33,891 nt of DNA, taken from the NCBI GenBank assembly GCA_944325025.1, contig CALUYN010000020.1, forward strand, positions 1 to 33,891, given 5' to 3'. Below the pieces are notes generated by a model that made no database searches, was not told the origin of the DNA, and saw nothing but the letters and a program-made list of their open reading frames with translations. The DNA is from Candidatus Gastranaerophilales bacterium. GTDB lineage: Bacteria; Cyanobacteriota; Vampirovibrionia; Gastranaerophilales; Gastranaerophilaceae. The number at the start of each line of letters is the position of its first letter. Position 1 is the first letter of the stretch. Position numbers and translations under genes: made by a program. Positions 1 through 33,891 of this stretch are shown piece after piece.

Positions 1-1265
1 CCGTTTTTTACTTCAAAATTAATTTCAGGTTTTAAGGCAGGCGCATATTTTAGGGTATAAATATCTGTAAAATCTTCTGTTACTGGAATTTTTTGAGTGT
101 CATAAAGCAGTGAATTTTCTACCCCGAAATGTTTTGAAACAATTTTATATTCAGGGATAAGCTCTTTGCTGTCCATAACAGGTGTTTTAAAGTTATATTT
201 AAGCCTTAATTCTTCGATAATTGTGTTTGCAATTTGTATAATTTTTTCGTAGCGCGTAATATTTTCTCTATGAACTAAATCAGTTGAACACCCGTAAATC
301 CCGTCGTGTGCCTGATTTTTTAAAAGAAGCTTATACGCATATTCTATAATTGCATCATATTGTGAGCCGTATTTTTTCTGCAATTTGTCTGCCTGTTCAA
401 GAAGATAAGTGCATTTTACGTTATATTGTTTAAGCTTCATTCTTGCAGAAAATGAACCTTGTAGAATAAATGTAAGGCTGTTATCCCTGAGTTCGTCATT
501 CCATTCAAAATTTTTAAAATTATCTTTTACAAGTTCAAAGTATTCAAACGGGTTAGAAAGTTTTATTTCGTAATCTAGAAGCAGACTGTTGAGTTTATTT
601 ATTTGTTCCGTGATATCAGGTTCAACGCCTAAGTGATCTGCCCCAATCGGTAATAACAGATAATCATTTGACTTTGCAGCGATTTTATCAAGATTTCCTT
701 TTAACCATTCGGCTTTTTGTTCAATTGTCATCGGCGAAGAAAAAATATCCATAAAATACCCGCGGATGAGATTTACGGTATTAACTCCGTTAAATGTGAA
801 TTCTGACGGGATATCTCCGCAGCCTCTCCAGACGACGCATTTATCAATCCCGAATTTTTTTAATAGGGGCGGAATATTTTTGCTGTGCCCGAATGTGTCC
901 GCAAAATACCCGATAAAATCAGTACAGCCAAAATCTTTTGAAACTTTCAATCCGATTTCAAGATTTTTTTCAAAAACTGTTCTGTCTGTTAAAAATTCAT
1001 CAATAAGAGTATAAAATGGGCCTATAAAAAGTTTTTTTTCTGCAATAAATTTCCTGATTAATTTTTCTTTTTCAGGTCTTATCTCTAAATAATCAAGAAG
1101 TGCCCCCACCTGTCCGTCAAAATAGAATGACGGAATTTTATTATTTTCAAGCAGATTTAGAACATTATCAAAAACTCTCAAAAGTCTAAGTCTAAAAACC
1201 TCAAACTCCCTATACCATTCTCTGTCCCAGTGGGTATGTAAATATGCGATAACTGTCTTTTTCAT
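1..1265 (-). CDS. Glycoside hydrolase family 38 alpha-mannosidase, N-terminal part (gene runs off the left edge)
   Basis: About 421 residues are visible; family members are usually 800-1000, so the 3' half lies outside the window. The reading frame is open from the ATG at 1263-1265 to base 1. Residues 10-17 read HTHWDREW, the GH38 metal-binding HxHWD start. ADTFGHS at 122-128 holds the expected catalytic nucleophile (D123) and metal ligand. QAHDGIYGCSTDLVH, with H320 and D321, matches the conserved HD-x-I-x-G-C-S-x-D-x-VH block of bacterial and MngB-like members. The enzyme should hydrolyse alpha-mannosides or 2-O-mannosyl glycerate-type sugars; the substrate cannot be told from this part. 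There is no signal peptide, so it is probably cytoplasmic. No convincing Shine-Dalgarno site precedes the ATG. A weak extended -10 (TGTTACAAA) ends 6 nt before it. The family call is firm; the exact substrate is unknown. Confidence 0.88.
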   Translation of the reverse strand, partial: MKKTVIAYLHTHWDREWYREFEVFRLRLLRVFDNVLNLLENNKIPSFYFDGQVGALLDYLEIRPEKEKLIRKFIAEKKLFIGPFYTLIDEFLTDRTVFEKNLEIGLKVSKDFGCTDFIGYFADTFGHSKNIPPLLKKFGIDKCVVWRGCGDIPSEFTFNGVNTVNLIRGYFMDIFSSPMTIEQKAEWLKGNLDKIAAKSNDYLLLPIGADHLGVEPDITEQINKLNSLLLDYEIKLSNPFEYFELVKDNFKNFEWNDELRDNSLTFILQGSFSARMKLKQYNVKCTYLLEQADKLQKKYGSQYDAIIEYAYKLLLKNQAHDGIYGCSTDLVHRENITRYEKIIQIANTIIEELRLKYNFKTPVMDSKELIPEYKIVSKHFGVENSLLYDTQKIPVTEDFTDIYTLKYAPALKPEINFEVKN

Positions 1266-1357
1266 AGTAAATTTGTAACATATTTCTTTATATAGTGCAA
1301 AGATTTAACAAATATGTTAAAATAATTATGTTAAATATCAAATATAAGGAGTTGAGA

Positions 1358-2343
1358 ATGAAAAAATTTATTGAATTATTACAGAGCTTCGGGGGGGGGG
1401 CACTGTAGGCTCCGCCGAAGGCAAAGAGGTTAGCCAGTTAGATAGAAGTCCAGAGGTCAGGAAGGCAGGAGGTCAATCCGACGTTCAGCATGACACGAAC
1501 CCTCTCCCTCAATCCCTCCCCCGAGGGAGGGAAGTTAAAAGATCCTCTTCACGCTTCACACTTCACTCTTCACTTAAAAAGAAAGCCGCCTTCCCTCTCG
1601 CCGAAGGTGCTACGCACGTAGCCCACTTTCACAATATTCGTCGAGTTGCATTTACTTTAGCTGAGGTACTCATCACCCTCGGCATAATCGGTGTTGTTGC
1701 AGCAATAACAATCCCGACTCTTGTTAACAAATATCAGATGAAAGTTTTTGAAACAGCGTTTAAAAAGCAGTATTCTGTATTTCAAAATGCTCTTAATCTT
1801 GCGGTTTTTGAAAATGGCACTTCAGAGTGTTATATTTTTTATACTGGAGGAATGTCATATCAAACACGAAAAGAGGACTGCAATCTCCTTAAAGAAAATT
1901 TAGTATCATTACTACATCTTACTCCTATTAAAACTGATGACAAATCATATAAATACAAGCTAAAGTCAGAAGTGTTGGCTCAGGGTGGTAAAACAGTAAA
2001 TAGTAATTGTACTTATGATGATTTTACCGTATATAATAATCCGGCAGTTGGTACATATATGACTAATGACGGGGCTATTGTAAAATTGTCTTTAAATACT
2101 ACTTCTGCATATATGCCTGTTATGATATTTGACGTAAACGGCCTAAAAGGCCCGAACAAATGGGGTTATGATGTATTTTTTATGACTTTGACAAAACGTG
2201 ATAGAAATGGCTCTATTGACCAAAAAATATTTCTGACTGATGAATACTGTTCAATTGTTGAAAAAGGCGGACGTCTGCCGCGGAATATTCTTCAGAATAA
2301 AGAAAAAACAGAGGATAGTGATTTTTCTTGGCTTTGGGATTAG
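1358..2343 (+). CDS. Prepilin-like protein, out of frame at a 10-G tract (candidate phase-variable gene)
   Basis: AAGGAG at 1346-1351 sits 6 nt before the ATG at 1358. The first codons read MKKFIELLQSF, then ten G (1391-1400), and the frame stops at TAG 1406-1408. The frame reached by adding one G (or removing two) is open without a stop from the tract to TAG 2341-2343, giving a 328-residue protein. In that frame a repeat-like insert is followed by RVAFTLAEVLITLGIIG (codons from 1642), a classical prepilin N-terminus cleaved before Phe (codon 1651). The mature part carries DVNGLKGPNKWGYDVFF, matching the block in the intact gene at 25009. The normal leader of such proteins is about 5 residues; here it would be about 98. 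An annotation starting at ATG 1738 would lose the whole pilin helix, and no ATG, GTG or TTG lies in frame between the tract and 1738. Mature product: pseudopilin-like surface or secretion protein of unknown role. It could be a true pseudogene or an assembly error in the tract. Confidence 0.75.
1391..1400 (+). repeat. Poly-G tract (10 G), candidate slippage switch
   Basis: Ten consecutive G directly follow codon TTC of the leader. Ten G put the downstream prepilin out of frame; eleven or eight put it in frame; nine lead to a TAG about 14 codons after the tract. The block CAGAGCTTC plus ten G plus CAC (1382-1403) is identical to 33695-33716. Such a run is very unusual in AT-rich DNA. Confidence 0.85.
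1401..1640 (+). repeat. Repeat-derived insert inside the prepilin leader
   Basis: This stretch is far more GC-rich than its surroundings. Its pieces recur at other places in the window: a 24-nt block (1453-1476) identical to 33731-33754; a hairpin TCCCTCCC-CCGA-GGGAGGGA (1513-1532) like those at 18563-18582 and 24660-24679; and GGTGCTACGCACGTAG (about 1607-1622), also found near 24699-24714. It interrupts the leader between the MKKF-like start and the AFTLAEV cleavage region, and it contains no stop in the prepilin frame. No transposase or clear target-site duplication is visible. Confidence 0.7.
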
Positions 2344-2420
2344 TCCTGGGAAATAGCCTTGGAAGTTAATGAAATATTTTTTTAAGCTGTTTATCCTAAT
2401 TTAAAAGAGATGAGGTAAAC

Positions 2421-3224
2421 ATGAATAAAAAAATATTTTTAACTTTTGGGGTTTTGTTAAGTGTTTCACTGTCTGCAAACGCCGGAATTTTATCTAATAT
2501 ATTCGGGTTTAACAACGGATATAACAGCGGGTATTATTATAATCCTTCCTATGTAAGATATAGAAATACCGGTTATTATCCTTATAGGTACAATAATTAT
2601 TATAACAGAAATTATTACAGTCCTAATTATCGCTACAATAGATACTATAACAGATATCCCGGGAATTATTACAGACCGCAGGTGATAAGACGTACAAATG
2701 TCATTAGAAAAAGCAGTGAGGCTAATAATATTAAGCCTGTTGCAAACAGTTTTTCTGGAATTGAAAAAATTGAAAAGAAAATTCTTCTCCAAACTTACGA
2801 GTATGATTCTCCAAAAAATCGTATAGAGAGGCTTGAACAAAAGCTGCTCGGTGCGGTGCAAAATGGGGATTTAAACCAGAGATTTTATACACTTAAAAGT
2901 ATTGCAAAGAATTATAAGGCATACAATCCAGATGCTATGTATTCTTCAAATCGCCATAATACTTACGATGATTACAGACCGCCTGTATTCACGGGTTCTA
3001 TGGGCAGCGGATGGCAAAATACTCTCTGGGGTAATTTCAAAAATCAATTTATTGGGATGCCTACAGGAATGACGCCTGCTATGGATCCGGCTTACATGGA
3101 TTATTTCGAGGCAGAGCGTGCGATGATGGGCAGCGGAAAAGATGTGGATATAAGGACAAATACAGGATATTACCGCTCACGTACAAACAGAAGCACCGGA
3201 ACCGGCGTCACTATATTAGATTGA
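2421..3224 (+). CDS. Secreted Tyr/Asn/Arg-rich protein of unknown function
   Basis: The 267-residue product starts with a Sec signal peptide: Lys at positions 3-4, a hydrophobic core, and a likely cleavage after SANA at residue 21. Residues of roughly 34-90 are a low-complexity Tyr/Asn/Arg segment (YNNYYNRNYYSPNYRYN type). A Lys/Glu-rich, helical-looking stretch with repeated RIERLEQKL-like spacing follows around 115-150. The C-terminal third (GSGWQNTLWGNFKNQFIG) is Gly/Met-rich and ends in an Arg/Thr-rich tail. GAGATGAGG upstream provides a ribosome site. I do not recognise a family. The composition fits an extracellular, cell-wall or matrix protein, but that is inference. It lies between the switchable prepilin and the flagellar operon without a clear link to either. 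Confidence 0.7.
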   Translation: MNKKIFLTFGVLLSVSLSANAGILSNIFGFNNGYNSGYYYNPSYVRYRNTGYYPYRYNNYYNRNYYSPNYRYNRYYNRYPGNYYRPQVIRRTNVIRKSSEANNIKPVANSFSGIEKIEKKILLQTYEYDSPKNRIERLEQKLLGAVQNGDLNQRFYTLKSIAKNYKAYNPDAMYSSNRHNTYDDYRPPVFTGSMGSGWQNTLWGNFKNQFIGMPTGMTPAMDPAYMDYFEAERAMMGSGKDVDIRTNTGYYRSRTNRSTGTGVTILD

Positions 3225-3248
3225 CTTTTTGTATAACATCATTAATAT
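3221..3248 (+). promoter_or_regulatory. Possible promoter of the fliJ operon
   Basis: TTGACT (3221-3226), overlapping the stop codon of the preceding gene, is followed after 16 nt by TAATAT (3243-3248). This is a plausible vegetative promoter about 65 nt upstream of fliJ. No sigma-28-type TAAA...GCCGATAA pattern was seen. Confidence 0.35.
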
Positions 3249-3313
3249 CATACATATAGATGTTTATAACACTCTAAAAATCAGTAATAATAAAACACAA
3301 AGAGTGATATAAA

Positions 3314-3802
3314 ATGCCTTTCAGATACCGACTGCAAAAAGTTCTGGAATTCCGAATCCGCAAAAAAGAAGAGCAGCTTCTGGTTGTTCAAAAAGCTCAG
3401 CAGGCAGTGCTGACAGCAGAGGAGAATATCAGAAAAAACGAAGAAGAGATTGAATCCACAAAAAAGAATATGCGTCAGGCAGATCCTATGATGTATGAGG
3501 CTTATGATAATTACCTTAACCATCTCTGGGATAAGGCGGAACAGCTCGAGGCTATAAGAGTAGAAGCGCAGAAGGTTCTGGATGAAGAAACAATAAAACT
3601 TGTAAAGCTTGAACAGGGTGTTAAGGTACTTGAAAAACACAAGGAAAAACACAGAGAGGCTTACATAGAAGAAGAAAAAAAAGCAGAGCTGAAAACATAT
3701 TCAGAACTGGGTGTAACAAGATTTTTCAGACAAAATCTGGAAAGAATTGAAGAAGAAGAGGAAATTCTCAAACAGTTAGAAGAAATAGACGGAGGTAATT
3801 AA
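3314..3802 (+). CDS. fliJ: Flagellar export chaperone FliJ
   Basis: At 162 residues it is close to the usual FliJ length of about 145-150. It opens with FRYRLQKVLEFRIRKKEEQ, matching the F-x-Y-x-L-Q-x-V-L-x-x-R start of the family. Nearly all the rest is charged heptad-like coiled coil rich in Glu, Lys and Gln. FliJ is the soluble stalk of the flagellar type III export ATPase: it binds FliI and FlhA and helps cycle export chaperones. FliI and FliH genes are not in this window. The stop codon is 2 nt before the start of the fliK-like gene, which supports co-transcription. FliJ is weakly conserved in sequence, so the call leans on the N-terminal motif, the coiled coil and the flagellar neighbours. 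Confidence 0.82.
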   Translation: MPFRYRLQKVLEFRIRKKEEQLLVVQKAQQAVLTAEENIRKNEEEIESTKKNMRQADPMMYEAYDNYLNHLWDKAEQLEAIRVEAQKVLDEETIKLVKLEQGVKVLEKHKEKHREAYIEEEKKAELKTYSELGVTRFFRQNLERIEEEEEILKQLEEIDGGN

Positions 3803-3804
3803 AA

Positions 3805-4656
3805 ATGAATGTAAGTACAGCTGCAGCTGCTGCAACGGCAAGCACATCCGATGTAAGTTCAACGCAGTCGCAAAACAGAACAAACAGCAGTTCAAAAACT
3901 TCTGAAAAATCTTTTGATGAGGAAATGAAGTCTGTTTCTTCCACAGATGAAAAGAATGAAGAAACCTCTAAAGTTGATGAAGATAATAAAACTGCCAGTG
4001 ACAAAAAAACTGACTCTGATAAAAAATCAGATAAATCGCATAATGAATTAAAAAACGCTGATGACATTGTTCCGGCTGATGCTTTGTCCGGCGGGGTTAA
4101 TTTTACGGACTTTAAATACCATAATGAAGGCCAGTCTTTACTATCTCAAAATATTCAAAGTCTTTTGAATACAAAGGATTTGATGGCAACAGTAAATTCT
4201 GCATCAACTTTTGACTATGACGTTATTAATATGTCTGACAGCGATGCTAATTTCTTTGCAAATCTTGTTCAAAATACTGATATGTCAATGAAAAGCATAT
4301 CAGATTCTGTTAATCAAGCGTTAATGAACAATAATGCAGAAACAGTGCAAAAAAATGTTCAGGTATCGTCAGTATTAATGGATAAACTGGCAGAATCAAT
4401 GAAAACAAGCCAGCCTTTTAGAATTGATTTTGACAAAGACGTTTCTGTCATTATAAAAGTAAATAAAGACGGCTCGCTTGCTGCTAATTTTATACCTGGC
4501 GATAAAGCTGTTGAACAGTATTTAAGAAACAATATCTCGTCTTTAAGACAAAGATTTGATGAACAAAATCTTCCCTACTCAGAATTAAGCTACAGCAATC
4601 AGAACAGACAGCAGCAGGAAAGACGTAGAAACAATAAGGAGAACAGCAATGAATGA
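3805..4656 (+). CDS. fliK: Flagellar hook-length control protein FliK-like
   Basis: The first 100 residues or so are low-complexity Ser/Thr/Asp/Lys (for example SDKKTDSDKKSDKSHNE), as in the flexible ruler part of FliK. The C-terminal part fits the Flg_hook domain: PFRIDFDKDVSVIIKVNKDG, then a segment ending YLRNNISSLRQRFDEQNLPY, the pattern of beta strand, Gly turn, then helix and Leu/Arg residues that closes FliK proteins. The tail is Gln/Arg/Asn-rich. FliK measures hook length and switches export specificity through FlhB, which is encoded at 10376-11449. The gene starts 2 nt after fliJ and overlaps the following hook/rod gene by 8 nt. At 283 residues it is short for FliK (often 350-500). 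The family call is based on architecture and position more than on strong sequence identity. Confidence 0.68.
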   Translation: MNVSTAAAAATASTSDVSSTQSQNRTNSSSKTSEKSFDEEMKSVSSTDEKNEETSKVDEDNKTASDKKTDSDKKSDKSHNELKNADDIVPADALSGGVNFTDFKYHNEGQSLLSQNIQSLLNTKDLMATVNSASTFDYDVINMSDSDANFFANLVQNTDMSMKSISDSVNQALMNNNAETVQKNVQVSSVLMDKLAESMKTSQPFRIDFDKDVSVIIKVNKDGSLAANFIPGDKAVEQYLRNNISSLRQRFDEQNLPYSELSYSNQNRQQQERRRNNKENSNE

Positions 4657-5485
4657 TTCATTTATAACGGCGCTTAATACTCAAAAATCAACTGTTAACT
4701 GGATGGATGTTATTGCAAATAACATGACTAATGTTTATACTCCGGGGTTCAGGGAAGAACAGGTCACGTTTAAAACATTTCTTGGCGGAGCTATTTCCGA
4801 AAATTATGATAAAAAGATTGATCAGGGTAAATCAACTCCCGGTACTTCAAAAGAAAACTTATTCCTTGAAGGTAAAGGCTTTTTTCTTGTAAAAGATGCT
4901 GAGGGCAAAAGCATTTATACAAGATTAGGAGAATTTAAATTTGATAATGAAGGCGTTTACCGCGATAGAAACGGAAACACTGTTCAAGGATATATTTTAA
5001 ACGATAAAGGCGAAATTATGCAAGGGACAAAGTCTGTAGCTTCAGACCTTTATGAAGAAACAGCAATGAAAGGCGGCGCCCTTGATATTCCAACGACCAA
5101 TATTAAACTCTGGATTGACCCGAATAACGGTAAATTTTTAGGCAAGTACGATGATTATGAAATAAAAGGCGATGGAACAATTTATGGCAAAGCTGACGGC
5201 GGAAAACGCTCAGTACCATTGTATAAAGTTACTACGCGTAATTTCCATAATGCATCGGCTTTGTATGAATTTAAACCCGGTTTGTTTCTCGAAACAGAAG
5301 AATCAGGTAAACCTCTTTTAGGCGCAGGAGAAATCCGTTCAGGTTTGTTAGAGCTTTCAAATGCTGATTTTAAAGCTAATATTTCATACTATCAAATGGC
5401 AAAATTGCAGATGGAAGTGGCAAATAAACTGATTTCTTCAAACAAAGAATTGCTTGAAGAAGCAATGAGGCTTGTAAGCAACTAG
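4649..5485 (+). CDS. Flagellar basal-body rod/hook protein of the FlgF/FlgG/FlgE family
   Basis: The N-terminal rod motif is clear: VIANNMTNVYTPGFRE at about residues 21-36 corresponds to the ANN-x-A-N-x-x-T-x-GFK signature. GKGFFLVKDAEGKSIYTRLG and FKFDNEGVYRDRNGNTVQGY follow, as in FlgE/F/G core domains. The C-terminus has GLLELSNADFKANISYYQMA and a final helix, the G-x-L-E-x-SN-x-D end of the family. At 278 residues the length fits FlgG or FlgF better than FlgE (usually 400 or more). Position after a fliK-like gene would normally suggest FlgE, often with flgD between, so hook protein remains possible. The product is exported through the flagellar type III apparatus and assembled in the rod or hook. 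The start overlaps the upstream gene by 8 nt, with AAGGAG about 10 nt before it. Confidence 0.8.
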   Translation: MNDSFITALNTQKSTVNWMDVIANNMTNVYTPGFREEQVTFKTFLGGAISENYDKKIDQGKSTPGTSKENLFLEGKGFFLVKDAEGKSIYTRLGEFKFDNEGVYRDRNGNTVQGYILNDKGEIMQGTKSVASDLYEETAMKGGALDIPTTNIKLWIDPNNGKFLGKYDDYEIKGDGTIYGKADGGKRSVPLYKVTTRNFHNASALYEFKPGLFLETEESGKPLLGAGEIRSGLLELSNADFKANISYYQMAKLQMEVANKLISSNKELLEEAMRLVSN

Positions 5486-5516
5486 ATTTACAACACATAT
5501 ACATTTAAACTCCATT

Positions 5517-6488
5517 TCAAAAAGGGACTTTTGTCCCTTTTATTTCTTTTATTATGTCGCGTATTTCATCGGAAATATCTTCTGCACATGTTATATTTTT
5601 CTTTACAGCCTGCGCAAATTCTGCTTTTTTAAAGTCATGAAGCCCTCTGTGTTTAAAAAATTCTTCTAGAAATTCTACTTTTGAAGAACTTTCCCTAAGC
5701 CCGTCAATAGAGGATAATGAAATATTTTCGGTTTCATATTTCAATGTCTTAATTATTAATAATTCAGGCAGCAAATCTTCAAATTCTCCGCTTTTTAAAA
5801 TATGGATTTGGTCAAATTTCCGTAATTTAGGCTTAATTTCATTAAAATTTTCCTGTGCATCTTTATCTAAGAGAACAAAAATTGGTATTTTTAAGCATTC
5901 AGCAAAGTTATAAAAGTATTTTACAACCTGATTTTTGCCGCCGGCTGAAACTATATAAATCCCATGCTTATTAAAATCGTACCCGCAGAGTTTGGCAAAT
6001 TCCGGCAGGAGAGTTTCTTCTGTAATCCCTTCACAGAGAATAATTTTTTCAACAGGGAAACAAAATGCTTCTTTTTCCCTTTTTTTAATGGGGTTGGTAT
6101 CATTCAAAGCCTTGAGAAATTTCAAATTTAAAGGTATATCTTCCGGCAAAAGTTTTATAATTGCTTTATAATTTATTTTATTTTTCAGAAGTTTTTGAGT
6201 GTTTTCATCAAGTTTAAATACAGAATTTTCATAGTCAAAAAGTCTTTGATTTATTAACCCATCCTCAAATTTGTCGTTAAGAGAATTATTTATTACTTCC
6301 TGAGCTAAATTGGTTAGTTTCTCATACTCCATATCATCAAGATCTGACTTTTTAAATTTAGGTTCTATAAGATTATTGAGAATTATATCTTTAAAAACTC
6401 TCAAATATTTTATTTCCGGTTCTTTAAACCTTGTTAGTCTGTCTATTGAAATTATTAGTTGTTCTTTTGTCAGCGGTTTGATTTTCAA
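5517..6488 (-). CDS. Stand-alone TOPRIM-domain protein, OLD-nuclease-like
   Basis: The 323-residue product has an uncharacterised helical N-terminal half and a TOPRIM fold from about residue 147. It shows KIILCEGITEETLLPEF (catalytic-type E153), SAGGKNQVVKYF, VLLDKDAQ (D208 and D210, the metal-binding DxD) and a later GEFEDLLPE block. These match the C-terminal nuclease domain of OLD-family proteins (VEGxTE, GG, DxD, G-[DE]-[LF]-EDLLP). The usual N-terminal ABC-type ATPase (Walker A and B) is absent. OLD-like TOPRIM enzymes cut or nick DNA and often act in phage defence or recombination; for this gene that is inference. The frame starts with TTG at 6486-6488. No ATG lies upstream in frame and the ribosome site is poor, so the start is uncertain. 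The gene is isolated and convergent with the flagellar operon. Confidence 0.65.
   Translation of the reverse strand: MKIKPLTKEQLIISIDRLTRFKEPEIKYLRVFKDIILNNLIEPKFKKSDLDDMEYEKLTNLAQEVINNSLNDKFEDGLINQRLFDYENSVFKLDENTQKLLKNKINYKAIIKLLPEDIPLNLKFLKALNDTNPIKKREKEAFCFPVEKIILCEGITEETLLPEFAKLCGYDFNKHGIYIVSAGGKNQVVKYFYNFAECLKIPIFVLLDKDAQENFNEIKPKLRKFDQIHILKSGEFEDLLPELLIIKTLKYETENISLSSIDGLRESSSKVEFLEEFFKHRGLHDFKKAEFAQAVKKNITCAEDISDEIRDIIKEIKGTKVPF
5519..5541. terminator. Bidirectional terminator overlapping the end of the TOPRIM gene
   Basis: AAAGGGAC (5521-5528), TTTT, GTCCCTTT (5533-5540) form an 8-bp stem followed by T-rich sequence on both strands. On + it closes the flagellar operon (stop at 5485). 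On - it lies inside the last codons of the TOPRIM gene (KGTKVPF-stop), with a T run at the stop codon. Confidence 0.8.
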
Positions 6489-6592
6489 AATATTTTTAAT
6501 CCCAGTTGTAACATTTGTTAATTAAATATAAAAATTTAGCAAATTTTTACTCCGTTTATTTTTTTATATAATAGTAGTAGCGGAGTGGAAAA

Positions 6593-7981
6593 GTGTATTC
6601 TTATAATCTTAATACTTGTCCATATAATAATTATAACACAGTTAAGTCATCAAAGGCTGAAAATGTTGCAAATAGTGAACAGGTAATGGAAACTAAGCCT
6701 TCTTTTACCTCAAATCCTATTATGACTAATGTGCCTTTCAATCCTTCTTTTGCTGCTTCAAACCTTAGAACTGAACTTTCATCAAAAGATGAGAAGAATA
6801 AATATAACGAATTAACAAAAATTTTGGATAGAGAGTCTAAAAAACAGCTCAATGTTCTATTAAAGACAGGCGCTTTATTAAATTCAGATTCAAACGATAA
6901 GTCTACCACTCTTGATAATCTCTATAAAATTGCGACAACTCCGCGTGTTCAAGGACTTAATAATACTGTAATTTTGAAAGATACAATTGCAGCTATTGCT
7001 GATCCGCATACTATAACTCAGCAATTTGGCAATATCCCGCAGCAATACAAAGCTCAGGTTTCTGCTTTGGAAAACGGACAGGACGTCAATGTCGAGCATT
7101 CGGGAACCTGCGTATCTGCAAGTATTGAATTTAATCTGGCAGATAAACATCCTGCAGAATTTGCAAGATTTGCAGAAGGTTTAAGTTCTCCTGCAATGTC
7201 GGTAAAAAAAGATATTAAGTTGAATAACCTTGCCGATAATACGCTTGATGCTATCTGGCTTTTAAATGCCTTTGAAATTCCCTATGAAGCAAAAGATTTC
7301 AACAAAGCTACACTGACTTTTGCCCCTGATAAAAATGCAATTGTAAGAGCGCACATCCAAACAGTTGACAGAGATAAACTGGAACGTTCATCTTTGGATG
7401 TTTTAATGCAGTCAACGTTTATGCAGGTAGGTTCACAGCAGTCTTATGATTCTCTGACTGATAAAAGAGCAGGTAAATTTAATCAGAATGATAAAGGGTT
7501 GATTGAATTTGAAAAAACATTCACTGAATCTGTAGTTGAAGATAAAAATAAAATTTCAGTAACATACCAGACAGTTGATGAAAATGCACGCCTTGTCGGC
7601 TATGAAACTGATTTTAATACGATGAAAAAGCAGATAACTGATGCCCTGAATTTAGGTGAAAATGTTATTATTGGCTATACTCAGGTTGATAACAACAATA
7701 CAATAATAAACGGTCACGAAATAACAATCACAGGAACAAAAATCGGAAAAGACGGCAAAATGATATTCATTTGCAATGATACTGATGACAATATGTCTAA
7801 ATCTGTAGAGTATTCGGAAGATTATCTGCTGCCAAAAATTCATCACGCAGCACTGCCTCAATCAGTTGTTGCAAATGATGTAAATCTTGTTGAAAACTGG
7901 GTAGAAGGTTTAAAAACATACAAGGAACTCAAAAAACAGGCTCAGCAGCAAGGAGTAAACAGATTACAAATAGCGGCTTAA
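6593..7981 (+). CDS. Hypothetical protein, candidate papain/C39-like cysteine peptidase
   Basis: Start is GTG 6593 with GCGGAGTGG about 6 nt upstream. TATAAT at 6567-6572 is a possible -10. The first 60 residues or so are disordered and Asn/Ser-rich, with no signal peptide, and include KPSFTSNP. Residue C173 lies in EHSGTCVSASIEFNLAD. H375 lies in INGHEITITG, followed about 20 residues on by FICNDTDD (N395, D396). A Cys before a helix, then a His in a beta strand, then Asn or Asp about 20 residues later is the layout of papain-like folds (C1/C39). The active-site reading is inference and other functions are possible. I do not recognise a named family. The next gene downstream, also without signal peptide, starts 80 nt later and has its own ribosome site. 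Confidence 0.6.
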   Translation: MYSYNLNTCPYNNYNTVKSSKAENVANSEQVMETKPSFTSNPIMTNVPFNPSFAASNLRTELSSKDEKNKYNELTKILDRESKKQLNVLLKTGALLNSDSNDKSTTLDNLYKIATTPRVQGLNNTVILKDTIAAIADPHTITQQFGNIPQQYKAQVSALENGQDVNVEHSGTCVSASIEFNLADKHPAEFARFAEGLSSPAMSVKKDIKLNNLADNTLDAIWLLNAFEIPYEAKDFNKATLTFAPDKNAIVRAHIQTVDRDKLERSSLDVLMQSTFMQVGSQQSYDSLTDKRAGKFNQNDKGLIEFEKTFTESVVEDKNKISVTYQTVDENARLVGYETDFNTMKKQITDALNLGENVIIGYTQVDNNNTIINGHEITITGTKIGKDGKMIFICNDTDDNMSKSVEYSEDYLLPKIHHAALPQSVVANDVNLVENWVEGLKTYKELKKQAQQQGVNRLQIAA

Positions 7982-8060
7982 TGTTCTTTTACATTGAGCC
8001 TAAATTTTAGCAAAAAATATATTGACGGTGTTTAATTAGTTTAGTAAAAGGTGAAAAAAT

Positions 8061-9686
8061 ATGAATTTAATAATAAACGGATTGCCCAAAATTACATTTA
8101 AGTCAGCAGCGGTTTCTCCACAGCCTGCAGCCCAACCGCTTACAAATTCTGTAGCAAAACCTGATACTTTTGAAAAATCAGAAACTAAATCTTCTGTATC
8201 TAAGTATTCATCTCCTCAATATTCTCAAACAGACATTTTTTATATAAACGATAATCACGGCAGAATTGGCAATATGGCGCGTATATATACCGCAAAAACA
8301 ATGTATGACAATTTAAACAAAAATTCAACTGCAGACAGATTTGTCCTTGCTGCAGGCGATATTTCAGCCGGAGCTGATTTGCATATAGTAAAAGCTGCAA
8401 GCACTTATATGAACGGCCTTGGAGTAGAAGCTACATCTGATGGAAACCATGAATATGATGCAAGTCCTTCAGAAATTGCTGAAAGCAAAAAAGGAGCAAA
8501 ATTCAAAAGTCTTGGGCTGAATTTACAAATTCCGAAAGGCAACCCGCTTGATGGTGTAATTGAAAAGTCGTTCGTAATAGAAAAAAATGGGCATAAATAC
8601 GCAATCATTGGTCTTGCCCCTCCTGATTTACACGAAAGAATTAGAGATAATGAATCAAGAAAGCAGATAGGTATTGATGATTTTGAAAAGACATTAAAAG
8701 ATATTCAAAATCTCACAGATGAATATAAAAAGCAGGGAATAAATAAAATAATTCTTCTTTCTCACTGCGGTCTTGAAAAAGATCAGAAAATCGCTCAAGA
8801 AACATCAGGAATTGATGTAATTATCGGCGGGCATACGCATGACCTGTTAGAAGGAATTAAAGAAGGCAAAAATCTTTTATATTCAAAAGCAAACGAGCCT
8901 GTAATTATTACTCAGGCAGGCAAAGACGGCGAATATTTCGGCGATTTGAAAATTACCTGGGATGATGAAAAAGGTGTTATTGTCAAAGCCCAAAATAATG
9001 TAACGGCTTCAAGCAATTTCAAACGTAACAGAGTATTAAAAGGTGTGTTTGATCAAATTCTCGGGAAACCTGAGCACTTAGGCACTATCAAGTCTGTTGC
9101 TCCGCAGGTAAAAAACCGTTTGATAGAACCAAATCCCAATGGCTTTTTCATTATGGACGCTGTTAGAAACGAATTTGGTACCGATATTGCGCTGATAAAT
9201 GTTGGAAACATCAGAGGATTTTTCGAACCGGGTTCTTTGGATTCAAGGCAGGTGTTTGAAGTTGTTCCTTTAAAAAATAATATGGTAAAACTAAAACTGA
9301 CTGAAAAAGAGATTGTTGATGCTCTAAAAACTGGTGCAAAATCCTTTGTTAACCCTGGAAATAAACCCGGAATTGTTATCCCGTCAGGGCTAAAATATAC
9401 GGTTTCTAAAAAAGGCGAGTTGAAATCACTTTCATTTATTGATAAATCAGGTAAAGAAATACCTATTGATGTAAATAATCCAGATCCTAATAAAACTTAT
9501 ACAGTAGCAACTGATGATTTCTTTGCATCAGGCGGTGACAATCTTATTTCAAATAAAATTGCTTCTAATCAAATTGATGAGAAATTTGATTTTGACAAAG
9601 ATAAATTAACATGCGACTATGTTAAAAAGCTGAACGCTCCGATAGAAATTAAGGACGACGGCAGAATAACAGTTGTTGACGCTTAA
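8061..9686 (+). CDS. 5'-nucleotidase / UshA-like metallophosphoesterase
   Basis: This 541-residue protein has both UshA domains. The N-terminal calcineurin-type phosphoesterase shows DIFYINDNHG (58-67), AAGD (97-100), DGNHEYD (127-133), SHCG (234-237) and GGHTHD (256-261), the five metal-ligand blocks. The 5'-nucleotidase C-terminal domain covers roughly 340-520, with NVGNIRG, VVPLKNNMV and the substrate-stacking type FFASGGDN near the end. It should remove phosphate from nucleotides, or split UDP-sugars or related compounds. Family members are normally exported, yet the first 57 residues (MNLIINGLPKITFKSAAV and a Pro/Ser/Lys-rich stretch) contain no hydrophobic signal. AAAGGTG at about 8048-8054 is the ribosome site. 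The last bases overlap the convergent fliA-like gene by 4 nt. The family call is firm; the substrate is not known. Confidence 0.88.
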   Translation: MNLIINGLPKITFKSAAVSPQPAAQPLTNSVAKPDTFEKSETKSSVSKYSSPQYSQTDIFYINDNHGRIGNMARIYTAKTMYDNLNKNSTADRFVLAAGDISAGADLHIVKAASTYMNGLGVEATSDGNHEYDASPSEIAESKKGAKFKSLGLNLQIPKGNPLDGVIEKSFVIEKNGHKYAIIGLAPPDLHERIRDNESRKQIGIDDFEKTLKDIQNLTDEYKKQGINKIILLSHCGLEKDQKIAQETSGIDVIIGGHTHDLLEGIKEGKNLLYSKANEPVIITQAGKDGEYFGDLKITWDDEKGVIVKAQNNVTASSNFKRNRVLKGVFDQILGKPEHLGTIKSVAPQVKNRLIEPNPNGFFIMDAVRNEFGTDIALINVGNIRGFFEPGSLDSRQVFEVVPLKNNMVKLKLTEKEIVDALKTGAKSFVNPGNKPGIVIPSGLKYTVSKKGELKSLSFIDKSGKEIPIDVNNPDPNKTYTVATDDFFASGGDNLISNKIASNQIDEKFDFDKDKLTCDYVKKLNAPIEIKDDGRITVVDA

Positions 9687-10345
9687 TATCCATATTGTTC
9701 TTTTGAATTCAAATACTCTTTAACAGTGTTAAGCGATGACTGGACAATACGTGTAACGCGGGATGGTGAAAGCCCAACCTGACGCGCAATATCTTTCACC
9801 TGCATATTTCTGTAAAATCTGTATTCAACGACAGTTCTTTCCTTTGGCGGAAGTTTTGCAATAGCTTCTCTAATCATTCTGCCCATTTCAGTAATTTCTG
9901 CATTTTCATCGGGTTGTGCATGTGTATCTTTCAAAAAGTCAAACGGAGAATCATTATCGCTTGCGGCAGCGGCCAATCCGTCAATAGACAGCACTGTTTC
10001 GTAAATAGCTTCACGAACTTTGGCTTTTTGCATGTCCATGCCTTCAACAGCTTCTTCTTCGTCGTACTCCCCTTCTGCTTTGTGTTTTAAAGAGTACCAT
10101 TTATATCTTATTCTTAATTCATTTCTTATCGCCCATCTTACAGCGGTTGCAATATAAGCTGCATTGTATCTTTCAAGCTGTTCAGGTGATTTATTTTTAA
10201 TCAAAACCTGTATAGCAATAATGCCTATGGAAACAAGTTCTTCATACTCAACCATGTGTGAAGGAATTCTTCTCTGTTCCACTTTGGCAACTTTTTGGAC
10301 TATATCTATGTATTCTTTGAGTTTATTTTTATCTTGTATAATCAT
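9683..10345 (-). CDS. fliA: RNA polymerase sigma factor, FliA/WhiG (sigma-28) type
   Basis: The product is 220 residues, close to the 230-260 of FliA. Region 2 is seen in YEELVSIGIIAIQVL and AAYIATAVRWAIRNELR. Region 4 is seen in IAKLPPKERTVVEYRFYRN, followed by a helix-turn-helix MQVKDIARQVGLSPSRVTRI. The middle part (region 3) is short and Ala/Asp-rich. Sigma-28 directs late flagellar genes such as flagellin and motor proteins. Location 30 nt downstream of flhB supports a flagellar role, although WhiG/SigB-like sigma factors share this layout. No Shine-Dalgarno site is evident before ATG 10343-10345, so translation may be coupled to flhB. It converges with, and overlaps by 4 nt, the nucleotidase gene. 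Confidence 0.78.
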   Translation of the reverse strand: MIIQDKNKLKEYIDIVQKVAKVEQRRIPSHMVEYEELVSIGIIAIQVLIKNKSPEQLERYNAAYIATAVRWAIRNELRIRYKWYSLKHKAEGEYDEEEAVEGMDMQKAKVREAIYETVLSIDGLAAAASDNDSPFDFLKDTHAQPDENAEITEMGRMIREAIAKLPPKERTVVEYRFYRNMQVKDIARQVGLSPSRVTRIVQSSLNTVKEYLNSKEQYGY

Positions 10346-10375
10346 GATTACATTTTTATCTTATCATAGAACTTC

Positions 10376-11449
10376 TTATATTCTACCTTTATTTGTAGTA
10401 TTTTTCAAGTTATAAACAAAAAGTAAGATTTCCGCTATTGCTTTGTACAGTTCTGGCGGAATCTGCTGGTTTAAATCTACCATTTTAAAAAGAGCACGTG
10501 CAACAGGTGCGTTTTCAATAACCGGAACCCCGTGTTCTTTAGCAATTGTGATAATTTGTTTTGCAATAAGCTCGGTTCCTTTTGCAATAAGCATGGGTGA
10601 TGCCATTTCTTCTGCCTTATATTTAAGGGCGCATGCAATATGTGTCGGGTTTGTAACGACAAAATCCGCATCAGGAACGGCATCCATCATCCCTCTTTGA
10701 AGCATCTGCATACGGCGCTGCCTGAGGGCTGCTTTGACATTCGGGTCGCCTTCTGTGTTTTTGTATTCGTCTTTTATTTCTTTAAAAGACATTTTTTGGT
10801 CTTTTAGAAATTTCCATTTTGTAACACCGTAGTCAGCTGCTGAAATCACAAGAAACGCTATACAGGCTTTAAAGATAAAGTCTGTTATGAGCTTGCCGAA
10901 TTCTATCATAACTGCAAAATTATTATCTATTGCGGCAAGCATTAAGATATTTTCAATATGTTCCATATAAACGCTGTAACCAATATATCCTAAAAGAATT
11001 ACTTTCAATATATTTTTGAATAGTTCAAACAGTGTTTTTATAGACATAAGGTTTTTAAAGTACTTTGTAGGGTTTAATTTGTCTAGTTTCGGAACTAGAG
11101 GTGCTGTTGCAACAAGCGGGCCTACCTGAATAAAATCTGCCATAATTGCAACAAACCACGCAATAAAAAGTATTGGACCAATGATTAATACCGTACATTT
11201 TATCGTTACGGTTAAAATATATGTCATGCCGATATCTGACAGATGACCGTTTGGTATTTGTTCATAAAGCAGCATATAAAGCTGCACAATTTGCTCCCAG
11301 ACAAACGGCGCAAGACCAAATATTACGGAAAATAATATGAGCATTGAAACAGCAGTTGAAAAATCTTTTGATTTAACAACCTGACCTTCTTTTCTTGCCT
11401 GCTCGAGTTTTCTCGGCGTGGCATCAAATTGTTTGTCTTCATCACCCAT
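10376..11449 (-). CDS. flhB: Flagellar type III export switch protein FlhB
   Basis: The 357-residue length is typical. The N-terminus DKQFDATPRKLEQARKEGQV is the FlhB/YscU signature. Four membrane segments lie at about 33-50, 78-103, 144-161 and 185-207. The cytoplasmic part contains the autocleavage site NPTH at 267-270, followed by IACALKY. FlhB sits in the export gate and, after self-cleavage at N-P, lets FliK switch export from hook to filament subunits. AAGGAA is 6-7 nt before the ATG. A promoter with an extended -10 lies just upstream (11469-11498), overlapping the end of deoC, so flhB-fliA can be transcribed separately from metF-deoC. Confidence 0.95.
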   Translation of the reverse strand: MGDEDKQFDATPRKLEQARKEGQVVKSKDFSTAVSMLILFSVIFGLAPFVWEQIVQLYMLLYEQIPNGHLSDIGMTYILTVTIKCTVLIIGPILFIAWFVAIMADFIQVGPLVATAPLVPKLDKLNPTKYFKNLMSIKTLFELFKNILKVILLGYIGYSVYMEHIENILMLAAIDNNFAVMIEFGKLITDFIFKACIAFLVISAADYGVTKWKFLKDQKMSFKEIKDEYKNTEGDPNVKAALRQRRMQMLQRGMMDAVPDADFVVTNPTHIACALKYKAEEMASPMLIAKGTELIAKQIITIAKEHGVPVIENAPVARALFKMVDLNQQIPPELYKAIAEILLFVYNLKNTTNKGRI

Positions 11450-11468
11450 TTGCTATTCCTTAATTATA

Positions 11469-11498
11469 ATTATAGCATGGTCAAAATTCAGGACACAA
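11469..11498 (-). promoter_or_regulatory. Promoter for flhB-fliA
   Basis: On the minus strand TTGTGT (11498-11493), an 18-nt spacer and TATAAT (11474-11469) preceded by TGC (extended -10) stand 19 nt before the flhB start codon. The -35 box lies inside the last codons of deoC. Confidence 0.6.
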
Positions 11499-12138
11499 TT
11501 TTGACACCTGAGCTTGTGCCTAATCTTTCTGCACCTGCTTCAAGCATTTTTATAGCTGTTTCTTTATCTCTTATTCCGCCGGATGCTTTGACTTTCAATC
11601 CGTAAGGCGAAACTGTATCATACATAAGCTTAACATCTTCAGCTTTTGCGCCTACACCGTTTTTTACAAAGCCTGTTGATGTTTTTACAAAATCGGCTTT
11701 TGCCTCAATGCAGAGTTCACAGGCTCGTTTTATTTCGACTTTTTCTAAAAGGTCTGTTTCAAGAATTACTTTCAGAGGTTTATCCTTGCAAGCTTTTTTT
11801 ACGGCTTTTATGTCATTTACGACAAATTCATAATCTTTGTCTTTCAACTTTGAAACATTAATTACCATATCAATTTCGTCAGCACCATCCTCAACTGCTT
11901 TTGAGGTTTCAAATGCTTTAACATCACTTCTGTTTGCGCCAAGAGGAAAGCCTACTACCGTAACAACTTTCACATCAGTATTTTTAAGCTGTTCTTTTGC
12001 GAGTTTTACATACAATGGATTTATACACACTCCTAAAAAGTTATATTTTTTTGCTTCTTCAAAGAGTTTGATAAAATCTTCATGTTTTGCATCCTGTTTT
12101 AAAAGTGTGTGTTCAATATGTTTGTTTAAATTTTCCAT
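11488..12138 (-). CDS. deoC: Deoxyribose-phosphate aldolase
   Basis: The 216-residue TIM-barrel enzyme cleaves 2-deoxyribose-5-phosphate to glyceraldehyde-3-phosphate and acetaldehyde in deoxynucleoside breakdown. The N-terminus IEHTLLKQDA matches the IDHTLL start. EIDMVIN at 88-94 carries the catalytic Asp (D90). FVKTSTGF at 150-157 carries the Schiff-base Lys (K152), and VKASGGIRD carries the second Lys (K184). Its length and motifs match the short bacterial DeoC type. Its start overlaps the end of metF by 13 nt, which implies co-transcription. No other deoxynucleoside catabolic gene (deoA, deoB, deoD) is nearby. The UshA-like nucleotidase at 8061 could supply nucleosides, but a link is only a suggestion. 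Confidence 0.95.
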   Translation of the reverse strand: MENLNKHIEHTLLKQDAKHEDFIKLFEEAKKYNFLGVCINPLYVKLAKEQLKNTDVKVVTVVGFPLGANRSDVKAFETSKAVEDGADEIDMVINVSKLKDKDYEFVVNDIKAVKKACKDKPLKVILETDLLEKVEIKRACELCIEAKADFVKTSTGFVKNGVGAKAEDVKLMYDTVSPYGLKVKASGGIRDKETAIKMLEAGAERLGTSSGVKIVS

Positions 12139-12989
12139 TCTTCCCCCTTTATGTTATCTAAAATTTTTGATGTTGAGTGTGATTTATTTAATGTGAAAAA
12201 GTGAAGCCCGCAAGCTCCTTTTTCAAGTAGTTCAAGACATTGTTGAGTAGCATAATCTATGCCGAAAGCCTGTAATGACTTTGAATTATTTTTGTATTGC
12301 TCTATTTTTTCTTTCACAATATCAGGAACCGTGATTTTAGCCATTGAGGTCATTTTTGTTATTTGTTTTTCGCTTATTATAGGCATAATTCCCGGAATTA
12401 CAGGCAGATTTATTCCTTCATCCCGTAAAATATTTACATAATCGAAATATTTTTTATTATCAAAAAACAGCTGCGTAAATATAACATCGGCTCCTGCATC
12501 AACCTTTTTCTTTAAATTCTTTATGTCCGTGTATAAATCAGGGCTTTCAATATGGCCTTCCGGGTAGCCTGCGACGCCAATAGATAGATTTGTACGCTCT
12601 TTTATAAATTTTACAAGTTCGTTAGCATAGCTGAAATCAAAATTTCTGTTTATTTCAAAATCAGGGATATCACCCCTGAGTGCGAGAACATTCTCTACTC
12701 CGGCCTGTTCTATTTTTATAAGTGCAGATTTGATACTTTCTTTTGAGGATGTAATACAGGTAAAATGCGGCATAACGTTAAGTCCAAGAGCTTTAATCTG
12801 CTGTAAAAGCTCAAATGATTTCCCGCCTTTACCGCCTGCTCCATAGGTCAAAGAAACAAATTCAGGATTGTACTTTTTTAGCACCTTTATTTCATCTAGC
12901 AAATTACCATTATCGGAATTTGGCGGAAAAACTTCAAAAGAAATAACAGGTCTGGATTTTTTATCCGAATAAATTTCCCTAAGCTTCAT
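12126..12989 (-). CDS. metF: 5,10-Methylenetetrahydrofolate reductase
   Basis: The 287-residue length matches bacterial MetF. SFEVFPP (17-23), FVSLTYGAGG, a VMPHFTCI strand, VLALRGD and DVIFTQLFFD are the FAD and folate-binding strands of the barrel. The enzyme makes 5-methyl-tetrahydrofolate for methionine synthesis. The C-terminal LHFFTLNK block is also typical. There is no Shine-Dalgarno sequence. TATAAT on the minus strand at 13001-12996, preceded by TGC, ends exactly 6 nt before the ATG, so the mRNA is probably leaderless. It leads the run metF-deoC-flhB-fliA and diverges from the SulP gene with overlapping promoters. Confidence 0.95.
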   Translation of the reverse strand: MKLREIYSDKKSRPVISFEVFPPNSDNGNLLDEIKVLKKYNPEFVSLTYGAGGKGGKSFELLQQIKALGLNVMPHFTCITSSKESIKSALIKIEQAGVENVLALRGDIPDFEINRNFDFSYANELVKFIKERTNLSIGVAGYPEGHIESPDLYTDIKNLKKKVDAGADVIFTQLFFDNKKYFDYVNILRDEGINLPVIPGIMPIISEKQITKMTSMAKITVPDIVKEKIEQYKNNSKSLQAFGIDYATQQCLELLEKGACGLHFFTLNKSHSTSKILDNIKGEEWKI

Positions 12990-12992
12990 AGG

Positions 12993-13021
12993 TTGATTAT
13001 AGCATAAAGATTAATTATAAT
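12993..13021 (+). promoter_or_regulatory. Promoter of the SulP gene (leaderless start)
   Basis: TTGATT (12993-12998), a 17-nt spacer and TATAAT (13016-13021) precede ATG 13028 by 6 nt, with no ribosome site. It shares bases with the divergent metF promoter, so the two may compete. Confidence 0.65.
12996..13004 (-). promoter_or_regulatory. Extended -10 promoter of metF (leaderless start)
   Basis: TGCTATAAT on the minus strand (13004-12996) lies 6 nt before ATG 12989. The -35 region (ACTATT) is weak. Transcription would begin at or next to the start codon. The element overlaps the -35 box of the divergent SulP promoter. Confidence 0.6.
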
Positions 13022-13027
13022 AGTCCT

Positions 13028-14656
13028 ATGGATTTAAAAAATAAATTACAAATTTTTGCAGGGGATATACTTGGCGGGCTGAATGCTGCAATAATTACGC
13101 TTCCGCAGGCTCTTGCCTTTGGTGTCGCAACGGGTTTTGGCGCAAGCGCAGGTTTGTGGGGCGCAATAATTCTATCTTTTGTTGCCGGTATTTTAGGTAC
13201 AAAAGTTCCTATGATATCTGGGGTTACAGGGCCTGTTGCAATTGTTGTTGCATCAATTATGCATGCTTTGAATAAAGATTTGAGCGCAGTAATATTTATT
13301 CTGTTTTTAGCCGGAATTTTTCAAATTGTTTTATCTCTTACAAAACTCCCTGAAATTGTTAAATATGTACCTTACCCTGTTATATCAGGTTTTATGAACG
13401 GTGTCGGAATTATAATTATTATAATGCAGATAAATCCTCTTTTAGGGCTTCCTGCTTCTTCTAACACCATTTCTAGTATAGAAAATCTTATTAAGCAGAT
13501 AAATACGCTTAATATTGACGCACTTGCAATAGGTGCTTTGACTCTGCTTATTGTATTCGCCTTCCCTAAGCGTTGGAATAAATATATACCGTCGCAGATT
13601 TTAGCACTGATAATATGTACCATTGTTTCTGTAAAACTTGGTCTGAATGTTTCCAGGATATCTGAAATATCAGTTAGTATGCCTGATATTGTTATTCCTA
13701 AAACAAATCTTCATGATTTAATCACCTATCTTCATTACGGAGTAGCTCTGGCAATTATTTTATCATCCGAAAGTTTGCTTACTGGGCTTGTCTGCACATC
13801 TATTACAAAAATACAATTGCCTGCGAAACGTCTTTTGGCTGCTCAAGGTATCGGGAATATGTGCTGTGCCCTGACAGGTACTATGCCTGGTTCTGCTGCG
13901 ACTATGCGGACTGTTGCTGCATTGAAAACAGGGGCTTCTACAAGATTTGCAGCTATTGTTACATCAATTGTTCTGGTGCTGCTTATTTATAAATTTTCAG
14001 GTTTTGTTGCAGAAATCCCGCTCGCTGTTCTTGCGGGAATTTTGATTAAAATAGGTTATGATATCATTGACACAAAGTTTTTAAAAGTTTTAAAAATTGC
14101 GCCCAAGGATGATTTGTATGTTCTTGTGACGGTATTTTTGCTTACTGTATTTTATAATTTAATTGTTGCTGTCGGTGCGGGAATTGTTCTTGCAGCGCTT
14201 TTATATGCAAAAAGAGTTGCGGATAAAGCAAAACTCATTGACAAGCCTGTTTATGATTCAGATATCATGAAACTTGAAATGGCTCTTGAAAAAGACTATA
14301 AGCATAAAATAAGGGTTGTTCACATTAGCGGTGCATTCTTTTTCGGCTCTGCAACCCAGTTAATATCGCATTTTGATGAATTTTTAGGGACGAGATATTT
14401 GATACTCGTCTATGATAGTGAAGATATGCTAGATATATCAGCAATTTTTGCATTAGAAGACATTATCTTGCGTTTGAAATCACAGCATATAAAGATTTTA
14501 CTTGTTATTCATAATGAAGAAGTTCGCGAGCAGTTTAAAAGTTATGATATAATTTCACAGGTGGGTGAAAAACATGTATTTTTCTCCGAAGTTTCCGCAA
14601 TAGATTATGCAAAAACTTCTTTTAAAAAGCGCGTAAAAAAGAAATATTTTAATTAA
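13028..14656 (+). CDS. SulP/SLC26-family inorganic anion transporter
   Basis: This 542-residue inner-membrane protein has the SulP transport domain in its first 390 residues or so. The N-terminal block GLNAAIITLPQALAFGVATG is the signature of the first transmembrane hairpin. GVTGPVAIVVASIM and VPYPVISGFMNGVGIIII follow, with more than ten hydrophobic segments. The C-terminal 140 residues form a STAS domain (IRVVHISGAFFFGSATQL, later YLILVYDSEDMLDISA). Family members carry sulfate, bicarbonate or dicarboxylates; the ion cannot be read from sequence. No ribosome site is present, and the promoter is placed for a leaderless mRNA. It ends at a strong terminator shared with the convergent phosphohexomutase gene. 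Confidence 0.92.
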   Translation: MDLKNKLQIFAGDILGGLNAAIITLPQALAFGVATGFGASAGLWGAIILSFVAGILGTKVPMISGVTGPVAIVVASIMHALNKDLSAVIFILFLAGIFQIVLSLTKLPEIVKYVPYPVISGFMNGVGIIIIIMQINPLLGLPASSNTISSIENLIKQINTLNIDALAIGALTLLIVFAFPKRWNKYIPSQILALIICTIVSVKLGLNVSRISEISVSMPDIVIPKTNLHDLITYLHYGVALAIILSSESLLTGLVCTSITKIQLPAKRLLAAQGIGNMCCALTGTMPGSAATMRTVAALKTGASTRFAAIVTSIVLVLLIYKFSGFVAEIPLAVLAGILIKIGYDIIDTKFLKVLKIAPKDDLYVLVTVFLLTVFYNLIVAVGAGIVLAALLYAKRVADKAKLIDKPVYDSDIMKLEMALEKDYKHKIRVVHISGAFFFGSATQLISHFDEFLGTRYLILVYDSEDMLDISAIFALEDIILRLKSQHIKILLVIHNEEVREQFKSYDIISQVGEKHVFFSEVSAIDYAKTSFKKRVKKKYFN

Positions 14657-14664
14657 TCAATAAT

Positions 14665-14698
14665 AAAAAGGCCTCTTTTATTTAACGAGGCCTTTTTT
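14665..14698. terminator. Strong bidirectional terminator
   Basis: AAAAAGGCCTC (14665-14675) pairs with GAGGCCTTTTTT (14687-14698) around an 11-nt loop. T runs on both strands serve the convergent SulP and phosphohexomutase genes. Confidence 0.92.
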
Positions 14699-14699
14699 A

Positions 14700-16964
14700 T
14701 TAGAATTTGTATTCAGGTATTTCAAACGGTTCATTGTTAGCATCCTTATCCACAAAATCAAGATAGTATTTCATGGCCTTATCTTTAACTTGGTCATAAA
14801 ACTCTTTTGAAATATATTTTTTGTGGAAATCATTTAAATCGCCTGAATAGTTGCCTAATACATTAGCATACCCTTCTATAATTGATTTGTCAGAACCGCC
14901 GCCGTATGCTTTGGTTTTTGCATCTGTTCCTGATGGCCTTATTTCAATATATTTGTCGCTGAATTCAAGATAAGTTCCGTCCCCGACAAATTTTATGCAA
15001 ACAAGATTGTCAAATAAAAGGCTTTTAAATGTATGGTTTAAAACGTCTTTTACATCCTCAAGTGTCATAATTCCTTCTTTTACACCCATTGCCATCGAAA
15101 GATAAAAAAGATCATTTTTTGTACGTTTTTCTTCGCCTTTTTTCTTTTCTTCTTTAAGTTTATTTATGTCGGGTTCTGATTCGTTGTAATATGCAATATC
15201 TACACGAGTGTCAAATCTACCTGTGATATCATTTTCTTTGAATATTTCAGCAAGATATTCAGATAAGGATACCTGTTCTTTTTGCAATTTTGAAATTAAT
15301 GCCGACGCAACAATTATTGCTTCTGTAGCACTTTTTTCTCTCATCGCAATTGCAAATCGTCCGTTGTTTGATTTGATGAGTTCTTCTGTACCTAAAATCA
15401 TTCCGCCTGATTCTTCGCCTCCGAACAAAAGACGCGGATTAACGCCTAAATTTATAGAATTGCCGAAAACATCATCAATTACAACTTCTTTATCAGGAGA
15501 ATTTTTCAACTTCAATTCAACTTTTTTCATGATATTTGCAATTTCTTTAAATCCTACAGGTACATTGACAACCTTAACTCCTTGTCTTTTAGCCCATTCA
15601 TCCCATGAAATTGCAGAAGCTGTTGTTTTTATTATAAACCTTGGATGATTATCCCACAGCCCCTGCTTTTTCAATTGTTTTGACCAGAAATCCATTATCA
15701 TTAAAAATGCCTGATTTGCGGTAAATATAGTCAGAATTAAATCTTCATTTAACCTGATGTAATCTATCCCTGCCTGTTCAAGCTCGGGAATGGTGCAGGC
15801 AAATTCAGTCTGTGCTATTGTTAATCTGTCATGATCTGGGTCTGTTATTAAAACAGATGTTCCGACAGGCATTTGTGTGAGTTTATCTTCGTAATGTAAT
15901 GTTTCTATTACAGGAAAGAATTTTTCACCGTTTTGTCTTTTTGCTGTAACTGTTGCATCTACTGAATAGTCATAAAATGCTTTTTCTCCTTTTGGTGTAT
16001 GGTCGTATTTTCCGATTGAATGGAAAAACGGATCTTCTTCAGTGTTGAACCAGGTAAATTTATCAGAGATATCTAATTTATTTAAAACTCTGCTTAATGT
16101 CCTGTAAGCCGAGCCTCCCACATTTTCAATAACAATTTTATCTTTAATTTTTTTTATTAAATCAAGGTTAACTTTTTGAGCTACCCCTGATTTTAAATAT
16201 TCAACATATAAATCAACGCCGTCATCAACTTTAGCAAGAACTTCTTCATTAATAAGCGGGTTGTCTTTAGCTGATATTTTTATTTCATAAGTTCCGTTTT
16301 TCTTTGTTTCATCAAAAATTTCTCTGATTTTTTCTACAAATTCCATGGATTCTTCTGGCAAATACTGGCTGCCTTGAGAATTTAAGTCTTTTGTAGCATT
16401 TTTTACGGAAATTCCGTGGCTTGAAGTTATATATTCTCCGCCCAAAAGATCTAATTTGAATGCTAGAAATGATGCAAGCCAAATAGGTATAGTTTTTCTA
16501 TCTTTAGGAACAAGAGTTGTTATCCCCTGAGCTGCCTGAATTCTTGCTATAGCATCAAGGAATAAATCAGAATTATACCTTACTTCTCTTCCTGCAACTT
16601 TTACAATTTTTTTACCTTCATATTTTTCTCTGGCTACAAGTGCTTTAGCTAATGTTGCGAGAACTATTCCTACAAGATTAATCGGAAATCTTGTATCCTG
16701 AGGGTACAAAATATTTTGCGGGCCTCTTATCCCTGCTGTTGAAACTTTGGCTTCTTTTGCGTAGTTTGCAAACCATTCTTCAAGGTTTAGCCCTTCGGGA
16801 TTTTTTTCTTTATCGTAAGGCATCAGATGTTCTTTTTTCAGAGTAAATGTAAATTCTCCATTTTGTGAAAAATCCATAAGGTTCAAGTCTTTGACATAAT
16901 CAGGTGTTTTTTCATATACGCTCTTGAATAATTCATTCTCTAATTCCACGTTTGATTTTTTCAT
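14700..16964 (-). CDS. Large alpha-D-phosphohexomutase (phosphoglucomutase/phosphomannomutase family)
   Basis: The start is placed at ATG 16964 (MKKSNVELENEL) because AAGGAGAGAAT lies just before it; an ATG 7 codons upstream would put this ribosome site inside the gene. Counting from 16964, the 754-residue product has VSTAGIRG (75-81), the active-site loop ITSSHGIS (about 179-186), metal site DPDHDRL (375-381), sugar-binding GGEESGG (515-521) and phosphate-binding RPSGTDAK (676-683). These four loops, in order, define the superfamily, which moves phosphate between C1 and C6 of hexoses. Typical members are 450-580 residues, so the insertions are large, including a Lys/Glu-rich stretch near 600-616. 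The catalytic loop has GIS where most have NP. The sugar is uncertain. Confidence 0.87.
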   Translation of the reverse strand: MKKSNVELENELFKSVYEKTPDYVKDLNLMDFSQNGEFTFTLKKEHLMPYDKEKNPEGLNLEEWFANYAKEAKVSTAGIRGPQNILYPQDTRFPINLVGIVLATLAKALVAREKYEGKKIVKVAGREVRYNSDLFLDAIARIQAAQGITTLVPKDRKTIPIWLASFLAFKLDLLGGEYITSSHGISVKNATKDLNSQGSQYLPEESMEFVEKIREIFDETKKNGTYEIKISAKDNPLINEEVLAKVDDGVDLYVEYLKSGVAQKVNLDLIKKIKDKIVIENVGGSAYRTLSRVLNKLDISDKFTWFNTEEDPFFHSIGKYDHTPKGEKAFYDYSVDATVTAKRQNGEKFFPVIETLHYEDKLTQMPVGTSVLITDPDHDRLTIAQTEFACTIPELEQAGIDYIRLNEDLILTIFTANQAFLMIMDFWSKQLKKQGLWDNHPRFIIKTTASAISWDEWAKRQGVKVVNVPVGFKEIANIMKKVELKLKNSPDKEVVIDDVFGNSINLGVNPRLLFGGEESGGMILGTEELIKSNNGRFAIAMREKSATEAIIVASALISKLQKEQVSLSEYLAEIFKENDITGRFDTRVDIAYYNESEPDINKLKEEKKKGEEKRTKNDLFYLSMAMGVKEGIMTLEDVKDVLNHTFKSLLFDNLVCIKFVGDGTYLEFSDKYIEIRPSGTDAKTKAYGGGSDKSIIEGYANVLGNYSGDLNDFHKKYISKEFYDQVKDKAMKYYLDFVDKDANNEPFEIPEYKF

Positions 16965-17010
16965 TAATTCTCTCCTTAAAAACATTTTATTTATAATATA
17001 TATAAAAAAC

Positions 17011-17039
17011 TTGTAATGTGCAATCTTTGAATATATAAT
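17011..17039 (+). promoter_or_regulatory. Promoter of the plsC pair
   Basis: TTGTAA (17011-17016), a 17-nt spacer and TATAAT (17034-17039) lie about 30 nt before the start codon, with GGAG at 17062-17065 in the leader. Confidence 0.7.
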
Positions 17040-17068
17040 GATATTGTATATTAGTCACTATGGAGTAA

Positions 17069-17755
17069 ATGATGTTCCGGGATAGAAACTACACAAAAAG
17101 AAAAGCTTCAGAATTTAATGCTTGGCGGACTTTCATGCAAATTTTTGTATGCAAATATTTTTACGGTATAAGGTTAAAGTTTGTTTATCGTATTGAAGTT
17201 CACGGACTTGAAAATGTCCCGAAAGATAATAAATATATTGTGTGTGCAAATCATCTTTCAACTCTTGATCCGCCTATGCTTGCAGCAGTAATGCCGAGAA
17301 GAATTTCATTTATGGCAAAGCAGGAACTTTTTAATAATCTTTTTATGAGATGGTGGCTTGACTGGCTTGGGGCTTTTGCGGTTAACAGAGAAAGTTTAAG
17401 CCCTTCGACTATAAAAACCGTGATGGAAATCAAAAAAAGCAAATGGGTTTTCGGGATATTTCCGCAGGGAACAAGAGGTGTGCCGGGGACAATTTCAAAT
17501 GTTACAAAAGGATTTGCGGGGCTTGCTAAAATTACAAAGTGCGATGTACTGCCCGTTGGAATTGTCGGTACAGATGAGGTGAAAAGAATTCCGTTTTCAG
17601 GCAAAATAATTGTCCGGATAGGTAAACCTATTCCATATAGCGATAAGCCGGAAGAAGTTGTTGATAAGTGGATTGATGCTATTCAAGAACTTACAGGGTT
17701 TAAATATATTCCGCAGGATGATGATAAAGATTTAGGAGTTAAGAATAATGGTTAA
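17069..17755 (+). CDS. PlsC-type 1-acyl-glycerol-3-phosphate acyltransferase, first copy
   Basis: At 228 residues the length is typical. NHLSTLDPP has the catalytic H62 and D67 (HX4D, block I). AFAVNRE is block II. FPQGTRG at 131-137 is block III, with Gln where many have Glu. VLPVGIVGT is block IV. The protein should transfer a fatty acyl chain to lysophosphatidate at the inner membrane in phospholipid synthesis. Two ATGs are adjacent (17069 and 17072); the second is better spaced from GGAG 17062-17065. The stop overlaps the next acyltransferase gene by 8 nt, so they form one operon. Similarity between the two proteins suggests a tandem duplication that has diverged. Confidence 0.9.
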   Translation: MMFRDRNYTKRKASEFNAWRTFMQIFVCKYFYGIRLKFVYRIEVHGLENVPKDNKYIVCANHLSTLDPPMLAAVMPRRISFMAKQELFNNLFMRWWLDWLGAFAVNRESLSPSTIKTVMEIKKSKWVFGIFPQGTRGVPGTISNVTKGFAGLAKITKCDVLPVGIVGTDEVKRIPFSGKIIVRIGKPIPYSDKPEEVVDKWIDAIQELTGFKYIPQDDDKDLGVKNNG

Positions 17756-18452
17756 GAAAGAAAGAAATTATAACCGCAGATATCCGTATGAATATAACAT
17801 TTTTCGTACAATGTTTTATATGAGTTTTCTGTATGTAGTTGTAATTCCATTTATGAAAATATTTTATAATTACACAATAACAGGCAGAGAAAATCTTCCG
17901 ACTAAAGCAAAAAGCGGAAAATTTATTTATACCGCAAACCATGTTTCTCACTTTGACCCTCCTATGGTTACAATGGCATGCGGGCGCCCGATTGCTTATA
18001 TGGCTAAAAAAGAACTTTTTCAAAAAGGTGATAAGTTTGAATGGCTTGTTAAGCGTTTAGGCGCATTTGCGGTTGACAGAACAAAACCTGAAATAGCTAC
18101 ATTTAAGACTGTAAAAGATATTTTATCAACAAGCTGGTCTTTAGGAGTTTTCCCTCAAGGCGGAATAAGACCGTATGGCTCAGAACTAGGTGATTTGAAA
18201 AAAGGTTTTATAGTGATTGCTAAAAATGCTAAAGCTGATATTGTCCCTGTTGCAATAGGCGGTTTTACTGGGTATCCTAAATTAAAACCGTTTACAAGAC
18301 GCGAAGTCCATCTGCATGTCGGCAAACCTATTTCTTATAAATTAAGTGAAGAAGAAATAATTTATGAATGGTGCAAACAAATTTCAGAGCATGCCGATTA
18401 TATAAATACTGCTCCTGTTCCGAAAACTCAGAGCGAGCCTCAAACTGTTTAA
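17748..18452 (+). CDS. PlsC-type acyltransferase, second copy
   Basis: This 234-residue paralog follows with an 8-nt overlap and its own AGGAG. NHVSHFDPP holds H65 and D70 of the HX4D motif, AFAVDRT is block II and DIVPVAIGG is block IV. Block III reads FPQGGIRP (135-142) rather than FPQGTR, so the usual Thr is replaced and one residue is added in the glycerol-phosphate binding loop. A hydrophobic stretch at about 22-40 may anchor the protein to the membrane. The altered block suggests a different acceptor or acyl chain from the first copy, but the HX4D core is intact, so it is probably active. The end has a Pro/Thr-rich tail. Confidence 0.87.
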   Translation: MVKKERNYNRRYPYEYNIFRTMFYMSFLYVVVIPFMKIFYNYTITGRENLPTKAKSGKFIYTANHVSHFDPPMVTMACGRPIAYMAKKELFQKGDKFEWLVKRLGAFAVDRTKPEIATFKTVKDILSTSWSLGVFPQGGIRPYGSELGDLKKGFIVIAKNAKADIVPVAIGGFTGYPKLKPFTRREVHLHVGKPISYKLSEEEIIYEWCKQISEHADYINTAPVPKTQSEPQTV

Positions 18453-18462
18453 TTTTTAAAAA

Positions 18463-18660
18463 ACAGAAGTCCGGAGGCTAGGCCTGTATCATAAAAAATT
18501 ATCCCATCGCCCCGTCGGATTGACCTACGTGCGGGAGAGCGAAGTTTTTGGGTAGCCGTTTTCCCTCCCTGATTAGGGAGGGGCAGGGTGGGTAACTGTC
18601 TGAAGAACAGAAGCCCGCAATGACGAATAGCGTAGAACTTCTCACAATTACATGAAAAAT
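18463..18660. repeat. Intergenic repeat cluster
   Basis: Non-coding and more GC-rich than its surroundings. It contains a 26-nt module (18507-18532), repeated with one difference at 24413-24438, and a hairpin CCCTCCCT-GATT-AGGGAGGG (18563-18582) followed by GCAGGGTGGGTAAC. The same hairpin type occurs at 24660-24679 and 1513-1532. No gene or transposase was found. Confidence 0.7.
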
Positions 18661-18671
18661 TCAGAATTGAA

Positions 18672-18700
18672 AAACTCCCTGAAATTCAGGGAGTTGTTTT
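18672..18700. terminator. Bidirectional terminator
   Basis: ACTCCCTGA paired with TCAGGGAGT (18674-18694) and T runs on both sides. It ends the plsC pair on + and the HEAT-like gene on -. Confidence 0.85.
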
Positions 18701-18725
18701 ATGAAGAAAGAAATTATCTTTTAGA

Positions 18726-19856
18726 TTAAGCTGCTGCCTTTGCAGGTTCTGTTTTAGGCTGTTCAACCGGTTTTTGTTCCTGCGGCATTTGTTCAAGTTT
18801 TGCTAAAGCTGCTGTTGCTGCTTCCTGAACATTTTTGTCCTGATCGTTCTTAGCGATTGTGAACAATGTTGTCAAATCTTGTTTGTATGCAGGCTGTTGG
18901 ATGTAGCTTAATGATTCAATTGCTGATGTTCTAACCATCGGGTTCGGGTTGTTTTTCAACTGTTCAACAATTGTAACTGCTCCAGGAAGTTCTGTAAGAG
19001 GTACTGTTGAACCTGTTAATTTTGCAACTTCATCACCGTATAATTTTTCCATTATAGAAGTTGTGAACATTGCATAGCTTTTGTTTCTTTCTGCTTGTTC
19101 CATCGGAGTGATTGTTGTTGCTAATTTTTTATCAGCATCTGAAAGCTGTTCGCCTTTCATTAATTTTTGTCTTGCTGCAATTTGTTCTTGTGTCGGGCCT
19201 GCAAGTTTGCTTGAGTCAGCGTTGATAATATTGTTTAATGCATTAACAACTTTTTCATCAAGCAATTCAGTTGCTTTTTGCGGGTCGTCTTTTACCATGT
19301 TTGCAATTTCTTCCATTGCGTTTGCCTGAACTTCATAGTCAGGGTTTGTTAATTTTGCAATGAATGAATTTAAATCAACTTGAGGAGTCATAGCAACAGG
19401 CTGTTCAATTTCAACTTTAGGCTGTTCTGCTGTTTTTGCTTCCTGAGGAGCTGTCGGCTGGCTTACCATAGGAGCCGGAGCATTTATATTCTGTTGTTGA
19501 ATTACAGGCTGAGGAGCAACTGCTTGCGGTATAACTGTTTGAGCAACAGCAGGTTCAGCTGCTACAGGAGCTTGCGGAACAACAGGTTGTTGTACAGGCA
19601 TGTAATAAGGTTGAGTTTGTGCCTGCGGGTATGAATATAATTGGTTTTGCGGATATGAATAGTAAGGCATTGTAGGTTGAGCATATTGCGGAACATTCAT
19701 TGCAACCTGACCAACGCCCGGAGCACTAACTGAAGGGTTGTGAACATCAATCTTTACTGCATTGTAATTAGGAGCAGGAACCGGCTGCTGGCATGCGTAA
19801 GCCGGCAGCATCTGGGGCTGCATGTAAGGATTTACTAAATTTGGAGCTTGAATCAT
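18726..19856 (-). CDS. Pro/Gln-rich protein with a HEAT-repeat-like C-terminal half, function unknown
   Basis: The 376-residue product has two parts. Residues 1-160 are low-complexity Pro/Gln/Ala/Tyr (QPYYMPVQQPVVPQAPVA and similar), likely disordered. From about 163 onward the sequence is helical and looks like HEAT or armadillo pairs: VDLNSFIAKLTNPDYEVQAN, then NPNPMVRTSAIESLSYIQQP and NDQDKNVQEAATAALAKLEQ, each with the D/N-x-x-V-R-x-x-A spacing. The end is again Pro/Lys/Glu-rich. There is no signal peptide or membrane segment, so it is probably a cytoplasmic scaffold or adaptor; that is inference. AAAGGAAG gives a good ribosome site. It is a single-gene unit with its own terminator. Confidence 0.7.
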   Translation of the reverse strand: MIQAPNLVNPYMQPQMLPAYACQQPVPAPNYNAVKIDVHNPSVSAPGVGQVAMNVPQYAQPTMPYYSYPQNQLYSYPQAQTQPYYMPVQQPVVPQAPVAAEPAVAQTVIPQAVAPQPVIQQQNINAPAPMVSQPTAPQEAKTAEQPKVEIEQPVAMTPQVDLNSFIAKLTNPDYEVQANAMEEIANMVKDDPQKATELLDEKVVNALNNIINADSSKLAGPTQEQIAARQKLMKGEQLSDADKKLATTITPMEQAERNKSYAMFTTSIMEKLYGDEVAKLTGSTVPLTELPGAVTIVEQLKNNPNPMVRTSAIESLSYIQQPAYKQDLTTLFTIAKNDQDKNVQEAATAALAKLEQMPQEQKPVEQPKTEPAKAAA

Positions 19857-20006
19857 TTAATTTCTTCCTTTCATCAAAAATAATTTCTATTTTTATTCTA
19901 CTGTTTAAATATCCCTCAAGAAATAAAATTGCTAAAATTCCTTTTTTTTTTAATAATTCTTAACAAAAACTATTATCTGTAACAAAATACACTTAATTTT
20001 TATTTG

Positions 20007-20015
20007 TGCTATAAT
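20007..20015 (+). promoter_or_regulatory. Extended -10 promoter upstream of the transketolase subunit gene
   Basis: TGCTATAAT at 20007-20015. No good -35 is seen at the usual distance. The expected start of transcription near 20022 makes the ATG at 20020 unlikely and favours ATG 20050. Confidence 0.6.
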
Positions 20016-20049
20016 ATAGATGTATTGGATAAAACGGGATTACATTCTT

Positions 20050-21012
20050 ATGATTATTAACAAAAATGAGAGAAAATCTATTAGGTCATGTTTTGGAAAA
20101 ACTCTTGCAAAGTTAGGGCAAACTAACCCGAATATTGTTGTTTTAGACGCTGATTTGTCATGCTCGACGCAGACTCAAATTTTTGCAAAAGAGTTTCCTG
20201 ACAGATTTTTTAACTGCGGAATTGCGGAACAGGATATGATTGCAACGGCAGCAGGCCTTGCATCTGTCGGAAAAATTCCTTTTGCCGCAAGTTTTGCAAT
20301 GTTTGCAACCGGCAGAACTTATGACCAGATAAGAAACTCTGTTTGTTATCCCGAGTTTAACGTAAAAATTGTCGGAACCCATGGCGGGGTTACTGTTGGC
20401 GAAGATGGTGCAAGCCATCAGGCGTTGGAAGATATTTCTTTAATGCGTGGAATTCCGAATATGTCTGTTATTGTCCCTGCTGATTGCAGAGAATGCGAGC
20501 AGGTTATTGAGTTTGCCGCAGAGAATTACGGTCCTATGTATATAAGAATTCCAAGAACAAATGTATGTGATATATTTGATGAGGATTATACATTTGATTT
20601 TTGTAATGCAAAAGTTTTAACGGATGGTGAGGACGTAACAGTTATTACAAACGGCGAAACCCTTGCTGAAGTCATTGAGGCTCGCGAAAATTTATTAAAA
20701 CAGGGATATTCAGTTCAAATTATTCATGTGCCTGTTGTAAAACCTCTTGACGGTGCCACTATAATTGAACAGGTTAAAAAGACTAAATTTGTCATGACTG
20801 TAGAAAATCATTCTATTATCGGAGGACTTGGTAGCGCTGTTTGTGAACTTCTTGCAGAATACTACCCTGTCCCTGTACACCGGATTGGTGTAAACGATAA
20901 TTTCGGGCAGAGCGGAAAATGGGATTATCTTCTTGATTATTACGGCCTAAGCTCCGACAAATTAGCAATAAGTATTAAGCGGTATATTGATAAATACCGT
21001 CTGGTAAAATAA
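20050..21012 (+). CDS. Transketolase, C-terminal subunit
   Basis: With the start at ATG 20050 the product is 320 residues, the size of the separate C-terminal half of split transketolases. It contains VVLDADLSCSTQT, GIAEQDMIATAAGLA (with the cofactor-contacting Glu), FAASFAMFATGRTYDQIRNS and HGGVTVGEDGASHQALED, all features of the pyrimidine-binding domain. The C-terminal transketolase domain then includes TVENHSIIGGLGSAV. It should pair with an N-terminal subunit that binds the diphosphate of thiamine; none is encoded in the window. A 10-residue extension from ATG 20020 is possible, but the promoter position argues against it. The gene is 13 nt upstream of ftsE and probably in the same transcript. 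Confidence 0.9.
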   Translation: MIINKNERKSIRSCFGKTLAKLGQTNPNIVVLDADLSCSTQTQIFAKEFPDRFFNCGIAEQDMIATAAGLASVGKIPFAASFAMFATGRTYDQIRNSVCYPEFNVKIVGTHGGVTVGEDGASHQALEDISLMRGIPNMSVIVPADCRECEQVIEFAAENYGPMYIRIPRTNVCDIFDEDYTFDFCNAKVLTDGEDVTVITNGETLAEVIEARENLLKQGYSVQIIHVPVVKPLDGATIIEQVKKTKFVMTVENHSIIGGLGSAVCELLAEYYPVPVHRIGVNDNFGQSGKWDYLLDYYGLSSDKLAISIKRYIDKYRLVK

Positions 21013-21025
21013 ATAAGGAAAAATT

Positions 21026-21703
21026 ATGATTCAATTCAGATCAGTTACAAAAAAATACAAAAATGATCATTATGCGCTCAAAAATGTAAACCTTGATATT
21101 ATGTCGGGCGAATTTGTATTTATTGTAGGTGCATCAGGCGCCGGAAAATCTACTTTAATGAAACTGCTTTATAATGAAGAACGTCCTTCAAGCGGAACTG
21201 TTACAATCGGCGGGATTAATGTTGCAAACCTGCCTAATGATAAAATTCCGAATTTGAGAAGGTGCATGGGAATTGTTTTTCAGGATTATAAACTTTTACA
21301 GAACCAGAGTGTTTATGACAATGTTGCTTATGTAATAAGAACGTTGGGGATAAGCTCAAAAGAAATTAATGCAAGAGTTTCTGGTGCATTAAAAATCGTT
21401 GGCTTATACGATAAGATGAATGCATATCCTTCTGAATTGTCAGGTGGAGAACAACAAAGAGTAGGTATTGCAAGAGCTATCGTTAATGGCCCACCATTAT
21501 TAATAGCGGATGAACCTACCGGAAATTTAGACCCTAAAAATTCTATGGAAATTATGCAGATTCTGGATCAAATTAACCAGAGAGGTATAACGGTAATTGT
21601 TTCAACCCATGACAATGCAATGGTTGATTACTTTAGAAAAAGAGTTATTACTTTAGACAAAGGTGAAATAGTAAGGGATATACAAGCAGGTACGTATGAA
21701 TAG
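21026..21703 (+). CDS. ftsE: Cell-division ABC ATPase FtsE
   Basis: This 225-residue ABC ATPase has Walker A GASGAGKS (35-42), Q-loop FQDYKLL (85-91), signature LSGGEQQR (138-145) and Walker B LLIADEPTGNLD (158-169). The IVFQDYKLL form and the short length are typical of FtsE. With FtsX it forms a membrane complex that activates peptidoglycan hydrolases at the division site. AAGGAA lies before the ATG, and its end overlaps ftsX by 8 nt. The expected EnvC or PcsB-type hydrolase partner is not next to it; the next gene after ftsX is an unusual regulator-like protein. Confidence 0.95.
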   Translation: MIQFRSVTKKYKNDHYALKNVNLDIMSGEFVFIVGASGAGKSTLMKLLYNEERPSSGTVTIGGINVANLPNDKIPNLRRCMGIVFQDYKLLQNQSVYDNVAYVIRTLGISSKEINARVSGALKIVGLYDKMNAYPSELSGGEQQRVGIARAIVNGPPLLIADEPTGNLDPKNSMEIMQILDQINQRGITVIVSTHDNAMVDYFRKRVITLDKGEIVRDIQAGTYE

Positions 21704-22604
21704 TTCTAAAACAAGAATAAAAAAACAGGTAAAAAAACACATTCCAAAAGACTGGCTCTGTGAATTGAGAATTTTGTACAGACTAACCAAACAGACAGTC
21801 CATGATATAGCCAGAACCGGCATTGTTAATCTTGTTATAATAACGACTATGGCTGCAATTTTGACAATTTTCGGATCTTTTTTCAGATCTGCGCTTTCTA
21901 TTTCTTCGTTCGCGCATGAACTGGGTAATGTACTTGAAATATCCGTTTATCTTAAAGAAAATGCTGATGCAAATGTCGTAAAAAGCAGAATAAAAGAATT
22001 TGAGCATGTTGAAAATGTTACGATTATTCCTAAAGCATCTTCCTGGAGTAATTTAAAGCGTGAAATGGATTTGCCGGATATTGAAAATCCTCTGCCTGAT
22101 ACTTTGCATGTCAAGGTAGACAAACCTGAAAATATAGAACAGGTCTTTAATGATGTAAGACAATTAAAATCAGTTGAAGATATGAGTTATGCTCAGGATT
22201 TAGCTAAAAAAATTGAAGCCCTGAATAGAATTGTAAATATGATTACAGTGTTTGTTGTAATAATCATGGGTATTTTAACGATTACTATTATAAACAATAC
22301 AATTCAGCTTGTAATTCAATCAAGGAAAGAAGAAATTGAAATTATGCGTCTTATGGGAGTTTCAAACTGGTATATCAGATTTCCGCTTATTATGCAAGGA
22401 GCTTTTTACGGATTTTCAGGGGCTGTTATTGCTCTGTTACCGTTGAATGTCGTTCAAAACGGCCTGAATCATATGCACCAGTTCTTTATGGTTCCGACAC
22501 CTTTGTATGCTCAGACTTTTGTAATTACAGTAATGTTTGCTATGGCAATACTTTTTGGCGCCGGCGGAAGCTTCTTGTGTATTAAGAAGCATTTACAGGT
22601 ATAA
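21696..22604 (+). CDS. ftsX: Cell-division membrane protein FtsX
   Basis: At 302 residues it fits FtsX. A cytoplasmic N-terminus of about 45 residues precedes the first membrane helix (IVNLVIITTMAAILTIFGSF). A large extracytoplasmic loop follows, with the conserved pattern ISVYLKENAD ... VENVTIIPKASSW. Three more membrane helices lie near 178-200, 225-250 and 275-295. The short motif RKEEIEIMRLMGVSNWYIR after the second helix is the FtsX coupling region. FtsX passes ATP-driven signals from FtsE to cell-wall hydrolases. It overlaps ftsE by 8 nt and is 3 nt from the next gene. Confidence 0.95.
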   Translation: MNSSKTRIKKQVKKHIPKDWLCELRILYRLTKQTVHDIARTGIVNLVIITTMAAILTIFGSFFRSALSISSFAHELGNVLEISVYLKENADANVVKSRIKEFEHVENVTIIPKASSWSNLKREMDLPDIENPLPDTLHVKVDKPENIEQVFNDVRQLKSVEDMSYAQDLAKKIEALNRIVNMITVFVVIIMGILTITIINNTIQLVIQSRKEEIEIMRLMGVSNWYIRFPLIMQGAFYGFSGAVIALLPLNVVQNGLNHMHQFFMVPTPLYAQTFVITVMFAMAILFGAGGSFLCIKKHLQV

Positions 22605-22607
22605 TTA

Positions 22608-23837
22608 ATGAACAATAAAAATAATATACTTTTAATATCAGATGATGAAAGTTTCTCGAAAATTCTAGCATCAAAGATTATATTTTTGAGAGCTAATGAC
22701 AGTGTTGTAATATCTAGTTTTGATGACGCTTTGAACTCTGTAAGTATTTATGCTCCGAATATTGTTCTATTGCATGGAAGATCTGATGAAAGAACTTATG
22801 CTCTCATAAAGGAATTGCGCAGAAATGAAGAATTGTCTATAATTTTAGTATCTGATTCTTATGACGCTGAGTTTATACTTGCTGCTTATGACTGCGGTGC
22901 TGACGATTTCATTCTATCTTCTGCTGATGATTTTGAATTTGTTTTGAGAATTGTTCATAATATAAAACATAATTCAATAAAATTGCGCCACCTGAGAAAT
23001 GTAAAACTTTTGGAACAGCTTGATGTAGTTGATAGGGAAACCGGAATTTATAATTATAATTTTGCAAAGCAAGTTATAGAAAATTATATTGATGACAATT
23101 TGTTGGAACAAGGCTGTTTTATTGCTTTATCTCCTTCTGACAGTTCAAAAATAAAATTTGATGTTAATTTAATGGCGCAAGCTTTAAAAAATTCTACAAG
23201 AGTTGATGACATTATTACATTTGGAAAAGGTCTAAAGTTTTACCTGTTAATCCCAAAAGCTGATTTAAACCAGGCTCTTGTGGTATTTAACAAAATAAAA
23301 GAAAAGTGTTCTGAAAATTTTGATATATGTGCGGGAATTTCTTTAATTGCCCGTAAAAATTTTGAACAAATGGAACACGATGCGCTGCAGGCTCTTTCAT
23401 CTGCGCTGACAACTAATCTTGAATATTCTTTTACAGAAGAAAAACAGGATACTCTTGATGAATGGTTGGATGATGAGGCATTGCATTCAAAAGGTTATAA
23501 AATATTCAGACAGATTTTTAATAAAAAGTTAGAAAAAGTTATCACCCCTGTGTTTTACAGATTACAAAAGTCTTATGAAGAAAAGCTGTTTGATACAGAA
23601 ATAGAGCAGTACACAAATGAAGAACAGTGTGTTTTCAGCCTTTCGAATAAAAAGCAAGAAAGTACGTTAAGAATTGTCTATCCGGGATTTGCAAAAATTA
23701 TTATCTACATTACCCATGAAGGTTTAGAAAGTCCGGAAGATAGAGAAATTCAAATACCATTAACAAAAATTTCCCAAAAAGAACTTGTAAAAATAGTTGA
23801 GGATTTTATAAAAGAATTTAAGCATGCTTCAGTATAA
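22608..23837 (+). CDS. Degenerate response-regulator receiver plus GGDEF-like protein
   Basis: Residues 1-125 form a receiver fold: ILLISDDES with the acidic DDE at 12-14, and CGADDFIL near 97-103. The phospho-acceptor position reads LLHG, with H56 in place of Asp, and the Lys normally after the last strand is Ser. Residues 135-270 resemble a GGDEF domain: DRETGIYNYNFA (142-153) and RVDDIITFGKGLKFYLLI (198-215). The catalytic GG[DE]EF is replaced by GKGLKF, so no diguanylate cyclase activity is expected. The last 120 residues are unassigned. It starts 3 nt after ftsX, so it is very likely co-expressed. It may be a protein-interaction partner of FtsEX or a c-di-GMP/nucleotide sensor; both are inference. 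Confidence 0.75.
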   Translation: MNNKNNILLISDDESFSKILASKIIFLRANDSVVISSFDDALNSVSIYAPNIVLLHGRSDERTYALIKELRRNEELSIILVSDSYDAEFILAAYDCGADDFILSSADDFEFVLRIVHNIKHNSIKLRHLRNVKLLEQLDVVDRETGIYNYNFAKQVIENYIDDNLLEQGCFIALSPSDSSKIKFDVNLMAQALKNSTRVDDIITFGKGLKFYLLIPKADLNQALVVFNKIKEKCSENFDICAGISLIARKNFEQMEHDALQALSSALTTNLEYSFTEEKQDTLDEWLDDEALHSKGYKIFRQIFNKKLEKVITPVFYRLQKSYEEKLFDTEIEQYTNEEQCVFSLSNKKQESTLRIVYPGFAKIIIYITHEGLESPEDREIQIPLTKISQKELVKIVEDFIKEFKHASV

Positions 23838-23851
23838 TAAAAAGGAGAGTT

Positions 23852-24397
23852 ATGAATACTTTATCAGCAGAAAACAGTTTAGTATTAATTATAGATATTC
23901 AGGAAAAATTAGTAGCAGCATTGAATAAAGATGTTGTTGTTTCAAATGCCGTAAAAGTCGCATCAGCAGCAAACTTGCTCGGAATTCCTGTTTTGTTGAC
24001 AGAGCAGTATCCTAAAGGATTGGGAAATACAGTTGAGGCATTGCGCAATGTACTGCCTGAAGGAAGCCATGCTGTTGAAAAGACATATTTCAATGCGCTG
24101 TTGGAAGATGGCATGTTGGATAAAATTAAATCATACGGGAAAAAACAGATTGTAATATTCGGTATAGAAACTCATATTTGTGTTTATCAGACAGCTTCAG
24201 CACTTATTGAAGAAGGATTTGATGTTTATGTAATAAAAGATGCCTGCGCAAGCCGCAACAAGTATGAATTCAAGCAAGGGATTGATGCAATGGCTGCAAA
24301 CGGAGTAAAAATTTCCTGTGTAGAAATAGCATTATTTGATTGGCTTAAAGGCGCTAAAAATCCTAAATTTAAAGAAGTACAGGCATTAATTAAATAG
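23852..24397 (+). CDS. Isochorismatase-family cysteine hydrolase
   Basis: This 181-residue protein has the Asp-Lys-Cys triad: LIIDIQEKL with D15, VEKTYFNA with K77 and IETHICVYQT with C110, including the typical cis-peptide region before the Cys. The family includes nicotinamidases and YcaC-like amide hydrolases. The short length and FGIETHICV pattern match the YcaC-like group, whose substrates are mostly unknown. AAGGAG precedes the ATG. It is 14 nt after the REC-GGDEF gene, as the last member of the tktC-ftsE-ftsX run, but no functional tie to division is evident. Repeats follow immediately. Confidence 0.87.
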   Translation: MNTLSAENSLVLIIDIQEKLVAALNKDVVVSNAVKVASAANLLGIPVLLTEQYPKGLGNTVEALRNVLPEGSHAVEKTYFNALLEDGMLDKIKSYGKKQIVIFGIETHICVYQTASALIEEGFDVYVIKDACASRNKYEFKQGIDAMAANGVKISCVEIALFDWLKGAKNPKFKEVQALIK

Positions 24398-24900
24398 ATA
24401 TAGCTTTTCACCTCGCCCCGTCGGATTGACCTCCGTGCTTCAGGATCTCGTGTCCAGATGCACAGAAGTCAAGAGCCATAGATGTGAAGCTAATATCGTA
24501 AAATTTTCCCCTCTCTCGGGAGAGGGATTAAGGGAGAGGGTAAATTTAGAAGGTAGGAAGATAGGATGGTATGAATATAGGCTGTTTTCTGTAACTCACC
24601 ACATCCTTCCCTTTTTAGGGAAGGATAATAGGATGGGTAACAATCAAAACCCACCCCAACCCTCCCTAATCAGGGAGGGAGTAACCTGTCATTGCGAGGG
24701 TGCTACGCACGTAGACATGTTAGACAATTCATGTCAATTTCCCCCCTATCATTGCGAGGGAGTGAAACGACAGTGGTAATCGCAAAATCGTGGAGATAAT
24801 GCGATTCTTCGCTTCGCTCAGAATGACTTAGCACCTGTTTCCGTCATTGCGGACAGCTCAGCTGATCCGCAATAGCAAGATAGTTACAATATTAATGAGA
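24398..24900. repeat. Non-coding cluster of dispersed repeats
   Basis: Half a kilobase without a believable gene. It holds a 26-nt module shared with 18507-18532 (24413-24438); a stretch at about 24440-24526 that aligns with 33786-33872 (AGATGCA, then a spacer, GCTAATATCG, then a TTTCCC hairpin); CCCTCTC/GAGAGGG (24509-24526); CCTTCCCT-TTTT-AGGGAAGG (24605-24624); CCCTCCCT-AATC-AGGGAGGG (24660-24679); CATTGCGAGGGTGCTACGCA; and a hairpin ATTGCGGA ... TCCGCAAT (24846-24873). The mix suggests nested insertions of small mobile repeats without coding capacity. Confidence 0.72.
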
Positions 24901-24947
24901 TTATTATGTTAAATATTTCGTATTTTTTTCGTAATTGTAGATGATAA

Positions 24948-24976
24948 TTGAAAATTTTCTCAATATACGTTATAAT
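24948..24976 (+). promoter_or_regulatory. Promoter of the intact prepilin-like gene
   Basis: TTGAAA (24948-24953), a 17-nt spacer and TATAAT (24971-24976) lie 32 nt before the ATG, with GAAGAGGAAC as ribosome site. Confidence 0.78.
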
Positions 24977-25008
24977 TGTATTGAAGAGATTTTGAAGAGG
25001 AACTTGTT

Positions 25009-25662
25009 ATGAAGAAATTCGGATTTACTTTGGCAGAAGTATTGGTTACGCTTGGTATTATAGGTGTAGTGGCTGCTATGACAATGCCTACACTTATGTC
25101 AAACCATCAGAGAAAAGTTTATGTAACACAATTGCAAAAAGTGTATACAGAGCTATCTCAGGCAGCTAAAAGAGCAATAAGTGATAACAACGCTATATCT
25201 CTTGATGAAACTAAATATAACCGAAACAATGCAAATGGAGCAAAAAACTTTTTGCATGATTATTTTAATGTAGTCCAGGATTGTGGAACAGATTTGACTC
25301 CGTGTTTTGGCGATAGCTATACAACATTGGAAGGTGCTGATATGACTTTGCAGACGCCTTTGAGCGCAGTTTCACTTGCAAGTGGTGCGTCTATTTCTGT
25401 TTATCATAATGGCCTATCTTATGAGAGAGATTGGCATGGTAATTTAGAGATGCAGGTTGATATAAATGGTGCACAAGGACCTAATGTTCTAGGCCGTGAT
25501 TTATTTTATATGGGGTTGTACAGTGACGGTAAAGTGGCAGAAACTTATACCGGAAGAGATTACGATTATGCAAAAGAGACATGTGCAAGTAATGAGATTG
25601 GCGGCTACGGTGTAGGCTGCTTGACTGTGATTATGGAAGACGGATGGACAATGGATTATTAG
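25009..25662 (+). CDS. Prepilin-like protein, intact
   Basis: The 217-residue product has a short leader, MKKFG, and would be cleaved before Phe in GFTLAEVLVTLGIIG. The E5 position and hydrophobic helix that follow are type IV prepilin/pseudopilin features. The C-terminal globular part has DINGAQGPNVLGRDLFYM and a Cys-containing tail (ETCASNEIGGYGVGCLTV) that may form a disulfide. It shows what the interrupted genes at 1358 and 33674 would look like without a poly-G tract and insert. The role may be in a type IV pilus or type II-like system, but no pilus assembly genes are in the window. The stop overlaps the convergent ribF gene by 4 nt. Confidence 0.85.
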   Translation: MKKFGFTLAEVLVTLGIIGVVAAMTMPTLMSNHQRKVYVTQLQKVYTELSQAAKRAISDNNAISLDETKYNRNNANGAKNFLHDYFNVVQDCGTDLTPCFGDSYTTLEGADMTLQTPLSAVSLASGASISVYHNGLSYERDWHGNLEMQVDINGAQGPNVLGRDLFYMGLYSDGKVAETYTGRDYDYAKETCASNEIGGYGVGCLTVIMEDGWTMDY

Positions 25663-26537
25663 AGCTGTTTGATATCGTTTTCAATTTGTTTTTTGAGCGC
25701 GTCGAGAGAAGGAAACTTTTTCTCGGCGCGTATCATTTTATTGAACTTTACAGATAACGTTTGTCCGTAAATATCTTTATCAAAATCTAATATATGAATT
25801 TCAAGGAGCGTGCCTTCTCCATTTACCGTAGGACGTGTACCGAAATTTGCAATGCCTTTGCCAAAGTTTGTTTCAACAGAATAAACACCGTGCGGAAGTT
25901 CTACTAATGCTTCAGGATAAATAAGATTTGCAGTCCTGAAGCCTATTGTTCGTCCGATTTGCTGACCTTTAACAACGGTTCCCTCTGTATAAAATTGGTA
26001 TCCAAGCATTGCGTTTGCTTTTTCAATTTCTCCGCGCGACAAATATTTTCTGATTGTTGAACTGCTGATTATTTCATTATTTATTTTTTGAGGTGCAAGT
26101 TCAAAGTATTCATATCCGAATTTTTTCGAATTATCGTGTAAAAATTTAGCGTTTCCGCTTTTTTTATACCCGAAATTGTGGTTCCATCCTGTTGAAATTG
26201 CGCAAGGACTGAAATATTTTACTAAAACATCTTTTAAATATTCGTCGGCAGTTAAACCTGATATACTTTCAAAATCAAGTTCATACATATAATCAACCCC
26301 CAGGGCTTGAATTTTGTTTTCCCGTTCTTTCCCGGAAAGAATATATTTGGGGCTTTTGCCGTAAAAAAAGCAGCAAGGGTGTTCTTTGAAGGTTATGACT
26401 GCAGATTTACAATCATTTTTCTTTGCGTAGTTAACAGCATTTTGTATTACTGCCCTGTGGCCTGAGTGCACACCGTCAAAAAAACCTAGAGCGATTGATA
26501 AACCTGGATTTTTATTGAGTTCTGAAAATATCTGCAT
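25659..26537 (-). CDS. ribF: Bifunctional riboflavin kinase / FAD synthetase
   Basis: This 292-residue protein has the FAD synthetase half first, with GFFDGVHSGHRAVI (18-31, HxGH nucleotide-binding type) and ISSSTIRKYLSRG. The riboflavin kinase half follows from about 180, with GTVVKGQQIGRTIGFRTANL and GVYSVETNFG, then FGTRPTVNGEGTLLEIHILD. It converts riboflavin to FMN and then to FAD. There is no ribosome site. TATAAT on the minus strand (26549-26544) ends 6 nt before the ATG, so the mRNA is probably leaderless. It converges with the prepilin-like gene, overlapping by 4 nt. Confidence 0.95.
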   Translation of the reverse strand: MQIFSELNKNPGLSIALGFFDGVHSGHRAVIQNAVNYAKKNDCKSAVITFKEHPCCFFYGKSPKYILSGKERENKIQALGVDYMYELDFESISGLTADEYLKDVLVKYFSPCAISTGWNHNFGYKKSGNAKFLHDNSKKFGYEYFELAPQKINNEIISSSTIRKYLSRGEIEKANAMLGYQFYTEGTVVKGQQIGRTIGFRTANLIYPEALVELPHGVYSVETNFGKGIANFGTRPTVNGEGTLLEIHILDFDKDIYGQTLSVKFNKMIRAEKKFPSLDALKKQIENDIKQL

Positions 26538-26543
26538 AAATTA

Positions 26544-26549
26544 ATTATA
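26544..26549 (-). promoter_or_regulatory. -10 box of ribF (leaderless start)
   Basis: TATAAT on the minus strand, 6 nt before ATG 26537. The -35 region is weak (TGTAAC at a 17-nt spacing). No Shine-Dalgarno sequence could fit. Confidence 0.55.
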
Positions 26550-26624
26550 TTACAAATTTACATAGTGTTACATATTAGCAAAAATTTTTATTTGTGATGT
26601 TTATCTCTACAAAAAGGAGAATTG

Positions 26625-26936
26625 ATGCAAATACAGATAAATACTCAAAGCCGGCAGAATTTTACCGGACATGGTGCAAGAAATATCGGTGAGGTAATGA
26701 CAAGATTGTACAAGTCTGCATATAAAGGAGATTTGTTTGAAGAGGTGCCTGATATTATTCAAGTTTCAGCAAAAATGAAAGACGGCACAAATGTGAGTGC
26801 TATTGCAAATTTTTTTAACGGCAAATTTGCAGGATTAAGATTTCCGTTTGAGCATGTACAATACAAAGGCGAATTTTGTAAAACAATAATGCAAAAGTTT
26901 AATAAGGCTATAACAAGGGGTAAAATAGATAAATAA
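26625..26936 (+). CDS. Small hypothetical protein
   Basis: The start is set at ATG 26625, with AAAAAGGAGA 4 nt upstream; a TTG one codon earlier is less likely. The 103-residue product has no signal peptide or membrane helix. It starts MQIQINTQSRQNFTGHGARN; the NFTG stretch recalls the ITFKS and SFTS stretches near the N-termini of the genes at 8061 and 6593. The middle reads VPDIIQVSAKMKDGTNVSAI, and the protein ends in a basic helix (QKFNKAITRGKIDK). I do not recognise a family. It is a single gene between ribF and aspS. Confidence 0.65.
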   Translation: MQIQINTQSRQNFTGHGARNIGEVMTRLYKSAYKGDLFEEVPDIIQVSAKMKDGTNVSAIANFFNGKFAGLRFPFEHVQYKGEFCKTIMQKFNKAITRGKIDK

Positions 26937-27036
26937 ATATCACTTGGAACATATATTGAAGTTTGGATTAAATATTCCCGAAAAACACTAATACTGTCAT
27001 TGGGAACTTGTTTGACAAAGCGAACCAAAAATTTTT

Positions 27037-27064
27037 GTCATCCTGAATTTATTTCAGGGGTGAC
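27037..27064. repeat. Short hairpin repeat
   Basis: GTCATCCTGAATTTATTTCA (starting 27037) continues to GGGGTGAC. CCTGAA pairs with TTCAGG. A variant lies at 33772-33795. The rest of the 226-nt gap (26937-27162) shows only AT-rich sequence and the aspS terminator. Confidence 0.6.
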
Positions 27065-27127
27065 AATTTAGGCGTTATTTTGTTCCGTGTAAACTGCAAT
27101 CAAAATCACTTTGAAAAGAATTTATTC

Positions 27128-27159
27128 AAAAAAAGAGTCTTAAAAAAGACTCTTTTTTT
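27128..27159. terminator. Terminator of aspS
   Basis: AAAAAAAGAGTCTT (27128-27141) pairs with AAGACTCTTTTTTT (27146-27159). It works on the minus strand directly after the aspS stop codon. Confidence 0.9.
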
Positions 27160-27162
27160 GAT

Positions 27163-28938
27163 TTATTTATGTGCTGTACTTTTCAAATGCAGTTCTCTAA
27201 GCTGTTGCAGAGAAGCTTCTCCAGGAGCATCACTCATAAGATCTTTAGCCCCTGAATTTTTCGGGAATGCAATAACATCACGTATACTATCCGTTCTGCA
27301 AAGAAGTGCAACAAGTCTGTCTAAACCGATTGCAAGCCCTGCATGAGGCGGAGTTCCGTATTGCAAAGCATTAACCATAAATCCGAATTTTTCTTTTGCT
27401 TCATCTTCTGTTAAGCCCAATGCTTTGAATATTGCAGACTGAACCTCAGATGAGTGAATTCTCACAGACCCTCCGCCGAGTTCTGTTCCGTTATATACAA
27501 TATCGTAAGCAATTGATTTTACATTGCCTAAATCACCTGATTTAAGTTTGTCTAAATCTTCAATACAAGGAGATGTGAACGGGTGGTGCATTGCCATAAA
27601 TCTGCCTTCTTCGTCGCTCCATTCAAACATCGGGAAGTCTACAACCCATAAAAGATTATGTTTGCTTTCATCAATTAGATTTAATCTTTTGCCGAAGTAA
27701 AGTCTTAATCTTCCCATAATGTCATAAACAAGTTTTGGTTTATCGGCAACAAAGAAGATTATATCGCCGGCTTGAGCTTGAGCACGTTCTTGAATTTGTT
27801 TTGCCTGTTCTTCAGTTACAAACTTCAAAACAGGTGATTTTGCTGTGCCGTCTTCATTGTAAATTATGTTTGCAAGAGCTTTTGCCCCGAATGATACAGC
27901 GAGTTTTGTAATATCATCTATATCTTTTCTTGAGAATTTTGCTCCGCCCGGAATTCTTATCCCTCTAACGATACCGCCGTTTTCAAGGGTATTTTTAACA
28001 ATTTGAAATTCAGATTGAAGAATAATATCGCCGATATCAAATAATTCTAATCCAAAACGTGTATCTGGCTTATCTGAACCAAATCTATCCATAGCTTCCT
28101 GCCATGGCATCTGGATAAACGGAGGTTTAACCTCGACTCCTGCAGCCTTGAAAGTATCTACAATCAAACCTTCAACAACTTTTATAACGTCCTGCTGTTC
28201 AACAAATGACATTTCAAGGTCGATTTGAGTGAATTCAGGTTGTCTGTCAGCACGTAAATCTTCGTCACGGAAGCATTTTGCTATCTGGTAATACTTTTCA
28301 ATACCGCCTACCATTAATAGCTGTTTAAAGATTTGCGGGGACTGCGGCAATGCGTAGAATTTACCTTCTTGAACACGAGAAGGTACCAGATAATCTCTTG
28401 CGCCTTCCGGAGTTGTTTTAATTAAAATAGGTGTTTCAACTTCTAAAAAGTCAAGGTTGTTTAAATAATTTCTTGCAGCCTGACAGATTTTGTGACGCAA
28501 TGTAAGGTTGTGAAGCATTTTTTCGCGTCTAATATCTAGATATCTGTATTTTAAACGTACATCTTCTGATACGTTTTCATCATCCAGAACAAATGGCAAA
28601 GTTTTTGCTTCAGACAAAATTTCAACAAATTCAGGATACATTTCAACCTGTCCTGTTGCGTATTTTTCATTGTAAGTTTCTTCAGGGCGTCGTGTAACTT
28701 TGCCTTTTACTGTAATTACGTATTCTGAACGTACTTTTTCAAAAACTTTGTGTACATCAGGATTAATTTGCGGGTTTGCAACAAGCTGAAAAAATCCGCT
28801 TCTATCTCTTAATTCAATAAATAAAATACCGCCTAAATCTCTTACGGTAGAAACCCAACCGGAGAGAGTTATTTCTTCATTAATATTTGAAAGGTTAAGC
28901 TCTCCACAGTTATGATCTTTCATCTTTGTTGTAATCAT
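27163..28938 (-). CDS. aspS: Aspartyl-tRNA synthetase
   Basis: At 591 residues it has the full bacterial form: an N-terminal OB-fold for the anticodon (ITLSGWVSTVRDLGGILFIE), the class II core with YRYLDIRRE and motif 2 FRDEDLRADRQPEFTQID (223-240), the GAD insertion domain in the middle, and motif 3 GLAIGLDRLVALL near the end. It charges tRNA-Asp. The LRADRQPEF loop is the standard one. Start at ATG 28938 is supported by AAAAGGAAC; a second in-frame ATG comes at codon 6. Whether it is the discriminating or non-discriminating type cannot be told here. It is a single gene with its own terminator. Confidence 0.97.
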   Translation of the reverse strand: MITTKMKDHNCGELNLSNINEEITLSGWVSTVRDLGGILFIELRDRSGFFQLVANPQINPDVHKVFEKVRSEYVITVKGKVTRRPEETYNEKYATGQVEMYPEFVEILSEAKTLPFVLDDENVSEDVRLKYRYLDIRREKMLHNLTLRHKICQAARNYLNNLDFLEVETPILIKTTPEGARDYLVPSRVQEGKFYALPQSPQIFKQLLMVGGIEKYYQIAKCFRDEDLRADRQPEFTQIDLEMSFVEQQDVIKVVEGLIVDTFKAAGVEVKPPFIQMPWQEAMDRFGSDKPDTRFGLELFDIGDIILQSEFQIVKNTLENGGIVRGIRIPGGAKFSRKDIDDITKLAVSFGAKALANIIYNEDGTAKSPVLKFVTEEQAKQIQERAQAQAGDIIFFVADKPKLVYDIMGRLRLYFGKRLNLIDESKHNLLWVVDFPMFEWSDEEGRFMAMHHPFTSPCIEDLDKLKSGDLGNVKSIAYDIVYNGTELGGGSVRIHSSEVQSAIFKALGLTEDEAKEKFGFMVNALQYGTPPHAGLAIGLDRLVALLCRTDSIRDVIAFPKNSGAKDLMSDAPGEASLQQLRELHLKSTAHK

Positions 28939-29028
28939 CTTATGTTCCTTTTCTCTTTCTCTTTACAGACTTAATTAAATTTTATCAAAAACATAAAAAA
29001 AGAACATAAAATGTGAAGAATATTTTAA

Positions 29029-29418
29029 TTATCTTCTGCGTATCTGGCGATTTTTTGGGCGCATTTGCTGTGCAGGGCGCATATTTTCTTCTTCATTTTC
29101 GTCTTCTTCGTCATAATAACTATCATCGTATTCATAATCTTCCGGGAGAATTTCTATTATTTGAATAGTCATTATGCAAGAAATATTTACATGCAGCTGA
29201 GATGATTTGTCAGGACGGAACGCGAGATTTTTTCTGTCTTTGACTTCACAGTTTTTCAATGTAATAAACTGAAAACCGCCGTTTAATATATAAAATAGCA
29301 TGTTATCAGGTATAGAGTTGCTGAAACGCATGTTTTCCGGCAGTAAAAGTTCTCCTTCTATATGCTGTTCGTTTGTAGTTATTAGCACCTGCATTCTGGG
29401 TAGGTCATTAATCATCAT
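29029..29418 (-). CDS. Small acidic/basic-tailed protein of unknown function
   Basis: The 129-residue product has a beta-rich core in its first 90 residues (MQVLITTNEQHIEGELLLPE, FYILNGGFQFITLKNCEV) and ends in a very acidic run (YDDSYYDEEDENEEEN) followed by a basic one (KNRQIRRR). The core recalls a small uncharacterised family in which a T-x-x-x-x-x-x-G-x-[LI] strand precedes a segment on RxSD-like residues, but I cannot name it with confidence. A hairpin separates it from the SPFH gene upstream. AAAAAGGATAG lies 8 nt before the ATG. There is no signal peptide. Confidence 0.6.
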   Translation of the reverse strand: MMINDLPRMQVLITTNEQHIEGELLLPENMRFSNSIPDNMLFYILNGGFQFITLKNCEVKDRKNLAFRPDKSSQLHVNISCIMTIQIIEILPEDYEYDDSYYDEEDENEEENMRPAQQMRPKNRQIRRR

Positions 29419-29445
29419 CTTTTTGCTATCCTTTTTATTGGTAAA

Positions 29446-29466
29446 AGCGGCAGAAAATCTGCCGCT
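29446..29466 (-). terminator. Hairpin between the SPFH gene and the 129-residue gene
   Basis: AGCGGCAGA (29446-29454), a 3-nt loop and TCTGCCGCT (29458-29466). On the minus strand it is followed by TTTTA. It may end the nfeD-SPFH transcript or reduce read-through. Confidence 0.65.
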
Positions 29467-29471
29467 AAATT

Positions 29472-30449
29472 CTATTTTGCTGTTCCTTTGAACATTTCTT
29501 TAATGCCGTCAACAGAAGATAAAATTCCTGTAGCTTCATAAGGCATGTAAACAACTTTGTTATTTTCTCCGCTTGTGATTGCGGTCATTGTTTCAAGATA
29601 TTTCATTGCAATTAAGTATTTGTCAGGCTGTCCTTTATCAGCAAGAGCTGTAATAATTCTGTTGATAGCTTCTTTTTCAGCATCAGCTTCTATAATACGA
29701 GCCTGAGCAATACCTTCTGCCCTTAAGATTTCTGCCTGTTTTTCACCTTCAGCTGAACGGATTGCAGCTTCTTTTTCACCTTCAGCTTTTCTGATTGCTG
29801 CTTCTTTCAATCCTTCTGCTTCTGTGATTGTTGCTTTCTTTTCTCTGTCTGCTTTCATCAATTTGTCCATTGAAGCCTGAATGTCAGCAGGCGGGAAAAT
29901 ATCCTGAATTTCAACACGGTTAACTTTTACACCCCATTTATTTGTGGCTTCATCTAGTGTTGTTCTCAATTCATCATTGATTTTTCCGCGGGAAGTTAGG
30001 GTTTCTTGCAAATCCATCTGACCGACAAGGTTTCTTAATGTCGTTTGAGTTAATTTTTCAATTGCGTCTGGAAGGTTTTTAATTTCATAAACTGCGCTTT
30101 TTGCATCAACAATTTGGAAGTATATAAGCGCATTTATAGTAATAGAAACGTTATCGCGCGTAATTACGTTCTGACGCGGGAAATCATACATTTGTTCTCT
30201 TAAATCAATTCTGTTTGTTGGTTTTAGGTAAAAATAACTTGTACCATCAAGTCCGCGCTGTGAAACTTTTTCTAGAATACCTCTCGGTGCTTCCAAAATC
30301 GGGAAGATAAAGTTCGGGCCTGCAGTAAGTGTTTTTTCATAACGTCCCATTCTTTCAATAATTACTTCTTCCTGTTGCTGTACTATAATGATGCCTTTAA
30401 ATACATAAATTAATAGTGCAACAAGTAAAATTAATAAAACTAAGCTCAT
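29472..30449 (-). CDS. SPFH/Band 7 (stomatin-like) membrane protein
   Basis: The 325-residue product has an N-terminal membrane helix (LVLLILLVALLIYVF), then the SPFH domain from about residue 25 (QQEEVIIERMGRYEKTLTAG, DNVSITINALIYFQIVDA, QTTLRNLVGQMDLQETLTSR). An Ala/Glu-rich coiled coil follows (EAAIRKAEGEKEAAIRSAEG). This is the stomatin/QmcA group, which forms rings in membrane microdomains with NfeD partners. The nfeD-like gene is 9 nt upstream in the same operon, the classic pair. TATAGGAGAG lies before the ATG. Confidence 0.93.
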   Translation of the reverse strand: MSLVLLILLVALLIYVFKGIIIVQQQEEVIIERMGRYEKTLTAGPNFIFPILEAPRGILEKVSQRGLDGTSYFYLKPTNRIDLREQMYDFPRQNVITRDNVSITINALIYFQIVDAKSAVYEIKNLPDAIEKLTQTTLRNLVGQMDLQETLTSRGKINDELRTTLDEATNKWGVKVNRVEIQDIFPPADIQASMDKLMKADREKKATITEAEGLKEAAIRKAEGEKEAAIRSAEGEKQAEILRAEGIAQARIIEADAEKEAINRIITALADKGQPDKYLIAMKYLETMTAITSGENNKVVYMPYEATGILSSVDGIKEMFKGTAK

Positions 30450-30458
30450 AATTCTCTC

Positions 30459-30884
30459 CTATACTCTTTCTACCGTTAAAACAAGACTTTCATTCTTTAC
30501 AATTTTGACCTCAGCGCCAACCTCAATGGTTTCATCACCATCTGTTCTGGCTTCCCATCTTTCATCGTAAATTGTTATTGCGCCTGAGTATTTTGTAACA
30601 GGTTCAATTACCTTAACAATTTTACCTATGTATTTGCCTTGCATGCCTGTTTCTTGTTCCTTACTTTCTTTGTGTTTTAAAAGTATAGGACGTAAGAAAA
30701 GTATTGATATGATGGATAAAACCACAAATATTACTGTAAGGTATATCCAACTATCAATAAATAAAGCTAAAACAGCTGTTACAAAACCTGACAATGCAAG
30801 GTTAAGAAAGAACATTGAGGGCACTATCATCTCAAGGATGACTGAAATCAAGCCGACAATTGCAAAAATTTCCCATAAAACCAT
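30459..30884 (-). CDS. NfeD-like short membrane protein
   Basis: At 141 residues this is the short NfeD form without the ClpP-like protease part. There are two to three membrane segments in the first 70 residues (IFAIVGLISVILEMIVPS, LALSGFVTAVLALFI and a third after it). A C-terminal OB-like domain reads GKIVKVIEPVTKYSGAITIY, then ERWEARTDGDETIEVGAEV. It is encoded 9 nt before the SPFH protein and should act with it. AAAGGAG before the ATG fits translation from its own leader. It probably supports membrane-domain stability, as for other NfeD/stomatin pairs; the exact role here is not known. Confidence 0.9.
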   Translation of the reverse strand: MVLWEIFAIVGLISVILEMIVPSMFFLNLALSGFVTAVLALFIDSWIYLTVIFVVLSIISILFLRPILLKHKESKEQETGMQGKYIGKIVKVIEPVTKYSGAITIYDERWEARTDGDETIEVGAEVKIVKNESLVLTVERV

Positions 30885-30966
30885 AATTTGTGACTCCTTT
30901 ATATTGAATAAATATTAGCATATTTTTTTATAACCGTCAATTCTTTATTATTGTGTAATATTGTTG

Positions 30967-30972
30967 TAAAAT
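30967..30972 (+). promoter_or_regulatory. -10 box of rqcH (leaderless start)
   Basis: TAAAAT ends 6 nt before ATG 30979, and no ribosome site lies between. The -35 (TTTATT at a 17-nt spacing) is weak. Confidence 0.45.
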
Positions 30973-30978
30973 TTAATT

Positions 30979-32394
30979 ATGATTTCATATGACAGTTTGA
31001 CATTAAAAAAATGGACAGAACAAAATAAAGAATTTTTAACCGATGCAAGGGTGCAGAAAATTCAGCAGCCTACAAGGCGTGATTTTGTTTTTATCCTGAG
31101 AAATAAAGGTGAAACTAAAAAATTATACATAAATATAAATCCTTTGTATCATCATATTTGTTTCATGTCCAAAGAAAATGAAGCAAAACGCCTGATTGAA
31201 ATACCTGCAAAACCTCCTATGTTTTGCATGCTGCTTCGTAAATACCTTGAAAATGCAAGAATTACACATATTAATCAGCCTGAGTTTGAAAGAATTTTAG
31301 AATTTTATTTTGAAACATATAACGAACTATCAGAAAAAATCTATCTCTGTCTAGCAATTGAATTGATGGGTAAGCATTCAAATGTCATTTTATACAATTA
31401 TGATACAAATGTAATTCTTGGTTGTGCTCATAACGTGGGAGCAGAAAAGAGCCGCGAACGTGAAATGGCAGGTGGTCTGCCTTATGTTTATCCTGCAGGA
31501 CGTCCAAATAGTTGGTATGAAGGTGAAAATTCTTTAGCTAATAATAACGTGAATGACATTAATACGCTGATTGATGATTATTATTCAAACTGTATTTACA
31601 AAGATAAACTGGAGCGAATAAAAGAGAAATGCCGCCAAACTGCTTCTGCTAAATTAAAAAAGGATAAAAATTCTCTGAAAAAAATAGAAATAAGGCTAAA
31701 AAAGGACGTAAATTCTGATAAATACAGACTTTACGGTGATTTGCTTATGGCAAATCTTTATAACTTAAAAGATTATCAAAAATATGCTGATGTTTATGAT
31801 TATGAAAGCAATAAAGAAATAAAAATTGAATTAGATGAAACCAAAACAGTTAAAGAAAACGCCAATAATTTTTATAAACTCTATAACAAAGCAAAAACGT
31901 CAACTGCTAAGCTTTCAGAGTTTTCAGAACATTTGAATGCAAATATCCAATACTATGAACAAATTTTATATTCTATAGAGATTGCAGATTGCATAAGCGA
32001 TTTTCTTGAAATTGAGCATGAGCTTGAACCTGAGAATAAAATTAAATCTGAAAAAAAATCTGCAATTGAGCCTCTGGAATTTGATATTGACGGATGTAAA
32101 GTTTATGTTGGGCGCAACAACAGACAAAATGATTATATCGTGTCAAAATTGTCGCGTGATGAGGATTTTTGGTTTCATACAAAAGACTGTGCGGGTTCTC
32201 ATGTGCTTTTGCGCTGTTCTGAGCCGTCTGACAAGCAAATTTTTGAGTGTGCAAAACTCGCTAAAGAATACTCTAAAGGAAAAGAGTCGTCAAAGGTCGG
32301 TGTCATTTATACGAAACGCAAGTTTTTAAAGAAGCCGCCGGGTGCTAATCTCGGTTATGTAACTTATAAATGTGAACAGGAAATCATTGTCTGA
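30979..32394 (+). CDS. rqcH: RqcH/NFACT ribosome-associated quality-control protein (fibronectin-binding FbpA homologue)
   Basis: The 471-residue product has NFACT-N (residues 1-200 or so, with PPMFCMLLRKYLENARI at 79-95 and ELMGKHSNVIL at 128-138). A helical coiled-coil part follows at about 210-350. NFACT-R is at the end, with DFWFHTKDCAGSHVLLR and KPPGANLGYVTYK. RqcH binds stalled 50S subunits and adds alanine tails to the nascent chain. The usual Asp-Arg pair in the NFACT-N domain appears as Glu-Arg in FERILEF, which may matter. At 471 residues it is shorter than the 570 of Bacillus RqcH. The promoter suggests a leaderless mRNA. The stop overlaps the next gene's ATG by one base (TGATG). 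Confidence 0.9.
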   Translation: MISYDSLTLKKWTEQNKEFLTDARVQKIQQPTRRDFVFILRNKGETKKLYININPLYHHICFMSKENEAKRLIEIPAKPPMFCMLLRKYLENARITHINQPEFERILEFYFETYNELSEKIYLCLAIELMGKHSNVILYNYDTNVILGCAHNVGAEKSREREMAGGLPYVYPAGRPNSWYEGENSLANNNVNDINTLIDDYYSNCIYKDKLERIKEKCRQTASAKLKKDKNSLKKIEIRLKKDVNSDKYRLYGDLLMANLYNLKDYQKYADVYDYESNKEIKIELDETKTVKENANNFYKLYNKAKTSTAKLSEFSEHLNANIQYYEQILYSIEIADCISDFLEIEHELEPENKIKSEKKSAIEPLEFDIDGCKVYVGRNNRQNDYIVSKLSRDEDFWFHTKDCAGSHVLLRCSEPSDKQIFECAKLAKEYSKGKESSKVGVIYTKRKFLKKPPGANLGYVTYKCEQEIIV

Positions 32395-33614
32395 TGTTGG
32401 AAGAAAATCAAAACATATCTGATAATGTTGATATGGCTCGTAAACATATTATAGCTCTTGTTGACTGTGATTCTTTTTTTGTTTCCTGTGAACAGGCAGT
32501 TAATCCCGAACTTAAGAATAAACCTGTCTGTGTTATGTCAGGACGGGGACAGTGTGTTATTTCCCGTTCTAAAGAGGCAAAAAAACTCGGAATAAGAATG
32601 GGGATGCCGTATTTTCAAATTGAAGGACAGATGAAAAAGGCTGTATATATAAATGCACGTCATGATCTTTATTCTGAAATATCTGATAAAGTGATGGCAG
32701 TGTTGAGGGAATTCAGCCCGAAAGTTGAAGTTTATTCAATTGATGAGGCTTTTGTCGATTTAACAGGACTTGAAAGACTTTATAAAAAGAACTACCTTGA
32801 AATTGCTCAGATGATAAGGCAGGAAATTAAAGATAAAGTTGATATTCCTGTTTCAATCGGTTTAAGTTCTTCAAAGTCGCTTGCAAAACTGGCTTCAGAT
32901 AAAGCTAAAAAACTTGAGGAGGGAGTGTTCCTTATCGGTTCAAGAAAAATTATTCCGGTGCTTGAGAAAACAGGTATTGATGAAATTTGGGGAATAGGGA
33001 AAAATTTTTCTTCTTTATTTCGAAAAAACGGGATTTTAACGGCTTATGAGCTTGTGCAGCAAGATGATATATGGCTTAATAAACAAATAGGGATAAGAGG
33101 TTTGGAAATGAAGCACGAACTTCTTGGAGAGATGGTATCACCTGTTTCCGATGAGGTAAAACTGCCTAAATCAATCCAAAAAACAAGTGCTCTTGCAAAA
33201 TTTACTTCGGACAAAAACTATTTAAAAAATTCTCTAAATTATCATATTCACCGTGCCTGCGTAAAACTCAGAAAAATTAATGCAAAATGCCATGGAATAA
33301 GCATTTTTTTGAGAACAAAAGATTTTAAAGTTTATTGCGAAAAGAAAGTTTTAAATATTGCAACAGATTTTGAACTTGAAATTTCTTCAGTTATTTTTGA
33401 ACTTCTTGATAAAATGTATAATCCTAATATCCTTTATCGCAGTACAGGGGTTATTTTGGATACTTTTGTTTTCAATCATGAGGCACAAATGTCGCTGTTT
33501 GCAGATGCAAATATTGATGATAAGAAATCAAAACTTGCAAAGTGTTTTGATAATTTAGAACAACGTTTTGGCAAGGATATTATTCAAACAGGTTTTATAA
33601 AAAAAGATGTATGA
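32394..33614 (+). CDS. Y-family DNA polymerase (UmuC/DinB-like)
   Basis: The 406-residue protein has the catalytic ALVDCDSFFVSCE (first metal-binding Asp), the steric-gate region, and VYSIDEAFVDLTG with the SIDE motif. VSIGLSSSKSLAKLASDKAK and WGIGKNFSSLFRKNGI are the DNA-binding palm and helix-hairpin-helix parts. QMSLF near residue 366 is a sliding-clamp binding motif. The GRGQCVISRSKEAKKLGIRM block and the final FDNLEQRFGKDIIQTG are nearer to UmuC than to DinB. A UmuD gene is not next to it. It copies across damaged DNA and makes errors. It is translationally coupled to rqcH (TGATG). Its stop overlaps the -35 region of the following prepilin gene by only a few bases. Confidence 0.9.
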   Translation: MLEENQNISDNVDMARKHIIALVDCDSFFVSCEQAVNPELKNKPVCVMSGRGQCVISRSKEAKKLGIRMGMPYFQIEGQMKKAVYINARHDLYSEISDKVMAVLREFSPKVEVYSIDEAFVDLTGLERLYKKNYLEIAQMIRQEIKDKVDIPVSIGLSSSKSLAKLASDKAKKLEEGVFLIGSRKIIPVLEKTGIDEIWGIGKNFSSLFRKNGILTAYELVQQDDIWLNKQIGIRGLEMKHELLGEMVSPVSDEVKLPKSIQKTSALAKFTSDKNYLKNSLNYHIHRACVKLRKINAKCHGISIFLRTKDFKVYCEKKVLNIATDFELEISSVIFELLDKMYNPNILYRSTGVILDTFVFNHEAQMSLFADANIDDKKSKLAKCFDNLEQRFGKDIIQTGFIKKDV

Positions 33615-33617
33615 TGC

Positions 33618-33646
33618 TTGTGTTTTATATTATGTAATAGTATAAT
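33618..33646 (+). promoter_or_regulatory. Promoter of the second interrupted prepilin-like gene
   Basis: TTGTGT (33618-33623), a 17-nt spacer and TATAAT (33641-33646) lie 27 nt before ATG 33674. Confidence 0.72.
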
Positions 33647-33673
33647 GAATATATAAAAATGAAAGGAGTAATT

Positions 33674-33891
33674 ATGAAAAGATTTAAATTATTGCAGAGC
33701 TTCGGGGGGGGGGCACATCTCGGCTAACCGGAGGTCAGGAAGGCAGGAGGTCAAGATGTCAAGCTATTTACGTCATTCTGAATTTATTTCAGAATCTCGT
33801 GTTTAGATGCAAAAATGCTAAGAGGCGGAGACGCAAAGCTAGTATCGAAAAACTTTTCCCTCCCATAGGAGAGGGAGCTGCGCAATTCTGT
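33674..33891 (+). CDS. Second prepilin-like leader, out of frame at a 10-G tract, cut by the window end
   Basis: AAAGGAG at 33662-33668 precedes ATG 33674. The leader reads MKRFKLLQSF, closely matching the leader at 1358. Ten G follow (33704-33713), and with ten G the frame stops at TAA about 4 codons later. In the frame reached with eleven G (or eight) no stop occurs up to base 33891, the last in the window. This stretch is repeat-like sequence (24-nt block shared with 1453-1476, hairpin 33775-33795). The prepilin domain itself is not seen here and is inferred from the matching leader and promoter layout. Alternatives are a decayed copy or a miscounted homopolymer. Confidence 0.6.
33704..33713 (+). 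repeat. Second poly-G tract (10 G)
   Basis: Ten G with the same flanks as at 1391-1400: CAGAGCTTC before and CAC after (33695-33716 is identical to 1382-1403). Its length decides the frame of the downstream reading frame. Confidence 0.85.
33714..33891 (+). repeat. Repeat-derived sequence at the right edge
   Basis: It contains the 24-nt block (33731-33754) identical to 1453-1476, a hairpin ATTCTGAA/TTCAGAAT (33775-33795) like the one at 27037-27064, and a stretch at 33786-33872 that aligns with 24440-24526. It is open in the +1 frame of the leader at 33674. Confidence 0.68.

Follow-up and report, generated by a model that had tools for sequence, protein, structure and literature searches.

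The window, i.e., the whole stretch of 33,891 nucleotides that was analysed, is contig C20 of a 1.76-Mb assembly (G000). Its features of interest are collected in Table 1, i.e., a gene start whose reading frame runs into ten G, the prepilin frame behind it and a second start of the same type.

Table 1. Features of the tract-bearing loci in the window (positions refer to the window).
Feature	Positions	Strand	Remarks
Shine-Dalgarno AAGGAG	1346..1351	+	6 nt upstream of ATG; direct reading of the sequence
Leader ORF, OFF state	1358..1408	+	ATG at 1358, 16 codons, TAG at 1406
G10 tract (putative switch)	1391..1400	+	flanks TTC-G10-CA; direct reading
Expanded prepilin leader, ON frame	1401..1650	+	largely DNA repeated elsewhere in the genome; includes palindromic GGTGCTACGCACGTAGC at 1606-1622
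Prepilin cleavage motif and mature pilin, AFTLAEVLITLGIIGVVAAITIPTL...	1648..2343	+	open frame, motif reading, profile and model evidence
RBS and ATG (33674) of second, same-type gene start	33662..33676	+	gene interrupted by contig end; no prepilin motif within reach
Second G10 tract of the window	33704..33713	+	frame 0 stop at 33725; OFF at 10

The window locus and its predicted product

Read directly, the frame of the ATG at 1358 translates into MKKFIELLQSFGGGAL and then meets the TAG at 1406, while 1399-2343 forms an open frame in which AFTLAEVLITLGIIGVVAAITIPTL is encoded at 1648. For this locus (L307), we computed the ORF from the ATG at different tract lengths, which yields 328 aa at 11 G, 16 aa at 10 G and 24 aa at 9 G. 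In the ON frame, no ATG, GTG or TTG is found after the tract before position 1738, which already lies within the mature part. The first-pass annotation had described the same arrangement, i.e., a ribosome binding site and ATG followed by ten G and a stop, a +1 frame open through 328 codons into a prepilin and no alternative start before 1738. These claims are borne out by the direct reading, the ORF recomputed at 11 G and the start codon scan, respectively. By analogy, we take the prepilin cleavage site to lie between A and F at 1650/1651. A promoter scan was uninformative (9 found vs. 4.3 expected). The second start (window 33662-33891) belongs to a gene that is cut off by the contig end.

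The N-terminal motif of the type [GA]FTLxE... is present as AFTLAEVLITLGIIGVVAA in the window protein, and F2, T3 and the LITLG block are invariant among 12 aligned sequences. A profile of 12 homologues matches Geobacter pilins in the PDB over the N-terminal helix (best 3.6e-6), and the NCBIfam pilin and pseudopilin models match the window protein weakly. Among these, TIGR02532 is just short of its cut-off for the window protein (15.6 bits for P0001 and 16.1 bits for P0002 vs. 16.3); some sister prepilins pass it, e.g., L082 at 21 bits. No Pfam family was found for P0001 at E 0.01. The predicted model (pLDDT 82, pTM 0.80) shows a 53-residue N-terminal helix (4-56) with strands after it; the respective Foldseek search of the PDB gave no match at E 0.001. 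The genome holds one prepilin peptidase A24 (PF01478; G000:C1:35420, 34.3 bits vs. a cut-off of 26.5).

Next, relatives of the window pilin were inspected. The 20 listed matches (E 1e-40 or better, own locus included) stem from 9/34 genomes of the genus. Decay of the downstream frame, which the first-pass annotation named as counting against its reading, is observed in none of them, i.e., the matched part is free of stops in 20/20. In 14 of the 20, G9, G10 or G11 precedes the motif by no more than 1,000 nt. Among the others, L312 (near a contig end), L315 and L319 have no run in the stretch, and L317, L318 and L323 end before the motif. The named relatives are MAGs that bear the title Candidatus Gastranaerophilales bacterium or uncultured bacterium. 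Among the named homologues, L180 and L186 lack a run and have a short, plain leader with MKRAFTLSEV, which is perhaps the ancestral form.

Tracts and prepilin frames across the genome

The locus is one of 57 G-runs of at least 8 in its own genome. The first-pass annotation was right about the locus itself but left this set and the second tract of the window (33704-33713) unmentioned, and it recognised neither the narrow tract length nor the conserved DNA flanks. We analysed 56 of the 57 tracts, where one was merged for identical flanks (taken to be L081 with L075); 16/56 are without an assigned gene. Respective run lengths are 10 (41 tracts), 11 (5), 9 (4), 8 (4) and 12 (2). The chance expectation was estimated on contig C1 of the sister genome G011 (396,650 bases), where 20 mononucleotide shuffles gave a mean of 0.5 G/C runs of at least 8 and 0.0 of at least 10. 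Compared to these values, the 47 and 45 runs observed on that contig are far beyond chance.

For 40/56 tracts, there is a ribosome binding site and ATG within 160 nt together with a single frame of at least 150 aa. At 34/56, all of them among these 40, one open frame runs between the ribosome binding site/ATG and a prepilin motif, with the tract being G (26) or C (8) on the coding strand. Most of these prepilins are OFF in the assembly and need +1 G (23), while 3 are OFF otherwise and 8 are ON; three prepilins are ON at a run of 11. The remaining two frames at the 34 tracts reach at most 43 aa. Within the 3,511 codons of the 34 leaders, these frames contain 206 and 320 stops; the stop-free ON frame is true by construction, since the loci were selected by an open frame to the motif. 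Broken pilin frames do occur, i.e., L074 has 7 stops and L081 1 stop before the motif, and L051 reaches 95 aa at best.

We consider it probable that the window gene encodes a phase-variable type IV-type prepilin with slipped-strand switching at the G10 tract. That is, the tract would slip during DNA replication such that its length changes by one. With 10 G, translation from the ATG at 1358 would stop after 16 codons (OFF), and with 11 G (or 8) it would pass through the long leader into the pilin (ON), where the prepilin peptidase would trim between A and F and the leader would be discarded. Given at least 34 such prepilins in the genome, each cell would express a small, changing pilin subset, because the commonest length is OFF and, for most loci, one step from ON. 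We infer replication slippage as the cause; populations would be mixed, and expression of the pilins, display of subsets and a surface function are likewise presumed. The prepilin identity, the OFF state in this assembly and the +1 step to ON, all claimed by the first-pass annotation, find support in the sequence and in the 34 such prepilins of the genome. Its reading of the +1 length change as the switch to ON is further supported by purifying selection on OFF copies and by length differences between similar copies, both given below.

To quantify selection, the genomes G001 and G011 were compared. They share 12 reciprocal-best pairs, all with a prepilin motif and all needing +1 in both assemblies. 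We pooled dN/dS over 6/12 pairs; the 6 pairs that were dropped had an identity of at most 60% or a dS of at least 1.5. The pooled mature region (1,370 codons) has dN 0.028 and dS 0.296, i.e., dN/dS is about 0.10, and for the pooled leader (44 codons) we find dN 0.58 and dS 0.63. Going by these substitution rates, the pilin of OFF copies is kept by purifying selection and the short leader is drifting; a leader that is removed by cleavage would be expected to drift in this way.

These values also bear on the idea that the OFF copies form a silent stock, i.e., that they are pseudogenes or recombination donors. Many paralogues share DNA and 26/34 copies are OFF in the assembly, as such a stock would have it. 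However, all 34 have a ribosome binding site, an ATG and an open leader frame, while silent donor cassettes are not known to have starts, and the purifying selection seen for G001/G011 concerns OFF copies. We thus give this idea hardly any credence. The same holds for a homopolymer error with the gene always being ON, a reading we regard as most improbable. It can point to the single assembly and to scaffold gaps that touch some G001 tracts, but the same length recurs in many genomes, the error would need to drop a base (-1) in one genus but add a base (+1) in two further genera, and 8/34 prepilins are ON in the very same assembly.

The leaders behind the tracts vary strongly in length, i.e., from 7 to 280 codons for the 34 of the own genome and from 6 to 36 for 43 in G011. 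The window part 1320-2400 has 83 DNA matches within its own genome, and the palindromic repeat GGTGCTACGCACGTAGC occurs in 10 exact copies there, several of them in prepilin leaders; it is found in 23/34 genomes of the genus. A removable leader would tolerate such in-frame repeats. A repeat search of 1380-1700 alone gave no repeats internal to that stretch.

We also considered internal starts as a general bypass of the switch. An in-frame ATG, GTG or TTG is present in 24/34 prepilin leaders of the own genome, 8 of which have an SD-like site and 4 an ATG with an SD-like site; the same counts for G011 are 9, 1 and 1 of 44 leaders. There is none in the window leader. A general bypass was rejected, while it is possible at single loci.

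Beside prepilins, other open frames at tracts encode family 2 glycosyltransferases (L092, L096), AAA ATPases (L104, as well as L067 with a peptidase M41 domain), a DUF1796 protein (L101) and a protein with a weak, sub-cut-off TMEM260-like match (L100). Four non-pilin genes with an assigned start are ON at 10 (L063, L095, L101, L104). L096 has two G10 runs (2002-2011, 2292-2301), 280 bases apart, in and before the glycosyltransferase frame. L090 (1-1722, - strand) encodes a prepilin whose G10 leader is followed by nine stretches of YadA-head repeats; it is possibly a pilus-borne adhesin. The AAA ATPase L104 (G000:C42; set L187-L206) has its G10 in frame, being ON at 10; in the G001 and G011 orthologues, a G10 is found at a different position. 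Based on this set, we rejected the idea that the tract was inserted as a mobile element, since the orthologues L188, L190 and L192 of L104/L187 carry ten G-rich bases with interruptions where the tract would be. This site hence resembles a tract that has decayed or become locked rather than an empty site.

Tract length between copies, genomes and genera

Among 262 distinct tracts, we identified 11 pairs that are at least 85% alike on both flanks. For 4/11, the run length differs by one. Two of these pairs include L120 of G104, which has no long ORF. The third is formed by the paralogous prepilins L147 and L148, both within the genome G191, where G11 is ON and G10 is OFF, and the fourth relates L217 (G001) to L249 (G011), with flanks 94% and 96% alike, 11 vs. 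10 bases and no ORF assigned. In a fifth pair, own L014/L321 vs. L324 of G009, 1,127/1,146 aligned bases are identical (98%), with further small gaps elsewhere in the alignment. The run is G10 in both, and G009 has an extra A behind it as well as one substitution; own L014/L321 is OFF (15 aa) and L324 is ON (326 aa), as if the latter were an interrupted 11-base tract. The other 6/11 pairs show no difference. The five pairs with a difference do not amount to five independent cases among prepilins (shared L120, no ORF, paralogues, G10 in both). Excluded as evidence were two unequal G001/G011 pairs (11 vs. 10 beside a scaffold gap; 8 vs. 10 with a changed downstream flank). The length differences shown concern the gene set and not the window locus; the nearest relatives of the window pilin in the genus reach at most 71% protein identity.

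Scaffold gaps (runs of N) adjoin several G001 tracts (L287, L288, L294), as if the assembly broke there.

Within a genome, tract length is narrow. On contig C1 of G011 (396,650 bases), G/C runs of length 6, 8 and 10 occur 2, 2 and 45 times, with none of length 7 or 9 and none longer than 10. For one locus per genome of the genus (30 loci, 32 runs), we find 10 in 22 runs, 9 in 5, 11 in 4 and 12 in 1; two of the four runs of 11 are ON in this sample. In a 400-kb part of G084 (genus g3), the lengths are 6 (11 runs), 7 (3), 8 (1) and 11 (8), and pattern listings of other g3 genomes also contain 10, 12 and 13. The loci read of genus g10 (G064, G149, G126, G340) have 13, where the search pattern was blind to runs above 13, and genus g7 (G191) shows a mixture of 10, 11 and 12.

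For prepilins, the commonest length is the OFF length. At 10, ON needs +1 in 48/51 assigned tracts of G011 and in 23/27 of G001, which are subsets of 179 and 155 runs, partly picked by the TTC...CA pattern. In g3, by comparison, ON needs -1 or +2 at 11/11 runs of 11 with a long ORF (G083, G084, G324), and in g10 it needs -1 (or +2) at 5/5 runs of 13 with a long ORF. G082 of g3 deviates, i.e., L142 is ON at 12 and L141 at 13.

Slippage explains the frames, the length differences and the selection. On the other hand, a missing step of nearly always +1 within the genus is not predicted by symmetric slippage, and the near-uniform length on contig C1 of G011, with 45/47 runs being exactly 10, counts against it as well, as does MutS1, which is over its cut-off in 33/34 genomes of the genus. 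The uniform length may reflect a MAG showing the mode of a fast-changing population, where the same mode at each locus would, as proposed here, result from fast slippage.

A programmed recoding, where the tract is fixed at 10 G in the DNA and slippage of the RNA polymerase or a ribosomal frameshift yields the pilin, would fit the near-uniform length within genomes and the fact that most loci lack the same step. The G10 found in both G001 and G011 at several loci with flanks about 10-15% different points the same way. Against it, the step differs by genus (+1 in g1 vs. -1 or +2 in g3 and g10), for which a single directed frameshift is unfit, and recoding must work on G as well as C runs (8/34 prepilins with C). 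Furthermore, DNA length and state vary between closely similar copies, and some copies are ON with a run of 11. Since the needed direction differs between genera and copies differ in DNA, we hold recoding to be unlikely and prefer slipped-strand switching.

The tract flanks were also evaluated. Of the 47 runs on contig C1 of G011, 46 have a C in front (97%, one A) and all 47 have a C behind, which is succeeded by A (68%) or G (31%). Among the 25 runs of the own genome outside G-sense prepilins, 76% have a C in front and 84% a C behind; they include unrelated genes, with either strand coding. Downstream of the run, AGC or AGCT is found at about +9 to +13 (spacing by eye). Flanks conserved in both orientations speak for a constraint at the DNA level; alternatively, they may reflect shared descent of the leader module. 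Such conservation is not needed by plain slippage.

A further candidate is a dedicated DNA-level process that would recognise the tract together with the flanks (C-Gn-C[A/G]...AGCT) and would set the length or alter it. Such a process would fit the lengths of the genera, i.e., 10 for g1, predominantly 11 for g3 and 13 for those g10 genomes that were read, as well as the C flanks in contig C1 of G011 and in the own genome outside G-sense prepilins, unrelated genes included. Yet the tract is surrounded by no inverted repeat beyond shuffled partners in 5 groups, and the shared flanks may go back to descent of the leader module; we deem this hypothetical process very unlikely. Tentatively, and with considerable doubt, one may think of a genome-wide switchboard in gut Gastranaerophilaceae, where a trans-acting process would read the C-Gn-C[A/G]...AGCT flanks in either orientation and keep dozens to more than 100 tracts at a genus-specific OFF length, one step from ON, such that each cell would show a small random pilin subset.

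A hairpin around the tract was rejected, i.e., matched flanks pair no better than shuffled ones in five groups (p-values 0.80, 0.95, 0.35, 0.70 and 0.09), with short inverted repeats at some loci. Lost mismatch repair was also rejected as a cause: MutS1 is over its cut-off in 33/34 genomes of the genus, and the exception, G025, has one run only.

Known systems and distribution

Simple-repeat phase variation is known mainly from few host-associated, mostly proteobacterial genera. Campylobacter has a small AT-rich genome, as is the case here. According to the respective studies, the Campylobacter phasome comprises 5-81 phase-variable genes per strain, the poly-G lengths among isolates are 9 in 53% and 10 in 26%, and 5% of the in-ORF tracts are poly-C (PMC6321876); phase-variable switching is given as about 1e-3 per division (PMC4965091). 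Both systems share intragenic poly-G/C tracts of about 9-11, frame switching and many loci per genome. In contrast to the spread lengths and 5% poly-C of Campylobacter, we observe one dominant length per genome and 8/34 poly-C prepilin tracts; furthermore, prepilins account for 34/56 tracts here, and up to 179 runs are found in a sister genome.

For Neisseria, one study lists 15.4, 18.2 and 19.4 poly-G tracts per genome on average for three species and 1-7 in other commensals, as well as a G run of 9-20 for pilC of the pathogenic ones (PMC5953494). The gene pilC resembles the present case in that a pilus gene is switched by a G/C run inside its reading frame. Unlike the window prepilin, PilC is not a pilin; it is present in two copies and modulates pilus retraction.

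A further likeness concerns the leader repeats. Rickettsia palindromic elements lie in frame inside genes, such that repeat DNA is tolerated within the coding region in both cases; the repeats described here, in contrast, are found between the switch and the peptidase site.

Among the papers listed from the open-access literature, which leaves preprints and most subscription papers uncovered, we found none joining Gastranaerophilales or Melainabacteria with repeat-based phase variation; one listed for Melainabacteria deals with flagellin diversity. Our preferred reading is a known mechanism, i.e., slipped-strand phase variation, in an apparently unreported lineage and at unusual scale. The mechanism would be of the same kind as in known systems; lineage, scale, protein class and length uniformity differ. 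With 34/56 tracts controlling prepilins in a hardly cultured gut lineage related to cyanobacteria, the set may be one of the largest single-class switch sets. Should this be correct, these pilins are overlooked or truncated in assemblies and annotations. The difference of one to three bases between genera raises the question whether polymerase chemistry or a dedicated process sets the tract length.

Finally, we evaluated the distribution of tracts. The TTC-G8..13-CA pattern is found in 77/384 genomes of the order and 13/52 of its genera, some being single stray matches, and in 0/22 genomes of other families of the order. In a phylum sample (386 genomes), matches outside the class are scattered (0 to 6 per genome vs. 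0 to 4 for the reversed control) and, among those listed, mostly 8 or 9 bases long, with a single run of 12. Within the genomes searched by this pattern, dense tract sets are thus seen only in the family Gastranaerophilaceae of Candidatus Gastranaerophilales.

Within the genus, runs of this minimum length of 8 are present in 33/34 genomes, and the TTC-G10-CA type pattern is found in 29/34 (reversed-pattern control: 0 to 2 per genome). Runs of at least 8 range from 0 (G003) and 1 (G023, G025) up to 155 (G001) and 179 (G011) per genome. Over all 34 genomes of the genus, those with more runs also tend to have more prepilin-like stretches by a loose count (Spearman 0.71). Exceptions are G002 and G004, which have many prepilin-like candidates (118 and 148) but few G-runs (7 and 4, respectively).
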